A DNA stretch of 64,000 nt, taken from assembly GCF_003992065.1 (NCBI RefSeq), contig NZ_RQUZ01000009.1:1-64000 (forward strand), in the 5' to 3' direction. Each line of letters starts with the position of its first letter. The stretch's first letter is position 1. The position numbers and the translations under genes are program-made. This stretch comes from Veillonella seminalis (GTDB lineage Bacteria; Bacillota; Negativicutes; Veillonellales; Veillonellaceae). The notes under the pieces were generated by a model, which searched no databases, was not told the origin of the DNA, and saw only the letters and a list, made by a program, of their open reading frames with translations. This document shows positions 1 to 64,000 of this stretch, one piece after another.

Positions 1-69
1 AGCGACATTAATCATAACACAAATCGGTATTCACTATGGATTTTTTATATGTTCAATTTCAGTTTACAA

Positions 70-281
70 TTAACCATCATATTTTTTCTTTATTTTTATC
101 CCCGTTTGTTCTATTTTCTTTTCTTCTGTATTAATTCTACTTTTATTAGAATCTATTTTTTCCGAGGATTGAGCTTTTAAATTATTTTCTTCTTCAGTTT
201 TATCTACTTCTTTTGATTGACTACTTGAAAAAAAGCACTCTTACCAGCAGCCTCAAAGCTCTTATTTTTCTTTTTTGCCAT
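70..281 (-). pseudogene. small ParB-like partner of parA, frameshifted
   Basis: An ORF starts with ATG at 281, overlaps the 3' end of parA by 20 bases and begins MAKKKNKSFEAAGKSA. It meets a run of seven T (minus strand; plus 228-234). Read as is, a stop follows nine codons after the run. With one more T it stays open to TAA at 70 as a 70-residue, Lys/Glu/Ser-rich hydrophilic protein. A small basic second gene overlapping parA is the usual layout of a plasmid-type partition operon, so a ParB/ParG-type DNA-binding partner is inferred from position only. The break may be real decay or a sequencing error in the homopolymer. Confidence 0.45.
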
Positions 282-1051
282 TTTTTATCACCTTCAATAA
301 TTCTTTTAATACTCCTTCATAATCTGTGACCGCATTACATTTTTTATCATAGCTAAATATACTTTCTCTCTGTGCTTGTGCTTCTTTTATCGCCGTACAC
401 TCTCTAATTTTAAAATTAAATAATCTAGTATCCATTTGATCTGCAATTTGTTCTAATGCTTCTGTTAAATCTTGAGAGATAATGGTTCTTGGATTATATC
501 TTACTAAAACAATTCCATAAATACATAGTTGAGGATTAGAGATTTTTCTTACATTTTGAGCTGTATTATAAATTAGGCTAATTCCCTGTATACTTAATAT
601 ATCTGCTTGACCTGGTATTAAGATGCCTGTCGATGCCGTCATCGCATTAACCGTTAATATTCCTAATGCTGGTGGAGTATCAATAATTACAAAATCATAC
701 TCTTCCTTAATACCATCTAAGGCTTCTTTTAAATAATACTCTCTTCCCTTCATATCTAAAAATATATCAGCCTCAGCTAAAAGTGGATCACTAGCAATCA
801 AATCTCCACGTTGAGTATACTGGATAATAATCATTTATATTTGGATTGTTTCCTGCTTTTTTGTCTTTGAAGTAATCACAAATAGTAACTTCATCATTAT
901 TTTTATGAAGTAAATAAGATAAGTTCCCTTGAGGATCTAAATCAACAAACAATACTTTTTTCTTTTTTAATTGTAGTGCTGAACCTATAGCATCAGCAGT
1001 CGTACTTTTACCTACTCCACCTTTTTGATTAATAACTGTAATTACATTCAT
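262..1051 (-). pseudogene. parA: ParA-family partition ATPase, frameshifted
   Basis: The first part (1051 to about 800) opens with MNVITVINQKGGVGKSTTAD, the deviant Walker A motif of ParA/Soj ATPases, followed by FVDLDPQGNLSYLL (Walker A'). The second part, in another frame from about 834 to 262, continues with TQRGDLIASDPLLAEAD, VIIDTPPALGILTVNAM (Walker B) and the conserved tail. Joined, they give a roughly 260-residue ParA of normal length with no N-terminal HTH, typical of plasmid-borne partition systems. The frame changes between about 800 and 834. ParA would segregate a replicon together with a small DNA-binding partner, here the overlapping ORF downstream. As sequenced it is inactive; an assembly error cannot be excluded because three frame breaks fall within 1.8 kb of the window edge. 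Confidence 0.8.
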
Positions 1052-1085
1052 TTATTTATCCCTCATTTATAATCTATATTAATTT

Positions 1086-1146
1086 ATACATATCTTTTTA
1101 TATGTATTTTACCATAATTATATCATACACATCTTTTTATGTATAC
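1086..1146. repeat. paired palindromes upstream of parA (parS/operator candidate)
   Basis: Two 22-bp near-palindromes lie at 1086-1107 and 1125-1146, 39 bp apart. Each has arms of the type ATACATAT and ATATGTAT around CTTTTT. A further half copy (GATATGTAT) lies near 1151. Such repeats directly in front of a parA gene commonly serve as the partition site and/or as the autoregulatory operator. This is inference from position and symmetry. Confidence 0.45.
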
Positions 1147-1454
1147 AATATGATATGTATAAAATTTTTAATATTCTATCTAAAATTATTTTTTACTAAT
1201 AACTTATATTTTTATATCTATTTTATAAACCAAAATTATTATTATTAAATAAATTAATTTTTTATTACATATTTTTTCAAGCTGTGTATATATTATTTTT
1301 TTATAATGGATATATTTATATTTTTCTTATTATTTTATTTCGTTTTTTTATAATTGACAGCATTAGTGTTTTAATATATATTATATATGTGCTTATTTTG
1401 TTCATGGTTAGTGTTAAAAATGATAATTTATTAGAGTTAAAGGGAGGATTGTCA

Positions 1455-2937
1455 ATGAAAAAAAGTAAATTTATATTAGCAAGTGTATTAGCAAGTGTAT
1501 TAGCAAATGTTAGTATAGGAAATATTGTTTTAGCTGCAAGTAGTTCTATCAACATTGGAGGGGGGACCGTTATCAATGGATCCACTAACACTCTTACAGA
1601 CAATGGTACAGTTGCTATTGGGAATAAAGTAACTGCTGCAGGAACTTCCGTAGTTATTGGTACTGAAACAACCGCAGTTAATACTTCAGATAAAAATAAT
1701 AAAGCCTTTGCTACTGTAATAGGCTACAAAGCGCAAGGAACAAACTATGAAGCTGTTGCAATTGGATATGCTTCCAATGCTTCTGCAAAAAAATAGTACT
1801 GCTTTAGGAACAAAAGCTACATCAAGTGGTTATAATAGTTTAGCCGTAGGTAATTATGTTTTTGCAACTGGATCTGATTCTGTAGCAATCGGATCAAATA
1901 CTACAACAAGCAGCTATGGTAGTACTGCTGTTGGTAATTACTCTAAATCTACTGGCCTAGATGCTACCGCCTTAGGGTATAACTCTAGATCTACAGTATT
2001 TGGTGGAACAGCATTAGGTGCTCTCTCTGTAGCTTCAAGAGAATCTGGTTATTTTGGATATGATCCAACTACAAATACAAATTCAACCAGTTATTCAAAT
2101 ACCTGGCATTCAACGTTAGGAGCTGTATCTCTTGGAACCGATAATTATAAACGCCAAATTATAAATTTAGCAGCAGGAACTGAAGATACAGATGCAGTAA
2201 ATGTAGCTCAACTAAAAGCTGTACGGACATATGCAACTTATACTGCTGGAGATGCAGTTTCTGTTACTGATAATTCTGATGGATCTCATATTCTATCTGT
2301 CAATTATGGTGATGGATTACATCTTACTTCTGACAATAAATTAGCTGCAGACGTTACCGAATCAGATATTAATACTATTAATTCAACAATAACTAATATA
2401 GGCAGCCAAGTAACTACTAATACTAATAATATTAGTAGCTTAAATACTACCGTAACTAATATTGGTAATCAAGTAGATACAAATACCCAAAATATTGCTG
2501 AATTAAATAAACAAGTATCTACTAATACAAATTCTATCAATAAATTAGGACACGATATTACTCGTGTTGGCGCTATGAGTGCTGCATTAGCAGGGTTACA
2601 TCCAATGGACTTTGATCCAGATAATAAATTTAATGTAGCAGTTGCTGGCGGTTTCTACAAAGATAAACAAGCGCTAGCATTAGGTGCATTCTATCATCCT
2701 AACGAAGAAACTATGTTTAGTGTAGGCACTACTGTTGGTAATAACGATAATATGGTTAATATTGGGGCCTCTTTCAAAGTTGGTCAGACTACTACTGAAC
2801 GGAAATTCAAAGAACAATATAAAACAGCTCCAATCAGTACTGTTTATGTATTAGAAGATAAGGTTAATTCTTTAGAAAAAGAAAATGCTGAATTAAAAGA
2901 AACTGTTGCTAAATTAGTCGCAAAAGTTGGTTTATAA
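1455..2937 (+). pseudogene. YadA-like trimeric autotransporter adhesin, frameshifted
   Basis: The start is the ATG at 1455 behind AGGGAGG. It is followed by a signal peptide (MKKSKFILASVLASVLANVS to about residue 30), then a YadA head made of degenerate repeats of the type SVAIGxxxxA/TALGxxA, a coiled-coil stalk (NINTINSTITNIG and similar) and a C-terminal YadA anchor (HDITRVGAMSAALAGLHPMD onward) that would form the outer-membrane barrel. After the barrel comes a 45-residue charged coiled-coil tail, which is unusual relative to classical YadA. A run of seven A at 1786-1792 puts a stop at 1794-1796. With six A the frame joins the rest, giving about 494 residues. The gene is therefore either phase-off, decayed or misread. 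It implies an outer membrane. Confidence 0.85.
1476..1511 (+). repeat. three 12-bp tandem repeats in the signal peptide
   Basis: TTAGCAAGTGTA occurs twice and is followed by the variant TTAGCAAATGTT. The repeats encode LASV-LASV-LANV in the hydrophobic core of the adhesin signal peptide. Unit number could change by slippage without altering the frame. Confidence 0.8.
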
Positions 2938-2955
2938 TCAATTTTCAATAAAAAA

Positions 2956-3012
2956 CATATAAAAAAATACACATAAAATTATAATTGTAATTTTATGTGT
3001 ATTTTTATATGT
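2956..3012 (+). terminator. terminator after the adhesin gene
   Basis: A long A/T-rich hairpin begins 19 bp past the stop codon. Its inner stem is ATACACATAAAATTA pairing with TAATTTTATGTGTAT, followed by TTTTTATATG. The flanks pair further, so it may work in both directions. Confidence 0.7.
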
Positions 3013-3075
3013 TTAATTAGCAATGTTTAAACAACAATAAGGACTATTTATATTTTTTTAACTGAAATCTACCGA

Positions 3076-3864
3076 TTACTTATCATCTATATGCCAATAT
3101 TTGTAAACTGTCATTTTAGATAATCCCGTCTCTCGTATGCATTGTGCTTTTCGTCCCTCTGGATTTTTTAATTTCCAACAAGTAACGATTTTTTCTTTAG
3201 TTCCACTACCAATAGGTCGTCCGTTACCTTCACGCCAATCAGATTTACCAGAAAGCTGAATTTTTAGGTCTCTAATCCCTCTGGCAATAAATAAATGATC
3301 CTTTTGTTTCTTATAATTTCGTTTATTACGTTTTATTTGAATTCCAGCTACTCGTTCTATAAAATCAATAGTACATGTAAATGCTCTAGTTCTATAGCCT
3401 TTTAAACCAGCATCTATATCATCCATAGAAAAATGATTAGATTCGTCAGTAGTTCTTTTATCAAATAAAGGTAGGAGAGCTTCAGCATCAGCTTTTAATT
3501 CATCAAAGGGTATGTTACATTTCATCGCATAAGTCGCCAATGTAAAAATACCATAATAACGATGCCCTTGCCGTGACTTATTTTTTATTTCACGTAACCA
3601 CCAATCATATAAATCCCTTTTTACAATCCAATGCCCAGGAGATGCCCTCTTTACAATTCTATTTTCATACCAAATTGGCCATAACTCCTTAGCTTTATCT
3701 AAGGGAGTATTGGATTTACCTATATCAAATCTAAATTTATTAAAACGATCATCACCTTCAGGATAATATGACTCTAAGTCATTTATTTCCCATCTAGGTC
3801 CAGTTTTCCAAGCTCTTACGGGATAACCCTTACCTAGCTTAGAAGCTGTTCCTACAACGCGATA
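3076..3864 (-). pseudogene. mobile-element replication/primase-like protein, 5'-truncated
   Basis: An open frame of 262 codons runs from 3864 to the stop at 3076. It has no start codon of its own at the 5' edge and begins YRVVGTASKLGKGYPVRAWK. The C-terminus carries GRPIGSGTKEKIVTCWKLKN followed by ECIRETGLSKMTVYKYW-type residues (here QCIRETGLSKMTVYKYW), a helix-turn-helix-like tail that I associate with replication/primase proteins of Firmicutes plasmids and integrative elements. Family assignment is from memory of such tails, not from a search. The 5' end stops abruptly at about 3865, where an OLD-ATPase remnant begins in a different frame, so this is a deletion or insertion junction. Confidence 0.5.
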
Positions 3865-3868
3865 TCGT

Positions 3869-4138
3869 TAAATTATCAGATTCCTGATACATAATAAGCA
3901 GATTGTTACTCTTAAGCCGGGTGCTTATCACGCTGCTATGTGTTGTGACAAAAAGCTGGAAATTCTTTGCAAACGCTACCTGCTGAACAAGTCTCCGAAA
4001 ATTTACAGGACTTAAATGATTTTCTGGTTCTTCAATAAAGATACCGTCTACATTTTCACCAGAACGCTGCTTTTTCCGACCTCATTATCACCAAGAAAAT
4101 GCCCATATACATTACCACCATTCCATACCGTGCCGAAA
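3869..4138 (-). pseudogene. remnant of an OLD-family ATP-dependent nuclease
   Basis: Two pieces can be read. From 4138 downward a short stretch contains GDNEVGKSSVL, a Walker A-like motif, and then a stop. From 4060 to 3869, in another frame, reads GIFIEEPENHLSP (Walker B/D-loop), then QLFVTTHSSVISTRLKSNN, the H-loop region typical of OLD/RecF-like AAA ATPases. The long middle of the ATPase and the whole TOPRIM nuclease domain are missing. OLD-type endonucleases often sit in defence loci, and the neighbour upstream is a type III restriction fragment, so both look like wreckage of one island. Confidence 0.6.
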
Positions 4139-4480
4139 TCACTTCATCACCTTCTCCAGCAGAGATTTGCAGCTGTCTACCACATCGTAGATGATATTCC
4201 CGCTGGAGATCGCTTTGAAATAAATGTCCCTTAGACGGTGGATCTTTGACTCCTCACTCAGGCGAAGCTGCATCGAATTCATGGAGCCTTTTGTCTCGAC
4301 TACAAAACAGATATGCTTTACCGTTTCTTTATAGAAAGCAATCAACCAGTCGGGATTACCTGTTTTGTGCTTATTCTGTGAAAAAGTAAAGTTTCCTTTT
4401 GACAAATAAAGCAGAGCTTTTCTTGCCACAATCCGAAGAAAATTGTAGGAGGAAAATTTAGACGATTTGCTCCTCCCCAT
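4139..4480 (-). pseudogene. C-terminal fragment of a type III restriction Res subunit
   Basis: The 113-codon ORF contains GNPDWLIAFYKETVKHICFV followed by VETKGSMNSMQLRLSEESKI. This matches the pattern NPDW...VKHIYFVAETKGSM...LR of the PD-(D/E)xK nuclease domain at the C-terminus of type III Res proteins (catalytic D, then E-x-K in ETKGS). A full Res subunit is near 900-1000 residues, so the helicase domains are lost. The first 30 residues do not look like Res and are probably junction sequence. No mod gene is present in the window. Confidence 0.65.
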
Positions 4481-4489
4481 TCTTTTTAT

Positions 4490-5029
4490 ATGCCAATCAT
4501 GCTTGCTTATTGTTGTGGTATGAGGTTAGGTGAATGTCTGGCATTAACTTGGGATAATGTAGATTTTGAAAATCATATAATCAAGATTGAATTTAGTCAG
4601 TATGATAAAAAGAGTGCTCCTAAAAAAGATACACCAAAAAGTTTGACCTCTATTCGTTCTGTTACTTTTGGAAAAAAATTAATGGCTGCATTAAAGCAGA
4701 AAGAATTGCAACAAAAAAAAGATAGATTCAAAGCAGGAATTTTTTACACTAATGATTCATCGTTGGTGTGTACCGATAGTTCCGGAACAGGATTAACTTC
4801 TAATAGTCTTAGATATTTCGGTATTTGGTGTAAGGAAAATTTTGGAAAGGGTTCATTTCATGGTCTTCGTCACACTCATGCAACGATGTTAATTGAGTCC
4901 GGTATGGGGATTGATTATGTGAGCAAACGTTTGGGACATGCAAGTATGTATACGACGGCTAAATTTTATGATGATGTAACGCAAAAACGCGAAGCAGAGG
5001 CGATTGCATTAATGGATAGAATTCTCTAA
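4490..5029 (+). pseudogene. C-terminal catalytic half of a tyrosine integrase
   Basis: Visible motifs of the phage-integrase catalytic domain are YCCGMRLGECLALTW (first Arg), FHGLRHTHATML (His-x-x-Arg), RLGHASMYTTAKFYDDV (His and the catalytic Tyr). The N-terminal core-binding and arm-binding domains, about 200 residues in Int-type proteins of this class, are missing. The frame is open for a few codons upstream (HSFY-MPIM) and ends at the junction near 4480, so the ATG at 4490 is internal. This is likely the recombinase of a former integrative element whose cargo is represented by the fragments on its left. Confidence 0.8.
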
Positions 5030-5045
5030 TAAAGATGCGCTTGAT

Positions 5046-5087
5046 TTTGCCGATATTTAAATTCTTTTGCGGCAAAATATCGGCAAA
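5046..5087. repeat. 13-bp perfect inverted repeat downstream of the integrase fragment
   Basis: TTTGCCGATATTT (5046-5058) and AAATATCGGCAAA (5075-5087) flank 16 bp. It starts 17 bp after the integrase stop. It could be a terminator, or part of an attachment site. It lies in the 307-bp stretch between the integrase fragment and the next recombinase. Confidence 0.5.
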
Positions 5088-5171
5088 GGTTTGATGCCCC
5101 TAGTATCCATGCGATTTTCAGATGTCGTTATATTATCGGAAGTAATTTTTTATACAAAAATCCCCCTAATT

Positions 5172-5213
5172 AAGCCCTAATCAGTGTTTGGGCTGTTTCT
5201 TCGGGCTTTCATA
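5172..5213 (+). terminator. possible terminator
   Basis: AAGCCC at 5172-5177 can pair with GGGCT at 5190-5194 or GGGCTT at 5203-5208, both followed by short T-rich DNA. It is a weak call. Confidence 0.3.
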
Positions 5214-5227
5214 CTTATTCTGTCTTT

Positions 5228-5273
5228 ATGGAATCAATGGTATTCCATACTCTAAGTTTGACTATGTTATAAT
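5228..5273 (+). promoter_or_regulatory. promoter with operator-like inverted repeat for the recombinase
   Basis: An extended -10 (TGTTATAAT, hexamer 5268-5273) precedes the recombinase. ATGGAAT and ATTCCAT (5228-5234, 5242-5248) form a perfect inverted repeat at the place of the -35 box, as expected for a repressor or autoregulatory site. Confidence 0.45.
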
Positions 5274-5336
5274 CATCTGACTAATCATACATTAGCTATA
5301 TGTCAGCTAAGCTCATTTATATAAGGAGTGTTCTAT

Positions 5337-6335
5337 ATGCCGTCTAACAAGCATTTTTATCTGCGTGACAACGAAATACTCATGGCCAGCAGCAAACTCT
5401 CGGATAAAGCTAAATTAAGCATTTTATCCTCTAAATCAAATAATACGGTTGATGCTTATGAGTCTGACTGGGATGATTTTGTATATTGGTGTGAATCGCG
5501 CCATGTAGATTTTTTCCCGGCTACTCCGGAAACTATTGTCAATTATATTAACGATTTAGCCGATCACGCCAAAGCTAATACCATATCAAGACGCATCAGT
5601 GCCATTTCCGAAAATTTTAATGCCTCCGGTATGGCCGATAATCCTTGTAAATCTTCGCTGGTTAGTTCAGCTTTGCGTGGCATTCGTCGTCTTAAAGGGA
5701 CTTATCAACAAGGTAAAACCCCTATCCTTTTAGAAGATTTGGAAGATATCTTTGATGAGATGGCTAAGCTTAATTTGCCGGAGATTCAATTATTACGTGA
5801 TAAGGCTATACTGTTGATTGGGTTTATGGGTGCTTTTCGACGCAGTGAAATCAGTGCCTTGATGGTCGAAGACTTAACTTTCTCACCACAGGGTTTAGAA
5901 ATTTTTGTACGATCCTCAAAAGCTGACCAAGAAGGCCAAGGCGCGGTTGTAGCTATCCCTTATATAGAAAACGCCGAATTTTGCGCTGTAAGGGCCGTTA
6001 AGGCATGGATCCGGTATACTGGTATTAAAAGTGGCCCAATTTTCAGAGGTTTTACGAAGAAAATGGATATCCGTAAAACGGCTTTGAGTGATAAAAGTAT
6101 TGCCGACATCGTAAAGAAATATGTTGAGCTCATCGGTCTTGATCCGGCAATGTACGGTGCACACAGTTTACGACACGGTTTTGCCACGACGGCTGCATCG
6201 TTTGGTGTTGAAGAACGTAACATTATGCGTCAGACTCGTCATCACAGTGTGAATATGGTACGTCGCTATATTAACGAAGCCAATAAATTTGTCGACAATC
6301 CGATCAGTACTATATTCGGCAGCAGACGAAAATAA
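5337..6335 (+). CDS. tyrosine recombinase/integrase (XerC/D-like)
   Basis: The ATG at 5337 follows AAGGAG by 8 bases, better than the GTG nine bases earlier, and gives 332 residues. The N-terminal half is a SAM-like core-binding domain (NNTVDAYESDWDDFVYWCES). The catalytic half shows MGAFRRSEISALMVEDL (Arg), HSLRHGFATTA (His-x-x-Arg), RQTRHHSVNMVRRYI (His and the catalytic Tyr). Such proteins cut and rejoin DNA through a 3'-phosphotyrosine. It is complete, unlike the integrase fragment upstream, and no obvious element cargo follows; lexA and its partner begin soon after. Whether it is a mobile-element integrase or a resident recombinase cannot be told from sequence alone. Confidence 0.88.
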   Translation: MPSNKHFYLRDNEILMASSKLSDKAKLSILSSKSNNTVDAYESDWDDFVYWCESRHVDFFPATPETIVNYINDLADHAKANTISRRISAISENFNASGMADNPCKSSLVSSALRGIRRLKGTYQQGKTPILLEDLEDIFDEMAKLNLPEIQLLRDKAILLIGFMGAFRRSEISALMVEDLTFSPQGLEIFVRSSKADQEGQGAVVAIPYIENAEFCAVRAVKAWIRYTGIKSGPIFRGFTKKMDIRKTALSDKSIADIVKKYVELIGLDPAMYGAHSLRHGFATTAASFGVEERNIMRQTRHHSVNMVRRYINEANKFVDNPISTIFGSRRK

Positions 6336-6451
6336 GCTCTGCAAGTATAAGGACTATGAGCTATATCTTCAAATACAGTTATATATTCAAAGTGCCGTTT
6401 ACATTCATGACAGGTAAATTGGTTAAAATCCCTTTAAATCAATTATCGAAC

Positions 6452-6486
6452 AAAAAGAGCTATCCAGCCGCCGGATAGCTCCTTTA
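6452..6486 (+). terminator. terminator after the recombinase
   Basis: GAGCTATCC (6457-6465) pairs perfectly with GGATAGCTC (6473-6481), preceded by AAAAA and followed by CTTTATAT. It can serve the recombinase and the convergent LysM gene. Confidence 0.8.
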
Positions 6487-6556
6487 TATATATATTAAAT
6501 TGTCAACAAAATTAGTGGCTTGGAAAATTCTGTTCGATATTATTATTACGAACAAA

Positions 6557-6871
6557 TTATTCATTCTGAGCCAGGTATTCAGTAAACAGCTTAGCATTCT
6601 TTGTTTTAACGGTAGGTATTTTAAGTGTACGTCCCGGTTCTAAGTTGGCTGTTTCATCCAATTTATTTAATGTGCTTACGGCGTGAACCATTTCACGTAC
6701 ATCTATATGATCATTCGTATACTGTGAAGCAAGACCCCAAACGGTATCACCGGTTTTCACAGTTACGGTGCGGACATTTTGCATATCTAACTCAATGCTT
6801 GGCGTATTCATAAAATAACTTACAGTTAAAGTTAAGAACATACTGAAAACAATTAAAAAATCGCGTTTCAT
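6557..6871 (-). CDS. LysM protein, YneA-like SOS cell-division inhibitor candidate
   Basis: The ATG at 6871 follows GAGGTG; the GTG nine bases upstream overlaps that ribosome-binding site. The 104-residue product starts with an uncleaved-looking membrane segment (MKRDFLIVFSMFLTLTVSYF), then carries one LysM domain (TVKTGDTVWGLASQYTNDHI to LEPGRTLKIPTV). Size, N-terminal anchor plus LysM, and divergence from lexA all match Bacillus YneA, an SOS-induced inhibitor of septation. The promoter has a LexA box between -35 and -10. The role is inferred from architecture and control, not from close sequence identity. Confidence 0.75.
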   Translation of the reverse strand: MKRDFLIVFSMFLTLTVSYFMNTPSIELDMQNVRTVTVKTGDTVWGLASQYTNDHIDVREMVHAVSTLNKLDETANLEPGRTLKIPTVKTKNAKLFTEYLAQNE

Positions 6872-6953
6872 AACTATCACCTCATTGAACTGTACTTTCG
6901 ACTTTGTATTTAAACGAACATTACTAACGGTATATATGTTTGTTTACATGCTT

Positions 6954-6983
6954 AGTATATCACGCGAATAAATGTTCGGTCAA
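6954..6983 (-). promoter_or_regulatory. LysM-gene promoter with LexA (SOS) box in the spacer
   Basis: On the minus strand TTGACC (6983-6978), an 18-base spacer and TATACT (6959-6954) form a good sigma-A promoter. CGAATAAATGTTCG at 6965-6978 fills the spacer and matches the Firmicutes LexA consensus CGAACRNRYGTTYG with one mismatch in the left half-site, so LexA binding would block polymerase. Confidence 0.75.
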
Positions 6984-6991
6984 GTGAAAAT

Positions 6992-7032
6992 CGAACTTTT
7001 ATTTGACAATATTTGTAAATACGTTCTATAAT
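6992..7032 (+). promoter_or_regulatory. lexA promoter with weak SOS box
   Basis: TTGACA (7003-7008), 18 bases, TATAAT (7027-7032). A weaker LexA-like site CGAACTTTTATTTG (6992-7005) overlaps the -35 hexamer, fitting autoregulation. Confidence 0.7.
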
Positions 7033-7158
7033 AACATTGAGATAGTTTATGTACGCCATTTTATAAATTATATTTAATAATATAATTTACGCTATATATT
7101 TGTATCATTATTATAAGTAAAGTATTTAATCAGTATTTTAGATTGTGAGGTTTTAACC

Positions 7159-7842
7159 GTGAGACGACCTGCTACCGATATTAACTCAAAGCAAAAGAAG
7201 ATTTTGGATTATATTACCATGTGTTTGGAAACAAAATATCGCTGCCCCAGTGTTCGTGAGATTTGTGAGTATATGGGATTAAGCTCTACTTCTACGGTTC
7301 AGAGCCATCTCAATACATTAGAACGCTTTGGCTATATTACCCGTGATGTGAATAAGAACCGCTCCATTACAGTTGTAGGACTTAAGCCTAAAATGGCACC
7401 TAAAGTTGAAGTTTCCAACGATAAACAAGTAACCTCTTCTGAAACTTTTGAAATGTTACAAGCCCGTTTACGTAATGTTCCTTTAATCGGTACTGTGCAA
7501 GCCGGCCTGCCCGTAACGGCCATTCAAAATCAAGAAGCAACTGTTCCGTTGCCGTTATCTCTAATCGGTAATTCCGAATGTTTCTTACTTCGCGTACGCG
7601 GCGAATCCATGCGTGATATCGGTATGTATGAAGGTGATTTACTTATCGTTCGTAACCAAGAAACCGCCAATAACGGTGATATTGTAGTCGCTCGCATCGA
7701 TGACGAGGCAACAGTTAAACGCTTCTATCGTGAAAAAGACCGAATTCGTTTACAACCTGAAAATAGTGATTTCGAGCCTATTTATACTGAGTCTTGCACT
7801 ATTGAAGGAAAAGTTATCGGTTTAATTCGTGATCATATTTAA
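7159..7842 (+). CDS. lexA: LexA repressor
   Basis: The SOS master repressor: it binds operators as a dimer and is inactivated by RecA-stimulated self-cleavage. The 227-residue protein has the winged-HTH domain at residues 1-70 (CPSVREICEYMGLSSTSTVQ), the cleavage site Ala115-Gly116 in GTVQAGLPV, nucleophile Ser150 in RGESMRD and Lys187 in EATVKRF. The start is GTG at 7159 behind TGTGAGG. It is transcribed away from the LysM gene, and both promoters sit in the 287-bp intergenic region. Confidence 0.97.
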   Translation: MRRPATDINSKQKKILDYITMCLETKYRCPSVREICEYMGLSSTSTVQSHLNTLERFGYITRDVNKNRSITVVGLKPKMAPKVEVSNDKQVTSSETFEMLQARLRNVPLIGTVQAGLPVTAIQNQEATVPLPLSLIGNSECFLLRVRGESMRDIGMYEGDLLIVRNQETANNGDIVVARIDDEATVKRFYREKDRIRLQPENSDFEPIYTESCTIEGKVIGLIRDHI

Positions 7843-7880
7843 TATCTGTTCTGTCATTTATATTTTAAATCAAATATATA

Positions 7881-7937
7881 AAAACGAACACTTGTTTGTC
7901 TTCCTTTATTTTGGCTTAAGAAACAAGTGTTCGTTTT
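7881..7937. terminator. bidirectional terminator containing a LexA-box-like sequence
   Basis: A 17-bp perfect inverted repeat (AAAACGAACACTTGTTT at 7881-7897, complement at 7921-7937) is followed by T on the plus strand. The left arm and next base contain CGAACACTTGTTTG (7885-7898), which itself matches the LexA consensus well. Confidence 0.8.
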
Positions 7938-7946
7938 TTATTTACA

Positions 7947-7978
7947 AGAGTCCGATTCATAATAATGAACCGGACTCT
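7947..7978. terminator. terminator between lexA and dapA
   Basis: AGAGTCCG and CGGACTCT form a stem extended by ATTCAT/ATGAAC. It lies between the convergent lexA and dapA, 20 bp from the dapA stop. Confidence 0.6.
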
Positions 7979-7998
7979 ATTTTACAGTTAATATTTTA

Positions 7999-8880
7999 TT
8001 ATTTTATATAGGGTTTTATTGCTTCGTTAATAACAGCGATTTCTTCGTCCGACGGCTCACACATTGGTAAGTGGAACGGGCCGGCCGGTAAGCCTAACTG
8101 ACGAACGGCATATTTTACCGGAATCGGATTAGTTGTTACAAACATAGCTTTAAAGATTGGAAATAATTCTTTATTGATAGTTTTAGCTTTGACTACATCG
8201 CCGGCTTCATAAGCTTGAATCATGGCTTGCATTTCATTCCCCACTACGTGAGAAGTTACCGAAATTACGCCGCAACCGCCGACTGCCAACATAGGTAAAG
8301 TCAAGCCGTCATCACCGCTGTAAATCATGAAGTCTTCCGGCAATAAATGATAGATTTCGGCTGCCACATTAATATCGCCGCTTGCTTCTTTAACGGCTGC
8401 AATATTGGGGCATGCTTCACGCAATTTAGCTATAGTAGCCGGCGTAATTTTACCGCCGGTACGTCCCGGTACATTATATACAATCACCGGTAAGTCAGTC
8501 GCATTCGCCATGGCTTTGAAATGTTCGAATAAGCCGCGTTGGTTTGGTTTATTATAATACGGTACAACACCCATTACGGCATGAACACCGGTTTTAGAGG
8601 CAGCTTCCGTAAAAGATACAGATCTTTGGGTATTATTGGAACCTGTATTGGCTACGATAGAACCTAAATGGCCACACTCACGGGCAATTAATTCAAATAG
8701 CTTGAGCTTGTCCTCATTATCTATAGTAGGACTTTCACCGGTAGTACCACATACAATAAGACCGTCAGATCCATTGTTGAGTAAATGTTTAGCTAATGTG
8801 ACAGCTCCTTCAAAATCTATTGAACCATCCGCGTTAAACGGTGTAATCATAGCAGTTAATACGCGACCTAAGGTTTTCAT
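7999..8880 (-). CDS. dapA: 4-hydroxy-tetrahydrodipicolinate synthase
   Basis: It condenses pyruvate with aspartate semialdehyde, the first committed step to diaminopimelate and lysine. The 293-residue TIM barrel shows GTTGES at 45-50, PYYNKP around Tyr108/109, VYNVPGRTG with Tyr135, and the Schiff-base lysine Lys164 in AAVKEASGD. It is the last gene of the dapB-asd-dapA operon, 24 bp after asd, with AGGAGG before its ATG. Confidence 0.97.
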   Translation of the reverse strand: MKTLGRVLTAMITPFNADGSIDFEGAVTLAKHLLNNGSDGLIVCGTTGESPTIDNEDKLKLFELIARECGHLGSIVANTGSNNTQRSVSFTEAASKTGVHAVMGVVPYYNKPNQRGLFEHFKAMANATDLPVIVYNVPGRTGGKITPATIAKLREACPNIAAVKEASGDINVAAEIYHLLPEDFMIYSGDDGLTLPMLAVGGCGVISVTSHVVGNEMQAMIQAYEAGDVVKAKTINKELFPIFKAMFVTTNPIPVKYAVRQLGLPAGPFHLPMCEPSDEEIAVINEAIKPYIK

Positions 8881-8904
8881 AATAACCTCCTCTAAAACTA
8901 TTCT

Positions 8905-9936
8905 TTAAAATGATTGGTTGGTCACCAAATATTCGGCAATCTGCAATGCATTTAAGGCGGCTCCCTTGCGGATCTGATCGCCTGCAATCCAGAAATTCAT
9001 GCCTTTATCGTTATATAAATCTTTGCGAATACGGCCGATTTCACAATCATCCTTGCCGGATGTATAAAGTGGCATCGGATATGCTTGTTTCTGTGGGTTA
9101 TCGTTCACTACAAGGCCCGGGAATTTTTCGCAAGCAGCTTTAAAATCAGCAACGCTCACCGGAGATTCTGTTTCAACCAATACAGACTCGGAATGGGAAC
9201 GATATACCGGAATACGTACTGTAGTCGGAACGACTTGGATAGAATCATCATGCAAAATCTTTTGTGTTTCATTCACCATTTTCATTTCTTCTTTTGTGTA
9301 ATCATTATCCAAGAAGACATCGATTTGCGGAATAACATTGAACGCAATCGGATAATGCTTAGGTGCCGAGGCACTAGGTAAAATATTCGCTTCCATCGGT
9401 TTACCTTCAGTATGAGCTTTTACTTGATTGTCCAACTCATCAATGCCTTCCTTGCCGGCTCCCGATACAGCCTGGTAAGTGCTGACAACAATACGTTTAA
9501 TCGGCGATAAATCGTGAAGTGGTTTAAGTCCCAAGGCCATAATAATAGTGGAACAGTTCGGATTGGCAATGATACCTTTATGTTTATTGATGTCTTCAGG
9601 ATTTACTTCGGGTACTACGAGCGGCACTTCAGGATCCATACGGAAAGTGCTGGAGTTGTCGATAACAATAGCTCCTCGTTTAACTGCTTCCGGAGCCAAT
9701 GTTTTGGAAATGGAGCCACCTGCAAATAAAGCAATATCAATATTTTCAAAAGAATCTGCTGAGGCTTCTTCAACCACATAAGTTTTACCGCATACTGTTA
9801 ATTCCGTGCCGGCTGAACGAGCGGATGCCAATAATTTAAGATTTTCAAATGGAAATTGGCGTTCCTCGATTAATTTGATGAATTCCTGGCCTACTGCGCC
9901 GGTAGCGCCTAAAATAGCAACATTTGGTTTTCTCAT
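8905..9936 (-). CDS. asd: aspartate-semialdehyde dehydrogenase
   Basis: It reduces aspartyl phosphate to aspartate semialdehyde with NADPH, feeding both lysine/DAP and threonine/methionine. The ATG at 9936 follows GGGAGAG; an in-frame TTG at 9951 overlaps that site and is not used here. The 343 residues include the nucleotide loop GATGAVG (10-16), VIDNSSTFRMD, and catalytic Cys128 in ANPNCST. The gene is between dapB and dapA in the lysine-controlled operon; hom and thrB, which use its product for threonine, are at 33-35 kb. Confidence 0.97.
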   Translation of the reverse strand: MRKPNVAILGATGAVGQEFIKLIEERQFPFENLKLLASARSAGTELTVCGKTYVVEEASADSFENIDIALFAGGSISKTLAPEAVKRGAIVIDNSSTFRMDPEVPLVVPEVNPEDINKHKGIIANPNCSTIIMALGLKPLHDLSPIKRIVVSTYQAVSGAGKEGIDELDNQVKAHTEGKPMEANILPSASAPKHYPIAFNVIPQIDVFLDNDYTKEEMKMVNETQKILHDDSIQVVPTTVRIPVYRSHSESVLVETESPVSVADFKAACEKFPGLVVNDNPQKQAYPMPLYTSGKDDCEIGRIRKDLYNDKGMNFWIAGDQIRKGAALNALQIAEYLVTNQSF

Positions 9937-10022
9937 GTGTATCTCTCCCAATTTTATAATATTACCATAAAATAATTAAATTTAAAGCATTAATATGCTG
10001 AGATTCCATATAATATTTTAAA

Positions 10023-10820
10023 TTACAGATAATGTTCTAAGCCGTATGTAAGTCCCGGTTTATCAACAATTTTTTTGCAAGCCAACACAACACCCGGCAT
10101 AAAAGATAAACGACTTAACGAATCGTGGCGGATGGTCAGTGTTTCATCATAACCCCCAAATAAAACTTCCTGATGAGCCACATAACCCGGTAAGCGAACA
10201 CTGTGAATAGTTACATCATCTACCTTGGCACCGCGAGCACCCGGTAAACTTTCACGTGTTAAATCTTCAGCTCCTACGGCACCGGCAGCTTGTTTTGCTT
10301 CATTAATGAGTTTTGCTGTTAAAACAGCCGTACCGGATGGTGCATCATATTTATGGTTATGATGTAATTCGATGATTTCCACATTCGGAAAATACGGTGC
10401 CAAATTGGCCGCAGTCTTCATCATCATAACAGCTCCTAAGGAAAAGTTTGGTGCTACCAGGCAATTGGCATGGTTGGCTCTGCCTATAGTCGCTAATTCT
10501 TCACGTTGCTCAGCGATAAGGCCGGTTGTACCGATTACCATATGAACGCCGGCACCTAAGACTATTTTGGCGTTTTCAAAAATAATGGCCGGACTGGTAA
10601 AATCAACAATCACATCCGGTTTCTTATCAGCCAAGGCAGCTGTCAAAGTTTCGTATAAAGGCAAACCCAAAGCCTCAATACCGGCAGCTGTACCGGCATC
10701 TTCACCGGCCTGTTTAGGGTCGATACCGCCGACAAACTGTAATTCCGGATCATTATGAACAGCCTTTATGACTTCGCGACCCATTTTACCGGTCGCGCCA
10801 CATACCATCACTGTAATCAT
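10023..10820 (-). CDS. dapB: 4-hydroxy-tetrahydrodipicolinate reductase
   Basis: It reduces the DapA product towards diaminopimelate. The ATG at 10820 is seven bases from GGGAGG and gives 265 residues, the family's usual length; longer versions run into the leader. Motifs: CGATGKMG at 7-14 (NAD(P) loop), VDFTSP at 72-77, APNFSLGA, and the catalytic ELHHNHKYDAPSGTA near 151-165. It is the first gene of the operon and sits directly behind the lysine riboswitch terminator. Confidence 0.96.
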   Translation of the reverse strand: MITVMVCGATGKMGREVIKAVHNDPELQFVGGIDPKQAGEDAGTAAGIEALGLPLYETLTAALADKKPDVIVDFTSPAIIFENAKIVLGAGVHMVIGTTGLIAEQREELATIGRANHANCLVAPNFSLGAVMMMKTAANLAPYFPNVEIIELHHNHKYDAPSGTAVLTAKLINEAKQAAGAVGAEDLTRESLPGARGAKVDDVTIHSVRLPGYVAHQEVLFGGYDETLTIRHDSLSRLSFMPGVVLACKKIVDKPGLTYGLEHYL

Positions 10821-10833
10821 GTTCATTCCTCCC

Positions 10834-10868
10834 AAAAAAAAGACCAGCGGATAGCTGCCACTGATCTT
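10834..10868 (-). terminator. dapB: riboswitch-controlled terminator before dapB
   Basis: On the minus strand AAGATCAGTGG pairs (with G-U) to CCGCTGGTCTT and is followed by eight U. The dapB ribosome-binding site comes just after it, so this is the expression platform of the lysine riboswitch. Confidence 0.8.
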
Positions 10869-10934
10869 GGTATGGTTACCTGAACGACTAAGTGGTTTAT
10901 CATAAGTATATGACAAAACTACGATAGTCAGAAC

Positions 10935-11098
10935 AATGAGCTAGCACTCCATCAAATGATGACAGTCATACACCTATTCGATGCACAACCAGCTGTGTTT
11001 GTCGGCACAAACAAGCTTCGGCGATTCTCCCTTTCTTCATATCTCACAGCCCTGCCCGGCTCCTTATAAATACTCTTAATCATCGCGCCTCTATCTCC
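10935..11098 (-). ncRNA. lysine riboswitch (L box)
   Basis: The leader reads on the minus strand AGAGGCGCGATGATTAAGAG, then GAAAGGGAGAATCGCCGAAG, and closes with GATGGAGTGCTAGCTC. These are the conserved blocks of the L-box aptamer (AGAGGUGCG, AAAGGG...GCCGAAG, GGAGUGCUA), and GAGATAG/CTAGCTC can form P1. A terminator lies downstream, followed by dapB. Lysine binding would lower transcription of dapB-asd-dapA. Confidence 0.9.
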
Positions 11099-11133
11099 GC
11101 ATATTTAATTTAAAATTCAAAGTGATTACCAAT

Positions 11134-11162
11134 AGTATACATTTATTTTGTAATGCCGTCAA
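11134..11162 (-). promoter_or_regulatory. promoter of the dapB-asd-dapA leader
   Basis: TTGACG (11162-11157), 17 bases, TATACT (11139-11134) on the minus strand, about 35 bp upstream of the aptamer. Confidence 0.8.
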
Positions 11163-11226
11163 ATCGTATTCTGTATACATAGACATAATAATAAATGGCA
11201 TAATCTGCTATTGGCAATTAAAGGTT

Positions 11227-12900
11227 TTAATGGTTCTTTTTAAAATGCTCAATCATTTCTTTAGCTGTAGCTAAAGCTGTGTGCGAGAAGTTCTGTCCGG
11301 ACATCATACGGGCAATCTGCTCCACATGTTCCTCTTCTGTGAGCTCGGTCAAGCTCGATACCGTGCGCCCGTCCACTTCTTGCTTCGATAGATGATAATG
11401 ATGCTTGGCAATACTTGCCGTTTGCGGCAAATGAGTGATGCAGAAAACTTGGGTACTGTTGCTGAGTTGCTGAATTTTGGCGGCTACCTGCAGGGCAATA
11501 TCCCCACTGATACCTACGTCTATTTCATCGAACACAAGTGTTTTAAATGTTTTGGTATTGAAAACTGTCTTAAAAGCTAAGGCAATACGGGAAATTTCAC
11601 CACCGGATGCTACTTTATGCAACGGTAACAAACCCTCCCCTGCATTGGCATTAAATAAGAGTTCAATGCGTTTGGCGCCCAGCGGCAGTAATTCGTCACT
11701 CTTTTCGATGACGAATTGTAATTTTGCTTTACTCATACCTAAATCTTTTAATTGTTGTTGCAATTGATCAGCGATGATGGCACTGTTTTTCTCACGAATG
11801 GCATCAAGTGCAGCCAATTTAGCTATCGCATCTGCTTCGGCCAATTGCACGGCTTTTTCCAAATCTTCTTTGGCATAGCTTTGTGCTTCCAATTCTTCCA
11901 AACGAGCTTGTGCTTTATTTTCAAATTCCAGAACAGCTTCAATCGTTTCGCCGTATTTACGTTTTAAACCGTAAATCAATGAATCACGTTCCTGGCAATA
12001 GGCGTAACGTTCTTCGTCATAGGAAATGGAGTCACGATAACGATCAAGACCTTGAGCGGCTTCTTCCAATTGAAAATAAGCGGAATTGACTAATTCAGAC
12101 AGCTCTTTAAGTTCTCCGTCATAACGAACTAAATCCTGTACTTCAGACTTAATACTGTTCACGGCTTCCAAAATGGCATGACGGTCGCTATAAAAGGCGT
12201 TATAACAAGCGCCCAAGACTTTGTCTAAGTGTTCAAAGCTGTCTAACCGTTTGAGTTCGGCTGTAATTGCTTCATCCTCACCGGGTTTTAATTGGGCCTC
12301 TTCGATTTCGTCAATCTGAAAACGGAGCATATCCAGTTCTCGGGCTCGTTCGGCCGCCATTGCTTCCAGTCCGTCCAATTGAGCTTTAGCCGTTTTATAA
12401 GTCTTATAGGCTGCTACGTAAGCTTCAAAAGCATTTAGGCCTGCTTTTGTGAATTCATCCAAATATTTATGATGAATATCCTGATTTAATAAGAGTTGAT
12501 TGCTGTATTGCCCGTGAATGTCCGCCAAATAAAGACCGATTTCTCGCAATGCTTTAAGCGGTATGGCCTGATCATTGGCAAGGATAGTTGACTTTCCTTG
12601 GCGGTTAAACGAACGCGATAAAATCAATTGATTATCTTCGACCAGAATATTTTTAGCTGTTAACAGATTTAATAGTTCGGTATCATCGGTTACATCAAAC
12701 ACGCCTTCAATGACGAAAGCGTCTTTGCCGTGACGAATAAAATCACTGCTCGCCCGCTCACCCAGCAGAATACTGAAGGCATCCATTAAAATGGATTTAC
12801 CGGCACCGGTTTCACCGGTAAAGATGGTAATACCATCTGAAAAGTGTAAATTCATCTGTTCAATTAAGGCGAAATTACGAATTCCCATTTGTGTAAGCAT
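11227..12900 (-). CDS. recN: DNA repair protein RecN
   Basis: An SMC-like ATPase acting early in double-strand-break repair. The 557 residues have Walker A GETGAGKS at 29-36, a long central coiled coil broken by a short hinge, and the C-terminal ATPase lobe with KVASGGEISRIALAFK (signature), LVFDEIDVGISG (Walker B) and CITHLPQTAS. It is the last gene of the nusB-to-recN block, separated from argR by about 140 bp, so it may have its own promoter. Its presence beside argR/nadK/tlyA is the common Firmicutes order. Confidence 0.96.
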   Translation of the reverse strand: MLTQMGIRNFALIEQMNLHFSDGITIFTGETGAGKSILMDAFSILLGERASSDFIRHGKDAFVIEGVFDVTDDTELLNLLTAKNILVEDNQLILSRSFNRQGKSTILANDQAIPLKALREIGLYLADIHGQYSNQLLLNQDIHHKYLDEFTKAGLNAFEAYVAAYKTYKTAKAQLDGLEAMAAERARELDMLRFQIDEIEEAQLKPGEDEAITAELKRLDSFEHLDKVLGACYNAFYSDRHAILEAVNSIKSEVQDLVRYDGELKELSELVNSAYFQLEEAAQGLDRYRDSISYDEERYAYCQERDSLIYGLKRKYGETIEAVLEFENKAQARLEELEAQSYAKEDLEKAVQLAEADAIAKLAALDAIREKNSAIIADQLQQQLKDLGMSKAKLQFVIEKSDELLPLGAKRIELLFNANAGEGLLPLHKVASGGEISRIALAFKTVFNTKTFKTLVFDEIDVGISGDIALQVAAKIQQLSNSTQVFCITHLPQTASIAKHHYHLSKQEVDGRTVSSLTELTEEEHVEQIARMMSGQNFSHTALATAKEMIEHFKKNH

Positions 12901-13039
12901 AGATCACAAGTCCTTAATCCCTTACAGGTAATATCACATAAAAAAACTAAATTTGCATTAAAAGATGTAAAAGTAAAAGAAACGGATAATAAGCACTAAG
13001 CCTATACGTTATACACGCATAGGCTTAAGTACAGTATTA

Positions 13040-13495
13040 TTAGTCTTTCATAAGATCGGAAATACGTTTTAAAATCGGCTGTACATCTTCAACGGAGTGA
13101 GCGATTAACAAAATGGTATCATCACCGGCTAATGTGCCGATTAATTCAGCCCATTTGGCATGGTCGATAGCGAATGCCACTGATTGTGCGGAGCCCGGCA
13201 ACGTATGTAACACAATTTGATTCATGGTGAAATCAACGCGTGTAATAGATTCTTGGAACAGGCGACTGATGCGATTCCCGATAAGCAGTACATTCTCTTC
13301 CGGAGATAAAGCGTAACGATAGTGGCCGTCACCGGTAGGAATTTTAATCAGCATTAATTCTTTAATGTCACGCGATACGGTAGCTTGAGTAACTTCAATA
13401 CCTTCCGCTGCCAAAGCGGCTGCCAATTCCTCTTGAGTTTCAATGGAACGCGATTGTACAATTTCTTTAATTTTATTATATCTGTAACGTTTCAT
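13040..13495 (-). CDS. argR: arginine repressor ArgR/AhrC
   Basis: A hexameric arginine-dependent transcription factor. The 151 residues contain the winged-HTH domain (SIETQEELAAALAAEGIEVT, then QATVSRDIKEL) and the C-terminal oligomerisation/arginine-binding domain (LAGDDTILLIAHS with the DD arginine ligands). It is three bases downstream of mnmM, in the same transcription unit. Arginine genes are not in this window, so its targets lie elsewhere. Confidence 0.95.
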   Translation of the reverse strand: MKRYRYNKIKEIVQSRSIETQEELAAALAAEGIEVTQATVSRDIKELMLIKIPTGDGHYRYALSPEENVLLIGNRISRLFQESITRVDFTMNQIVLHTLPGSAQSVAFAIDHAKWAELIGTLAGDDTILLIAHSVEDVQPILKRISDLMKD

Positions 13496-13498
13496 AAG

Positions 13499-14095
13499 TC
13501 ACCGTCCTTTAATAATATATAAAATGGGAGGTTTGTTGGCTTGGTTAATTAATTCCCAAGTAGCCGAATCGTACTGTTTTTGCGGTAAGCTTGTTAAAAA
13601 CTCACGTACTGCCCTATTTTCCTGCTCACCTTCCGGTGTGCCCGGATATGTTACGACAGTAATCAGCCCTTTTGGATTTAATAAACCTAATCCCCCTTTG
13701 ATAGCTTGTATTGTTGAACCGGCTTGCGTCATCATCGAATGATCGCTCCCCGGTAAATAGCCTAAGTTAAAAATCAGTAAGTCGATGGATTCTATAACAG
13801 ATGAATCATCCGAGTCTTTAGCTGTATTGGCTAAGATATCTTCGTGCTTACCTTGAACCAAACAGTATTCGATATCGGTTCGTTTGCACTCCGTTTGCAA
13901 TCGTTTAGTTGATGCCTCAATAGCCTCCGGCTGTTTGTCCAGCCCCCAAATTGTGGCACCGGGCCTGCAATGATTGGCCAGATACAGTAAATCATGACCA
14001 TTGCCTGCCGTGGCATCGATAATTGTTTTGGCGCTTTTAAGTTGCTCGTCCCAAAAGATATGTTGGAACTGTACAACATGATTATAATTAATCAT
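13499..14095 (-). CDS. mnmM: tRNA 5-aminomethyl-2-thiouridine methyltransferase (MnmM/YtqB-like)
   Basis: A small class I SAM-dependent methyltransferase of 198 residues. Motif I is ATAGNGHDLLYLA near residue 28, followed by WGLDKQPEAI (acidic loop), then LIFNLGYLPGSDHSMMTQ and VVTYPGTPEGEQE, which are hallmarks of the YtqB family, now known to methylate nm5s2U at the tRNA wobble position. Family members lie near tlyA/argR in several Firmicutes. It overlaps nadK by four bases. The tRNA role is established for the family and inferred here. Confidence 0.8.
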   Translation of the reverse strand: MINYNHVVQFQHIFWDEQLKSAKTIIDATAGNGHDLLYLANHCRPGATIWGLDKQPEAIEASTKRLQTECKRTDIEYCLVQGKHEDILANTAKDSDDSSVIESIDLLIFNLGYLPGSDHSMMTQAGSTIQAIKGGLGLLNPKGLITVVTYPGTPEGEQENRAVREFLTSLPQKQYDSATWELINQANKPPILYIIKGR

Positions 14096-14973
14096 AAAAG
14101 TTCATCTCTTCGTGCCGATAATTTACGGAATAAGGTAGCAAAAAATTTCACGTCATAGAACCTGACATAGCGACTATAAAGAGCACTGGCCTCAATGTGA
14201 AGGCTGTCTTCATTACTGAATTGATAGTCGAACGTACCGTCAATACAAATATGAAGTTTCTCCTGGCGTTGCGGCATGGTTAAATCGATACGGGCACTTT
14301 CTTTCAGCACTAAAGATACGCTTTGCAACAAATGCGGTGCCACCGGTGTGACGATGATGGAATGATTGTCCGGTGCCATAATAGGGCCGCCGGCTGACAA
14401 GTTATAGCCCGTAGAACCGGTAGAACATGCTACAATCAAACCGTCGGCCGGATACATCTGCGTATAACCTTCATTAATAGATAAGTTAATACGCGCCATA
14501 CGTCCCGGTTTTTCATGCGTAATGACTACTTCATTAATGACCGGCGTCAATTTTTTTACACCATGAGGTGTGCGAATTTCAGCGGCCAAATGGATACGAT
14601 TTTCCACACGATACTCACCATTGGCAATCTTCTTGATGCGGTCTTCCATATCGACTAATTCGATTTGATTTAAAAACCCCAATTCGCCTAAATTGATACC
14701 GCAAATCGGTACATCGTATTCATAAATTTGGCGAGCCAAATGAATCAAAGTACCGTCACCGCCAAAACTGAACGCCATATCAAGATGCTTAAAAATTTCA
14801 GGTCGCGGCAATACTTGTTTAGTCGGCACGCCTAATAGTTCGGGTAAATTGAATTCCTCCAAATCCGAAGGCAGCCAAACCTCCATGCCGTTTTTTTCGC
14901 AAAGGCTTTTTGCCTCTTGCAAAATAGGAATAATATTCTCTTTCCCCATATTCGGAATAAATCCTACTCGCAT
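14092..14973 (-). CDS. nadK: NAD kinase
   Basis: It phosphorylates NAD to NADP, the only route to NADP. The 293-residue protein has the GGDGT motif at 71-75 (FSFGGDGTLIHLA), the NE/D region VINEVVITHEKPGRMARINL, and ACSTGSTGYNLSAGGPI in the C-terminal beta-sandwich. It ends four bases inside mnmM and starts 9 bp after tlyA, so these three are co-translated. Confidence 0.96.
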   Translation of the reverse strand: MRVGFIPNMGKENIIPILQEAKSLCEKNGMEVWLPSDLEEFNLPELLGVPTKQVLPRPEIFKHLDMAFSFGGDGTLIHLARQIYEYDVPICGINLGELGFLNQIELVDMEDRIKKIANGEYRVENRIHLAAEIRTPHGVKKLTPVINEVVITHEKPGRMARINLSINEGYTQMYPADGLIVACSTGSTGYNLSAGGPIMAPDNHSIIVTPVAPHLLQSVSLVLKESARIDLTMPQRQEKLHICIDGTFDYQFSNEDSLHIEASALYSRYVRFYDVKFFATLFRKLSARRDELL

Positions 14974-14981
14974 ACGATCAC

Positions 14982-15785
14982 CTACAGTTCATGCGCGGCG
15001 GCTACTACTGATTCCACTAATTCAGGTGTAATCGCTAAAGCACCGTCCGTCGTCTTCTTAAAATATCCCAGAAATTCTATATTACCTTCAGTCCCCTTAA
15101 TCGGTGAATAGGTTACACCGTGAAGATGTAAGCCTACATCTTCGGCTACATGTAAAATACGTGTCAATACTTCGGCATGAGTGGCCGGGTCGCGCACAAT
15201 GCCGCCCTTGCCTACTTTCTCACGGCCTGCTTCAAATTGCGGCTTAATAAGAGCCACTAAAGAACCTGTATCTTTGAGTAGTGTAACGGCTACCGGCAAT
15301 ACCTTGTCCAGCGAAATAAACGCTACGTCAATGGAAATGAAATCAACGAGTTCACCCAACTGTTCCGCTGTAACGGTTCTGATGTTCTGTTTTTCCATGT
15401 TGATTACGCGTTTATCTTGACGCAGTGACCAAGCCAATTGATTATAGCCTACATCAATGGCAAATACCTTGGCGGCTCCGTTTTGAAGAGCACAATCGGT
15501 AAAACCGCCGGTAGAGGCACCGATATCAACCATAACCGCATCAGTTAAATCGATGGGATATAGTTGTAAGGCCTTTTCCAATTTTAAACCGCCACGACTC
15601 ACATAAGGCAAAGTGTTTCCTTTGACGCTAAGGTCAGCATCAATCGGTACTTTGGTACCGGCCTTATCCACACATACGGTGCCCATAAAAATTTGGCCGG
15701 CCATGATGGCTGTTTTGGCTTTTTCACGGCTTTCAAAGAGACCGCGATTAACCAATAAGACGTCTAACCGTTCTTTCGTACTCAT
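14982..15785 (-). CDS. tlyA: TlyA-family rRNA 2'-O-methyltransferase
   Basis: A SAM-dependent enzyme that in characterised members methylates cytidines of 16S and 23S rRNA. The 267 residues start with an S4 RNA-binding domain (RLDVLLVNRGLFESREKAKT), followed by an FtsJ/RrmJ-like fold with VMVDIGASTGGFTDCALQNG (motif I), DVGYNQLAW and ALIKPQFEAG. The position between ispA and nadK is the usual one in Firmicutes. It is also called a haemolysin in old annotations, which I do not support. Confidence 0.92.
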   Translation of the reverse strand: MSTKERLDVLLVNRGLFESREKAKTAIMAGQIFMGTVCVDKAGTKVPIDADLSVKGNTLPYVSRGGLKLEKALQLYPIDLTDAVMVDIGASTGGFTDCALQNGAAKVFAIDVGYNQLAWSLRQDKRVINMEKQNIRTVTAEQLGELVDFISIDVAFISLDKVLPVAVTLLKDTGSLVALIKPQFEAGREKVGKGGIVRDPATHAEVLTRILHVAEDVGLHLHGVTYSPIKGTEGNIEFLGYFKKTTDGALAITPELVESVVAAAHEL

Positions 15786-15797
15786 AAAGCTCCTTAG

Positions 15798-16265
15798 TTA
15801 TAAAAAGTTATAGTAAATAATGGAAGCCACGGCATAGCCTAAAAAAGCACCGCCGAATACTTCAAACGGCGTATGGCCCAAGAGCTCTTTGAGCACGTGA
15901 CCGTCATCCAGATAGACCGGAATATTACGCTTCTTGAAATGTTCCATTAATTGATTTAAAATTTGTGCTTGCCGTCCCGCTTCCCGTCGAACGCCGGATG
16001 CGTCGTACATAACAATAAGTGAAAAAGTTATGCAAATTACCGATAAATCGGAGGTAACACCGTATATATACGCTGTTGCCGTAGAAAGTGCTACTACGAG
16101 GGAAGAATGAGAGCTGGGAAAGCCACCGGAACCGATGAGCCGTTCCCATTGAAACCGTCTATATTGCAGTAACACAATGACAAATTTTAAAGCTTGTGCC
16201 GAAAACCACCCCAAGAAGGCACTCAGCGCAATATAATTATTGAATAATTCATTAAGAAATTGCAT
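15798..16265 (-). CDS. divergent PAP2 family membrane protein (YuiD-like)
   Basis: 155 residues from the ATG at 16265 (MQFLNELFNN); the ATG 21 bases upstream would overlap ispA more. There are three to four membrane segments, and the phosphatase-like motifs GSGGFPSSHSSLVVALSTA and DASGVRREAGRQAQILN are the signature of the DUF212/divergent PAP2 family. Known relatives are implicated in lipid phosphate metabolism but the substrate is not settled. Here it stands between ispA and tlyA, where many Firmicutes have dxs, so a link to isoprenoid pyrophosphate turnover is conceivable but only an inference. Confidence 0.85.
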   Translation of the reverse strand: MQFLNELFNNYIALSAFLGWFSAQALKFVIVLLQYRRFQWERLIGSGGFPSSHSSLVVALSTATAYIYGVTSDLSVICITFSLIVMYDASGVRREAGRQAQILNQLMEHFKKRNIPVYLDDGHVLKELLGHTPFEVFGGAFLGYAVASIIYYNFL

Positions 16266-16266
16266 A

Positions 16267-17145
16267 TCAATTCGTCCTATGTACAAGGTAGTCTACTAAT
16301 GCTTCTAAAATAGCGGTATTATTTGATACCGTAGCCAATGCTGCTTTAGCGGCGGCTGCTGTTTCATCTGCTTTAGCGCGAGCACCGGCTTCACCTAATT
16401 CGGAAACATAGGTTGATTTATCTTGCTTTTCATCACTGCCGGGCATTTTGCCTAAATCCTCAATGGTGCCGGTTACATCGAGAATATCATCGGTAATTTG
16501 GAAGAGTAAGCCCAACTGATCGCCATAACTCATATAAGCTTTTTGTACTTCGGCTGCAGCATTACTCAAAATAAGACCAATTTCGATAGCAGCCAAGAAT
16601 AAAGCACCTGTTTTACCACGATGGAGTACTTGCAGTTCCGAGAGCGGAATATGTCGTCCTTCCGATAATAAATCGAAAGCTTGGCCACCCACCATGCCTT
16701 CCGGGCCGGCCGCTTTGGCCAAAGCCAAGACGCATTTAAGATGTTGCTGCGGTGTAGCCGCTTTATTTTGACAGATTAATTGAAAGGCATATGTTAATAG
16801 ACCGTCACCTGCCAATACGGCGAGTCCGTCACCATATACTTTATGATTCGTCAAATTGCCGCGTCGATAGTCATCGTTATCCATGGCCGGCAAATCGTCA
16901 TGAATCAAGGAATAGGTATGAATTAATTCAATGGCACATACAATTTCCTTGTAAGGCTCCGGTGAAACACCGAGCGACTCCATGACAGCTTTTGTTAAGA
17001 TCGGTCGGATTCGCTTGCCTCCCATGAGTAAACTGTAGCGCATAGATTCATAAAGTTTCTCATATTCTGTATTTGGCGAAGTTAACACTTCTTTCAAGAA
17101 ATCTTCGGTCCATGTTTTACTCGCCTTTAAATACTCTTTTAACAT
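16267..17145 (-). CDS. ispA: polyprenyl (farnesyl/geranyl) diphosphate synthase
   Basis: It builds short-chain prenyl diphosphates from IPP. The 292 residues have the chain-elongation motifs GGKRIRPIL at 42-50, first Asp-rich HDDLPAMDNDD at 82-92, GKTGALF, and second Asp-rich FQITDDILDV. The residues before the first motif (THTYSLIHDD-like, here IHTYSLIHDD) fit short-chain IspA. It follows xseB at some 130 bp and ends two bases from the next start. Confidence 0.94.
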   Translation of the reverse strand: MLKEYLKASKTWTEDFLKEVLTSPNTEYEKLYESMRYSLLMGGKRIRPILTKAVMESLGVSPEPYKEIVCAIELIHTYSLIHDDLPAMDNDDYRRGNLTNHKVYGDGLAVLAGDGLLTYAFQLICQNKAATPQQHLKCVLALAKAAGPEGMVGGQAFDLLSEGRHIPLSELQVLHRGKTGALFLAAIEIGLILSNAAAEVQKAYMSYGDQLGLLFQITDDILDVTGTIEDLGKMPGSDEKQDKSTYVSELGEAGARAKADETAAAAKAALATVSNNTAILEALVDYLVHRTN

Positions 17146-17281
17146 ATATCCTCCTGCCTCTGATTGGCCTGTTAAGTCAGCTTGACTGACTTGTTTGAAT
17201 ATAGTTATTATACATCATTTTATAGAATTTATACATAGATTATTGTGTAATTACACGGATAATTTGTATATTTCAGAAAAT

Positions 17282-17500
17282 TTATTTCTGGCTTTCATTG
17301 CCTATACGGACTTCCTCGATGATTTGGCGAACTTCCCCTTCCACGCTTTGCAGCATATCGGAACATTCTTTGACGAGTGTGAGTCCTTTTTTATATTGGG
17401 TTAATAAATCATTAACCGATAATTCGTTAGCATCCAAGGTGCGAACAATTTCTTCCAAGGCTGCGTATTTCTTTTCATAGTTTTTAAGAGTATTAGCCAT
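17282..17500 (-). CDS. xseB: exodeoxyribonuclease VII small subunit
   Basis: A 72-residue helical protein (NYEKKYAALEEIVRTLDANE, then YKKGLTLVKECSDML). It forms the small-subunit helices of ExoVII. Its start overlaps the 3' end of xseA by eight bases, as usual for this pair. Confidence 0.93.
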   Translation of the reverse strand: MANTLKNYEKKYAALEEIVRTLDANELSVNDLLTQYKKGLTLVKECSDMLQSVEGEVRQIIEEVRIGNESQK

Positions 17501-18698
17501 TTTTTATAATCTCCTCTACCTTGGCTGTTAATGAGCCGTCGTTCATAGTAATATTAACCGAATCCCCTACAGTAAGAGCCGTTACAGAATGAATCGGTGT
17601 CCCTTGATGTTCGATTTTTGTATACCCTTTTAAAAGTAAGTGCAAAGGATTTAATAATTCCAATTGTTGCCCCATGAGAAGCAGATTATTTTGTTTCTTA
17701 CCTACGGCCTGTTGCACGGCACCGGTTAAACGATGCTCCAAATCATTCAGTTTAGAGCTTTCCTGATGAATTAAAGTTAATGCGGGAATGCCTAACTTTC
17801 TGTTAAAAATAGCTTGTAATTCTTGTTTTTTGGTTTCAATGGTTTGCTTCATGTATTGATGTAAGTAGGTTTCTTTGGATTCCAATTGTTCCAAAAGATA
17901 ACTTACCGGAGAGACCGTAAGCTCGGCGGCATGACTCGGCGTTGCACCGCGTACATCGGCTGCAAAATCACATAAAGTATAGTCCGTTTCATGCCCCACT
18001 GCTGATACGATTGGTGTTTTACAGTTATATACAGCTTCTACTACCACTCTGTCGTTAAAACACCATAAATCTTCCATGGAACCGCCACCGCGGCCCACAA
18101 TAACAAGTTCTACCTCTTTATCCGCATCGGCCCGTTCGATCCCTTTGGCAATAAGGGGCCCCGCTTTATCACCTTGTACAGGCACGGCAAACAGCTTAAA
18201 TTGAACGAAAGGATTACGTTGCCGTGCTACATGTAAGATATCATGAAGTACAGCTCCCGATTCAGAAGTAACGAGCCCGATGGTAGCCGGCATAAGCGGC
18301 AACGGTTGTTTGTGAGCTTCGTCAAAATAGCCGAGCGCCGTTAATTCCTTTTTTAAAGCTTCAAAGGCTAACTGATACGGGCTTTTTTGACCAATCTCCA
18401 TATCATTGCAGATTAAACTCAAACGACCGGTCTTTTCATAGAAATTAATCGTAGCTCGCATGGTTACAAATAAACCGTTTTCCAATTGGCCTACAAGTCC
18501 TTTTTTTTGCGCTGTACCGGCCCAAAGAGCTACATCTACGGAGGCGTCATCATCCTTTAATGAAAAATAATAATGCCCCGTGCTGTGGCGTTTTAAATTG
18601 GCAATTGTTCCGGCCACATAGCAATTTTTCAGTACATATTCCCGTTCCAAGACGCGTTTTATTAAATTGTTAAGTTTGGAAATGGAGAAAACATCCAT
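17493..18698 (-). CDS. xseA: exodeoxyribonuclease VII large subunit
   Basis: The catalytic subunit of a processive single-strand exonuclease. The 401 residues have an N-terminal OB fold (LKRHSTGHYYFSLKDDDASV), then the catalytic core with LVTSESGAVLHDILHVARQR, VIVGRGGGSMEDLWCFND and SAVGHETDYTLCDFAADVRG, then coiled coil and the C-terminal GYTKIEHQGTP strand segment. Cotranscribed with xseB. Confidence 0.96.
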   Translation of the reverse strand: MDVFSISKLNNLIKRVLEREYVLKNCYVAGTIANLKRHSTGHYYFSLKDDDASVDVALWAGTAQKKGLVGQLENGLFVTMRATINFYEKTGRLSLICNDMEIGQKSPYQLAFEALKKELTALGYFDEAHKQPLPLMPATIGLVTSESGAVLHDILHVARQRNPFVQFKLFAVPVQGDKAGPLIAKGIERADADKEVELVIVGRGGGSMEDLWCFNDRVVVEAVYNCKTPIVSAVGHETDYTLCDFAADVRGATPSHAAELTVSPVSYLLEQLESKETYLHQYMKQTIETKKQELQAIFNRKLGIPALTLIHQESSKLNDLEHRLTGAVQQAVGKKQNNLLLMGQQLELLNPLHLLLKGYTKIEHQGTPIHSVTALTVGDSVNITMNDGSLTAKVEEIIKNG

Positions 18699-18746
18699 AT
18701 AATTCCTCCTCTAATCCCGGTGATTAACTGTTACATAAAACAATAT

Positions 18747-19793
18747 CTATTTATTGTTTGTTGTATCTGACAAGGCCGCACCATAAGCTACACCGGTTGC
18801 ATTATCGGAGCTGTACTCGGGTGGCGCAAACAGTACTTTAACTTTATGAGATCTGCCAAAATCAAGCAAGGATTGCCGTAAAAAACTATTAGCCATTACA
18901 CCGCCCACCGCAATCAGTGTATCTGCGGCACGTTGTTGCCGGTGATAGGTCAACATCTTTTGTAAAGAGCGACTCATACAGTGGAATACATTTAGTGCTG
19001 TTTTAGCTGTATATTCCTCGTTAAATTGACCTGCATTTTTAGCACGATCAATACGACGCATAGTTTCGCTGCACGGTCCGCCAAAACTGATGGCTCCGTT
19101 TTTTACAGACACCGGCAGTATTCTAAATTTGTTGTCCCCTGAGTTTTCAGCATCGGAAACGGCTACCAGTCGATTAATTACAGTTTTCAAATCTTCAGGG
19201 TTCGGACATAGCGATTTAGCGACCCTTTCCATGTGCGGACCTGCCGGAAACGGTAAGTTCAGCGCAACGCCGACGCGGTCGACAAATTGACCGCCGTGTA
19301 AATCTAAAGCCCCATTTATCAGTTCTGCCGTAAAAAAGGTATCTTTAGCCGGTTCACAATACAAAAGTTCTGTAGTGCCGCCTGATACATGAAGTGCATA
19401 AAACGGTTCCTGCGGAATATATTGTAAAACACGCAGGGCCGCTAAAATATGATTTTCCTGATGTGAAAATTCATATACCGGTATATTATCCAGATGGCCC
19501 AGGCTGTGAGCCATTCCTCGTCCCACCAAAAAAGCAGGCATATAGGAATCCTTTTCACGGCGTGGAAACGCACTGACTCCAATGCCCGCTAGTTGGACAC
19601 CTGACGGTAATTGTTTTATTAATTCGGGCAATGCTCGGGTATGTTGAAACACCATTTGTGATTGTTGCAAACCGCGAGCACCCGCTTTTACTTCTAATAA
19701 TTTTCGAGCTTGGCCTATTAATTCGCCTTTTTCATTGACCAAAGCACAGGACGTCGTATAACAGCTCGTATCGAACCCTAAATAAACTTTCAT
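18747..19793 (-). CDS. TsaD/Kae1 paralogue (O-sialoglycoprotein endopeptidase-like)
   Basis: 348 residues from the ATG at 19793, which has GAGG seven bases upstream; a GTG at 19805 overlaps the nusB stop. The ASKHA fold is visible in YLGFDTSCYTTSCALVNEKG at the start, HQENHILAALR (metal-binding His pair region), LHVSGGTTELLYC and GGVMANSFLRQSL. It is shorter and more divergent than true TsaD (t6A synthesis). Paralogues next to nusB/xseA are common in Negativicutes and Clostridia, and their function is not established. A genuine TsaD would be expected elsewhere in the genome. Confidence 0.85.
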   Translation of the reverse strand: MKVYLGFDTSCYTTSCALVNEKGELIGQARKLLEVKAGARGLQQSQMVFQHTRALPELIKQLPSGVQLAGIGVSAFPRREKDSYMPAFLVGRGMAHSLGHLDNIPVYEFSHQENHILAALRVLQYIPQEPFYALHVSGGTTELLYCEPAKDTFFTAELINGALDLHGGQFVDRVGVALNLPFPAGPHMERVAKSLCPNPEDLKTVINRLVAVSDAENSGDNKFRILPVSVKNGAISFGGPCSETMRRIDRAKNAGQFNEEYTAKTALNVFHCMSRSLQKMLTYHRQQRAADTLIAVGGVMANSFLRQSLLDFGRSHKVKVLFAPPEYSSDNATGVAYGAALSDTTNNK

Positions 19794-19801
19794 AAGTTGC
19801 C

Positions 19802-20284
19802 TCACCGGGCCTTTACGTCTGATTTGACTTCAGATTCATTCTCAACGGCAACAGCCGGTGAATCCTTTTTTACCTGTTTTTCTTTGGCAATTGCATCTAA
19901 TACGGCATTAATAAATTTATAGCCTTTATCAGAACCGAAGTCTTTGGCCAATTGTACGGCTTCATTGATTACAATACGCGGATTGATTGCTTCAGGTGAT
20001 ACGGTAAGTTCCCATGCAGCCAGACGCAATACATTGCGTTCTACCGCTCCTAATTGTCCTATTTTGCGCTTTGGCGAATGGGCCTGTAATAATTCATCCA
20101 AAATGGACTGATTAGCCGTTACGCCGTTAATAATAGCTTCTGCATAGGCAACATCCATGGCACCGTTAGAATTGGATTCTTCTTCCGGCATAATAACGGT
20201 CTCTTCCGGATTATGAAATTCCTTAGCATATAAAGATTGAAATGCGTACAGCCGTGCCTGGCGACGATTACGATTTTGCTTCAT
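19802..20284 (-). CDS. nusB: transcription antitermination factor NusB
   Basis: It binds boxA RNA with S10 (NusE) in rRNA antitermination. The 160 residues form an all-helical NusB fold with RRQARLYAFQSLYAKEF at the start and VERNVLRLAAWELTVSPE, IVINEAVQLAKDFGSDKGYK and FINAVLDAI in the second half. A 25-residue Lys/Glu/Val tail follows the fold. It overlaps the upstream asp23 gene by 17 bases. Confidence 0.95.
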   Translation of the reverse strand: MKQNRNRRQARLYAFQSLYAKEFHNPEETVIMPEEESNSNGAMDVAYAEAIINGVTANQSILDELLQAHSPKRKIGQLGAVERNVLRLAAWELTVSPEAINPRIVINEAVQLAKDFGSDKGYKFINAVLDAIAKEKQVKKDSPAVAVENESEVKSDVKAR

Positions 20285-20666
20285 TAGTTAACTCCTCTGT
20301 GATTTGATTGGGATCGATTATATTTTCAAAATGAACGTCAATTCGCACTGAATCAAGGTTAACGGATTCTTTTAAATCCTTACGAATTTGTTGACGGATT
20401 TGCTCAGCCATGGTCATTAAGGGATATCCGTAAAGGACATTAATATATGTATTGATTTCAAGGCCTTCTTTACGATGTTTAACATTAATGCCGGGCAAAC
20501 GTTTCTGACCGAAATTGCGAGCAATGCCGTCCACCATACCGGAGTAAAAATTACTGTTTAAGGAATGATATCCCGGAATTAAGGTCAATGCATGGTGCGC
20601 TATTTGTAAAATAACTTCATCGGAAACATCCACCTGTAATTGAGGATTAGTTGACTTTACATCCAT
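20268..20666 (-). CDS. Asp23/Gls24 family envelope protein (AmaP-like partner)
   Basis: 132 residues with an Asp23-type core (DEVILQIAHHALTLIPGYHS and GLEINTYINVLYGYPLMTMA). Asp23 proteins are abundant membrane-associated structural proteins in Firmicutes. The gene is the second of two adjacent asp23 copies, 21 bp after the first, and it overlaps nusB. Confidence 0.85.
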   Translation of the reverse strand: MDVKSTNPQLQVDVSDEVILQIAHHALTLIPGYHSLNSNFYSGMVDGIARNFGQKRLPGINVKHRKEGLEINTYINVLYGYPLMTMAEQIRQQIRKDLKESVNLDSVRIDVHFENIIDPNQITEELTNEAKS

Positions 20667-20687
20667 TACGTATCGCTCCTTTCCCGT

Positions 20688-21062
20688 TTAAATGTATTTG
20701 ACCCCCGTATTTTCAAAGGCAATATCCTGAATAAAGATATTAACACCCTCTACATGTGTACCGGTTAGGGTTTCAATCCCGGTCTTAACATGTTCCTGAA
20801 CGCGTAAAGCCACATCGGGAATGCGATAGCCGTAGCGAGCAACCAAATATAATTCAATGGTTATACTATTATCGGATACTCGTTGGAGCCTGACACCTTC
20901 CCACTGACTTTTCATACCGATTAAATTGGCAAAATCATCGCCTGCAGTGGTACTCATGGAAGCGACGCCTTTAACTTCCAATGCTTTCAAGGAGGCAATC
21001 GTGCCATACACGTTATCGCTTATTTTAGTAACTCCTTCAAAGAACGTTTTATTATCACTCAT
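20688..21062 (-). CDS. Asp23/Gls24 family envelope stress protein
   Basis: 124 residues with the classical family pattern: ISDNVYGTIASLKALEVKGV, ITIELYLVARYGYRIPDVAL, TGTHVEGVNIFIQDIAFEN. It is first in the asp23-asp23-nusB run, with a strong hairpin between it and efp upstream. Asp23 members respond to alkaline or envelope stress in model Gram-positives; the role in a diderm is not known. Confidence 0.88.
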   Translation of the reverse strand: MSDNKTFFEGVTKISDNVYGTIASLKALEVKGVASMSTTAGDDFANLIGMKSQWEGVRLQRVSDNSITIELYLVARYGYRIPDVALRVQEHVKTGIETLTGTHVEGVNIFIQDIAFENTGVKYI

Positions 21063-21090
21063 AGTACCCTGCCTTTCTTTTTATAGCATA

Positions 21091-21135
21091 AAAAGCATTT
21101 GCCTCGAACAACGTACGTTAAAGACAAATGCTTTT
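21091..21135 (-). terminator. terminator between efp and the asp23 block
   Basis: AAAAGCATTTG (21091-21101) and CAAATGCTTTT (21125-21135) form an 11-bp stem with U-rich flanks on both sides. It lies 15 bp after the efp stop. Confidence 0.75.
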
Positions 21136-21149
21136 GATATTAACTGATA

Positions 21150-21707
21150 TTACGCACGTTCAATGTATTGGCCGGTGCGTGTATCGACGCGAAGAACATC
21201 GCCAACTTCGATAAACAATGGCACTTTAACAACATAGCCGGTTTCCAATGTAGCCGGTTTGTTACCGCCTGTAGCCGTATCGCCACGGATGCCGGGATCA
21301 GTTTCAACTACGCGAAGTTCTACTGCTACCGGTAAATCGATACCGATTACGATACCTTGGAAGAACACGATGCTAACTTCCATGTTTTCAAGCAAGAAGT
21401 TTTTAGCTTCGCCTAACTGTTCAAGGTTTAACTCTACTTGGTCATAAGTTTCGTTATCCATGAATGTGTAGGCACCGTCAGCTTCGTATAAGTATTGCAT
21501 ACGACGACGATCTACATGTGCTTTAGGCACTTTTTCACCGGCGTTGAAAGTACGTTCAACTACGGAACCGGTCTGCAAATTCTTTAATTTACAACGTACG
21601 AATGCAGCACCTTTACCCGGTTTTACGTGCTGGAAGTCTACAACCTGCCACACGTTGCCATCGAGCTCAATTGTTACGCCCGGACGAAAATCATTACTAG
21701 AAATCAT
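21150..21707 (-). CDS. efp: elongation factor P
   Basis: It relieves ribosome stalling at polyproline stretches. The 185-residue three-domain protein has the modification loop [13 protein letters not shown] with Lys32 at the tip, and the C-terminal signature [20 protein letters not shown]. It follows the peptidase gene by 14 bp, the common pepP-efp pair. Confidence 0.97.
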
Positions 21708-21721
21708 TTAAATCCCTCCGT

Positions 21722-22792
21722 TTAACCTTTTACTTCTATTAATTCCTTCGAGGTATGAGTGAGTAGCTCATAGCCATCGTCAGTAACTATAACACTGTCT
21801 TCAATGCGAAGACCTATTTCACCGGGAAGATAAACACCCGGCTCAACAGTAACAATCATATTAGGCTCCAATACCGTATCGGAACGCGGTGATGCTACCG
21901 GTTCTTCATGTATGTCGAGACCTACACCGTGACCGGTACCATGACTAAAATAATCACCGTAGCCATCGGCCGTAATGCTTTCGCGACAAGCGGCATCTAC
22001 GGTTTTACCCGTAACACCGGCTCTTACGGCGGCTAAGCCTTTCAGTTGTGCATCAAGCACAACTTTATAGAGTTTATGCTGTAATTCGGAGGCTGTTCCC
22101 ATAACAATGGTGCGAGTCATATCCGAATGATAGCCCTGATATACAGCGCCGAAATCAAAGGTGACAAAATCACCGTCTTCAATAACTTTATCAGACGCTA
22201 CACCGTGCGGCATACTGGATCTGTGTCCCGACGCCACAATAGTGTCAAATGATGGTTCTTCAGACCCTCGTTTGAGCATTTCAATTTCTAAAATGACACG
22301 AGCGTCTCGTTCCGTCATACCCGTTTTTAATTGCGGCAATAAAGCAGCAAATGCTTCATCACCGATACGGGCAGCCTCACGCATGAGCGTAAGTTCGTCA
22401 GGCCGTTTAACCGCCCGTAAAGATGTTAAATTAACGGACGCAAAACGACTTCCCACTAAAATATCGGAAAATGTTTGGTACGTGTCAACCGGTACATAAT
22501 TACCTTCGAACGCACAAACAGATAATGTAATATTACGAGTTTTGACAATCTCAGCTATAGTTTCCCAAGTAGAACCTTTGTATTGAATTACTTCATAACC
22601 TTCACATTGATTCTGAGCTTGTTCCGTATAACGGCTGTCAGTAAGTATAAAAGCAGTATCCGGTGTCACAAAACCTACGGCTGTAGTTCCCGTAAAACTG
22701 GCAAAATATCTAAGATTGGTCTGGCTAAGCAAGAGTATGCCATCATACTGGTGCGCAGTCAAATAATCCTGTAGGCGTAATAAGCCGTTCAT
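21722..22792 (-). CDS. M24 family Xaa-Pro aminopeptidase
   Basis: 356 residues. The N-terminal creatinase-like domain (residues 1-130, LRYFASFTGTTAVGFV) precedes a pita-bread catalytic domain. Metal ligands are seen in FVTFDFGAVYQGYHSDMTRT (two Asp), FSHGTGHGVGLDIHEEP (His), VTVEPGVYLPGEIGLRIED (two Glu). It removes N-terminal residues preceding proline. It is cotranscribed with efp, a frequent coupling in Firmicutes. Confidence 0.92.
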   Translation of the reverse strand: MNGLLRLQDYLTAHQYDGILLLSQTNLRYFASFTGTTAVGFVTPDTAFILTDSRYTEQAQNQCEGYEVIQYKGSTWETIAEIVKTRNITLSVCAFEGNYVPVDTYQTFSDILVGSRFASVNLTSLRAVKRPDELTLMREAARIGDEAFAALLPQLKTGMTERDARVILEIEMLKRGSEEPSFDTIVASGHRSSMPHGVASDKVIEDGDFVTFDFGAVYQGYHSDMTRTIVMGTASELQHKLYKVVLDAQLKGLAAVRAGVTGKTVDAACRESITADGYGDYFSHGTGHGVGLDIHEEPVASPRSDTVLEPNMIVTVEPGVYLPGEIGLRIEDSVIVTDDGYELLTHTSKELIEVKG

Positions 22793-22852
22793 GATAAGAC
22801 TCCCTTGCTATAAATTTTTTCATTTCATGATACCACAAAATGAGCGTTTTGA

Positions 22853-23593
22853 CTATAGTTTTTCGTAGTCCGACGCATCCAGATAAACAAATTCACCTGT
22901 TTCGGGAATGTCCTTTAAGTCAAGATGACCTATAGTAAGACGCTTTAAATAGGTGATTTCGCCACCGGCCGCCCCTATCATGCGCTTAACCTGATGATAT
23001 TTACCTTCTTCAATTATAATTTCGGCGCTTTTAAGCATAACCGAATCTTGAGTGCTTTCAGTTTCTTTATCGGTTTCAGAAGGCAGAATTATTTCAGCCG
23101 GCTTACAAACAGTGCCATCCCCCAATATAATGCCTGAACGGATGCGTTCTAACCTTTCTTCGATAAGCGTACCGCTATATTCAAAATAGTATCGTTTGGG
23201 AACATGCTTTTTGCCGTTTATAATACGATGAGCCCAGGCCCCGTCATTGGAGAGTAACAGCAAGCCTTCCGTATCTTTATCGAGGCGTCCTACCGGGGAG
23301 ACCCCCATAGTGCGAAATTCCGGCGGTAATAATTCCATTACGGTCGGATGTCGTGAATCTTCTATGGCACACACATAGCCGGCCGGTTTATGAAATTTAA
23401 CATAATATATTTGACGATTGTCTATAATTTCACCGTTAACAGCTATTGTTTGGTTCGGTATTTCAATGGGCATATCTTTTTTCTTAACCACTACACCATC
23501 TACCGTAACCAGTCCCTGTTTGATGAGATTATGGACTTCTTTACGACTGCCCAATGCTTTATTGGCTAAAAACTTATCTAAACGTAACTTCAT
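22853..23593 (-). CDS. RsuA-family pseudouridine synthase
   Basis: It isomerises a uridine in rRNA. 246 residues from the ATG at 23593 (MKLRLDKFLA); a GTG nine bases upstream is possible, and neither has a clear ribosome-binding site. S4 domain at 1-60, then VGRLDKDTEGLLLLSNDGAW with the catalytic Asp, and EGKYHQVKRMIGAAGGEITY. Family placement is RsuA/RluB; the target (16S or 23S site) cannot be told. Confidence 0.9.
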   Translation of the reverse strand: MKLRLDKFLANKALGSRKEVHNLIKQGLVTVDGVVVKKKDMPIEIPNQTIAVNGEIIDNRQIYYVKFHKPAGYVCAIEDSRHPTVMELLPPEFRTMGVSPVGRLDKDTEGLLLLSNDGAWAHRIINGKKHVPKRYYFEYSGTLIEERLERIRSGIILGDGTVCKPAEIILPSETDKETESTQDSVMLKSAEIIIEEGKYHQVKRMIGAAGGEITYLKRLTIGHLDLKDIPETGEFVYLDASDYEKL

Positions 23594-23608
23594 GATAATC
23601 ACGAGTAA

Positions 23609-24241
23609 TTATAATTGAATGGATTCCAAATGTTTGGTGTAATTCAAAAGGCTCAAGGTATTATGGTCATCTTCCGTAAGACCGTAAAACTCTACGCGAC
23701 TGATGGCCGTATTGCCTTGACTGAAGTTCCAAGCAAAATGAAGCGGTAAGTTGAGCATTTTACAAATTAAGGTACGATTGGTACCGCCATGAGCGACAAC
23801 AAGAATAGTTTTGTCTTCGCCGACAGCTTTCATTTCATCAGTAACGGCCTGCCATGCACGTTCTTGTAAATCTTGGAATGATTCACCGTTTGAGATTTTT
23901 ACTTTATCGGGACTGCGATACATAGTGTAAATGGAATGTGGCCATTTGGCTTCAATCTGATCGTAAGTAAAGCCTTCCCAATCTCCGAAATTAATTTCAC
24001 GTAAACGTTCATCCGTTTTAAACGGAATCTGACGATTACCTAAAATCTTTTCAGCAGTAATGTGAGCACGATCTAAATCACTGGCAATAATGGAATCAAA
24101 CTCGATTGATGCCAATTCTTTGGCTACCGCATCAGCTTGAACAATCCCTACCTGATTAAGCGGCACATTCGTATATCCTTGATAAAAACCACTGTTATTC
24201 CATTCCGTCTGACCGTGGCGAACTAAGTAAATTGTGTGCAT
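23609..24241 (-). CDS. cobC: histidine phosphatase, probably alpha-ribazole phosphatase
   Basis: A 210-residue phosphoglycerate-mutase-like enzyme: LVRHGQTEWNNSGFYQG with the phosphorylated His, REINFGDWEGFTYDQIE, and VVAHGGTNRTLICKML with the second His. The sequence alone fits several histidine phosphatases. The overlap with cobD and the surrounding cobalamin genes point to CobC, which dephosphorylates alpha-ribazole 5'-phosphate or adenosylcobalamin 5'-phosphate. Confidence 0.75.
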   Translation of the reverse strand: MHTIYLVRHGQTEWNNSGFYQGYTNVPLNQVGIVQADAVAKELASIEFDSIIASDLDRAHITAEKILGNRQIPFKTDERLREINFGDWEGFTYDQIEAKWPHSIYTMYRSPDKVKISNGESFQDLQERAWQAVTDEMKAVGEDKTILVVAHGGTNRTLICKMLNLPLHFAWNFSQGNTAISRVEFYGLTEDDHNTLSLLNYTKHLESIQL

Positions 24242-25403
24242 GGGCGAACTCCTTTACATATGATATTAACAATTCATTATCGGTTCTATCTTTGACAGCA
24301 ATTCTAAACCATCCTTGTCCCAGCCCGCTGTAGGCTTCGCAACTGCGGATTAGCAGCTGTTTGTCTTCTAAGAAATTCATAAAATCGGAAAGGCTCGGAT
24401 TGGCAGGATGCCAATGTAAGAGCAGAAAATTGACTGTTGGCGGCAGTGCCGTTATAAAATCAAAACTATTGATAGCTCCGTAAAGCCATTCTTTTTCGCG
24501 AGCCACTACTGCTCGCGTTTTTTGACGGTATACTTCATCTTGAAGGGCCGCAATACCATATTGCTGAGCCAGATGATTAACCGACCATGTAGGTACCTGA
24601 GGGGCAATAGTTTTTAATATAGACGCTTGTCCCAATAAGAGGCCTAAACGTAAACCGGGAATCGCATAAAACTTAGTGAGTGAATGCAATATGATAATAG
24701 CCGGATACTCTGTCAAGTATGGTCGTAAACTATGAGATTCATTGGTGAATTCTATAAAGGACTCATCGATGAGAAGTAAACTGCGTGATGCTTCGGCCAG
24801 AGCCGCTAACTCGAATACTTCCGTTAAGGTTTGCAAACTGCCGTCCGGATTATTGGGATTACCGAGACAAATCAAGGTACGAATTTGTTCTTCGGCACAA
24901 CGTTTCAAATGTTGCTTAAGGTCCTCATAAGGCACGGCAAAATGAGTAATCGGCTGATGTGTCTTTGAATTGCCGAAAAAGCTGAGTGATTGATGTAAAG
25001 ACTCTATTTCATCGGATGCCGACATGGGAATCATTTCATATTCTAAAACATCTAAGCCTTTAGCACGAGCCGCTAAGGTATATTCCGAAAAACCGGGCGC
25101 CGGTACCAATACTTCAGTTATTTCCGGTAAAGTCATGAGTGCGTATAACAATTCGGCCGCCCCATTGCCTACTAAAATATTTTCATCAGGCACATCCAGT
25201 ACTTCACTCACTTTGCTGCGAAGATCGGTGTATTCCGGATCGGGATAATGAATGATTTCATTCAAATGAGCTTTTAATGCTTCTTGACCTTTAGGGCTCA
25301 TGCCTAAGGGGTTTATATTGGCACTGAAATCGGTAATGTCCTGTGGTGCTACGTTATGAGCGGCCGCCACTTTATAAATATTACCGCCGTGGGTATTTTT
25401 CAT
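24195..25403 (-). CDS. cobD: threonine-phosphate decarboxylase
   Basis: A PLP-dependent class I/II aminotransferase-fold enzyme that makes (R)-1-amino-2-propanol phosphate, the linker of the cobalamin nucleotide loop. 402 residues: HGGNIYKVAA and DFSANINPLGMSP at the N-terminus are typical of CobD, with NPNNPDG, LLIDESFIEF and HSLTKFYAIPGLRLGLLLG (Schiff-base Lys). Its end overlaps the phosphatase gene by 47 bases, and pduX, which supplies its substrate, is just upstream. Confidence 0.92.
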   Translation of the reverse strand: MKNTHGGNIYKVAAAHNVAPQDITDFSANINPLGMSPKGQEALKAHLNEIIHYPDPEYTDLRSKVSEVLDVPDENILVGNGAAELLYALMTLPEITEVLVPAPGFSEYTLAARAKGLDVLEYEMIPMSASDEIESLHQSLSFFGNSKTHQPITHFAVPYEDLKQHLKRCAEEQIRTLICLGNPNNPDGSLQTLTEVFELAALAEASRSLLLIDESFIEFTNESHSLRPYLTEYPAIIILHSLTKFYAIPGLRLGLLLGQASILKTIAPQVPTWSVNHLAQQYGIAALQDEVYRQKTRAVVAREKEWLYGAINSFDFITALPPTVNFLLLHWHPANPSLSDFMNFLEDKQLLIRSCEAYSGLGQGWFRIAVKDRTDNELLISYVKEFAHAHNLLSSPRSDGME

Positions 25404-25416
25404 GTCTGAGCACCTC

Positions 25417-26325
25417 CTAACGCTTCATAAAAGTTATGCCTTCATTAGTTGTTTCGACAGTATCTAAATATAATAAATCCGGTAATTCCTGATGGACAGC
25501 CGCTCGGCAATCAGCCAACGGTGCGCCGTCAGATGGGAATAAAAGGCCCATAATAGTACCGCTGTGAGCAATTATCGTACCGACACTGTTAAAGTGATTG
25601 CCGATTTCATGCAGTGCATATAATAAAGGTTTGTGTAAAATACGCTGATTAGCAAAAGCACTTAAAGTAGCTGCCTGACCGATTAAGGACACATTGTGAG
25701 TTGCAATACCTTCTTTAAAAAGCGCTAATGACTCTTTGATATACGGTTCTTTTTCGGCAATTAAATCATGAAGCCCGTGTTGAGCATTAAAACTGACCGT
25801 ATCAATTTCGCCACCTTCATCAAAAATCATAATTTTCATAGGCGGACACTGTCCCAACGGTTCAGTAATGGTTCCTTTAATGTAATCAAAACGAACAACG
25901 CCCGGATAAAATGAGGCATCACTTGGTTCAATACTTAAAGAGATATCTTTTAATTCCTCCAAGGTTAAAGCTCGACCGTATGCCAAGGCTGTAGCCATAG
26001 CGGCAACGCTGATATCGGCACTGCTAGATGCCATGCCTTTACCCTGAGCTATATCGGAGCGCACGTAAACAGGACTCCGCCAAGCTCGTTGCAGCGCTGC
26101 ACTGATAGGTATAGATCCTTCCGCCACAAGCGTATTGACGACTTTTTGGGCTGCCAAGGCGGCTTTGGGTTGCAAGGAACAATAATAAGGCCTTAAAGGT
26201 TGTTTTACTCCGCTTAAGGCATAGGAATAGCGATTAATAGGACAGGTAACCAAAAAAGGTTGACCATCAATGGACCCTTGCAAAAATTCACCGCATGTCC
26301 CTGGTGCTCGTACATAATATGACAC
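25417..26325 (-). CDS. pduX: L-threonine kinase (GHMP family)
   Basis: It makes L-threonine O-3-phosphate for CobD. The start chosen is GTG at 26325, eight bases after GGAGG; an ATG at 26340 lies on that ribosome-binding site. About 302 residues with VRAPGTCGEFLQGSIDGQPF (substrate loop), VTCPINRYSYAL and the GHMP ATP loop GKGMASSSADISVA. PduX/BluE-type kinases are found next to cobD in many B12 clusters, as here. Confidence 0.88.
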   Translation of the reverse strand: MSYYVRAPGTCGEFLQGSIDGQPFLVTCPINRYSYALSGVKQPLRPYYCSLQPKAALAAQKVVNTLVAEGSIPISAALQRAWRSPVYVRSDIAQGKGMASSSADISVAAMATALAYGRALTLEELKDISLSIEPSDASFYPGVVRFDYIKGTITEPLGQCPPMKIMIFDEGGEIDTVSFNAQHGLHDLIAEKEPYIKESLALFKEGIATHNVSLIGQAATLSAFANQRILHKPLLYALHEIGNHFNSVGTIIAHSGTIMGLLFPSDGAPLADCRAAVHQELPDLLYLDTVETTNEGITFMKR

Positions 26326-26404
26326 CTGTCGTTCCTCCATACTAATATACACAAAATAACACAAAAGAATGTAAATACTAAGTAAAAAGTTTGTTAGTGT
26401 GCCG

Positions 26405-27145
26405 TTACATTGTAATGCTTGTTGCAACAGCAGCCAAGACTAACAATAACTCTGACGTTTCAATGACAAAGCCGTACGTATCACCAGTTACGCCGCCCAA
26501 GTGTTTTGAAATATGGGAATTTAAGATTAAGTTAATTAAAATTCCCAATCCCATAAAAATGGCGTAAATCCCTTGGAAGTAAATAATCGGTAACAATGTA
26601 ATGAGCGTAGCCCAAAGCAATGTAAGTTTAGGGGAATATACGGCAAATGCCTTCCCCATGCCTTCAGGGCGGGCATAATGAAAGAGTCGAATACTTAGTA
26701 CTAGGGAGTAACGACTGATAATAGGCATAAAAAACAAAAATTGCCATAAGAACTCAGGATTTACATGTGCTATTAATTGCCATTTTAAGAGTGTTAAAAA
26801 GACAAACCCTACGACTCCATTGGAACCGACCCGGCTGTCTTTCATAATTTCTAATTTACGTTCCCTGTCACGGCCGGAAAAAAGCCCGTCACATGTATCC
26901 ATAAAGCCGTCGGCGTGTAAACCGCCGGTAAAAAGAAATTCAAATACAACCAGTAATAAAGCCAATAAAGTAATGGATATATATGGTGCCAACAGCCAAT
27001 AAATAAGAGCCATAAAGGCACCGATAACGAGTCCTACAATCGGAAAGATTACCACGCTTTTACCAAAATCGTGAATATCCCATTCCGTTTGATTGACTAG
27101 TTTTAAACGTGTCAAAAATTGTAAGCCGATAAAGAAAGACTTCAT
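26405..27145 (-). CDS. cobS: adenosylcobinamide-GDP ribazoletransferase
   Basis: An integral membrane enzyme that joins alpha-ribazole(-phosphate) to AdoCbi-GDP, the last assembly step. 246 residues and six or more membrane helices; GLHADGFMDTCDGLFSGRDR is the metal-binding signature, followed by EIMKDSRVGSNGVVGFV. It overlaps cbiB by four bases. Confidence 0.95.
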   Translation of the reverse strand: MKSFFIGLQFLTRLKLVNQTEWDIHDFGKSVVIFPIVGLVIGAFMALIYWLLAPYISITLLALLLVVFEFLFTGGLHADGFMDTCDGLFSGRDRERKLEIMKDSRVGSNGVVGFVFLTLLKWQLIAHVNPEFLWQFLFFMPIISRYSLVLSIRLFHYARPEGMGKAFAVYSPKLTLLWATLITLLPIIYFQGIYAIFMGLGILINLILNSHISKHLGGVTGDTYGFVIETSELLLVLAAVATSITM

Positions 27146-28119
27146 AATATCACCAAGATTCTAGTTAATACGGCACTGATCACAACACCGAGCAAAGAAC
27201 AAACATACATCATGCCAATCGTTTTTTGAATGTGAACGCCTCGCATTTTTGTATCGGGGTCCCCCATATAGGCACGGAATGTCATGGTATCACCGTATTT
27301 ATTGTAACCGCCGAGACGAATATGAAGAGCACCGGCTACCGGTGCTTCTGCATAGCCACCGTTCGGACTCGGATGTTTATGGGCATCACGAATCCCTATA
27401 CGCCAAGCATTTCGCCAATCGTGACGTAAGACAAAGGCGGTCAGTATATATAAGAGAAATGTAATACGAGCCGGAATCCAATTTAGCACATCGTCAAATC
27501 TTGCGGCTATCCGGCCGAAATATAAATACTTTTCATTTTTATAGCCCAACATGGAGTCCATCGTATTGGCCGTTCGATAAAATAAAGCGCCCAACGGACC
27601 AAAAACGGCAAAGAACAGTAAAGGCGAGATAATCCCGTCAACTGTGTTTTCTGCCACTGTCTCAATGGTGGCCCTGGTTATTTCACTTTCATCAAGTTCA
27701 GTCGTATCGCGACCTACTATCCAGCCCACTTTACGTCGTGCTTCGGTTAAATCACCCTTTTGTAAGAGCTGAGCCAATTCTAAACCGGCTGACGCCAGTG
27801 AGCGTGGGCTGATTGTAATATATACAATAATAACCTGCATAGCATAGCCTGCCCACGGATGAATTGTTCCGGCAATTAAAACGAGTAAGAAACCTATAAG
27901 TGTAACCGTCAATAGGGTTAAACATACTGTTAAACCGCCATAGAAAAGCTTTTTTCCGTTTGAATCCCGTCTGCCATAGAGAAACTTCTCATAAAAAGAA
28001 ATTACATCGCCGATAAGGACAACCGGATGAAAACGACTTCTGGGATCCCCTACAATACAATCAAGTAAAAAGGCCCATAACGGAATAAAATAATACGCAT
28101 TATGTAAAAACCATTCCAT
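27142..28119 (-). CDS. cbiB: adenosylcobinamide-phosphate synthase
   Basis: A membrane amide synthase attaching aminopropanol (phosphate) to adenosylcobyric acid. 325 residues with DCIVGDPRSRFHPVVLIGDV at the start, VGWIVGRDTTELDESEITRA, ETVAENTVDGIISPLLFF and HPSPNGGYAEAPVAGALHIR, all family hallmarks. It abuts cbiP by one base. Confidence 0.95.
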   Translation of the reverse strand: MEWFLHNAYYFIPLWAFLLDCIVGDPRSRFHPVVLIGDVISFYEKFLYGRRDSNGKKLFYGGLTVCLTLLTVTLIGFLLVLIAGTIHPWAGYAMQVIIVYITISPRSLASAGLELAQLLQKGDLTEARRKVGWIVGRDTTELDESEITRATIETVAENTVDGIISPLLFFAVFGPLGALFYRTANTMDSMLGYKNEKYLYFGRIAARFDDVLNWIPARITFLLYILTAFVLRHDWRNAWRIGIRDAHKHPSPNGGYAEAPVAGALHIRLGGYNKYGDTMTFRAYMGDPDTKMRGVHIQKTIGMMYVCSLLGVVISAVLTRILVIL

Positions 28120-29642
28120 TATGCTTGTTCCTCTAATAATTTATCGATATAGTCCATATCAAGATGTTTTTCTACAATATCGGCTAAACGATTATAAGCG
28201 GCATCTTTGTGTTCAAAATAGTGGAATACTTCATCCAACGGTTCGAGTCCCTTACGTTTACGTAAAGCATTCAGAATTTGACGACGCAAGCTGTCATTAT
28301 CCAAAATACCGTGAATATAGGTCCCCATAACCAGTCCCGATTCATTTACAAAACCGTCCATAACAGCTACCGTTTTTTCACTGCGCGAGGTAATGGCAAA
28401 ACAATCGGCTACGGCACCTACACCGTGAGTATCACCCATGTGGATTTCATACCCACGTAAATTTTCGCCCGTATAATCTATGCCGAGGAATGGCAATTTA
28501 ACCGTGTTAAAAGAAACTTGATGCGTCATTTTCGTGCCCGTCATAGTGGTTTCGGTCGGCAATAAACCAAGGCCTTCAAGTTCCGGAATATCACCTTCCA
28601 CACCATCCGGATCATGCAGTTTTTCGCCTAACATCTGGTAACCGCCGCACACGCCGAATACAGGCACACCCTTCTTGGCTAATGCTTTAATATCTTCCGC
28701 ATAACCGCGTTCTTCCAAATATTTCAAGTCGGCTAACGTATTTTTAGAGCCCGGTAAAATCACCATATCCGGCTCGCCGATAGCATCACCCGGTTTTACG
28801 AAGCGCACCGATACATCCGGTTCATAAGCTAAGGCATCAAAATCGGTAAAATTGGAAATCTTAGGTGTTTGCATAACGGCAATGGTAATTTCACGATTAA
28901 TAGTCGTATGTTTGCTTTCCAATGCTACCGAATCTTCTTCATCGATGTCGAGATTGTCGATAGCCGGAATAACACCCACTACCTTACGACCGGTCCGTTC
29001 TTCGATAAAATCGAGAGCCGGTTTTAATAAATTAATATCACCGCGGAATTTATTGATAATAATGCCTTTAACCAAATCTTGTTCTTCCGGTTCCAATAAT
29101 TCCAAAGTACCTACGATGGATGCAATAGCACCGCCACGATCAATATCGGCAATTAACATTACCGGAGAGTTTGTCATCTTGGCAACACGCATATTTACGA
29201 TATCATTGGCTTTTAAATTAACTTCAGCCGGACTGCCTGCCCCTTCAATGACGATCATATCAAAGTTTTTATCTAAAAAGTCTAAGCTTTCTTTTACTTT
29301 ATCAAGCGCTGTTAATGAGTAATGAGTGTGATATTCTTTCGCACTGTAAACGCCGACAGGCTTACCCATAAGGACTACTTGCGAGGATTGATTTCCCGTA
29401 GGTTTCAGCAAAACAGGGTTCATTTGGACAATCGGATCAATACCGGCTGCTTCTGCCTGAGCAACTTGGGCACGGCCGATTTCATCGCCCCAACGTGTTA
29501 CATAGGAGTTTAAAGCCATATTTTGGGCTTTAAACGGTACGGTTTTTAAACCGCGACGGTAAAAAATACGGCAAAGAGCCGTCGTTAAAATACTTTTACC
29601 TACATTGGAGCTGGTTCCCTGGAACATGAGTTTTTTTGCCAT
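28119..29642 (-). CDS. cbiP: cobyric acid synthase
   Basis: It amidates four carboxyls of adenosylcobyrinate a,c-diamide using glutamine and ATP. 507 residues: N-terminal dethiobiotin-synthetase-like domain (MFQGTSSNVGKSILTTALCR; VIEGAGSPAEVNL) and C-terminal class I glutamine amidotransferase with VFGVCGGYQMLGE (nucleophile Cys) and GTYIHGILDND. Called cobQ in aerobic-pathway organisms. Confidence 0.95.
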   Translation of the reverse strand: MAKKLMFQGTSSNVGKSILTTALCRIFYRRGLKTVPFKAQNMALNSYVTRWGDEIGRAQVAQAEAAGIDPIVQMNPVLLKPTGNQSSQVVLMGKPVGVYSAKEYHTHYSLTALDKVKESLDFLDKNFDMIVIEGAGSPAEVNLKANDIVNMRVAKMTNSPVMLIADIDRGGAIASIVGTLELLEPEEQDLVKGIIINKFRGDINLLKPALDFIEERTGRKVVGVIPAIDNLDIDEEDSVALESKHTTINREITIAVMQTPKISNFTDFDALAYEPDVSVRFVKPGDAIGEPDMVILPGSKNTLADLKYLEERGYAEDIKALAKKGVPVFGVCGGYQMLGEKLHDPDGVEGDIPELEGLGLLPTETTMTGTKMTHQVSFNTVKLPFLGIDYTGENLRGYEIHMGDTHGVGAVADCFAITSRSEKTVAVMDGFVNESGLVMGTYIHGILDNDSLRRQILNALRKRKGLEPLDEVFHYFEHKDAAYNRLADIVEKHLDMDYIDKLLEEQA

Positions 29643-30217
29643 TATATATGAACCTCCTTAGCCTTTAGCTCTGTGGTAATGCCACTGATTGTAAAATATA
29701 CTTCATCGGCCGCTTGGGCCACTGTTTGATTAATTAAACCTGCAATATCACGAAAGAAGCGGGCCATTCTGTTATTGGGAACAATCCCAAGGCCCAGTTC
29801 ATTGGTTACAAATACAACCGTTTTATCGGCTGCATAAGTTGCCTCTATGACCTCTTTCAATTCAGCTACTAATGCATCCGCCAAAGCGTTGCATTCAGCC
29901 TGATTTTGAGGCTCTTTTTTTAGCATAGCATTAGTGGCATACATAGTCAAACAATCAACGAGAATAACATCGCATGCATCTAAAATCTTTGACCATGAAG
30001 CGGTTATGTCATAAGGGATTTCAAAATTATGCCATAAGTTACCGCGCCGAGCCTTATGTTTGGCTACACGATTTTCCATTTCATCGTCAAAAATCTGACC
30101 GGTGGCAACGTATCCTTTTCGTCCGGGCAAGGATAGAACGAGTCGCTCCGCAAATTCACTTTTACCGCTCCGAGCACCACCCGTGCATAATATAATTCGA
30201 CTCTCTTCATTAGTCAT
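29642..30217 (-). CDS. cobU: adenosylcobinamide kinase / guanylyltransferase
   Basis: It phosphorylates AdoCbi and transfers GMP from GTP. 191 residues: P-loop CTGGARSGKSEFAERLVLSL, KHKARRGNLWHNFEIP with the guanylylated His region, VDCLTMYATN and FVTNELGLGIVPNN. It is first of the cobU-cbiP-cbiB-cobS-pduX-cobD-cobC run. No corrin-ring genes are in the window, and no cobalamin riboswitch is recognisable in front of it. Confidence 0.94.
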   Translation of the reverse strand: MTNEESRIILCTGGARSGKSEFAERLVLSLPGRKGYVATGQIFDDEMENRVAKHKARRGNLWHNFEIPYDITASWSKILDACDVILVDCLTMYATNAMLKKEPQNQAECNALADALVAELKEVIEATYAADKTVVFVTNELGLGIVPNNRMARFFRDIAGLINQTVAQAADEVYFTISGITTELKAKEVHI

Positions 30218-30398
30218 GAGATATATCCTCTCCCTTACTATGTCTATTTAATCAAATTAAGTTGAACAAACCAGGTGAAGCAAATTAAGCTGATATACTT
30301 TAACAACTTTTAGATTACTTGAACAACTTAACTCTGACTTGCAATATTTTCTAAAATAAGTATACAATAAATCAAAGAATGATAAGGAGTGTATACCT

Positions 30399-30740
30399 AT
30401 GGAAATGAAAAATTTATTCGTAAAGCTGATGGCTACTTTATGGGAAAATACGTACCGCATCGTCATCAATGACCAAAATGATCAATATGTGGCAACAGGT
30501 CGCGTAATTGTAAATATTCCCCTTAGCCCCGATGAATTGCCGCCCAATGCACCGGAAGTAGAACCACAGCTCTTGGTTCTGGTTGAAGACGGCGATCTTG
30601 ATTCCAATAATCTAATTGAATTTGAAACCATTTTAGCCGCTAAAATCCGTGAAAAATTTAATTATGAAATTATGACGGTCTTTTTCTATTACCCAAGTCC
30701 CGAAGATGTACTGAATAAGGGCACAATCGATCAAGCTTAA
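30399..30740 (+). CDS. unrecognised 113-residue protein
   Basis: An ATG behind AAGGAG opens a frame for 113 residues, the only plus-strand gene between 7.8 and 43.7 kb. No signal peptide or membrane segment. It has a beta-rich middle (YRIVINDQNDQYVATGRVIV), a proline-rich acidic stretch and an amphipathic helix near residue 85. It is divergent from cobU and followed by a good terminator, so it is a monocistronic unit. I do not recognise the family. Confidence 0.75.
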   Translation: MEMKNLFVKLMATLWENTYRIVINDQNDQYVATGRVIVNIPLSPDELPPNAPEVEPQLLVLVEDGDLDSNNLIEFETILAAKIREKFNYEIMTVFFYYPSPEDVLNKGTIDQA

Positions 30741-30857
30741 TTAAACAATCAGTCATATTTAATAGCAACTGAGAAGAAATTATCCAACTCCGATAATTTT
30801 CTCTTGCTGTTTCAATTTATTAAATCGTTTATATTAAAAGAATCTATATGCGAAAAG

Positions 30858-30899
30858 AAAAAGCTATGTTACGCGAATTGTTCGGTAACATAGCTTTTT
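30858..30899. terminator. terminator between convergent genes
   Basis: AAAAGCTATGTTAC pairs with GTAACATAGCTTTT (30858-30872 and 30885-30899) with T-rich ends on both strands. It serves the 30399 gene and probably also the adenosyltransferase gene. Confidence 0.8.
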
Positions 30900-30951
30900 A
30901 TATTGATGACCGTATTCACGTGTCAAATCGTATTAAGTTACTGCCACCAAC

Positions 30952-31458
30952 TTATAGTTCAAATTCGGCACGTGCTAACATATAGCAGCAATCGGACAAG
31001 CGATTTAAATAACGGATATCTACATCATGTACTGTTTCCCCCGATTCGGACAGACGCCATAATGCACGTTCGGCACGACGTGTTACAGTACGGGATTGAT
31101 GTAATAAAGCGGAGCTTTTTTTATCACCCGGTACGATAAATTTAGTAAGCGGTTCCATTTTAGCATCATAGCTGTCAATGATTTTTTCTAAATTTTCGAT
31201 GTGAGCGTCCGTAATGGTCGGTTCTTGGCCGAGACTTGCTACATCAGCCATGAGTTGCCATAATTCTTTTTCAATGTCGTAGATAACTTGTTGAATATCT
31301 TCGTGTTCGGAAAAGGCACGAGCCACACCTAAAACCGATTGCAATTCATCGATTGTGCCATAGGCTTCGACACGTAAAGACGCTTTAGAAAGTCGTTCAC
31401 CGGTATAGAGTGATGTAGAACCTTTATCACCTGTTTTAGTGTATACTTTTGCACCCAT
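30952..31458 (-). CDS. PduO-type cob(I)alamin adenosyltransferase
   Basis: It adenosylates cob(I)alamin with ATP. 168 residues from the ATG at 31458 behind GAGGTG; longer forms overlap ndk. N-terminal KVYTKTGDKGSTSLYTGERL and VEAYGTIDELQSVLG (ATP site), and C-terminal RTVTRRAERALWRLSE with RYLNRLSDCCYMLAR are the PduO signature. It stands apart from the cob run but serves the same cofactor. Confidence 0.93.
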   Translation of the reverse strand: MGAKVYTKTGDKGSTSLYTGERLSKASLRVEAYGTIDELQSVLGVARAFSEHEDIQQVIYDIEKELWQLMADVASLGQEPTITDAHIENLEKIIDSYDAKMEPLTKFIVPGDKKSSALLHQSRTVTRRAERALWRLSESGETVHDVDIRYLNRLSDCCYMLARAEFEL

Positions 31459-31489
31459 ACTAATCACCTCATTTGTTAAAAGAAAGATA

Positions 31490-31900
31490 TTACGCTTTGA
31501 ATTCAGGGAACCAAAGAGCAACTTCACGTTCAGCTGTAGCTACGGCATCTGATGCATGGACTACATTTTCGTTGATTTGTAAACCGTAGTCACCGCGAAT
31601 TGTGCCGGCATTTGCTTTTAGCGGGTCGGTAGCACCGTTCAATTGGCGTACCGCTGCTACAGCATTGTCACCGCTTAATACCATGGCCAATACAGGACCG
31701 GAAGTAATAAAATCAATCAATTCCTGAAAGAACGCTTTATCTTTATGTTCGTCGTAATGGGCAGCGGCCAACTCACGTGGTACTTGCATTAATTTTAAAG
31801 CGCTGATTGTTAATCCTTTACGCTCATAACGAGCTAAAATTTCACCGCAAAGTTTCTTTTTGACTCCGTCCGGTTTTACGAGTACTAACGTGTGTTCCAT
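31490..31900 (-). CDS. ndk: nucleoside diphosphate kinase
   Basis: It balances NTP pools through a phosphohistidine intermediate. 136 residues; [18 protein letters not shown] at the start and [16 protein letters not shown] with catalytic His115. It lies 12 bp after htpX, and a short gap separates it from the adenosyltransferase gene. Confidence 0.97.
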
Positions 31901-31911
31901 AAAACTGCCTC

Positions 31912-32775
31912 CTAACGCATACGACTTGCAATTTCTTTTAATTTTTCTATACGAGATTCAGTACTTGGATGCGTACTGAATAGTGAGCTGGTAAAATCTT
32001 TAACACTTCCCAAAGGATTGATGATAAACATATGAGCCGTTGTACCAAGCTGAGATTCCCCGCCGGGCAACATACCATGCTTGGAATAATAATCAATTTT
32101 AGCCAAAGCTGATGCCAATGATAACGGCTTACCACTCATTTCGGCACCGCCCTCATCGGCTAAATATTCACGCGAGCGTGAAATGGCCATTTGAATTAAA
32201 GCGGCAGCAATCGGTGCTAAAATAATGGTAGCCAACATCGCAATCGGATTTGAACCTTCCCGATCATCACTGCGACCGAAAATGGCAAACATTTGCATCA
32301 TATTGGCAATCATAGTGATAACCCCGGCAAGGCTGGCAGCAATCGTACTGATTAAAGTGTCACGATGTTTAACATGCGTCAATTCGTGACCCAAAACGCC
32401 TTCAATTTCATCATCGGTCAAGAGATTCATAATCCCTGTGGTAACGGCTACGGCCGCATGTTCAGGATCACGTCCCGTTGCAAACGCATTCGGTACTTCG
32501 GAGTTAATAATGTACACTTTTGGCATCGGTAAATTACCGCGTTGAGCTAAACGCTCCACCATATTGTACAATTCCGGATTATCCGTTGACGATACTTGTT
32601 TTGCATTGTACATGCTGAGTACAAGTTTATCACTATTCCAATAGCTGAATAGGTTCATAGCCATCGAAATAACAAACATCGTCATAAGACCGGCTCGTCC
32701 GGCGACCAACTGTCCGATTACCATCAATAACCCGGTCATCAATGCCAGTAAAACAGCAGTCTTAACATTATTCAT
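31912..32775 (-). CDS. htpX: HtpX-type membrane zinc metalloprotease
   Basis: A membrane quality-control M48 protease. 287 residues with two N-terminal membrane helices, zinc motif HELTH at 130-134 ([13 protein letters not shown]), a second helical pair after it, and the third ligand in [13 protein letters not shown]. The family degrades misfolded membrane proteins. It is followed by ndk. Confidence 0.95.
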
Positions 32776-33007
32776 ATTGTTTTTGCCTCTTTCTTAATAT
32801 ATGTATCTGTTTGATACAAATAATATAACGCCATCTTTCAGATGGTCGGAACAAGCAATCATTCATCTTATAGTACCTATTTTTAAAGTTAAACTGTAAA
32901 AATGAAATATGTTCCGATGAGTAGTATTATATCATATTTTGATTAATATCTGCCCACAGTATAATTATATAGTAATTGCCATTATTTGGCAATTTTATGA
33001 ACGTTTA

Positions 33008-33922
33008 TCATACGTAGCGAGCCCCCATTGTATCGGCTTTAAGTACGTAGGTTCGACAAGGAATATTATTAGTATTGAAAACATCCCCCATTCGATTGGC
33101 TACTGTCTGGGCGGTAGAACGAGGACAGTACGCAATTAAGGTAGACCCGGAACCGCTGATAGTTGCCCCGTAAGCGCCGGCTTTAAGAGCCGCATTAAAT
33201 ACTTCGTCGCAATGAGGAATTAATGTTTTACGATACGGCACATGAAGATAATCCTCCAAGGCGATTCGCAAATAATCCAATTTATGCTGCAATAAAGCAG
33301 TGACAAACAAAGTAGCATGACTCACATTGGCTACCGCTTCTTTGTGAGCAATCATCTTCGGTAAAACACTGCGTGCGTACTCTGTAGATACAGATACTTC
33401 AGGAACCACAACGGCAAATAATAATTCTTCCGGTAAAGCAACTGTCGTATATAAAAGCTCATTAGGATGATTTACGGCACAGACCAAATTACCGAGTAAT
33501 GCCGGCGCCACATTATCAGGATGCCCTTCAATATCATTGGCTAACACCAAAAGATCATGGGCGGTTAACGGCTTGGACAATAAGCGATTAGCCAAGAGTA
33601 AGCCGGCCACAATAGCCGTAGAACTGCTCCCTAACCCGCGTGAAGGCGGAATAACGGTTTCACTGTGGATTAAACCGTATACGGGTTCGGTATTTGCTTT
33701 TTGAAAAACAGCACCCATGGCCTGCCCCACTAAATTTTGAGATTGATCTTCTTTAGCCAAGGTTTCCGCATCGAACCCGGAAAAAGTATACTTGTTTACA
33801 GTTGCCGTTTCATCGGGGGTGAAAGTAAATATATTATAAAGCTCCAAAGCAAGCCCTAAAGAGTCAAATCCGGGGCCGCAATTAGCACTGGTAGCCGGTA
33901 CTTGAACTGTAATCTTTTCCAT
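33008..33922 (-). CDS. thrB: homoserine kinase
   Basis: A GHMP kinase that phosphorylates homoserine in threonine synthesis. 304 residues: VPATSANCGPGFDSLGLALE, the ATP loop PPSRGLGSSSTAIVAGLLLA, and GAYGATISGSGSTLIAY near the C-terminus. It follows hom by 12 bp. thrC is not in the window. Confidence 0.95.
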   Translation of the reverse strand: MEKITVQVPATSANCGPGFDSLGLALELYNIFTFTPDETATVNKYTFSGFDAETLAKEDQSQNLVGQAMGAVFQKANTEPVYGLIHSETVIPPSRGLGSSSTAIVAGLLLANRLLSKPLTAHDLLVLANDIEGHPDNVAPALLGNLVCAVNHPNELLYTTVALPEELLFAVVVPEVSVSTEYARSVLPKMIAHKEAVANVSHATLFVTALLQHKLDYLRIALEDYLHVPYRKTLIPHCDEVFNAALKAGAYGATISGSGSTLIAYCPRSTAQTVANRMGDVFNTNNIPCRTYVLKADTMGARYV

Positions 33923-33934
33923 ACGTTTTACCCC

Positions 33935-35227
33935 CTAATCCGTCATGATCGGAATAACACTGCCTACTTCTCGAACAACGCGAAGATTGTTAAACGCGTT
34001 GATTACATTCGAAATATAGGAACGCGGGCAGGAAGATGTAACAATGGCTAAGGTCGATGTAGTTTCATTTTCATTACGTTGGGTCACCGCCTGTACGGAA
34101 ATACGCTGTTCTGCCAATTTAGAGGCTACTTTCGCCAATACACCGGTAGAGTTGTCTACAAGAATACGAATGTAATAGGAAGATTCTATTTTACCGGATG
34201 CATATAAATTCTTTTCGAAATAGTAGAATGGCTTCAATTGGCCTAAATTATTGGTATGGATGTTTTTGGCAATTTCCATAATATCGCTCACTACAGAACT
34301 GCCGGTCGGCAAGCTGCCGGCACCACGACCGTAGAACATGGCGTCATCAATACCGTTACCTTTGACGTACAAGGCATTATAAGATCCTCTAACGGATGCC
34401 AGCGGATGATTGCTGGAAATGAAAGACGGATGCACATTAAGTGATAAGCCTTTCTTGGTTTCTTTGGCAATCCCCAATAATTTAATGGTATAACCGAATT
34501 CTTTACCGAAAGCAATATCCGTAGCGTCAATCTTGGTAATTCCTTCTACCGATACATCTTCAAAGAAAATGCGGCGATTAAAAGCAATAGATGATAAAAT
34601 AGCTAACTTACGGGCTGCATCGAGTCCTTCAACGTCTGCTGTAGGATCTGCTTCCGCATAACCTAATTTTTGAGCTTCAGCTAAAACTTCCGCATAACCG
34701 GCCCCTTTTTCAGTCATATTGGATAATATGAAATTGGTGGTACCGTTCAAAATACCTACCACTTCCGTTATTTTATTGCCCCCCAATGATTCATATAGCG
34801 TACGGATGATGGGAATGCCGCCTAAAACACTGGCTTCATAGCGTAAATCTACACCGTTTTTCACAGCAAGGTCTAACAAATAAGGCCCCGCTTCGGCCAA
34901 CAAATCTTTATTGGCTGTAACTACACTTTTCTTTGCATTCAATGCTTTTTCAATGCATTCGCGTGCAAAAGTGAGGCCTCCCATAACTTCAACAATGACT
35001 TGAATTGATGCGTCATCAAAAATCTCCGCCACGTCATTTGTAAAGTGCGTACCTTCCGGCAAAGTAATATGGCTGTATTTATCAATATTACGCACGAAAA
35101 TCTTAGTCACTTTAATAGCAATACCGGTGCGGTTAGCAATTAATTCATTATTTTTAACCAATAACTCAAATGTTCCTTGCCCTACGGTCCCAAATCCCAA
35201 TAAGGCCACATTAACTTGTTCCATCAT
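33935..35227 (-). CDS. hom: homoserine dehydrogenase
   Basis: It reduces aspartate semialdehyde to homoserine. 430 residues: NAD loop LLGFGTVGQGTFELL, VTANKDLLAEAGPYL, GILNGTTNFILSNMTEKG, AEADPTADVEGLDAARKL, and a C-terminal ACT domain (RILVDNSTGVLAKVASKLAE) that usually confers threonine feedback. Start is ATG-ATG at 35227 after GAGAAG. It pairs with thrB. Confidence 0.96.
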   Translation of the reverse strand: MMEQVNVALLGFGTVGQGTFELLVKNNELIANRTGIAIKVTKIFVRNIDKYSHITLPEGTHFTNDVAEIFDDASIQVIVEVMGGLTFARECIEKALNAKKSVVTANKDLLAEAGPYLLDLAVKNGVDLRYEASVLGGIPIIRTLYESLGGNKITEVVGILNGTTNFILSNMTEKGAGYAEVLAEAQKLGYAEADPTADVEGLDAARKLAILSSIAFNRRIFFEDVSVEGITKIDATDIAFGKEFGYTIKLLGIAKETKKGLSLNVHPSFISSNHPLASVRGSYNALYVKGNGIDDAMFYGRGAGSLPTGSSVVSDIMEIAKNIHTNNLGQLKPFYYFEKNLYASGKIESSYYIRILVDNSTGVLAKVASKLAEQRISVQAVTQRNENETTSTLAIVTSSCPRSYISNVINAFNNLRVVREVGSVIPIMTD

Positions 35228-35248
35228 CTTCTCCCTCTCTCTTATAGT

Positions 35249-35281
35249 GTAGCCCCGGCCTATTAAATAAGTCGGGGCTAC
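35249..35281. terminator. hairpin upstream of hom
   Basis: GTAGCCCCG and CGGGGCTAC close a 33-base, nearly fully paired hairpin. The T-run (CCTTTTT) is on the plus-strand side, with A-runs on the minus side. It lies between the ACT-domain gene and hom, both minus-strand, so it may end the upstream transcript or form a leader structure of hom. Confidence 0.5.
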
Positions 35282-35345
35282 GCCTTTTTATTATTTTTTA
35301 TTTACAGCATCAATCGGAAACTGAACTTATCTTCAATATGCTTTA

Positions 35346-35795
35346 TTAAGCTTGACCTAAGATTTCAACTTTTAAGATACCGCGAATGCTTCGAATATTA
35401 TCCAAACATTCTTCCAATGAAGTGGATAAGTCTTTAGTTTCAAACGCAATAGTTACATTGGCAATTCCTTGAAGCGGAATATCTTGGTTGATAGTTAAAA
35501 TACTGCCGTTACTATCGGCAATGGCACGTAAAATGCTCGATAACATGCCCGGATCATTAGACATAGATACGGTAATGGATACGATTTTACCTTGCGCAAT
35601 TTCATAAAACGGGAAAACATAGTCTTTATATTTATAGTAGGCGGAACGGCTTAAATCCATGCGTTCAACGGCTTCATTAATAGTTTTAGCTTCCCCTAAT
35701 TTTAAAATTTCTTTTACTTTAATGGTCTTTTTTATTGCTTCAGGAAGAATGTCTTCTTGAACCAAATAAAATTTGTCTTTCTTTAACTTAGCCAA
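35346..35795 (-). CDS. ACT domain regulatory protein (PheB-like)
   Basis: The start is TTG at 35795, eight bases after GGAGG; in-frame ATG codons upstream place that site inside the gene. 149 residues: an N-terminal helix-turn-helix-like segment (LGEAKTINEAVERMDLSRSA, then YYKYKDYVFP) and a C-terminal ACT domain (SITVSMSNDPGMLSSILRAI). This is the UPF0735/PheB family, often beside hom-thrB, and probably senses an amino acid. The regulatory target is unknown. Confidence 0.85.
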   Translation of the reverse strand: MAKLKKDKFYLVQEDILPEAIKKTIKVKEILKLGEAKTINEAVERMDLSRSAYYKYKDYVFPFYEIAQGKIVSITVSMSNDPGMLSSILRAIADSNGSILTINQDIPLQGIANVTIAFETKDLSTSLEECLDNIRSIRGILKVEILGQA

Positions 35796-36810
35796 TGTTA
35801 CTACCTCCATCTTTTTCCTGTTCATCAGTCATTACCGAGTCGGCAACAAATTGACGGCCATACAGTGTAAATACGGAATACATACCGATGAAAAACGGTA
35901 AATATTCAGCCACTACACGCCAGCCGACAGCAACGATGCCGACGGACCCTGCCGGTAAAAACGACTCAAACAAATAAACAAATAAACCTTCCGCTACGCC
36001 GGTTCCACCGGGTGTAGGGGCAAAATACAAAATAAGATTTAATAAAATCATGCGATTGAGGATTTCCACAATCGGTATATCCCATGTAAAAGCCATCATC
36101 AAAGCCGGTGCTATCGTATATAACGCCAGCAAACTCAAACCGGATTCGATGAAAACTACTATGGATTGAAACGGTCTTGCATAGATTAAGCTAAAACCTT
36201 CATTCAGTTCAGCTAATTTGGCCAACCAACTTTTAGGATTACCTTTATTAAGGCGTTCCGCCAGCATGTAAACCAATCTTTTCATTAAAGCTGTTTGCAA
36301 CATATATAAGCCTGCGATTGTACAAATTATCATAAGTACAGATATTTGAATCAAGGCTGTATTGCTGATGTAAGGAATTGTTATGGAGCCGTGTAAAAAT
36401 ATAACCGGTAACATAGCAATTAAAAACAAAATAGAAAATACAGTTCGAATCAGTACAATCGGAGCCCCTTTCATGACGGGCACCCCGTAGCTTTTAAGAA
36501 TTAAAACTTGAGCTACCGCACCACCGCTGGCACCGGGTGTCAGCATGGCCATAAAATAGTTACCGAAAATAACACGCAAAACAGCTTTTATCGGTAATTT
36601 GTAACCGCCCATTTGTACTAATCGCTGTAATCGTAAACCGTCAAAATACATTCCCACCGCCAAGGCAACCAAGGCTAATATAAGAGACGTAAAATTAAAG
36701 GTTTCCAGAGTTCGTAACGCTTTTAAATCAATGGTGAAATAAATAGTGAGTCCGGAAATAATCAGTAGCAAAAGACCTAATAATAAGCCTCGCTTCAGCA
36801 TTTTATTCAT
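35788..36810 (-). CDS. flippase-like membrane protein (LPG synthase TM-region family)
   Basis: 340 residues with about eight membrane helices. NYFMAMLTPGASGGAVAQVL and FAPTPGGTGVAEGLFVYLFE are the two repeated re-entrant motifs of the UPF0104/AglD-like family, related to the flippase half of MprF. Only the membrane part is present, with no aminoacyltransferase domain. It overlaps the deacetylase gene by four bases, suggesting a joint role with a carbohydrate- or lipid-linked substrate. Confidence 0.85.
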   Translation of the reverse strand: MNKMLKRGLLLGLLLLIISGLTIYFTIDLKALRTLETFNFTSLILALVALAVGMYFDGLRLQRLVQMGGYKLPIKAVLRVIFGNYFMAMLTPGASGGAVAQVLILKSYGVPVMKGAPIVLIRTVFSILFLIAMLPVIFLHGSITIPYISNTALIQISVLMIICTIAGLYMLQTALMKRLVYMLAERLNKGNPKSWLAKLAELNEGFSLIYARPFQSIVVFIESGLSLLALYTIAPALMMAFTWDIPIVEILNRMILLNLILYFAPTPGGTGVAEGLFVYLFESFLPAGSVGIVAVGWRVVAEYLPFFIGMYSVFTLYGRQFVADSVMTDEQEKDGGSNIG

Positions 36811-37661
36811 TCACATTCACCATAATTAACCAGCTGAATTTGGTGGAACTTAATAAATTGTTTTACCGGTTCCGCACACATTGCGGCCAATTCACCTTCC
36901 CAATGATAATTCCAAGGGAACAAAGCGTTGAGAGCACAGTCATTATTCCCCGGATGAGTCATAATTTCATGACTGCCTCGGGTTGAGGCAACACGAGGAA
37001 GAATTTCCATTAATCGTTCTTCAGTGAGTTGTCCGCCACTCATCATCCCCCAGAAGTAACGTGGTGACCAAATGCCCATACGACTCGAAAACGTATACGC
37101 TTTATCAGCCACTTCAGCCAAACCTACCTTACCGGCAAAGCGCCCCCATTGATTAATACCGTTGCGGAAAAAACGATCTTCCGCCGGAATACGCATCTTT
37201 TTGATACCGTATTTTTTTAACAATGAAGTCATAATCGGCGTAATTTGCGGTAATACATGCAAATGCTGATGCCCGTCGGCATGCGTAATGGTAAGCCCTG
37301 AGGATACCACTTTTTCAAATTGTAAATCCAATTCTTTGTAAACTTCTTGAAAATTAATATCTCCTGACACCGCCTTCTTAATGAAAGCAGGATACGATGT
37401 CAGAAAACGACCGTGCTCATCTAGCAAGCTCGGTACTTCATCGGCATCACATAGTGGTTTTAAACCACCCACAAGGGCTGTGTGGACGCCAATCCCCAAT
37501 CGAGGATTTTCTTTGGCCATAGCTACCGCTTCGTCAAAAGCGTCGCCGTTAGCCAGTAAAGATGTGCTTGTAATAATCCCCTCTCTGTGCCCTTTAATGA
37601 TACCTTCGTTAACGGCTTGGTGTAAGCCGAAATCGTCGGCATTAACAATTAATCGTATCAT
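36807..37661 (-). CDS. YdjC/ChbG-family carbohydrate deacetylase (HpnK-like)
   Basis: 284 residues from the ATG at 37661 (ribosome-binding site GAAGGTG). LIVNADDFGLHQAVNEGIIK at the start and THADGHQHLHVLPQI mid-protein carry the metal-binding Asp and His of the YdjC fold, and EIMTHPGNND is a third motif. Members remove N-acetyl groups from sugars; HpnK-like forms act on lipid-linked glycans. Overlap with a flippase-like gene supports a lipid-linked substrate, as inference. Confidence 0.85.
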   Translation of the reverse strand: MIRLIVNADDFGLHQAVNEGIIKGHREGIITSTSLLANGDAFDEAVAMAKENPRLGIGVHTALVGGLKPLCDADEVPSLLDEHGRFLTSYPAFIKKAVSGDINFQEVYKELDLQFEKVVSSGLTITHADGHQHLHVLPQITPIMTSLLKKYGIKKMRIPAEDRFFRNGINQWGRFAGKVGLAEVADKAYTFSSRMGIWSPRYFWGMMSGGQLTEERLMEILPRVASTRGSHEIMTHPGNNDCALNALFPWNYHWEGELAAMCAEPVKQFIKFHQIQLVNYGECE

Positions 37662-37875
37662 ATGCACCTTCTACTTTTAAACAACTGTTCATTTAAAGAG
37701 GATATATTTTATTTTAACATATGTCTATTGGTAGTGTATAGTGAAATTTTACTATTACAATTTAATTTTAGGAAAAATTTATAAACAATTAATGAACTGT
37801 CTGTAATATTCCTATAAAATTTCCCCTTTACACTTATCAACATGAAATAAATAACTTGTGAGTCTATATTGTACA

Positions 37876-38322
37876 CTAAAACAGTGGACTTGTTAAGGTT
37901 GCCCATACTTCTTTTTCTAAAACTTTTACGGGCATATTTAATTCAAGAGCAGCTTTCGCCAAATCATCGTATTCAAGGGAAATATTGACTAATTTTCCCT
38001 CGTGAAATGCTTTTTTCAAATGAATAAGTTGATTTTTGTAATAAAACTCTTCAAATTCTCTTTCACAAATTATCCGGTCTACGTCAAAATATCTGAAACC
38101 TATTGTCGTTGTATTTTCAAAAATCAAACGACTCATATTTTTTAATTCAACAGCCTTAACCAAAACGCTGAGCATAACAGCGGGGCGCCCTTTTTTCATT
38201 ACAATCGGTGTCAACCAGGCATCGTTGGCGCCGTTTTTTAAAAGCGTATCCAACAGTGCCCCGTACAGTTCCGGATTCATGTTATCAATGTTTGCTTCAA
38301 TTTGAATTAATTCTGAACTCAT
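37876..38322 (-). CDS. stand-alone LarC C-terminal domain
   Basis: 148 residues with ELIQIEANIDNMNPELYGAL, NGANDAWLTPIVMKKGRPAV and TTTIGFRYFDVDRI, matching the C-terminal (LarC2) part of the nickel-insertion enzyme LarC, which makes the nickel-pincer cofactor. The N-terminal larC1 part (about 270 residues) is absent: the gene starts with its own ATG 15 bp after larB, and no other Lar gene follows. It could be an independent subunit or a remnant. Confidence 0.8.
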   Translation of the reverse strand: MSSELIQIEANIDNMNPELYGALLDTLLKNGANDAWLTPIVMKKGRPAVMLSVLVKAVELKNMSRLIFENTTTIGFRYFDVDRIICEREFEEFYYKNQLIHLKKAFHEGKLVNISLEYDDLAKAALELNMPVKVLEKEVWATLTSPLF

Positions 38323-38336
38323 ATTATTTCCCCCGA

Positions 38337-39116
38337 TTATCGCTGACTGTTAATCATATGAGCTAATCGACCGGCTCCGAAACCGTTGTCAATATTCACA
38401 ACACCGACGCCGGCGGCACAGGAATTCAACATAGATAATAATGCGGCTAAGCCTTTAAAATTGGCACCGTACCCTACACTGGTAGGCACAGCAATAATCG
38501 GTTTGGTAACAAGACCTCCGATGACACTGGCCAGAGCGCCTTCCATACCGGCTACCACAATAACTACATTGGCTGATGTTATATCATCCAAACGATTAAA
38601 TAAACGATGGATACCGGCTACGCCTACATCATAAATACGGGTAACTTCATTGCCCATAAGTTCTGCCGTTAAAGCGGCTTCCTCACCAATCGGAATATCA
38701 CTGGTACCGGCTGTTACAACCGCAATATTTCTGTTTTCATTCCGTATATTCTCATTGCTGTGACGATAAATAATGCGACTTGTCTTATCGTATTGAATTT
38801 CAGGAATAAGAGGTTTTAAAGCATTATAAATACTTTCACGAGCTCTTGTGCCCATATAAGTTTGGTAGTGTAAGTTTAACTCTTTAAGAATCGTAATACA
38901 TTGCTCATCGGTTTTACCTTCACAATAAACGACTTCCGGAAAGCCCTGCCGCTTAGCCCGATCCAAATCAAGCACTGCATCTTGTAAGTTGCGTGACCGT
39001 TCTTCCGCTTGTACGGATTGACTGATTAACTCGGTAATGGACGATTTACACTCGTCTAAATCAAGTATGCCTTCTTTATAAGCCATTAAAATTTGACTGA
39101 TTGCCTGTTCCTGCAT
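38337..39116 (-). CDS. larB: LarB, pyridinium-3,5-biscarboxylate mononucleotide synthase
   Basis: It carboxylates nicotinate adenine dinucleotide in nickel-pincer cofactor synthesis. 259 residues from the ATG at 39116, which overlaps the stop of the methyltransferase gene (TAATG). AIRC/PurE-like core: VVTAGTSDIPIGEEAALTAE, YDVGVAGIHRLF, VVAGMEGALASVIGGLV and PTSVGYGANFKGLAALLSML. Partner here is only larC2; larA and larE are not in the window. Confidence 0.9.
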   Translation of the reverse strand: MQEQAISQILMAYKEGILDLDECKSSITELISQSVQAEERSRNLQDAVLDLDRAKRQGFPEVVYCEGKTDEQCITILKELNLHYQTYMGTRARESIYNALKPLIPEIQYDKTSRIIYRHSNENIRNENRNIAVVTAGTSDIPIGEEAALTAELMGNEVTRIYDVGVAGIHRLFNRLDDITSANVVIVVAGMEGALASVIGGLVTKPIIAVPTSVGYGANFKGLAALLSMLNSCAAGVGVVNIDNGFGAGRLAHMINSQR

Positions 39117-39895
39117 TATAACCAACTCTCTCTCACTGCATACATACATAAAGCACTTGCTACCGCTAAATTAAGGGATTCAATAGGACCATACATAGGA
39201 ATAGTAATACGGTGTTTAGCGACTTCAAACCAATCGTCACTGAGACCGTTTGCTTCATTCCCCAGTAATAAAAGCGTTTGTTTGGCAAATTTTACTTCCT
39301 GAATCGGTAAAGCATCATGTAAGGCTGTCGCATAGGCAGTCAACTCACTGTCAGCCATCAACCTTTTCACATCCTCTGTGGAAGCATTTTCAAAAATCGG
39401 AATCTTGGTGATGGCACTCATAGTACTGCGCACTGTTTTTTCATTGTAAGGGTCTGCGCTGCCTTTTGTTAAAAACAGGCCTTTTACGCCGGCGGCTACA
39501 GCTGTACGAATGATGGTTCCCAAATTTCCCGGGTCTTGTATTTCATCGAGGAGTACATATAAACCGTCTGAAACCTTTAATGTTGAAATATCCTGCACTT
39601 CTTTTTTTACAATGGCAACTATGCCTTGACCGGTCACGGTTGATTCAATGTGGCTCATCAGATTTCGCTGAACTTGCCATACTTTTATATGAAGCTGTTC
39701 AGCTTCTTTAACTATTTTTTGATAGTCAATGTCTTCACGAACAAATATCGTCGTCACTAAACCGGTAGCCATCATATCGGTAACGGTACGTAACCCTTCC
39801 GCCAAATATTCACCGTTAAGTTTACGATATTTTTTTTGTAGTAAAGATTGGGCATATTTTAATGTTTTATTTTCTTTTGACGTAATCATTTCCAT
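39116..39895 (-). CDS. TrmH/SpoU-family RNA methyltransferase
   Basis: A 2'-O-ribose methyltransferase with SPOUT knot. 259 residues; N-terminal substrate-binding domain (SKENKTLKYAQSLLQKKYRK), then VLLDEIQDPGNLGTIIRTA, LLLGNEANGLSDDWFEVA and IPMYGPIESLNLAVASALCM. Target RNA unknown. It overlaps larB and follows the ABC transporter gene by two bases. Confidence 0.9.
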   Translation of the reverse strand: MEMITSKENKTLKYAQSLLQKKYRKLNGEYLAEGLRTVTDMMATGLVTTIFVREDIDYQKIVKEAEQLHIKVWQVQRNLMSHIESTVTGQGIVAIVKKEVQDISTLKVSDGLYVLLDEIQDPGNLGTIIRTAVAAGVKGLFLTKGSADPYNEKTVRSTMSAITKIPIFENASTEDVKRLMADSELTAYATALHDALPIQEVKFAKQTLLLLGNEANGLSDDWFEVAKHRITIPMYGPIESLNLAVASALCMYAVRESWL

Positions 39896-39897
39896 AC

Positions 39898-41676
39898 TTA
39901 TCTTGCCTCCCAGAGGGCAAAGAATTCACCTTTTTGAGAAATTAGTGAATCATAATCACCTTCTTCTGCAATTTGCCCCTGTTTAATCATATAAATGCGA
40001 TTAGCCGAGCGAATAGTAGACAAACGATGAGCGATGCTGATGATAGTTTTTTCGCCTCGTATAGTTTCAATAGATTCTTGAATCAATTGTTCTGTATGAC
40101 TGTCAATATGGGCCGTTGCTTCGTCAAAAATAAGTACCTTACGATCGCGAATCAATACACGGGCCAATGCCAACAATTGTTTTTGTCCGGTTGATAATAA
40201 AGAACCGAGATAACCGACCGGTGTATTATACCCTTGCGGCAAACGTTCAATCATGGCATGTAAATGGGCTTTTTGTGCCGCCGCCATAAGTTGTTCTTCC
40301 GGAATCGTATCATCATAAAGAGATAGATTTTCACGAATGGTCCCTTTAAATAAATGGCTGTCCTGGAACACGTACCCCATAACTTCGCGCAATACAGCCG
40401 GCGGATAATCAGCTGTATCATACCCGTTGATACGAATAATCCCCTTAGTCGGTTGGTAAAAGCCCATTAATAAACTCATTAAAGTTGATTTACCGCCGCC
40501 TGAAGGCCCTACGATACCGATAAATTGACCGCCGTCAATCTTGATGGAAATATCCTTTAAGGCGTAATTTTCAGAGTGATCATAAGAAAACCAGACATGG
40601 TCAAACTCAATGGAATTAATCGTTTTAAATTCATCCGGAATCGTAACGGCTTCAATCGTTGTATCTGCCTCTTCGTTAATAATGGGAACTAAGCGTTCCG
40701 CACCGGCTAACGCACTTTGAAGATTATTATATTTATCGGCAATTTCCTTAATCGGCTGGAAAAATTTATCCATATATTGAATGAAAGCAAATACGGTACC
40801 TGCTTCAGTAACCGAATCAAACCAGTTAGTGAAACTGAAAATGGCTATAATGATGACAAATAACAAACCGTCAACAATCGGCCGGAAAAATGCAAATGTC
40901 TTAACTTCAAACAAGCCGGCTTCCAAAAATTCGCGGCTGATACGGTCGTATTGTTTCGCCATGATACGCTCGCCTACATATGACTTAATAATAATGATAA
41001 AATTAAGCATTTCCTGCACTGATGTATTAGATGCAGCTAATTTCGTACGAACACCGCGAAATGCTTTACGGGCATATTTCTGATACACAAAAATTAAAAC
41101 AGCCATGATAGGTACAAGTAAAGAAACGACGGATGCCATCTTTACATCGAGTGCAAACATGGAGATTAAAATCCCGATAATCATAAGTATGCTGCTGCCG
41201 AGCTTAAGTACTACATCTGTATAAAGCGTGCGCAAAGATTCCGTATCGTTCGTCACACGAGTTACCAAGTTACCGATCGGCAGTTCGCCGAAATGAGCCG
41301 GAGTACGAGCCAAAATTTTAGCAAATACGGTATTGCGAATTTCAAAGATTATGCTTTGTCCGAACTTTTGTAAAGTATAATTTTGAGCGAACATAGCAAT
41401 AATGCTGAAAATAATTGTCATGAAATACAGCCCTGCATATTGCATGATAATACCGACATCACGCTGAGGGAACGCTGTATCTATTACACTCTTCATGAGC
41501 ATCGGTCGTGCTAATTCAAGACCCAACGCTATTAACAAAAATACTGCTGCCCAAAGAAGTAAGAAGAAGTGAGGCTTTATATATTGTCCTAAACGACGTA
41601 ACAGCAAGATGTCATGATGTTTGGTCAATTTTACTTCTTCCTGCACCGAATAGGAGCTGGTGTGTTGCTTGCTCAT
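39898..41676 (-). CDS. ABC exporter half, catalytic-Glu subunit
   Basis: 592 residues: six-helix ABC membrane domain, then the ATPase with Walker A GPSGGGKST, the unusual signature LSTGQKQ instead of LSGGQ, Walker B VLIFDEATAHID with the catalytic Glu, and switch His in ISIAHRLST. The start overlaps the partner's stop by four bases. With the next gene it forms a heterodimeric multidrug/lipid exporter of the BmrCD/TM287-288 type. The substrate is unknown. Confidence 0.9.
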   Translation of the reverse strand: MSKQHTSSYSVQEEVKLTKHHDILLLRRLGQYIKPHFFLLLWAAVFLLIALGLELARPMLMKSVIDTAFPQRDVGIIMQYAGLYFMTIIFSIIAMFAQNYTLQKFGQSIIFEIRNTVFAKILARTPAHFGELPIGNLVTRVTNDTESLRTLYTDVVLKLGSSILMIIGILISMFALDVKMASVVSLLVPIMAVLIFVYQKYARKAFRGVRTKLAASNTSVQEMLNFIIIIKSYVGERIMAKQYDRISREFLEAGLFEVKTFAFFRPIVDGLLFVIIIAIFSFTNWFDSVTEAGTVFAFIQYMDKFFQPIKEIADKYNNLQSALAGAERLVPIINEEADTTIEAVTIPDEFKTINSIEFDHVWFSYDHSENYALKDISIKIDGGQFIGIVGPSGGGKSTLMSLLMGFYQPTKGIIRINGYDTADYPPAVLREVMGYVFQDSHLFKGTIRENLSLYDDTIPEEQLMAAAQKAHLHAMIERLPQGYNTPVGYLGSLLSTGQKQLLALARVLIRDRKVLIFDEATAHIDSHTEQLIQESIETIRGEKTIISIAHRLSTIRSANRIYMIKQGQIAEEGDYDSLISQKGEFFALWEAR

Positions 41677-43418
41677 AGGTCTCCTTCCTCCTCATCAACG
41701 CCGATAAGCGGTTCTTCAAACTGTTGAGCATATAAGCGATGATACTCACCAGCTTTAGCTATTAATTCATCATGAGTACCTTCTTCAACAATGGTACCGT
41801 CTTTAAAAACAACGATACGATCGGCCTCGCGAAGTGCTTCCAGGCGCTGTGAAATAAAGAGTAAACTCTGATCTCGACCTTCACGCAACGTTTTAATAAT
41901 AGAACCGGCACTTATGGTATCAAGGGCCGAGAAACTGTCATCCAACAGTAAGTAAGGCGCATTCTTATAAAGACCGCGGGCTATATTAACACGTTGTTTC
42001 TGACCGCCCGATAAATCGGTACCGCCTTCTTTTAAACGTTTAGAGGCCGGTTTCAAACGTTCACTTAAATCGCGTGTTAACGCAGCCCGTTCTGCGGCAG
42101 TCTGCAATGCTAAGGTATGATCGGATGCTTCACCGAAAGCAATATTCTCACCTAAAGTTGTACCCAATAAATACGCTTCCGGCGGCACATAAGCAATACT
42201 TCGTCGCAATACTTGAAGCGGCATAGTTGTAATATCTTCGTCGCCGATATAGATACTCTTAGCCGGCGTTTCATGAAGTCGCATTAACAGCTTAAATAAG
42301 GTAGACTTACCGGAACCGGGACCGCCTACAATGCCGATAAATTCTCCCGGTTTAACCGTAAGATTAACATTGTGAAGCATAGGTACTTTAGTTTCAGGAT
42401 AAGTAAATGTTAAATCTTTAACCGTTATTGCTGCTAACGGCAACTCTCTTTCGTCTTCGGATAACTTTTCTTCCTTAATCATAAGAAAATCATAAATACG
42501 GTCAAGGGAGGCCAAACCCTTCTGAAGAACTGACAATAAGGAACCAATCCCCATAATCGGACCGATAATTAAACTTAAATAGCCGGTTACCGCCACAAAA
42601 TCACCCACTGTAATTTTATTGGCAATAATCAAACGACCGCCGATAAAAATGGCGATGGCATGACACATAAACGGTGCCACAAAAGTGAGGGGCGCTAAAA
42701 TGGAGTCAAGTAAAGCTACTCTCATATTTTTATCATAGTTTGTTTTATTGATATTATTAAAACGCCACAAACTGCGCATTTCTCGATTAAATGCACGTAT
42801 TACCGGCATGCCGAGAAATAATTCCTGTGCAAATTCAGTCAAATCACTATAAGTATTCTGAGCTTCTTTTTGCCTTTTGCGCATGCGACGACTCACGGTG
42901 AGCATCGCTGTTAAGATAAACGGCATCGGTAGTAAAGTGATGACAGCCAAGGAATAACTGATTTCTTTAGCCATCAAGAAAAAAGAACAGATACCAAAGA
43001 AGATAGCATCTACTAAAATCATAACTCCCAGCCCCAATGAAACACGTATGGATGTTACATCATTGGTCATTAATGCCATAACCTTACCCGGACCGTTTTT
43101 TTCATAATAGGCTGTAGGAATATATAAAGCATGATCAAATAGACGGCGGCGCAGTAAAAATTCAAAACGTCGTATGGAGCCCAAAAGCAAATGGCGAGAC
43201 GCGAATTTAAGAATGGTAACAGTTATAGCCAATATAAAAAAGTACCCTATATATGTAGTAAGGCCTTCCTTACCGTAATATAAGGTGTTAATGGCTTCCC
43301 CTGTGAGGCGCGGTACATATAAGAATAATATATCAATAGTAATGAGTATTAATATACCCAATAAGTATATAGGGCCGTAGCCTCTGAAAAATTGTGAAAA
43401 AATAGTTAGTTTTTTCAT
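41673..43418 (-). CDS. ABC exporter half, degenerate-Walker B subunit
   Basis: 581 residues from the ATG at 43418 behind GGAGA. Six membrane helices, Walker A GGPGSGKST, canonical signature LSGGQKQR, but Walker B reads LLLDDSFSALD, with Asp in place of the catalytic Glu, and the switch His is replaced (FISQRLEAL). This is the pattern of the non-catalytic half of heterodimeric exporters, complementing the second gene, whose signature motif is the non-canonical one. Confidence 0.9.
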   Translation of the reverse strand: MKKLTIFSQFFRGYGPIYLLGILILITIDILFLYVPRLTGEAINTLYYGKEGLTTYIGYFFILAITVTILKFASRHLLLGSIRRFEFLLRRRLFDHALYIPTAYYEKNGPGKVMALMTNDVTSIRVSLGLGVMILVDAIFFGICSFFLMAKEISYSLAVITLLPMPFILTAMLTVSRRMRKRQKEAQNTYSDLTEFAQELFLGMPVIRAFNREMRSLWRFNNINKTNYDKNMRVALLDSILAPLTFVAPFMCHAIAIFIGGRLIIANKITVGDFVAVTGYLSLIIGPIMGIGSLLSVLQKGLASLDRIYDFLMIKEEKLSEDERELPLAAITVKDLTFTYPETKVPMLHNVNLTVKPGEFIGIVGGPGSGKSTLFKLLMRLHETPAKSIYIGDEDITTMPLQVLRRSIAYVPPEAYLLGTTLGENIAFGEASDHTLALQTAAERAALTRDLSERLKPASKRLKEGGTDLSGGQKQRVNIARGLYKNAPYLLLDDSFSALDTISAGSIIKTLREGRDQSLLFISQRLEALREADRIVVFKDGTIVEEGTHDELIAKAGEYHRLYAQQFEEPLIGVDEEEGDL

Positions 43419-43693
43419 TAATCGTCTCCAAAATAATAATTTTAACTGTTTACAGTACGAATACATTAATAGCTTTTACGTTTATATTGTAACATAGTTT
43501 TCATCACATCGAAAATCATCAATTTTTATTTTACTTATAATTACTGCCATGTTATACTTAATATTGTAAGCAGAGTGATGCACATATTAGTAAATATGTT
43601 GACTACACTCCCCGGTGACATTGAAAATTATTCTCTGTCACATATAGTAAATCAGATATTAAAATTTGAATTAATCTTAGGAGGTTATTCATT

Positions 43694-44209
43694 ATGGAAA
43701 AACGTACCGGTGTAATCACATTCGCAGGCAATCCAATGACATTATTAGGTAAAGAAGTAAAAGTTGGCGAAGCAGCCCCTAATTTTACTGTATTAGATAA
43801 TGGTTTACAGGCAAAATCTTTAAAAGATTTCGAAGGTAAAGTAAAAATTATTTCCGTAGTTCCTTCTCTTGATACCGGTGTTTGTGATGCACAGACTCGT
43901 TGGTTCAACAAAGAAGCTACTGAACTTTCCGATGAAGTAGTTATCTTAACTATCTCCATGGACCTTCCATTCGCTCAGAAACGTTGGTGCGGTGCTGCCG
44001 GTGTTGATAATGTAGTTACCCTTTCCGACCATAAAGATGCAAGCTTTGGCGAAGCATACGGCTTCTTAATTGAAGAACTTCGTTTGTTAACTCGCGGTAT
44101 CGTTGTTATCGGTAAAGACGACAAAGTTGCTTATGTTGAATATGTTCCGGAAGTAACCAGCTCCGTTAACTTTGACGCTGCTGTAGCTGCTGTTAAAAAA
44201 TTAATCTAA
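43694..44209 (+). CDS. tpx: thiol peroxidase (atypical 2-Cys peroxiredoxin)
   Basis: It reduces peroxides using thioredoxin. 171 residues: Tpx start (GVITFAGNPMTLLGKEVKVG), peroxidatic Cys64 in PSLDTGVCDAQTRWF, resolving Cys99 in AQKRWCGAAGV. The ribosome-binding site is TAGGAGG. The upstream DNA has a TATACT-type -10 near 43553. It is monocistronic, flanked by a terminator. Codon choice looks optimised, as for a highly expressed gene. Confidence 0.97.
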   Translation: MEKRTGVITFAGNPMTLLGKEVKVGEAAPNFTVLDNGLQAKSLKDFEGKVKIISVVPSLDTGVCDAQTRWFNKEATELSDEVVILTISMDLPFAQKRWCGAAGVDNVVTLSDHKDASFGEAYGFLIEELRLLTRGIVVIGKDDKVAYVEYVPEVTSSVNFDAAVAAVKKLI

Positions 44210-44233
44210 GATTAGTAACATAATCGACTCATT

Positions 44234-44268
44234 AAGGGTGTCGAGCTTATGCTCGGCACTCTTTTTTT
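44234..44268 (+). terminator. tpx terminator
   Basis: GTGTCGAGC and GCTCGGCAC pair around TTAT, followed by TCTTTTTTT. Confidence 0.85.
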
Positions 44269-44320
44269 GTCTGTACGACCTTGTTTTTCAATCTTTTTAT
44301 ATAAAAAATGCTTTTATATA

Positions 44321-44351
44321 AAAAACTACGGCCATAAATGCCGTAGTTTTT
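44321..44351. terminator. bidirectional terminator (tpx / mtaD)
   Basis: AAAAACTACGGC and GCCGTAGTTTTT form a perfect 12-bp stem around a 7-base loop, 10 bp from the mtaD stop. Confidence 0.85.
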
Positions 44352-44361
44352 CCTTATAATT

Positions 44362-45696
44362 TTAATTTTTAAAAACTTCCGATTTATTCATTACATCATA
44401 GCGTAACTGTTCTTCATCAATAGTAAGTAATTCACGATCTTTCATAACCACTTTACCGGCTACGATTGTAGTTTGTACATCAGTAGAGTTAGCTGCATAT
44501 ACCAAAGAAGCTATATCGTTATAACGCGGTAACCAATGCATCCCGGTTACATCGTATAAGCAAAGGTCGGCACGATAGCCTTCCTTAACGAGGCCCAAAT
44601 CACTATAATCAAGGACCTTAGCACCTTCAACGGTACCCAATTGCAACGCCTGATGAGCCGGAATTGCTTTCGGATCAAAATGAGTTGCTTTATGTAAGGT
44701 GGCTGCCAAGCGAACTTCTTCAAGCATATCCGCGTTATTATTGCTGGCCGAACCGTCAGTGCCCAGACCTACTGTAATGCCTTTAGCGAGCATAGCCGGT
44801 ACATCGGCAATACCGCTGGCTAGTTTAAGATTAGACTGCGGATTATGAGCTACACGCACATTTTTGGCTTTCATGATATCGAGGTCTTCATCTGTTAAAT
44901 GAACACCGTGAGCCGCTACACAGCCCGTGTCAAACACGCCTAAATCGTTGAAGTGAGCAATTGGCGTTTTACCGGTAGCTTTTATTACATTTTCCACTTC
45001 CCCTTTAGTTTCGCATAAGTGGATGTGGATTTGAGCGCCCAATTCATGGCTGAGGTTCATAACTTTTTTCATATAATCGTCAGGGCATGTATATGGTGCA
45101 TGTGGTCCCAACATAACTTTGATGCGGTCATGGTCAAAACCGTGCCAATCATTGAACAAATGACGGTTGTCAATCAAGGCCTGTTCGGCTGTAGGAGCTC
45201 CCCCTGCCATGCCGCGTGATAACACGGCACGAATGCCTGTTTCTTTAACTACATTAGCCGTATCATTCATAAAGAAGTACATATCACTAAAGCAAGTTGT
45301 ACCGGAACGGAACATTTCGGCAATCCCAAGACGTGTACCGATTTGCACCAATTCATTAGTTAACTTGGCTTCAGCCGGCCAAATAGCATTTTGGAGCCAA
45401 TCCATCAATTCCAAGTCATCTGCATAGTTACGGAACAAGCCCATGGCAATATGAGTATGTGTATTAACAAATCCCGGTGCCGCCACACGGCCGTTACCGT
45501 CTAAAATATAGGCAGCATTACCGCATTCTTTATCAATCAGTTCTTGTCCGAACGGTGTTTTACTTTCTTCATCAGTTAAGATTTTATCAATATAGCCATC
45601 TTTGATGATTAATGTTACATTATGCAACATATCTTTACCGGATTCTTTACTTTCACCGGTAATGCAGTCTATATTGCGAATTACAATATCAGCCAT
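44362..45696 (-). CDS. mtaD: 5'-methylthioadenosine / S-adenosylhomocysteine deaminase
   Basis: An amidohydrolase-fold deaminase. 444 residues with PGFVNTHTHIAMGLFRNYAD (metal His pair), GPHAPYTCPDDYM, HLCETKGEVENV, AAHGVHLTDEDLDI and GLGTDGSASNNNADML. It would convert SAH to S-inosylhomocysteine and MTA to methylthioinosine. The next genes upstream handle the same metabolites (ahcY, mtnA, mtnP), which supports this assignment over guanine or other deaminases. Confidence 0.88.
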   Translation of the reverse strand: MADIVIRNIDCITGESKESGKDMLHNVTLIIKDGYIDKILTDEESKTPFGQELIDKECGNAAYILDGNGRVAAPGFVNTHTHIAMGLFRNYADDLELMDWLQNAIWPAEAKLTNELVQIGTRLGIAEMFRSGTTCFSDMYFFMNDTANVVKETGIRAVLSRGMAGGAPTAEQALIDNRHLFNDWHGFDHDRIKVMLGPHAPYTCPDDYMKKVMNLSHELGAQIHIHLCETKGEVENVIKATGKTPIAHFNDLGVFDTGCVAAHGVHLTDEDLDIMKAKNVRVAHNPQSNLKLASGIADVPAMLAKGITVGLGTDGSASNNNADMLEEVRLAATLHKATHFDPKAIPAHQALQLGTVEGAKVLDYSDLGLVKEGYRADLCLYDVTGMHWLPRYNDIASLVYAANSTDVQTTIVAGKVVMKDRELLTIDEEQLRYDVMNKSEVFKN

Positions 45697-45825
45697 TTAT
45701 GTCTCCTCATGTCCAATTATTTTTTATCGTTTGCATTCATAAGGCCCATAAGGTTCCGGAAAAATTCTCTGAAACTTTTTGGTTTCCTTTGAGATATTTA
45801 CTCAATTCCTTATTTACTCAATACT

Positions 45826-47070
45826 TTATTGAACTTTATGCAAATAGTCATATTGTTCTTGGGTTAACGAATCTAAATCATAGCCCATGTTTTGCAATTT
45901 AACTTTAGCAATGCGAACATCAAGTTCATGAGGCAAGATGTGAACAGTTGCTTCCATGTCTTTACCATGATCGAGTAAATATTCGGCTGCCAAAGCTTGC
46001 ATAGCGAAGGACAAGTCCATGATTTCAGCAGGATGACCATCGCCGGCTGCCAAGTTAACCAAACGGCCGCCCGCTAATAAGTATAAAATACGACCGTCCG
46101 CTAAGCTGTAGCCTTCGATATTTTTACGAACATTTTTATGAGAAACGGCAACTTCAGCGAGTTCTACACCGTTAACTTCACAGTCAAAGTGACCGGCATT
46201 ACACATGATGGCTTTATCTTTCATCACTTCAAAGTGCTGTTTGCGGATAACATCTTTACAACCGGTTACGGTAATGAAAATGTCACCGATTGGTGCGGCT
46301 TCAATCATAGGCATTACTTTAAAACCGTCAAATACAGCTTCAATAGCTTTGATTGGATCCACTTCGGTTACGATAACATGAGCACCAAGACCTTTGGCAC
46401 GCATAGCAACACCTTTACCACACCAGCCATAGCCGGCTACAACAACGTTTTTACCGGTAACAGTTAAGTTGGTGGTGCGCATGATGCCGTCCCATACGGA
46501 TTGGCCTGTACCGTAACGATTGTCAAAAAGATATTTACAATAGGAGTCGTTAACAGCAATCATTGGGAATGTTAATTTGTGTTCATTAGCCAACGCATGG
46601 AGACGATGCACACCGGTCGTTGTTTCTTCGGAACCGCCGATAAGACGTTCTTTAGCGTCCGTACGAGTGGTATGCAACAAATTAACAAGATCACCGCCGT
46701 CATCAATGATAATATGAGGTTTATGGTCTAACGCTTTATTTAAGAACATAAAGTATTCTTCTTCGGTGCAATCATGCCAAGCATAAACGGTAAGGCCCAT
46801 ATCAACGAGGGCTGCCGCTACATCATCCTGTGTAGATAAAGGATTAGATCCAGTTACGATTACATCGGCTCCGGCTTCTTTCAAAATTGTGGATAAGTAT
46901 GCTGTTTTAGCTTCCAAGTGAACGCTGACAACAACGGTTTTGCCTTCAAATTTATGGCTTGCTTTAAATTCCTCACGCAAGCTGTTAAGAGCCGGCATAA
47001 AATTGGACACCCATTCAATCTTTTTACGGCCTTCCGGTGCCAATTCGATGTCTCTGATTAATGATTCCAT
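45826..47070 (-). CDS. ahcY: adenosylhomocysteinase
   Basis: An NAD-dependent hydrolase splitting S-adenosylhomocysteine to adenosine and homocysteine. 414 residues: MIAVNDSYCKYLFDNRYGTG, NAD loop VVAGYGWCGKGVAMRAKGLG, VITVTGCKDV and CNAGHFDCEVN. It is the shorter archaeal/clostridial-type form without the insertion found in many proteobacterial enzymes. The C-terminus has the usual KLQNMGYDLDSLTQEQYDYL. Confidence 0.95.
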   Translation of the reverse strand: MESLIRDIELAPEGRKKIEWVSNFMPALNSLREEFKASHKFEGKTVVVSVHLEAKTAYLSTILKEAGADVIVTGSNPLSTQDDVAAALVDMGLTVYAWHDCTEEEYFMFLNKALDHKPHIIIDDGGDLVNLLHTTRTDAKERLIGGSEETTTGVHRLHALANEHKLTFPMIAVNDSYCKYLFDNRYGTGQSVWDGIMRTTNLTVTGKNVVVAGYGWCGKGVAMRAKGLGAHVIVTEVDPIKAIEAVFDGFKVMPMIEAAPIGDIFITVTGCKDVIRKQHFEVMKDKAIMCNAGHFDCEVNGVELAEVAVSHKNVRKNIEGYSLADGRILYLLAGGRLVNLAAGDGHPAEIMDLSFAMQALAAEYLLDHGKDMEATVHILPHELDVRIAKVKLQNMGYDLDSLTQEQYDYLHKVQ

Positions 47071-47140
47071 GATGATCGCTTCTTTCTTGATTAATTCTTA
47101 AATATATCGAAAATAAATTTTAAAATGTTAATTTATATGC

Positions 47141-47162
47141 CCGGCTTTATGATCAAAGCCGG
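47141..47162. terminator. hairpin after mtnA
   Basis: CCGGCTTT and AAAGCCGG pair around ATGATC, 11 bp after the mtnA stop. There is no good U-run, so it may be a weak terminator or a processing/stability hairpin between mtnA and ahcY. Confidence 0.5.
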
Positions 47163-47172
47163 AGGTAACTTA

Positions 47173-48276
47173 CTATCGAGCTGTTTTCTTTTGTAAATCT
47201 GTAATTGATTTATTGTACGGTGCCGTTAAAACACCTTCTTCGGTAATAATAGCACTTACTAATTCATGAGGTGTTACGTCAAAAGCCGGGTTCAACACTT
47301 CAACACCTTCCGGTGCAGTCGGGGTGCCGGCAAAACATTTTACTTCATCAGCACTGCGCATTTCAATCGGAATATCACTGCCTTTTGCTAAGGTAAAATC
47401 AAAGGTACTGTATGGTGCTGCCACATAAAACGGAATATTATGGGCTTTAGCCGCCAAGGCTACACCGTAGGTACCGATTTTATTGGCCACATCCCCTTCC
47501 GTCGTAATACGGTCAGCTCCAACAATTACGGCATCAATGAGCCCCTGCTGCATAGCATAGGCCGCCATATTATCGGTCAATAAAGTAACAGGAATACCGT
47601 CATGATGAAGTTCAAAAGCCGTTAAACGAGCACCTTGTAAAAGCGGTCTTGTTTCGTCCGCATATACACGTTCTAATTGATTGTTAGCGTGTAACTCACG
47701 AACTACGCCTAAGGCGGTACCTAAACCGGCTGTAGCTAACGCACCGGCATTACAGTGAGTTAAAATGCGAATGCCTTTTTTACCTTCAAACAAAGTAGCC
47801 CCGGCTTTAGCCATAGCCGCATTTAAACGTTGGTCCTCTAAATCAATGGCTTTCGCTTCCGCCTCAATTAACGGTAAAGCAGTAACCATCGCATCAGAAG
47901 GAAATACTATGTTCGTTACAATACGATCAATAGCCCATGCCAAATTAATAGCTGTGGGACGTGTTTCTTTTAATGTATTGGCAAATGTTAAGAAATTTGC
48001 CCGTTGCGTTACTTCATCCGATGCTGAAGCAATGGCTTCCTTAGCCGCGAGGATAAGGCCGTAGCCGGCGGCTACACCGATAGCCGGAGCTCCGCGCACT
48101 CTAAGTTTTTTTATAGCTTCCGCTACCTGACGCCAATCGGTACAATCAATATAGGTTTCCTGATTCGGTAATTTTGTCTGATCCAACAAAATCAAAGATT
48201 CCCCATTCCAAGTAATGCTTTTCATGGATTCACTTTTTAACGTATCAAGGGAATGAACTGCTGCTTCTAAACTCAT
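47173..48276 (-). CDS. mtnA: methylthioribose-1-phosphate isomerase
   Basis: It isomerises MTR-1-P to MTRu-1-P. 367 residues with LRVRGAPAIGVAAGYGLILA, TRPTAINLAWAIDRI, LTHCNAGALATAGLGTALGV (catalytic Cys) and VIVGADRITTEGDVANKIGT (catalytic Asp). It begins with ATG overlapping the mtnP stop (ATGA). An internal ATG 17 codons in aligns with the common family start and is an alternative. Confidence 0.93.
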   Translation of the reverse strand: MSLEAAVHSLDTLKSESMKSITWNGESLILLDQTKLPNQETYIDCTDWRQVAEAIKKLRVRGAPAIGVAAGYGLILAAKEAIASASDEVTQRANFLTFANTLKETRPTAINLAWAIDRIVTNIVFPSDAMVTALPLIEAEAKAIDLEDQRLNAAMAKAGATLFEGKKGIRILTHCNAGALATAGLGTALGVVRELHANNQLERVYADETRPLLQGARLTAFELHHDGIPVTLLTDNMAAYAMQQGLIDAVIVGADRITTEGDVANKIGTYGVALAAKAHNIPFYVAAPYSTFDFTLAKGSDIPIEMRSADEVKCFAGTPTAPEGVEVLNPAFDVTPHELVSAIITEEGVLTAPYNKSITDLQKKTAR

Positions 48277-49094
48277 AGTAATTCGCCCTCTTTACCCAAA
48301 GCGGCCTTAAAACCGCCATATTCAGCCAAACGATGATGACAAGGCAAATCTTGATTGGGATCTAATTTTTCAATAGTTCGTAAAATTAAAGCTTTAAATT
48401 TATCGGACATTTCCGCCATAATATCAAGTACTTCCTGATGCGTAAGTTCAGTTGGTGAAATACCGGCCGCAAAATTAGTAACCATTGAAATAGTAGCATA
48501 AGCGATTTCGGCTTCACCGGCCAAAACGACTTCCGGTACATTGGTCATACCAACCGTGTCGGCACCCATCATTTTAAACATTTTAATTTCAGCCGGTGTT
48601 TCAAAACGAGGGCCTTCCGTACATACATAAGTACCGCCGTTATGTGCGTCAATGTTAAGCTCTTCGGCGGCTTCCATAATAACCTTGCGAAGAGCTGGTG
48701 AATACGGATTACCTACGCCTAAATGAACAACTTTTTTGCCGTTACCGTCAAAGAAAGTAGATACACGAGATTTTGTAAAATCAAGGAATTGATCAACCAA
48801 AACAAAATGGCCCGGTGCATAATCGGTATTTAAAGAGCCCACTGCCGTAGTGGACACAATCATGGTAACGCCCAATTTCTTTAAGCCCCAAATATTGGCA
48901 CGATAATTAATCAAATGAGGCGGAATAGAATGGCCTTTGCCGTGACGAGCCAAGAATATAAGTTGTTTCCCCTTATAACTGCCCTTCGTATAAGCAATTT
49001 CACCATACGGTGTTGCCATAGTCTTTTCCTCAATATGTTCAAACATAGATGGATCGTACACACCGGTACCGCCAATAACTGCGATTACACCCAT
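48273..49094 (-). CDS. mtnP: S-methyl-5'-thioadenosine phosphorylase
   Basis: It phosphorolyses MTA to adenine and MTR-1-P, feeding mtnA. 273 residues from the ATG at 49094 behind GAGGTG. PNP/MTAP family motifs: AVIGGTGVYDPSMF, FLARHGKGHSIPPHLINYRA, TAVGSLNTDY, YVCTEGPRFETPAEIKMF and MTNVPEVVLAGEAEIAYAT. It is first of the mtnP-mtnA pair; its leader holds a terminator-like hairpin. Confidence 0.93.
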   Translation of the reverse strand: MGVIAVIGGTGVYDPSMFEHIEEKTMATPYGEIAYTKGSYKGKQLIFLARHGKGHSIPPHLINYRANIWGLKKLGVTMIVSTTAVGSLNTDYAPGHFVLVDQFLDFTKSRVSTFFDGNGKKVVHLGVGNPYSPALRKVIMEAAEELNIDAHNGGTYVCTEGPRFETPAEIKMFKMMGADTVGMTNVPEVVLAGEAEIAYATISMVTNFAAGISPTELTHQEVLDIMAEMSDKFKALILRTIEKLDPNQDLPCHHRLAEYGGFKAALGKEGELL

Positions 49095-49123
49095 TATAGT
49101 CACCTCGTCTTATCTTTCTTTAC

Positions 49124-49190
49124 CAAAAAATAATCTCCGGAGCCTGAGCCCCGGAGATTCCATACCTTAGTTACTGCCCTAAGGCTCGTC
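49124..49190 (-). promoter_or_regulatory. attenuator-like leader of mtnP
   Basis: On the minus strand, a first hairpin (CCTTAG/CTAAGG, 49184-49165) is followed by a perfect 9-bp terminator stem (AATCTCCGG/CCGGAGATT, 49159-49132) with six U, ending 30 bp before the mtnP start. GAGCC in the first element (49187-49183) is complementary to GGCTC in the terminator loop (49150-49146), so an alternative fold is possible. It does not match a riboswitch class I know. Confidence 0.55.
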
Positions 49191-49196
49191 TATTCT

Positions 49197-49225
49197 ATTG
49201 TACCACAATCTAACTGATTGCGTTA
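49197..49225 (-). promoter_or_regulatory. mtnP promoter
   Basis: TACAAT (-10, 49202-49197) is preceded at about 17-18 bases by a weak TTAACG. Transcription would start just before the attenuator-like leader. Confidence 0.5.
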
Positions 49226-49340
49226 ATCATTTGTTTTTGCGGACTGAATCGTCTTTATCAAAAAATCTGATTAACGTAAATCATAATCTAAGGTGTGATT
49301 TAATCTGTTTATCCGATTTATCCGGCAGACCTTTAGCCGA

Positions 49341-50231
49341 TTAATGAGCTACCCCGTCATTACGGGAGGCTTCGTCAAAAATCTGTTTCAATTCATCGCG
49401 GCTGAACTGATATTTTTCGTTGCAATAATGACAAACAAGTTCAGTTGTTTCATCTTCAAGAAGTTCTTCTTTATCGGCCGGTTGTAAAGTTGCCAAAATC
49501 TGTTCAAAGCGTTCACGGCTGCAAGTACATTTAAAGGCTACATCTCCTTCATAAACTTGTTCAAACGTTAAGCCGGCAAGAACTTTTTCAACCAAACCTT
49601 TACCGTCGGGATGTGCTTCCAAATAAGCGGAAATCGGTCCTAATTCATTGATATTGGCTTCAACTTGAGCTAACGCTTCATCAGTTGCATCCGGTAAAGC
49701 CTGCACAAGAAAACCGCCAGCAGCCAACGTCGTTTGATCCGTATTTACCAACACGCCGAGACTAATTGTGGCCGGAATCTGTTCCGAAGTGTATAAATAA
49801 TAAGCCAAATCTTCCGCTACTTCACCTGTTTGCATAGGGCTTTGGGACGTGTAGTCCTGACGAAGTTTGGTGAAACGAGTTACCTGCACTTCACCGTCAT
49901 TACCTACAGCAGCGCCCACATCGAGTTTACCGGCATATTTTAACGGTACTTCTACATGAGGGTTATCAACATAACCACGAACCGTGTTATCACTGAAGGC
50001 ATCAACGTGAACAACACCTAACGGACCTTTACCGTTCAAACGAAGACTTACATTTTCTTCGTTTTTAAAATCACCGGCCATCAAAAGAGCACCTGTCATA
50101 GTACGGCCCAAAGCAGCTGTAGCTACCGGGCTCAAATCATGACGCACTCTGGCTTCTTCTACGGTGTCAGTCGTTACGGCAAACGCTAAACGAACACCTT
50201 CTTTAGTCGTATAACGACGAATAAAATCCAT
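49341..50231 (-). CDS. hslO: redox-regulated chaperone Hsp33
   Basis: A holdase activated by oxidation. The ATG at 50231 follows AAGGAAAA and gives 296 residues; upstream in-frame sequence overlaps ribH and is not coding. The C-terminal zinc centre is Cys235, Cys237 (KCTCSRERF) and Cys267, Cys270 (VCHYCNEKY). N-terminal core RRYTTKEGVRLAFAVT. It is downstream of the riboflavin operon, separated by a terminator. Confidence 0.96.
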   Translation of the reverse strand: MDFIRRYTTKEGVRLAFAVTTDTVEEARVRHDLSPVATAALGRTMTGALLMAGDFKNEENVSLRLNGKGPLGVVHVDAFSDNTVRGYVDNPHVEVPLKYAGKLDVGAAVGNDGEVQVTRFTKLRQDYTSQSPMQTGEVAEDLAYYLYTSEQIPATISLGVLVNTDQTTLAAGGFLVQALPDATDEALAQVEANINELGPISAYLEAHPDGKGLVEKVLAGLTFEQVYEGDVAFKCTCSRERFEQILATLQPADKEELLEDETTELVCHYCNEKYQFSRDELKQIFDEASRNDGVAH

Positions 50232-50278
50232 ATATATTTTCCTTTCATTTACTGTTAACAATTTCTCTAATTGAAGTG

Positions 50279-50319
50279 AAATGCTTACCCATTGAGTTAC
50301 GCTCCGCGGGTAAGCATTT
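50279..50319 (-). terminator. terminator of the rib operon
   Basis: AAATGCTTACCC and GGGTAAGCATTT form a 12-bp perfect stem 13 bp after the ribH stop. The U-run is weak, so some readthrough into hslO is possible. Confidence 0.65.
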
Positions 50320-50331
50320 AATAGTAAAACC

Positions 50332-50793
50332 TTAAATTTGTTCCAATAAGTTAACCATTTCAATAGCGCCCATAGCACAATCGAAACCTTTGTTACCTGC
50401 TTTCGTGCCGGCACGTTCAATAGCCTGCTCAATATTTTCGGTGGTAAGCACACCGAACATTACCGGTACACCGGTTTCAAGACTGATATGAGCGATACCT
50501 TTGGAAACTTCGCTACATACATAATCATAATGTGTAGTGGATCCGCGAATTACAGCACCTACACAGATAACAGCATCATATTTACCGCTGAGTGCTGCTT
50601 TTTTGGCAACAATCGGAATTTCAAATGCGCCCGGTACCCAAATTGTATTGATGTTTTCTTCCGCTACGTCATGACGCAATAAAGCATCCATGGCACCACC
50701 GATTAATTTAGATGTAATAAATTCGTTAAAACGAGAACCGATAATAGCAAAGCGTTTACCTGTGCCTAACAATTTACCTTCTGTAACCATCAT
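50332..50793 (-). CDS. ribH: 6,7-dimethyl-8-ribityllumazine synthase
   Basis: It condenses ribitylaminouracil with dihydroxybutanone phosphate. 153 residues: [54 protein letters not shown] (catalytic His region) and [20 protein letters not shown]. Last gene of ribD-ribE-ribBA-ribH. Confidence 0.97.
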
Positions 50794-50890
50794 AATATCC
50801 TCCTATAGATTCTGATAGATTTTAATTTTTATTTATAATTTGAAAAATCATCTACTTTTAAATCGTACGCTTCAATTTAAATCATATCAA

Positions 50891-52087
50891 TTATAACAAA
50901 TGGCCCATTTTTTCCTTTTTAGTCTGTAAATAACCGGCGTTAATGTTATTGGCTTTTACGATAACAGGAACACGTTTATTCACGGTAATGCCCCAATGTT
51001 CCAAGCTTGTTTTCTTAATCGGATTGTTGGTAATAAGGCTTACACTCTTAATACCTAAGAAACGAATAATTTGAGCCGCTAAGGAATATTCGCGCATGTC
51101 AGGGGGGAAGCCTAATTCAACATTGGCTTCTACCGTATCAAGGCCTTTTTCCTGTAAAGCGTAGGCTTTGATTTTATTGGTAAGACCGATACCACGCCCT
51201 TCCTGACGCATATAGACAACCACACCGCGACCTTCTTTTTCAATCGTACGTAACGCATGGTGAAGCTGTTCCCCGCAATCACAACGTTTGGATCCGAACA
51301 CATCGCCGGTTAAACATTCAGAGTGAACACGTACCAATACATTTTCAAAACCGCTTACATCACCTTTAACAATTGCCAAATGTTCTTTATGATCCAAGTA
51401 ATTTTTGAAAACGAAGATTTTGAAATCACCGAATTCGGTCGGTAAGTTGGACTCTGCTGCCAAAGTAATGATTGGTTCATGCAATTTACGGTATTCAATA
51501 AGCTCAGCAACGGAAGCAATCTTCAAATCGTGTTTTTCGGCAAAAGCCAATAAATCATCAAGACGAGCCATGTTACCGTCATCTTTAGTAATTTCACAAA
51601 TAACGGACGCTTCTTTAAGACCGGCTAAGCGACACAAATCAATGGATGCTTCCGTATGGCCTTGGCGCACCAACACGCCGCCTTCTTTATACTGTAATGG
51701 GAATACATGGCCCGGACGACGGAAATCTTCCGGACGAGCTTTACCATCAACCAATGCACGAATCGTCAAAGCACGTTCGTAAGGCGAAACACCGGTTGTC
51801 GTATCTACATGGTCAACACTTACGGTAAAAGCCGTTTCATGGTTATCTGTATTTTTAGTCACCATCTGACCGATTTCAAGGGCATCCAAATCTTCTTTTT
51901 TCATAGGTGTGCAAACGATACCGCGCGCTTCTTTAACCATGAAATTGATGTTTTCCATGCTCGCAAATTCAGCGGCAATCATGAGATCGCCTTCGTTTTC
52001 GCGTTTTTCATCGTCCACGATAATGACCGGTTTGCCAACCTTAATGTCCTCTAAAACTTCTTCAATGGTGTTCAATGTTTTTGCCAT
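50891..52087 (-). CDS. ribBA: bifunctional DHBP synthase / GTP cyclohydrolase II
   Basis: 398 residues. The N-terminal half (about 1-200) is the RibB fold: VDDEKRENEGDLMIAAEFAS, HVFPLQYKEGGVLVRQGHTE. The C-terminal half is RibA: VRVHSECLTGDVFGSKRCDC (zinc cysteines), YMRQEGRGIGLTNKIKAYAL, SVSLITNNPIKKTSLEHWGI. Both starting branches of riboflavin synthesis are thus on one chain. Confidence 0.97.
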   Translation of the reverse strand: MAKTLNTIEEVLEDIKVGKPVIIVDDEKRENEGDLMIAAEFASMENINFMVKEARGIVCTPMKKEDLDALEIGQMVTKNTDNHETAFTVSVDHVDTTTGVSPYERALTIRALVDGKARPEDFRRPGHVFPLQYKEGGVLVRQGHTEASIDLCRLAGLKEASVICEITKDDGNMARLDDLLAFAEKHDLKIASVAELIEYRKLHEPIITLAAESNLPTEFGDFKIFVFKNYLDHKEHLAIVKGDVSGFENVLVRVHSECLTGDVFGSKRCDCGEQLHHALRTIEKEGRGVVVYMRQEGRGIGLTNKIKAYALQEKGLDTVEANVELGFPPDMREYSLAAQIIRFLGIKSVSLITNNPIKKTSLEHWGITVNKRVPVIVKANNINAGYLQTKKEKMGHLL

Positions 52088-52176
52088 AATAGCATCTCCT
52101 TAAAACATGAATTGTGAATCTATAAAATATAACTGTTATTGTATGTTGTTTCTTATTAATTATTTATCACTGTGTT

Positions 52177-52860
52177 TTATATGAAGCCTTTGCTCATGAG
52201 CCAATCTTTTGAAAAACTCTTTGACTCCTGCTTAGCCTCATTATTTGTCGCAGTAGCTGATTCCGGTGCTTTATCAAGCGTCATAAAATGACGAATGTAA
52301 CGACTGGCTATGTCTGTTTCCAGATTTACCACCGTTCCCACTGTAGCATTAGCCAAAATTGTGTTGGCAATTGTGTGAGGAATAATGGAAATTTCAAAAT
52401 ACGTACTCTCTCGTTTAGAAACCGTCAAACTGGCTCCGTCAACGGCAATCGACCCTTTATAAATGATATAGTCCAAAACATCCGATGTTGTTTCAATCGT
52501 GAAAACGACCGAATTATCGAGCTTGCGGATTTGACGAATTCGTCCTTGGCCATCTACGTGACCGGCTACCATGTGACCGCCGAACCGTCCGTTCGCGGCC
52601 ATAGCACGCTCCAAATTAACCGGTTGGCCGGAACTAAATTTGGAAAACGTCGTCATATTCACCGATTCCGGCATAACATCGGCGACGAACTGTTTGCCCA
52701 CAAAAGATGTTACGGTAAGACAAACACCGTTAACCGAAATAGAATCACCGATATTCATATCTTTAAAAATCACATCACCGGCAATGGTAAGTCGCATGGA
52801 CTGTGCATTATGTTGAGCGCTGACTACATGTCCTACTTCTTCAATGATTCCCGTGAACAT
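52177..52860 (-). CDS. ribE: riboflavin synthase, alpha subunit
   Basis: A dismutation of two lumazines to riboflavin. 227 residues from the ATG at 52860 (AAGGAG upstream; the GTG six bases earlier is too close). Duplicated lumazine-binding domains: MFTGIIEEVGHV and GDSISVNGVCLTVTS in the first; GRFGGHMVAGHVDGQGRI and GSIAVDGASLTV in the second. A 25-residue Ser/Lys/Glu tail follows the usual length. Start overlaps ribD. Confidence 0.95.
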   Translation of the reverse strand: MFTGIIEEVGHVVSAQHNAQSMRLTIAGDVIFKDMNIGDSISVNGVCLTVTSFVGKQFVADVMPESVNMTTFSKFSSGQPVNLERAMAANGRFGGHMVAGHVDGQGRIRQIRKLDNSVVFTIETTSDVLDYIIYKGSIAVDGASLTVSKRESTYFEISIIPHTIANTILANATVGTVVNLETDIASRYIRHFMTLDKAPESATATNNEAKQESKSFSKDWLMSKGFI

Positions 52861-54088
52861 AGGCACCGCTCCTTCCTGTTAAATAGGTTTCGATTCTTAT
52901 ATTATTATCTAAAATTTCTACTGATTCAAAAGTTAAATCAACACCATCGGCCAATTGATCGATGCCGGTACCTCTGATGGCACCAAGAGCTGCCTGCCCT
53001 CCAATAATCGTATTGCCGATGTAGGTTACGATTTTGTCAAAAGCTTTTGCTTCCACAAAAGAAGCAATAACTTGGCTGCCGCCCTCTACTAGGACCGATG
53101 TAAAACCTAATTCGGCCAATTTCGTTAAAATCGCATCAATCGGTAGTTGAACTTTCGCTGATCCGGATTGTTTTGTCGCTAAAGCATCGGCTGTTTCAAT
53201 ATTATCAGTCGTATCCGTCGTGTCAGACAAAATCACAACTTGTGCACCCACATCTTCCAACGCTTTTATGCGTGAAGTTTCACAGGCAGAACTTACGAAA
53301 ACATATACTTTACGATTCGCTTGTTTAAATATATTCGCATTCGTTGGTGTACGGCCCATACTATCAAGAACAATTACGTCGGGCTGATGAACTACATGCT
53401 CATTGGTGTCATCCGATTGCCAACGACAATTAAGACTCGGATTGTCACTAAGCACCGTGCCGATGCCGGTTAAAATTGCATCATGAAGGGCTCTCAGCTT
53501 ATGTCCGTCCATGCGTGCCGTCTCATTTGTTATCCACTGCGAATGGCCTGTCCGTGTAGCAATCTTACCATCCAGCGACATAGCCGACTTCAACGTAACA
53601 AATGGTTTACCTGTTTTTATAAAGGTTAAAAAGCCTTCCACAAGCTTGGCGCATTCCGATTCCAAAATACCGGTAGTCACTTCAATACCGGCTTCGCGAA
53701 TCATTTGAATGCCCTTGCCCGCAACAAGCAGATTCGGATCGATTAAACCGACTACAACGCGTTTAATACCGGCTTCGATGACATGTTTAGCACAGGGCGG
53801 TGTTTTACCGTAATGAGCACAAGGTTCTAACGTTACATATAAAGTGGCACCTTTAGCATTTTCACCGGCAGCCTTCAAAGCATGTACCTCTGCGTGAGCT
53901 TCGCCGGCTTTTTGATGATACCCTTCACCGATGATTTCACCGTTTTTCACAACAACGGCACCAACCATTGGATTGGGATGTGTAAAACCCGTTGCTCGTT
54001 TAGCCAATGTCAATGCACGCATCATATATTGTTTATCAGTTTCATATTCAGCCGTATTCGGCTTCCCCGTATATTGTTCATCTCTCAT
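52841..54088 (-). CDS. ribD: bifunctional pyrimidine deaminase/reductase
   Basis: 415 residues. N-terminal zinc deaminase: HAEVHALKAAGENAKG, TLEPCAHYGKTPPCAKHVIE. C-terminal reductase: VTLKSAMSLDGKIATRTGHS, AILTGIGTVLSDNPSLNCR, VLVEGGSQVIASFVEAKAFD. The 21 residues before MMRALTLAKR are extra compared with most family members, so translation may start at that ATG instead. First gene of the operon, behind the FMN riboswitch. Confidence 0.95.
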   Translation of the reverse strand: MRDEQYTGKPNTAEYETDKQYMMRALTLAKRATGFTHPNPMVGAVVVKNGEIIGEGYHQKAGEAHAEVHALKAAGENAKGATLYVTLEPCAHYGKTPPCAKHVIEAGIKRVVVGLIDPNLLVAGKGIQMIREAGIEVTTGILESECAKLVEGFLTFIKTGKPFVTLKSAMSLDGKIATRTGHSQWITNETARMDGHKLRALHDAILTGIGTVLSDNPSLNCRWQSDDTNEHVVHQPDVIVLDSMGRTPTNANIFKQANRKVYVFVSSACETSRIKALEDVGAQVVILSDTTDTTDNIETADALATKQSGSAKVQLPIDAILTKLAELGFTSVLVEGGSQVIASFVEAKAFDKIVTYIGNTIIGGQAALGAIRGTGIDQLADGVDLTFESVEILDNNIRIETYLTGRSGAYVHGNH

Positions 54089-54105
54089 ATTATGAACTCA
54101 ACTCC

Positions 54106-54138
54106 TAACAAAAAAGGAACTATAGTATCTATAGTCCC
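54106..54138 (-). terminator. FMN riboswitch expression-platform terminator
   Basis: GGGACTATAG pairs with CTATAGTTCC (54138-54129 and 54125-54116), followed by TTTTTTG on the minus strand and then the ribD ribosome-binding site. Confidence 0.8.
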
Positions 54139-54280
54139 TGAGTTATTTACGTTATAGGCTTAAGTTTTATTGTTTTAATGCTGGTCTTAATACTGACTGT
54201 CATCAGTAAAACATTCATCACAAAGGATTAACTATTGCAATTTGAATGTCAACAGCTTAACTAAAACGCAAACGTATAGC

Positions 54281-54409
54281 GTGTCTTTTCCCATCCAGAC
54301 TATACTGTCGGTCTCGGAATCCCACCGAGTCAACCCATTTCAGAGCTTGCGGACTATGACCGCCGGTCAGGAATTGGAATACATATATTCCGCACCTTGC
54401 CTCAAAGAC
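54281..54409 (-). ncRNA. FMN riboswitch (RFN element)
   Basis: Conserved RFN blocks on the minus strand: TTTGAGGCAAGGTGCGG at the 5' side, AATTCCTGACCGGCGGT, then TGACTCGGTGGGATTCCGAG and GACAGTATAGTCTGGATGGG at the 3' side. The aptamer is followed by a terminator and ribD. FMN binding would end transcription early. Confidence 0.93.
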
Positions 54410-54483
54410 TATCTATATATAATTATTTAAGATGACTCACCTAAAAGTAATTAGTATCAAATCGAGCATCTTTTCTATAGTTG

Positions 54484-54512
54484 ATTATACTATCATTTAA
54501 CTAATAGTGCAA
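54484..54512 (-). promoter_or_regulatory. promoter of the rib operon leader
   Basis: TTGCAC (54512-54507), 17 bases, TATAAT (54489-54484) on the minus strand. The -35 box lies within the last codons of the upstream 336-residue gene. Confidence 0.7.
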
Positions 54513-55507
54513 GAGGTGGAACTGATTGAATTATCGACCTTCCCAATCCGAATTTCACGCACTTCGATTTCACCGGATTGGTTAATATGACCGCTGCCGT
54601 AAGTGAGTGTTAAAAAATATAATCCCCAACGTAATGACACCAGATTAACCGCTAAACTTTTAAGCGTTGTTGCCATAGATTTTGAATACGCACTGCACCC
54701 CGATGGAACTGTCTCAGCTGATTGCTCATTCATTGAGAAAATAGTTAAAAAATCTGTTTCAAATGCTTGAAATAAGTGATGGACTTCTTTTACCTCACGA
54801 CAAATATAAGGACGTGAAATCTTTTTGGTTGTTTTAATAAACTCAGTTAAATTCTCCAATCGTTTAACAATCGTATATAAATCAATCCCACGTAACAATA
54901 AAGTACGAAGCCCGTGCGTTGCCTGCTCGTGACATAGAGTAACAAGGTTTTTATTGATATCGCAAATCAGTCGGTTGCAGCCCTTAATATAAATATAACC
55001 GCTATTAAATTCTGGCCTCTCCTTCGATTTACAAGTTACTTCATTTACGTGTAAACGCGTATAAGTAATCAAGTCTTCTATCGAGTATTCCGTCAACATT
55101 GACGATTGCATCTGATGAGCGCAGGCATAACGTTGCTCATAGTGCACTAAATGACAGATTTTAGTCATAAGCATATGTGCCTCATCAGCAAACCTTGTGA
55201 ATCTCATTTTATCCCATGGTAGCTCAGGATCCATGACCTTCATATAGCCTTCGTTAAATTTTTCTACTATTTTACTTGCATGACGTCGTGAAAAAATATG
55301 TAACTTCAAATACTCTACCAATAACATATAACCTTCGTTAAAGGGCTTCATAACTGACGGCATACAGTTTATATCGACTAATGTTTCCTCTAATAACTCT
55401 TCCAAAGCACAGAGGAAAAAATTTATATATTGCGGAATTATAAAATCTTTACCGGCATCGATATAATATGCGCGATTTATTAAATTTTTCCTGTCATTTT
55501 CGGACAT
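54497..55507 (-). CDS. unrecognised 336-residue protein
   Basis: The ATG at 55507 follows GGGGAGTG. The protein is soluble-looking, helical and rich in aromatic and Cys/His residues, with no signal peptide. Two related segments, VMKPFNEGYMLLVEYLKLHI and IVEKFNEGYMKVMDPEL, suggest an internal repeat, and a third weaker one is PEFNSGYIYI. I do not recognise a family. It ends just before the rib promoter. Its leader has an 8-bp inverted repeat (55530-55554) followed by U, a possible attenuator. Confidence 0.8.
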   Translation of the reverse strand: MSENDRKNLINRAYYIDAGKDFIIPQYINFFLCALEELLEETLVDINCMPSVMKPFNEGYMLLVEYLKLHIFSRRHASKIVEKFNEGYMKVMDPELPWDKMRFTRFADEAHMLMTKICHLVHYEQRYACAHQMQSSMLTEYSIEDLITYTRLHVNEVTCKSKERPEFNSGYIYIKGCNRLICDINKNLVTLCHEQATHGLRTLLLRGIDLYTIVKRLENLTEFIKTTKKISRPYICREVKEVHHLFQAFETDFLTIFSMNEQSAETVPSGCSAYSKSMATTLKSLAVNLVSLRWGLYFLTLTYGSGHINQSGEIEVREIRIGKVDNSISSTSCTIS

Positions 55508-55529
55508 ACATTCAACACTCCCCGTAAAA

Positions 55530-55554
55530 AATAAGTTCCCCCGGTCAACTTATT
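55530..55554 (-). repeat. leader hairpin before the 336-residue gene
   Basis: AATAAGTT and AACTTATT pair around nine G/C-rich bases, and the minus strand continues TTTT. It lies about 23 bp upstream of the start codon and resembles a terminator in the leader. Confidence 0.45.
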
Positions 55555-56049
55555 AAAGCTTTTCTTTACGTTTCACCCGGATTTATTGTTCTCGTCTCTA
55601 TATTTCCTTCTTTACATACAAATATGGCTGTAATTATTAACCACCCAAATAGCTTTCAAACAAGTTATTTAAATTACTTAGTAGATAATACTACGCACTA
55701 CTACGACTGTTATGAAAATATAAATACAATCATGAAGATGACAAACAGTATGTTAATTTAATACACTACTAAATCAATCGCAAATTAAATATAAAATTCA
55801 ATAATTATGAAACAAATTGACATATTACCGACAAACTCAACTCTATACTTTTACAAGTAATAAATCAAGATTTGAGGTGGCAAACTTTTTTCAATTTTCA
55901 GTGAATTTGCTTGAAAAGTACAAACCTTCTATACTGATACCCGTAATTGCAATTACGTTTTATTTGAATTCATTTCAAATCATCCCTGATGTATACATCA
56001 TTTTAAATTTGATTGTAACTAAATAACAAAAACGAAAAGAGGTTTTTAC
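55555..56049. other. A/T-rich intergenic region with palindrome before the sigma gene
   Basis: Between the 336-residue gene and the sigma gene I see no convincing gene. A TATACT -10 candidate is at 55930-55935, without a good -35. Directly after it is the 16-bp perfect palindrome CGTAATTGCAATTACG (55942-55957), placed like an operator at the transcription start. Confidence 0.45.
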
Positions 56050-56670
56050 ATGCTTTTTCAAACGCCCTATTCTGATTTGTCGACTAATGCTATAGTTCAA
56101 TTAGCTCAAACCGGAGATAAAGCGTCACTTAATCAATTATGCAAACAATATGAAGGATTAATACATAAATACGCACATGTCAGTGCCATACAATGCGAAT
56201 CGACTGATATGGAAAGTATGCTTTGGGAACTGTTTATACGTGCCGTTAAAGAATATGATTTAAACGGCGATATTCCCTTCTCCGGTTTTGTCAAAAGCCG
56301 CATCAAATACGGTCAATACAATGCTTTTAAAAAACTGCGTAAACAATGGCAACGGGAAACGTTTATTATGAACACGCCTACCGACGGCGAAGATGGTGCC
56401 ATGACCTTTGAGGAGATTTTGGCCCCCTCAGACTCCGCCGAATCAATCGCCCTAGCCAATGTTAATAAAAAAGCCGTCGCTCATGCATTCAAAAGACTCA
56501 TGCCGGCTCAGCAAAAGCTACTCAGTGATTATTATATTAACGATATTCCTCTGGCTCGGCTTGCTAAACAGTACGGCATCAGCCGACAAGCCATGCAGCA
56601 ACATAAGAATAGAGCCTTAGCAGCACTAACAGTATTCTTTAACGAAGAATTGAGGAAATATAATGATTAG
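56050..56670 (+). CDS. sigma-70-like sigma factor
   Basis: 206 residues; ribosome-binding site AAAGAGG. Region 2: KASLNQLCKQYEGLIHKYAH ... MESMLWELFIRAVKEYDLNG, a typical sigma-70 region 2 helix pair. Region 4 HTH: LMPAQQKLLSDYYINDIPLA then RLAKQYGISRQAMQQHKNRA. It resembles the small sigma factors of phages and of competence/ComX-type regulation. It overlaps the lysozyme gene by eight bases, so the two are translated together. Targets are unknown. Confidence 0.85.
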   Translation: MLFQTPYSDLSTNAIVQLAQTGDKASLNQLCKQYEGLIHKYAHVSAIQCESTDMESMLWELFIRAVKEYDLNGDIPFSGFVKSRIKYGQYNAFKKLRKQWQRETFIMNTPTDGEDGAMTFEEILAPSDSAESIALANVNKKAVAHAFKRLMPAQQKLLSDYYINDIPLARLAKQYGISRQAMQQHKNRALAALTVFFNEELRKYND

Positions 56671-57235
56671 ACACTATGGAGTTGATGTGAGTGAACATAA
56701 CGGAATCATCGATTGGCGAGAAGTTCGTGATGCAGGAATCGAATTCGCTATCATACGGCTGGGCTATGGCCGCGGTCACCTGGACAGCCGTTTCTACGAA
56801 AATGTAAACGGTGCTATAAACGCCGGTTTGAGTATCGGTGTATATTATTATTCATATGCTAATAATTGCCATGATGCTCAAGCAGAAGCTGCTTTTGCCA
56901 CCCATATATTAACCGATTGCGGTATCATACCGGCCAAACTTGCCATGGGCCTTTGGTATGATGTGGAAGAAGCCCCTTATTGGAATACGCAGCAAATTAC
57001 CAATCGTTGCAGTGCCTTTATCAATACTGCGTGGCAAGCCGGTTACGCTTATGCCGGCGTATATGCCAATCTGGATTGGTGGACCAATCATATCGACGGT
57101 GCGCAGCTGGCCTGTCCTAAATGGTGTGCTCAGTATAATAGAACTTGCGATCTTCCATCGACTCACATGTGGCAGTATACCGATTCACTGAGGATTGGTG
57201 AGAGTTTATTTGACGGAGATGTGTTGTGGTCGTAA
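56663..57235 (+). CDS. GH25 family lysozyme
   Basis: A muramidase of 190 residues with no signal peptide. YGVDVSEHNGIIDWREVRDA (catalytic Asp near the N-terminus), FAIIRLGYGRG, and GLWYDVEEAPYW with the catalytic Asp-x-Glu pair. It has only the catalytic domain, with no cell-wall-binding repeats. The gene lies in the sigma factor transcript. Without a signal peptide it would need a holin or cell lysis to reach the wall, as phage endolysins do. Confidence 0.9.
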   Translation: MIRHYGVDVSEHNGIIDWREVRDAGIEFAIIRLGYGRGHLDSRFYENVNGAINAGLSIGVYYYSYANNCHDAQAEAAFATHILTDCGIIPAKLAMGLWYDVEEAPYWNTQQITNRCSAFINTAWQAGYAYAGVYANLDWWTNHIDGAQLACPKWCAQYNRTCDLPSTHMWQYTDSLRIGESLFDGDVLWS

Positions 57236-57293
57236 AACACAAATGATCATAAGGCTTGAATACTCAATATAATAATACAGATTACCATATAAC

Positions 57294-57329
57294 AAAAGCC
57301 GGCGATGGATTTTCATCGTCGGCTTTTTA
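57294..57329. terminator. terminator after the lysozyme gene
   Basis: AAAAGCCGGCGATG and CATCGTCGGCTTTT form a 14-bp stem (one G-T), followed by T. Confidence 0.85.
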
Positions 57330-57378
57330 TAAACAACTTCTTTCAACATTTCCTCAAGAACATATTTTCGCTATTATA

Positions 57379-57407
57379 TTTAAATTTACTATATAAAAGA
57401 GTATACT
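57379..57407 (+). promoter_or_regulatory. promoter of the type I toxin mRNA
   Basis: TATACT (57402-57407) with TTTAAA at 17 bases upstream. The start would be near 57414, giving a 50-base leader that carries the anti-repeat GGGTCATCTCCA (57436-57447). Confidence 0.55.
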
Positions 57408-57463
57408 AATAATCAAGAGCCGTTATAGTGTGACTGGGTCATCTCCATTAAGGAGGTGAGATC

Positions 57464-57532
57464 ATGAATGTATTCGAAACGTTATCTCTAATGATAGCTT
57501 TTGCTACTCTAGTGGTCTTAATTCTTAAATGA
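57464..57532 (+). CDS. holin-like type I toxin peptide
   Basis: A 22-residue peptide beginning MNVFETLSLMIAFATLVVL, that is, a short polar start, one hydrophobic helix and a C-terminal Lys. It has a perfect ribosome-binding site AAGGAGGTGAG. The pattern M-x-x-(F/Y)ETL-x-x-M...FAT is the signature of the putative holin-like toxins (TxpA/BsrG/Fst-related group) of Firmicutes, which depolarise or disturb the membrane when overproduced. A convergent promoter and shared terminator complete a type I locus. Confidence 0.75.
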   Translation: MNVFETLSLMIAFATLVVLILK

Positions 57533-57632
57533 AAAATGACCTAATCAATTTGTAACGACTAGGCCATTTCTCAATTTGCAAATTTCACTGGAGATGAGCC
57601 TAGCGCTACGAAACACTATGACGGCTCGTCTT
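57525..57632 (-). ncRNA. candidate antisense RNA antitoxin
   Basis: A minus-strand transcript from the promoter at 57667-57639 would start near 57632 and end at the hairpin at 57569-57534, with U-rich sequence (TTTTTC) on its 3' side. At roughly 100 nt it is antisense to the toxin mRNA 3' region. It contains GGCTCATCTCCA, nearly identical to the toxin 5' leader. Confidence 0.6.
57534..57569. terminator. shared terminator of toxin mRNA and antisense RNA
   Basis: AAATGACCTA (57534-57543) pairs with TAGGCCATTT (57560-57569). It starts two bases after the toxin stop. Confidence 0.7.
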
Positions 57633-57638
57633 ACGTAT

Positions 57639-57667
57639 ATCTTAACGCATTAACCTATAAGCGTCAA
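57639..57667 (-). promoter_or_regulatory. antisense RNA promoter
   Basis: TTGACG (57667-57662), exactly 17 bases, TAAGAT (57644-57639) on the minus strand, stronger-looking than the toxin promoter. Confidence 0.65.
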
Positions 57668-57743
57668 GTAAATCAGCATTGACTAAGCTAAGAGAATAGT
57701 TAACTCTTTTCTGTTCTATTTCAACAATAGTAATAGTGAATTA

Positions 57744-57842
57744 TTACCAAATATAATGAATCAATAGATAGAGGCCAATCTTGGTGAAAACAATTAATAG
57801 CATCATAAATTTGACAACAATGCCAACAACGGATTTTAGCAC
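57744..57842 (-). CDS. possible 32-residue membrane peptide
   Basis: A GTG at 57842 lies nine bases after AAAGGAAG and opens 32 codons with a strongly hydrophobic helix (VVGIVVKFMMLLIVFTKIGL). It is about 50 bp downstream of the XRE gene stop. A longer reading overlapping that gene in another frame is unlikely. The small size makes this tentative. Confidence 0.35.
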   Translation of the reverse strand: MLKSVVGIVVKFMMLLIVFTKIGLYLLIHYIW

Positions 57843-57891
57843 ATAGAGCTTACTTCCTTTAATTTTTTTATTCAACTTTGTAAAAAGATTG

Positions 57892-58197
57892 TCAAATAGG
57901 TGATTTTCTAAACTTATCGAATTGTTCTTCCCATAGATCCATTTCTCGGAGTAATTGCTCTTCATCGTCAGAGATTTCCAGTAGCATACGCACATTGATA
58001 TTCAATCCATTTGCCAACGTTATAAGCATATCTATCGAAAGATTATCGTTATAGCTGCCGCGTTCTACTTTATTGATAGTACTGCGGCTCATATTGACTC
58101 TGTCTGCCAATTCCTGTTGTTTTAAACCGCGCAGCGTCCGATAAAAAGCGACCTTAGCGCTGATGAGTTTCAATAGTTGTTTCAATGTATATGACAT
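57892..58197 (-). CDS. XRE-family HTH regulator (copy A)
   Basis: 101 residues, start ATG behind GGGGAGG. The HTH_3 domain covers residues 11-70 (FYRTLRGLKQQELADRVNMS, RSTINKVERGSYNDNLSIDM), followed by an acidic helix. It is a paralogue of the regulator at 59548, sharing YRTLRGL.Q.ELA and the NKVERG core. Upstream at 58276 is a dyad also found before the 58611 gene, so this is probably the repressor acting on both. Confidence 0.88.
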   Translation of the reverse strand: MSYTLKQLLKLISAKVAFYRTLRGLKQQELADRVNMSRSTINKVERGSYNDNLSIDMLITLANGLNINVRMLLEISDDEEQLLREMDLWEEQFDKFRKSPI

Positions 58198-58275
58198 AAG
58201 ATAAACCTCCCCAAAAGTATGTAGTGTGCAAAACCAACAATATATTTTGTCACTAATACCATATCAAATGAGACC

Positions 58276-58290
58276 GACATAGGGTTGTCC
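58276..58290. promoter_or_regulatory. operator-like dyad, copy 1
   Basis: GACATAGGGTTGTC, a dyad similar to the perfect one at 59024-59039, lies 79 bp upstream of the copy A XRE start. The stretch 58198-58459 has no gene that I can support. Confidence 0.5.
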
Positions 58291-58459
58291 TACCAAAGAG
58301 GTCATTCATCTTTTTCTTATGTTTAGTATGCCATAATTTTGATTTTTATGGTGTACATAAATAGGCAACTTTAGTTAATCTTTAATTAAATATTCAGCAT
58401 AACGTATCCACTTTATATTGACTAAATTAGCAGCTACTTGCCAAATAAATGTTTTTATA

Positions 58460-58514
58460 AAAAAGAGCCCCGACAATATACAGACATAAATCTATACGAT
58501 TGTTGAGGCTCTTA
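58460..58514 (-). terminator. terminator after the 58611 gene
   Basis: On the minus strand AAGAGCCTCAACAAT pairs with ATTGTCGGGGCTCTT and is followed by TTTT. The loop is 21 bases. Confidence 0.8.
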
Positions 58515-58581
58515 ATCTAAATTTAACCTTAGTATGAACTAAACCTTAATCTAAACTAAACTCTTAGTCCAAACTAAACGC
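58511..58581. repeat. four degenerate 18-bp tandem repeats
   Basis: Units of the type AACTAAACCTTAATCTA recur with an 18-bp period between the 58611 gene and its terminator; the leftmost is the most diverged. They have no spacers, so this is not CRISPR. Confidence 0.65.
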
Positions 58582-58610
58582 TTATTTCCCTATATTCTTT
58601 TTTCATACAA

Positions 58611-58946
58611 CTAAATGACTTCTTCTTTTACAGTAAAGCCAATTACAGACTTACTTGATTCCCCTTTTACCGTAATAAACATTGCATAATCACTTTCATT
58701 ACCAATCGGATACATTTTGAAAAAAGCGCCTTTATCTTCAGCGCTTGATTCACTGACTTCACCAATATCTACTTTGCCGTTTTTAAGTGAAGCAATGTGT
58801 GTATTGATCAAATAATCCTTGGCAACCTCTCCAGAGTTAAAAGTTTTAATAAATTGGTTGGCTACAAACCATGTTTGGCTTTTATCGCCATCAACTTTAT
58901 GCATTGCATTGGCCAACAGTACAAAGACAATATCATGTTTTTCCAT
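58611..58946 (-). CDS. unrecognised 111-residue protein
   Basis: The ATG at 58946 is right for GGGAGGGTG; earlier codons lie in the promoter. A soluble, acidic product beginning MEKHDIVFVLLANAMHKVDG, with two beta-rich halves (AFFKMYPIGNESDYAMFITV). No motif recognised. Its promoter region contains the perfect dyad GGACATAGGGATGTCC, shared in form with that of the XRE gene next to it, so it is probably under XRE control. Confidence 0.75.
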   Translation of the reverse strand: MEKHDIVFVLLANAMHKVDGDKSQTWFVANQFIKTFNSGEVAKDYLINTHIASLKNGKVDIGEVSESSAEDKGAFFKMYPIGNESDYAMFITVKGESSKSVIGFTVKEEVI

Positions 58947-59023
58947 AGTAACACCCTCCCGGCAAAAATTAATTAGTAAACATAAACTAATTCTTAAGTC
59001 ACTAATATAATAGCAAGACAACC

Positions 59024-59039
59024 GGACATAGGGATGTCC
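59024..59039. promoter_or_regulatory. operator-like dyad, copy 2
   Basis: GGACATAGGGATGTCC has perfect 6-bp arms and lies where the -35 of the 58611 gene should be (minus-strand -10 candidate TATTAT near 59010). Confidence 0.55.
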
Positions 59040-59042
59040 CAA

Positions 59043-59082
59043 TAAAAAAAGCAGGCCAAAACTAATACCGGTTTAACCTGCT
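59043..59082 (-). terminator. terminator after the 59093 gene
   Basis: AGCAGGTTAAAC pairs with GTTTTGGCCTGCT (G-U pairs) and is followed by seven U on the minus strand. Confidence 0.8.
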
Positions 59083-59092
59083 GTAAATTTTC

Positions 59093-59425
59093 TTATTTAT
59101 TTTTCACAATATCATCTAACTTAGTAAGTAATTTATCCGTTGCTTCCGAATTATCAAAATCACGTTCTTCAATGCCTGCAAACAGCTCGAAAAAAAGCTC
59201 GTCTAAACACGCCTCTACACGAGACTCTGTAAATGGTGTAACATTAGCTGCCACATCTTCAATCTTATTAAAAACTTTCTCAATATTCTTGTCGAATTGC
59301 GCAACATCAACTAATTCATCATCTGTAAACGATCTGTCTAACAAGTCCGTCGTATCAGTTAATGACTGTTTGATCTTCTGTTTCTTGCGTTGTAATGCTT
59401 TTTCAAAATCAATAACATCTGCCAT
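59093..59425 (-). CDS. unrecognised 110-residue acidic helical protein
   Basis: ATG at 59425 behind AGTAGG; sequence upstream of it is non-coding leader. MADVIDFEKALQRKKQKIKQ opens a highly charged, helix-forming protein with many Asp/Glu and Lys (DDELVDVAQFDKNIEKVFNK). No cysteine motif of note, no membrane segment. It has its own terminator. I do not recognise it; the charge pattern would fit a small adaptor or inhibitor, as speculation. Confidence 0.7.
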   Translation of the reverse strand: MADVIDFEKALQRKKQKIKQSLTDTTDLLDRSFTDDELVDVAQFDKNIEKVFNKIEDVAANVTPFTESRVEACLDELFFELFAGIEERDFDNSEATDKLLTKLDDIVKNK

Positions 59426-59547
59426 AAAGTACCTACTTTCCATACTGCAAATAACTGAATATGGGAAACTATAAGCTATCACAAGCTTAATACCGGATAG
59501 ACATTACTGCCTTGTCTTAAGCATTATATTATCACAAAATAGTACTG

Positions 59548-59802
59548 TTAGAACAATACTTTCTTATCCGCTTCGGTTATAGTCAGAAAATATGTTACGT
59601 CTACATCTAAACCTTCAGCAATATTCAATAACATAGCAATTGATACATTCTGATTATAGGCACCACGTTCCACTTTATTTAAAGTGCTGGGACTAATGCC
59701 GATTTTTTCGGCCAGTTCGCGTTGCGTCAAGCCCCGCAGAGTACGGTAATAAGTCACCTTGGCGCCAATACACTTAAATAAACTGTTTTTTTGTTCATCC
59801 AT
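59548..59802 (-). CDS. XRE-family HTH regulator (copy B)
   Basis: 84 residues from the ATG at 59802 (MDEQKNSLFK) behind GAGGAG. HTH_3 domain: YYRTLRGLTQRELAEKIGIS, PSTLNKVERGAYNQNVSIAM, followed by a short acidic end. Paralogous to the 57892 regulator. The C-terminal acidic tail of copy A is missing here. An imperfect dyad with ATGAA/TTCAT arms lies at 59848-59860 in its promoter region. Confidence 0.87.
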   Translation of the reverse strand: MDEQKNSLFKCIGAKVTYYRTLRGLTQRELAEKIGISPSTLNKVERGAYNQNVSIAMLLNIAEGLDVDVTYFLTITEADKKVLF

Positions 59803-60012
59803 ACTAGCAAACTCCTCATACACATCTTACTCAACAGTATGACATAAATGAACGATTCATGTAACACATAAATAAAACCCTTATTAATATGATATATGCC
59901 AGTTAACATCTAAATAATCAACAATTTTTACATATTAAAAAATGTGTCAAATCTGATAAAATCATGTAAATATTATATATGTTTTTATCAAAATCTATGC
60001 AATTTTGATACT
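59803..60012. other. A/T-rich intergenic region upstream of XRE copy B
   Basis: Apart from the short dyad ATGAA-CGA-TTCAT (59848-59860), placed at the promoter of XRE copy B, I see no gene or structured element here. Confidence 0.4.
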
Positions 60013-60045
60013 AAAAAAGAGCGATGAAATTAAACATCGCTCTTT
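60013..60045 (-). terminator. terminator after the duplicated-helix protein gene
   Basis: AAAGAGCGATG and CATCGCTCTTT form an 11-bp perfect stem (60035-60045 and 60016-60026), with U following on the minus strand. Confidence 0.85.
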
Positions 60046-60120
60046 CATTTCTTCAATATGTACTACAATATATCAAAAAATAATTTATAGGCTTCTTATA
60101 ATATCTTACTATTAGGACAA

Positions 60121-60453
60121 TTAAGCTTGTTCCTTACGATGTTTGCAGTTACCGGCAGTTTCACCGTTCATGATACGGTTAAATACTGCATGAACTTCTT
60201 CATCAGATTTACCTTCTTCACGTGCTTTATTAGCATGCACCAAAGCCTGACGGAATTTTTTATGTGCTTCATCGTTTGGTACTTTATCGATATCCTTGTA
60301 ATCAAAATCCATAATTTGTTTAAATAATGTATGGATTTCTTCACTGGACATACCCTGTTCTCTGGCATATTCAATGTGTTTCATAGCGCGATCATAGCGA
60401 GCTTTTTCATGTGGATCAGTTGGAACCGGACGAGTTGCATGTTTACATTTCAT
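60121..60453 (-). CDS. unrecognised 110-residue protein with internal duplication
   Basis: ATG behind GAAAGGAAAA. Two copies of a helical unit align over about 32 residues: KARYDRAMKHIEYAREQGMS-SEEIH-FKQIM and HKKFRQALVHANKAREEGKS-DEEVH-FNRIM. The ends mirror each other: MKCKHATR at the N-terminus and NCKHRKEQA at the C-terminus, so two C-x-H motifs may share a metal. No family is recognised. It is monocistronic with a strong terminator. Confidence 0.8.
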   Translation of the reverse strand: MKCKHATRPVPTDPHEKARYDRAMKHIEYAREQGMSSEEIHTLFKQIMDFDYKDIDKVPNDEAHKKFRQALVHANKAREEGKSDEEVHAVFNRIMNGETAGNCKHRKEQA

Positions 60454-60674
60454 AATAATTTTCCTTTCGTATAGACGAATTACATCGACATACTTTCTTT
60501 AGATTTTTAATACATAATAGTATTTCACTTTACATTTATATTATACTTCATCAATCGATAAATTTGAATCTATCGAATTATGATATTTTTTCATGGTAAA
60601 AATCATATAATCGTCTCACGGCCCAATTATTAAACAATGCTTACAGTACAACTATTCTCTAACAATTTTGAAAA

Positions 60675-61328
60675 CTAATTTTCTTGTAATTGTTTTACCG
60701 CATCTTCTATATCATCCGCATGGGTAATCGCCGTAATAATAGATACGCCGTCAGCACCATGTTGAACTATAGCGACCGCATTATCCACGGTAATACCGCC
60801 AATAGCTACTATAGGCATCGAACCGGCGGTTTTACGCAATGTAGCAATACCTTCAAGTCCTATAGGCGCTTTAGCATCATCCTTGGATTGAGTGCCGTAA
60901 ACAGGCCCCACACCGATATAATCGGCTAAATCAACCCGTGAAGCAGCAAACTCTTCCGGCGAATGAATGGATAAACCGATAATTTTATTTGGAAAACGAC
61001 AACGTACTTCTTCAATCGGATCATCATCCTGACCAATGTGAACACCGTCTACCTCTAATTCTTCTGCCAAATCCATATCATCGTTCATGATAAACGGTAC
61101 CTTATACGCTTTGCATAAAGCTTGTGCTTTTTTGGCGAAGTCAACTTTAGCCGCACCATTCAAAGAACCGGTTCCTTTTTCACGAAATTGGAACATAGTA
61201 ATGCCGGCTTTTAATGCTGTTTCTATGCAATTTAAGGCAGCTTCAAGAGAATTATCAGACGTTTTAAAATCCTGAGTACCGCAAATAAAGTAAACTTTTA
61301 ATTGTTCACGTTTAAAACTATTTACCAT
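60675..61328 (-). CDS. thiE: thiamine-phosphate synthase
   Basis: It couples HMP-PP and HET-P to thiamine phosphate. 217 residues from the ATG at 61328 (GGAGG nine bases away). TIM barrel motifs: MFQFREKGTGSLN, FIMNDDMDLAEELEVDGVHI, GQDDDPIEEVR, IGLSIHSPEE, DYIGVGPVYGTQSK and IVAIGGITVDN. Third gene of thiD-thiM-thiE. Confidence 0.96.
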   Translation of the reverse strand: MVNSFKREQLKVYFICGTQDFKTSDNSLEAALNCIETALKAGITMFQFREKGTGSLNGAAKVDFAKKAQALCKAYKVPFIMNDDMDLAEELEVDGVHIGQDDDPIEEVRCRFPNKIIGLSIHSPEEFAASRVDLADYIGVGPVYGTQSKDDAKAPIGLEGIATLRKTAGSMPIVAIGGITVDNAVAIVQHGADGVSIITAITHADDIEDAVKQLQEN

Positions 61329-61332
61329 TAAT

Positions 61333-62175
61333 TTATGCCTCCACATCTGAATCCTGAATACGATATAAAGCGTTTAAGAATTCAATCTGAAAACTCCCCG
61401 GTTCAACTTTATTATACAATCGTTTACATTCGGCTTCAGCCATTTCACCGGCCAACGAATAGGCCGTAAGGCCATGTAAAGCAGAATGAAATACAAAGTC
61501 TTCCTTGCTACTTTCACTGCCCGGTTCAATACCGATAAAACTGCCCAAAAAAGCCCCCAATAAACAGCCTGTACCGACAACGAGCGGCATCATAGCCGAG
61601 CCATGTGCTACTTCTACGGTTTTAACTCCATTAGAAATACCATCTACCGGTCCTGTAACTATACTTGTCATGCCAAACAGTTTAGCTGCCTGCTCTGCTA
61701 ACTGTCCCGGATTTGAAACGCCTTCGCTGTCTACGCCTTTACTCACAACTTCCTGTACCTGTGATGAATTACCGGATTTTAATTCGTTACGTTTGTCATT
61801 AACTAAAGCGGCTATTTCAGCGGCATTACCACGCAGCAATGTAATCTGATGCTCTTCTAACAAATCCATAGCGATTTTTTTGCGAAAAGCACCGGCACTG
61901 CATGCTACCGGATCTAAAACAACAGGTACGTTTAACTTATTTGCTAAGGCAACCGCTTTTTTATAAAAAGTTGCCAATTCAGGATTTACCGTCCCAATAT
62001 TCACCAATAAAGCTTTGGCGTAAGGCAATAAATCTTCTAAATCTTCAATGCAAGAACTCATGGCCGGCGATGCACCCACAGCCAATAAGCCGTTAGCGGT
62101 AAAATTTTTAACCACATCATTGGTTAAACAAATTACGAGCGGATTTTGTTCTCGCAATAATTTTATATAAGACAT
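61333..62175 (-). CDS. thiM: hydroxyethylthiazole kinase
   Basis: It phosphorylates 4-methyl-5-hydroxyethylthiazole (salvage). 280 residues: NPLVICLTNDVVKNFTANGL, AVGASPAMSSCIEDLEDLLP, VVLDPVACSAGAFRKK, TLLRGNAAEIAALV and VVGTGCLLGAFLGSFIG (catalytic Cys). Ends four bases before thiE. Confidence 0.96.
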   Translation of the reverse strand: MSYIKLLREQNPLVICLTNDVVKNFTANGLLAVGASPAMSSCIEDLEDLLPYAKALLVNIGTVNPELATFYKKAVALANKLNVPVVLDPVACSAGAFRKKIAMDLLEEHQITLLRGNAAEIAALVNDKRNELKSGNSSQVQEVVSKGVDSEGVSNPGQLAEQAAKLFGMTSIVTGPVDGISNGVKTVEVAHGSAMMPLVVGTGCLLGAFLGSFIGIEPGSESSKEDFVFHSALHGLTAYSLAGEMAEAECKRLYNKVEPGSFQIEFLNALYRIQDSDVEA

Positions 62176-62221
62176 AATTCTTCGTTCCTATTTTTTATTC
62201 AATCTTAAAATCAGCTTTATC

Positions 62222-63016
62222 TTACACGATGACCATGTGATTTACCGGTCCATGACCCTTGCCGAGTCCCGGATTCTCTTTAATGGCTTTAGTGATAAAA
62301 TCCTTGCCGATACCAACTGCTTCTACCAAAGATTTCCCCTTAGCGAGTTCTGCCGTAATTACAGCTGAGAAGGTGCAACCTGTGCCATGAGTATTCGGCG
62401 TATCATAACGCGGACTTTCAAAGGTAACGAGTTTTTTACCCTTAATATATAGATAATCTTTCGCCGTTTCACCAAAATGACCGCCTTTTATAATAACGGC
62501 CTTAGGGCCCATTTCATTCAAAACAAATTGAGCCGCTTTTTCTACATCGGTTTCGCTTTCGATTGAAAAACCTACCAAGTATTCGGCTTCCGATAAATTT
62601 GGAGTCACTAACGTTGCTACGGGCATTAATTCGGCTTTAAATTGATCACGGGCCTGTGCATCAATAAGATGATCACCACTGGTAGCTACCATAACAGGAT
62701 CCATGACATACGGTACCAAACCGTCCACATATTTACGGATAATACGCATCATTTCTACATTAGGAATCATGCCTGTTTTGAGAGCCAATGGCGGAATATC
62801 TTCAAAAACACAGGCCAACTGTGCTTCGAGCATCTCTAAATCCACATTTTGAATGAGACGAACACCTTTTGTATTCTGTGCCACTACACTGGTAACAGCC
62901 GCCATGCCATACACCTGACGGGCCTGAAACGACTTCAAATCAGCCATAATACCGGCGCCGCCGGACGGATCCGTGCCGGCAATAGTCAAAGCTGTAGGAA
63001 AGCTATTTTTATTCAT
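62222..63016 (-). CDS. thiD: hydroxymethylpyrimidine (phosphate) kinase
   Basis: It makes HMP-PP from HMP. 264 residues from the ATG at 63016 behind GGAGGACAAC. Motifs: ALTIAGTDPSGGAGIMADLK, TSVVAQNTKGVR, YVMDPVMVATSGDHL, VTPNLSEAEYLVGFSI, VIIKGGHFG and NTHGTGCTFSAVITAELAKG. No de novo thiamine gene (thiC, thiG) is nearby, so the cluster looks like a salvage set. I see no TPP riboswitch in the leader. Confidence 0.95.
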   Translation of the reverse strand: MNKNSFPTALTIAGTDPSGGAGIMADLKSFQARQVYGMAAVTSVVAQNTKGVRLIQNVDLEMLEAQLACVFEDIPPLALKTGMIPNVEMMRIIRKYVDGLVPYVMDPVMVATSGDHLIDAQARDQFKAELMPVATLVTPNLSEAEYLVGFSIESETDVEKAAQFVLNEMGPKAVIIKGGHFGETAKDYLYIKGKKLVTFESPRYDTPNTHGTGCTFSAVITAELAKGKSLVEAVGIGKDFITKAIKENPGLGKGHGPVNHMVIV

Positions 63017-63098
63017 GTTGTCCTCCAATTACGCGAACCCGAGACTCTCCTTAATCCCGGGCCTGATACGAATACGGTACAACCCAATACTTAGTACT

Positions 63099-63127
63099 AT
63101 TTTACGTTATTCAGACAAATAATTCAA
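63099..63127 (-). promoter_or_regulatory. thiDME promoter
   Basis: TTGAAT (63127-63122), 17 bases, TAAAAT (63104-63099) on the minus strand. The leader then forms a small CCCGGGA/TCTCGGG hairpin before the thiD ribosome-binding site. Confidence 0.6.
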
Positions 63128-63227
63128 AACAAATTCTCTCCGTCCCCGATATTTTCCATGTCGGCACCTTGGTATATAAATTCGTAAAGCGCTATCGTGT
63201 TTCGCCGTTGCGCTTTTAATAATGTAT

Positions 63228-63491
63228 GTAGCACTATGAACAATGAAACAAAACAGGTCCTCTCCCTCAGCCCCGATATCCTTTCTGACCAGCGCCTTGT
63301 TCGCAAGAACTTAGGGCGTGCCGCAAGGAGATATTTTAGGATGTTGCGACTTTCACTGAAGTTGATGCACTATTAATAAAGAAAACAAAACAGGTCCTCT
63401 AAGCAGCGACTTTGTTCTTAAGAACTCGGAACTGCGAGAGGACCTGTATTGCTTTCCTATATATTGTTAATTCTCATAGAAAGTCGCAACA
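63228..63491. repeat. duplicated hairpin module with 13-bp inverted ends
   Basis: AAACAAAACAGGTCCTCT occurs exactly at 63246-63263 and 63383-63400; similar sequence flanks both (GCACTAT upstream, TTGTTC...AAGAACT downstream). The second copy closes as a long hairpin (CAGGTCCTCT to AGAGGACCTG, 63391-63446). Around it TGTTGCGACTTTC (63342-63354) and GAAAGTCGCAACA (63479-63491) are perfect inverted repeats. On the minus strand the hairpins are followed by U-rich TTTTGTTTTC, so they can act as tandem terminators for the gene ending at 63557. Confidence 0.7.
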
Positions 63492-63556
63492 AACGACTAA
63501 CATATTTCTTACTCACGCCCTAAGGGATACGAACCAAGTGCAGACAAGAGAATATC

Positions 63557-64000
63557 TTATAATACATTGCGTGTATATTCCGCGTATTTAGCTTCCAAAT
63601 CAAGCATTTTTTCATTCATTTCCATCTGCAATTTAGAAGCCGTATCATAATCACCGGCAGTAATAGCCTGGCCGATACGTGTGAACAAGGATGTATTGGA
63701 TCCTGTATCTTTTGCCAAATAATAACGCATTTCATTGATAGCATCCCAACGGGAGATATCCAAACCGTCATCACCGTGAATTGGTTTCATAGCACGAATA
63801 GTGTTGATATTGGCAGGAATCAAACGGTTAATCAATTCCAATTTCCAACGATTCAAAATACCGGCGATGAAGGATTCCATAAGGTCTTTGGCAAAAGCGC
63901 CGCCATTAACCAAAGCTTCAACTTTAGCAGGATTGTTTTTGAATCCTAAGATATTTTCCCAAACGGTTGCAGGTGGTACACCATAACGACTGTTACGTTC
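63557..64000 (-). CDS. unrecognised protein, C-terminal part (runs off the window)
   Basis: The frame is open from the window edge to the stop at 63557, 147 codons. It contains RYGVPPATVWENILGFKNNP, VNGGAFAKDLMESFIAGILN and a helical end, DTASKLQMEMNEKMLDLEAK. There is no membrane segment. The start and most of the gene are outside the window. I do not recognise the family from this piece. Confidence 0.75.
   Translation of the reverse strand, partial: ERNSRYGVPPATVWENILGFKNNPAKVEALVNGGAFAKDLMESFIAGILNRWKLELINRLIPANINTIRAMKPIHGDDGLDISRWDAINEMRYYLAKDTGSNTSLFTRIGQAITAGDYDTASKLQMEMNEKMLDLEAKYAEYTRNVL

Follow-up and report, generated by a model that had tools for sequence, protein, structure and literature searches.

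A conserved GACA-N6-TGTC dyad at a fixed distance from the predicted -10 element in a small class of Veillonella promoters

Introduction

A short dyad stands before two neighboring genes of Veillonella seminalis, one encoding a small protein that we call U and the other an XRE regulator, copy A. This raises the question of what the dyad does, how widely the arrangement occurs in the genus, and which protein would read it. The window analyzed here is the 64,000-nucleotide stretch at positions 1-64,000 of contig NZ_RQUZ01000009.1 (134 kb; genome, 2.25 Mb). A preliminary description of this DNA had proposed two paralogous XRE repressors, a dyad shared by U and copy A with a different element at the second XRE, a candidate regulon of small unknown proteins, and, in the short genes each with its own terminator, a likeness to an accessory regulatory or defence-accessory island. 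We compared the locus across seven genomes of the genus, namely its own (G000), G001, Veillonella sp. KGMB01456 (G002), V. intestinalis DSM 105313 (G003), V. magna DSM 19857 (G004), Veillonella sp. R32 (G005), and V. ratti ATCC 17746 (G006). The wider collection comprised 60 genomes, own included, with 21 of the family outside the genus.

Results

Two paralogous XRE regulators and their neighbors

Copy A (57892..58197, minus strand) has 101 aa and is 93-94% identical in V. ratti, and copy B (59548..59802, minus strand) has 84 aa and is 98.8% identical in V. ratti and KGMB01456. Both are XRE regulators of the Pfam family HTH_3, with scores of 48.6 bits for A and 57.9 bits for B at a cut-off of 23, and protein search aligns them at 51% identity over 78 aa or 53% over 76 aa, which bears out their proposed paralogy. 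No relatives of these XREs were confirmed in viral contigs. Gene U (58611..58946, minus strand) encodes 111 aa, and a protein search of the 60 genomes (own included) found it in its own genome and V. ratti (67% identity) only. The U protein has zero matches in Pfam, PADLOC, NCBIfam, and PHROGs, and its AlphaFold2 model (mean pLDDT 58.7) was too weak for use. A phage or plasmid origin of U was set aside, as no relative was found among viral contigs, phages, and plasmids. Sequence comparison places a 110-aa gene (59093..59425, minus strand) between copy B and the U promoter. In V. ratti, 81 codons of this gene are missing in frame, which leaves 29 codons with the first and last parts kept; by eye, the KGMB01456 counterpart likewise has 29 codons.

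The proposal that each gene has its own terminator holds in part. A hairpin with a T tract follows U and the genes at 59093 and 60121, and those of U and the 59093 gene fold in V. ratti as well; the hairpin 3' of U (58460..58520, minus strand) has a folding energy of -26.4 kcal/mol and a z score of -6.9. A pattern scan returned no terminator after A or B, and the same scan missed the hairpins of U and the 59093 gene. Upstream of copy B, the GACA-N6-TGTC-type site is not present. There, as had been described, a different element is found, a footprint of the form TGACATAAATGA-N5-TCATGTANCACA that is conserved in three species (by eye).

The dyad occurs at two places in the genome

The dyad has the consensus GGACA[T/A]CCCTATGTC(C) and lies 5' of both U and copy A, in agreement with the preliminary description. 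In the window, GACATAGGG has two copies, at 58276 and 59025, against an expectation of 0.25, and 2 of 100 shuffles reach this number; GACA-N6-TGTC has no further occurrence across the 64 kb. Pattern search and conservation define dyad 1 as GGACATCCCTATGTCC (59024..59039, minus strand), 16 bases with perfect arms GGACAT/ATGTCC in the U promoter, and dyad 2, in the gene-strand reading, as GGACAACCCTATGTC(G) (58276..58290, minus strand) in the copy A promoter. The distance from site start to ATG is 78-79 bp for both genes. In the genome-wide scan, GACAWCCCTATGTC without mismatch was found at these two places only in 2.25 Mb, both 5' of genes, so that the exact motif is not frequent at random positions. 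The same genome holds one near-copy with one mismatch and 11 with two. Among the 60 genomes, exact GACAWCCCTATGTC is restricted to V. seminalis and V. ratti, and matches with one mismatch are common, being present in 26. An altered copy, GGACAACATTATGTT (C1:223867), precedes a third V. seminalis gene, which encodes a membrane protein (C1:223962-224735). A small ORF that overlaps dyad 2, noticed by eye, was set aside, since two replacements between species are no coding evidence. Judged from its sequence, the dyad is a true, small, and conserved regulatory element, ordinary in kind.

The arms and the promoters are conserved, and the downstream genes appear to have been exchanged

In V. ratti, one 6-kb contig holds B, the short gene, a dyad, U, a second dyad, and A in the same order, and thus both sites are kept with their genes. 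The dyad of the V. ratti U promoter is GGACAACCCTATGTCC. Between V. seminalis and V. ratti, the A and T at position 6 are exchanged between the two sites, which indicates that the center of the dyad is free and its arms are kept. Identity between the two species is 93% for the U promoter (61 bp) and 95% for 161 bp around the copy A site; coding identity is 76% for U and 84% for A (69% at the third codon positions of A), and the 211-bp spacer between U and A has 41% (gaps counted) or 66%. In addition, when compared with V. ratti in 40-bp steps, the 80 bp upstream of dyad 2 (58300-58379) show 95-100% identity, versus the 69% at third codon positions of A, and it is possible that they contain an additional regulatory element.

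The swapped position also bears on whether the dyad acts as RNA, as a hairpin or part of a terminator. GGACATCCCTATGTCC is indeed among the terminator-scan matches. However, no T run follows dyad 1, a separate terminator hairpin directly precedes it, and position 6, at which an A/T exchange would disrupt base pairing, varies freely and is swapped between species, which makes an RNA element very improbable.

KGMB01456 lacks U and A. Its order is B, the short gene, a terminator, the altered dyad GGCCACCCCTATGTCC as the counterpart of the U-promoter dyad, and a gene for a 262-aa membrane protein. The window retains the last 38 codons of a gene of this type after copy A (57747..57860, minus strand; 38 aa, 79% identity in protein search). 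In V. ratti, a frameshifted copy of the membrane-protein gene lies on another contig (contig 3), and its site has decayed. In the lineage of the window, U and A, each with a dyad promoter, would have displaced most of the membrane-protein gene. This appears to be a case of a promoter kept in place while the downstream gene was exchanged.

Eleven promoters share one geometry

A search of the seven genomes with the dyad only (GGACA-N6-TGTC) gave 53 rows, palindromes counted twice. It reached loci that had not been sought by gene, namely a membrane-protein homologue in G001 and, in V. magna, an XRE, a zinc-ribbon protein, and a WYL-domain regulator; the zinc-ribbon gene adjoins the XRE, and the WYL site is separate. 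Alignment of these loci with the U, A, and KGMB01456 promoters revealed a -10-like hexamer at a constant distance. The resulting class contains 11 promoters in five of the seven genus genomes, with exact GGACA-N6-TGTC in eight and an altered form in three. The genes behind them are U and A (each in V. seminalis and V. ratti), four membrane-protein homologues, and the V. magna XRE, WYL regulator, and zinc-ribbon protein. Two members were brought in by other means: the V. seminalis contig-1 promoter (one mismatch) was found via a composite pattern that included the -10, and the V. ratti membrane-protein promoter was added by reading upstream of the frameshifted copy. When membrane-protein homologues were searched independently by gene, the element was found upstream in four of four full or frameshifted genes (V. 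seminalis, G001, KGMB01456, and V. ratti), altered in V. seminalis, KGMB01456, and V. ratti, the last having lost the left arm.

In all 11 promoters, TAnnnT begins 12 bases past TGTC or its altered form, at positions 28-33, and in nine it is preceded by TGn, with TG at positions 25-26. At 17-base spacing, the -35 hexamer has only 0-2 of 6 matches to TTGACA throughout the class. With TGn in nine and a poor -35, the class is predicted to consist mostly of extended -10 promoters, copy A having a rival canonical pair as well. For U, the predicted -10 is TATTAT (59007..59012, minus strand) in TGCTATTAT, derived from the fixed spacing of the 11 promoters, with no -35 match. For copy A, promoter alignment points to TATGGT (58258..58263, minus strand) in TGATATGGT as the candidate -10 at the fixed spacing. 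The competing copy A promoter is TTGATA-17-TATATT at 58267-58239, which scores 10 of 12 in both V. seminalis and V. ratti; this pair competes seriously with the extended -10, and dyad 2 would then sit near -50. Near four of the 11 sites there are canonical -35/-10 pairs that score 9 or more of 12.

Several comparisons delimit the class. Among 30 of the 53 exact-dyad readings that were examined, TGnTAnnnT was present in three, all listed promoters, and TAnnnT in none of the 27 others, a set in which several palindromes are counted in both directions and one regulon site appears in reverse. When a matrix trained only on the four promoters of U and A was used to score the seven held out, three outscored all 1,854,794 background positions, and the remaining ones were beaten by 3, 14, 22, and 142 background positions (background loci partly overlapping). 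The V. magna zinc-ribbon promoter is the weakest member of the class. By eye, the ribosome site at the zinc-ribbon and WYL genes is so close that a different -10 would hardly fit.

A model built from the 11 promoters (R1) recovers them at E 1e-7 to 0.005, by construction, and finds nothing further below E 0.08 in the genus; with 150 of some 720-860 first-look candidates scored per genome, weak members may be missed. Ten weaker rows in the genus have E values of 0.09 to 1.2, one of them being the V. magna WYL site read in reverse. These were not accepted as members, since the five inspected loci all lie within or over coding frames. With 150 of some 650-860 candidates scored per genome, the two genomes free of sites gave two rows at E 0.44 and 0.48 (V. 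intestinalis) and none (R32), and 20 of the 21 family genomes outside the genus gave nothing up to E 0.05. A match in the remaining one (G008, E 0.04) has a fitting -10 but was rejected, since such an E value is expected by chance in a search of 28 genomes. Viral contigs contained no instance of one strict form of the composite promoter. In the seven genomes, the composite pattern with zero or one mismatch gave 12 matches, comprising nine listed promoters and three others, and with two mismatches gave 74 matches versus 164 for the reversed control. As there is no enrichment at two mismatches and three of the 12 best rows fall outside the list, the class rests on its best members.

The likeness of the 11 promoters might be a matter of descent, one promoter piece having been carried with exchanged gene cassettes and no live common regulator. 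The U promoter occupies the place of the KGMB01456 membrane-protein promoter, the U and A promoters have TATTAGTGAC in common past the -10 at equal spacing, those of G001 and KGMB01456 share the leader sequence GGGGTGATTTTATATGCTCAAAAG past the promoter, and the V. ratti membrane-protein gene is frameshifted with the left arm of its site lost. However, the three V. magna promoters have little in common with the others beyond GGACA, TGTC, and the -10, with the center free, and conserved arms around a free center suggest contact with a protein. Descent by itself is thus a distinctly unlikely account.

Membrane-protein genes and the proposed defence link

A leader, GGATxTxGGGGTGATTTTATATGCTCAAAAG, is common to the membrane-protein genes of KGMB01456 (L078:5239-5420) and G001 (L141:4190-4318), whose proteins are only about 22% identical. 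It matches no Rfam family. Pairing of this leader with CTTTTGAG further downstream seems possible in KGMB01456 (by eye). Three of the membrane proteins have no Pfam match; the KGMB01456 protein has none in PADLOC, NCBIfam, or PHROGs, and that of V. seminalis has none in NCBIfam. Beside the G001 gene, repeats at L141:6382-8404, with many ORFs containing QHCLPLAVLK or FNTASGKQCCN, resemble a CRISPR array, and a neighboring gene (L141 5195-6178) appears Cas1-like by eye.

Two genes follow copy A in V. ratti, one for a WYL regulator and the other for a protein that matches the candidate defence model PDC-M40B (PADLOC, E 6.6e-32). This neighborhood hints at a defence link, in V. ratti only. PADLOC, run on four window proteins, gave HTH models only for A and no match for U or for the products of the genes at 59093 and 54497. 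A defence island, as first suggested, is not apparent from these four proteins. A WYL protein is unlikely to be the common regulator, as it was found in two of seven genomes.

Elsewhere in the window, a sigma-70-family factor gene overlaps a GH25 lysozyme gene at 56050-57235 (plus strand), and a similar pair is found close to the membrane-protein gene of KGMB01456 and of V. ratti. A 22-aa ORF, MNVFETLSLMIAFATLVVLILK (57464-57532, plus strand), matches Pfam Hol_Tox (E 4.2e-8) and is accompanied by a BsrG-like RNA match (E 0.003, under the gathering score) that recurs in KGMB01456 (E 0.018). The two likely form a type I toxin-antitoxin pair.

An XRE dimer as the candidate binder

If the -10 hexamer is placed at -12 to -7, the dyad would span -39 to -24 with its center at about -31.5. 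The half-sites, GACA at -38 to -35 and TGTC at -28 to -25, would be 10 bp apart, which is one helical turn, and a protein bound there would occupy the position of sigma region 4. This geometry would suit a helix-turn-helix dimer on one face of the DNA, covering the -35 region. On balance, and with slightly better than even confidence, we take the dyad to be the operator of a dimeric protein, most likely a small XRE of the A/B family, in promoters that have a -10, mostly extended, and lack a -35 in its usual position.

Copy A is a plausible binder. Its targets would be its own gene, neighboring U, and possibly the membrane-protein gene of contig 1. An A/B-family XRE lies in the same cluster as the sites in four of the five site-bearing genomes, and the site stands 5' of the XRE's own gene for copy A and the V. 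magna XRE. Alternatively, the dyad could be bound by another regulator, one of the genus core, with few targets among accessory genes. The targets are indeed varied (membrane protein, WYL regulator, zinc-ribbon protein, XRE, and U), and the G001 promoter is intact without a neighboring A/B-family XRE. Copy A is also absent from KGMB01456, where the promoter is present as in G001, and no A/B-family XRE lies beside three site-bearing loci (G001, V. seminalis contig 1, and V. ratti contig 3). In G001, the closest A/B-family XRE (45-49% identical) is elsewhere, by a large surface-protein-like gene. Against a core regulator stand the XREs within the site clusters and the two XRE genes that bear the site themselves, as self-regulating XREs often carry a site in their own promoter. 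Taken together, a core regulator is possible but unlikely.

The dyad is not a general operator of the A/B family, as it is absent around 58 of the 60 family loci. Around these family XREs of the collection, the exact dyad was found at two loci (V. ratti and V. magna), with four sites versus 1.95 expected, and V. intestinalis and R32 have similar XREs and no site. By eye (L080, L081, L084), the A/B-family XREs of G001 and R32 adjoin a surface-protein-like gene of ~890 aa, and that of V. intestinalis adjoins a secreted-type protein.

An XRE dimer on the dyad could act in either direction. As a repressor, it would block RNA polymerase; as an activator, it could substitute for the absent -35 in the manner of CII at lambda Pre. 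We lean slightly toward repression by an XRE, since two of the site-bearing genes are themselves XREs and would regulate themselves. The poor -35 keeps activation possible.

Discussion

A profile of A, B, and their relatives, compared with the PDB, matched SinR, CylR2, restriction controller proteins, and the 434 repressor, the two top rows being designed repeat proteins. The half-sites of 434 are likewise 10 bp apart. The Veillonella dyad departs from the sites of 434- and SinR-type XRE repressors in its half-site and in standing where the -35 would be.

The helix-turn-helix of ComR is also XRE-type. In streptococcal comX and comS promoters, as outlined in PMC5131891 and PMC4072589, ComR binds GACA/TGTC half-sites at promoters with a TATAAT -10 and no -35. 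The Veillonella promoters resemble this ComR box in their GACA/TGTC half-sites, the putative helix-turn-helix dimer, and the -10 without a -35. Computed from the consensus given in PMC4072589, the ComR box has the form GACA-N4-TGTC, a distance of 23 bases to the -10, and a center at about -41.5, whereas the Veillonella dyad has N6, 12 bases to the -10, and a center at about -31.5, which sets it apart from a ComR box. ComR and other RRNPP regulators combine a helix-turn-helix with a TPR domain, whereas A (101 aa) and B (84 aa) match only helix-turn-helix models in Pfam. The A/B profile matched 34 solved structures, none of them ComR.

CII recognizes direct TTGC repeats around -35, in contrast to the inverted repeat found here. 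The promoter it serves, lambda Pre, is characterized in PMC2613000 as having a TGn/-10 element, a very poor -35, and a need for CII. The Veillonella class is like Pre in its extended -10 and very poor -35, a likeness known here from sequence geometry.

Of the regulon first proposed, a shared dyad before accessory genes stands, with conservation, the fixed -10, and the altered copy at a third gene in its favor. A wider reading, which we put forward tentatively and hold to be improbable, is a chromosomal regulon restricted to this branch of Veillonella, in which a small XRE dimer on GACA-N6-TGTC replaces the -35 and activates extended -10 promoters, and which recruits changing accessory genes by carrying its promoter along. 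Such a system, if real, would be the host's equivalent of lambda CII, with half-sites like those of ComR placed about one helical turn nearer the start site. Among the Veillonella titles listed from open-licence literature, none concerned such a site or regulon. Few ways of replacing a -35 element are known, and activation by an XRE dimer at about -31.5, should it occur, would be a further one. Overall, the promoter class offers a small, testable regulon of one clear geometry.
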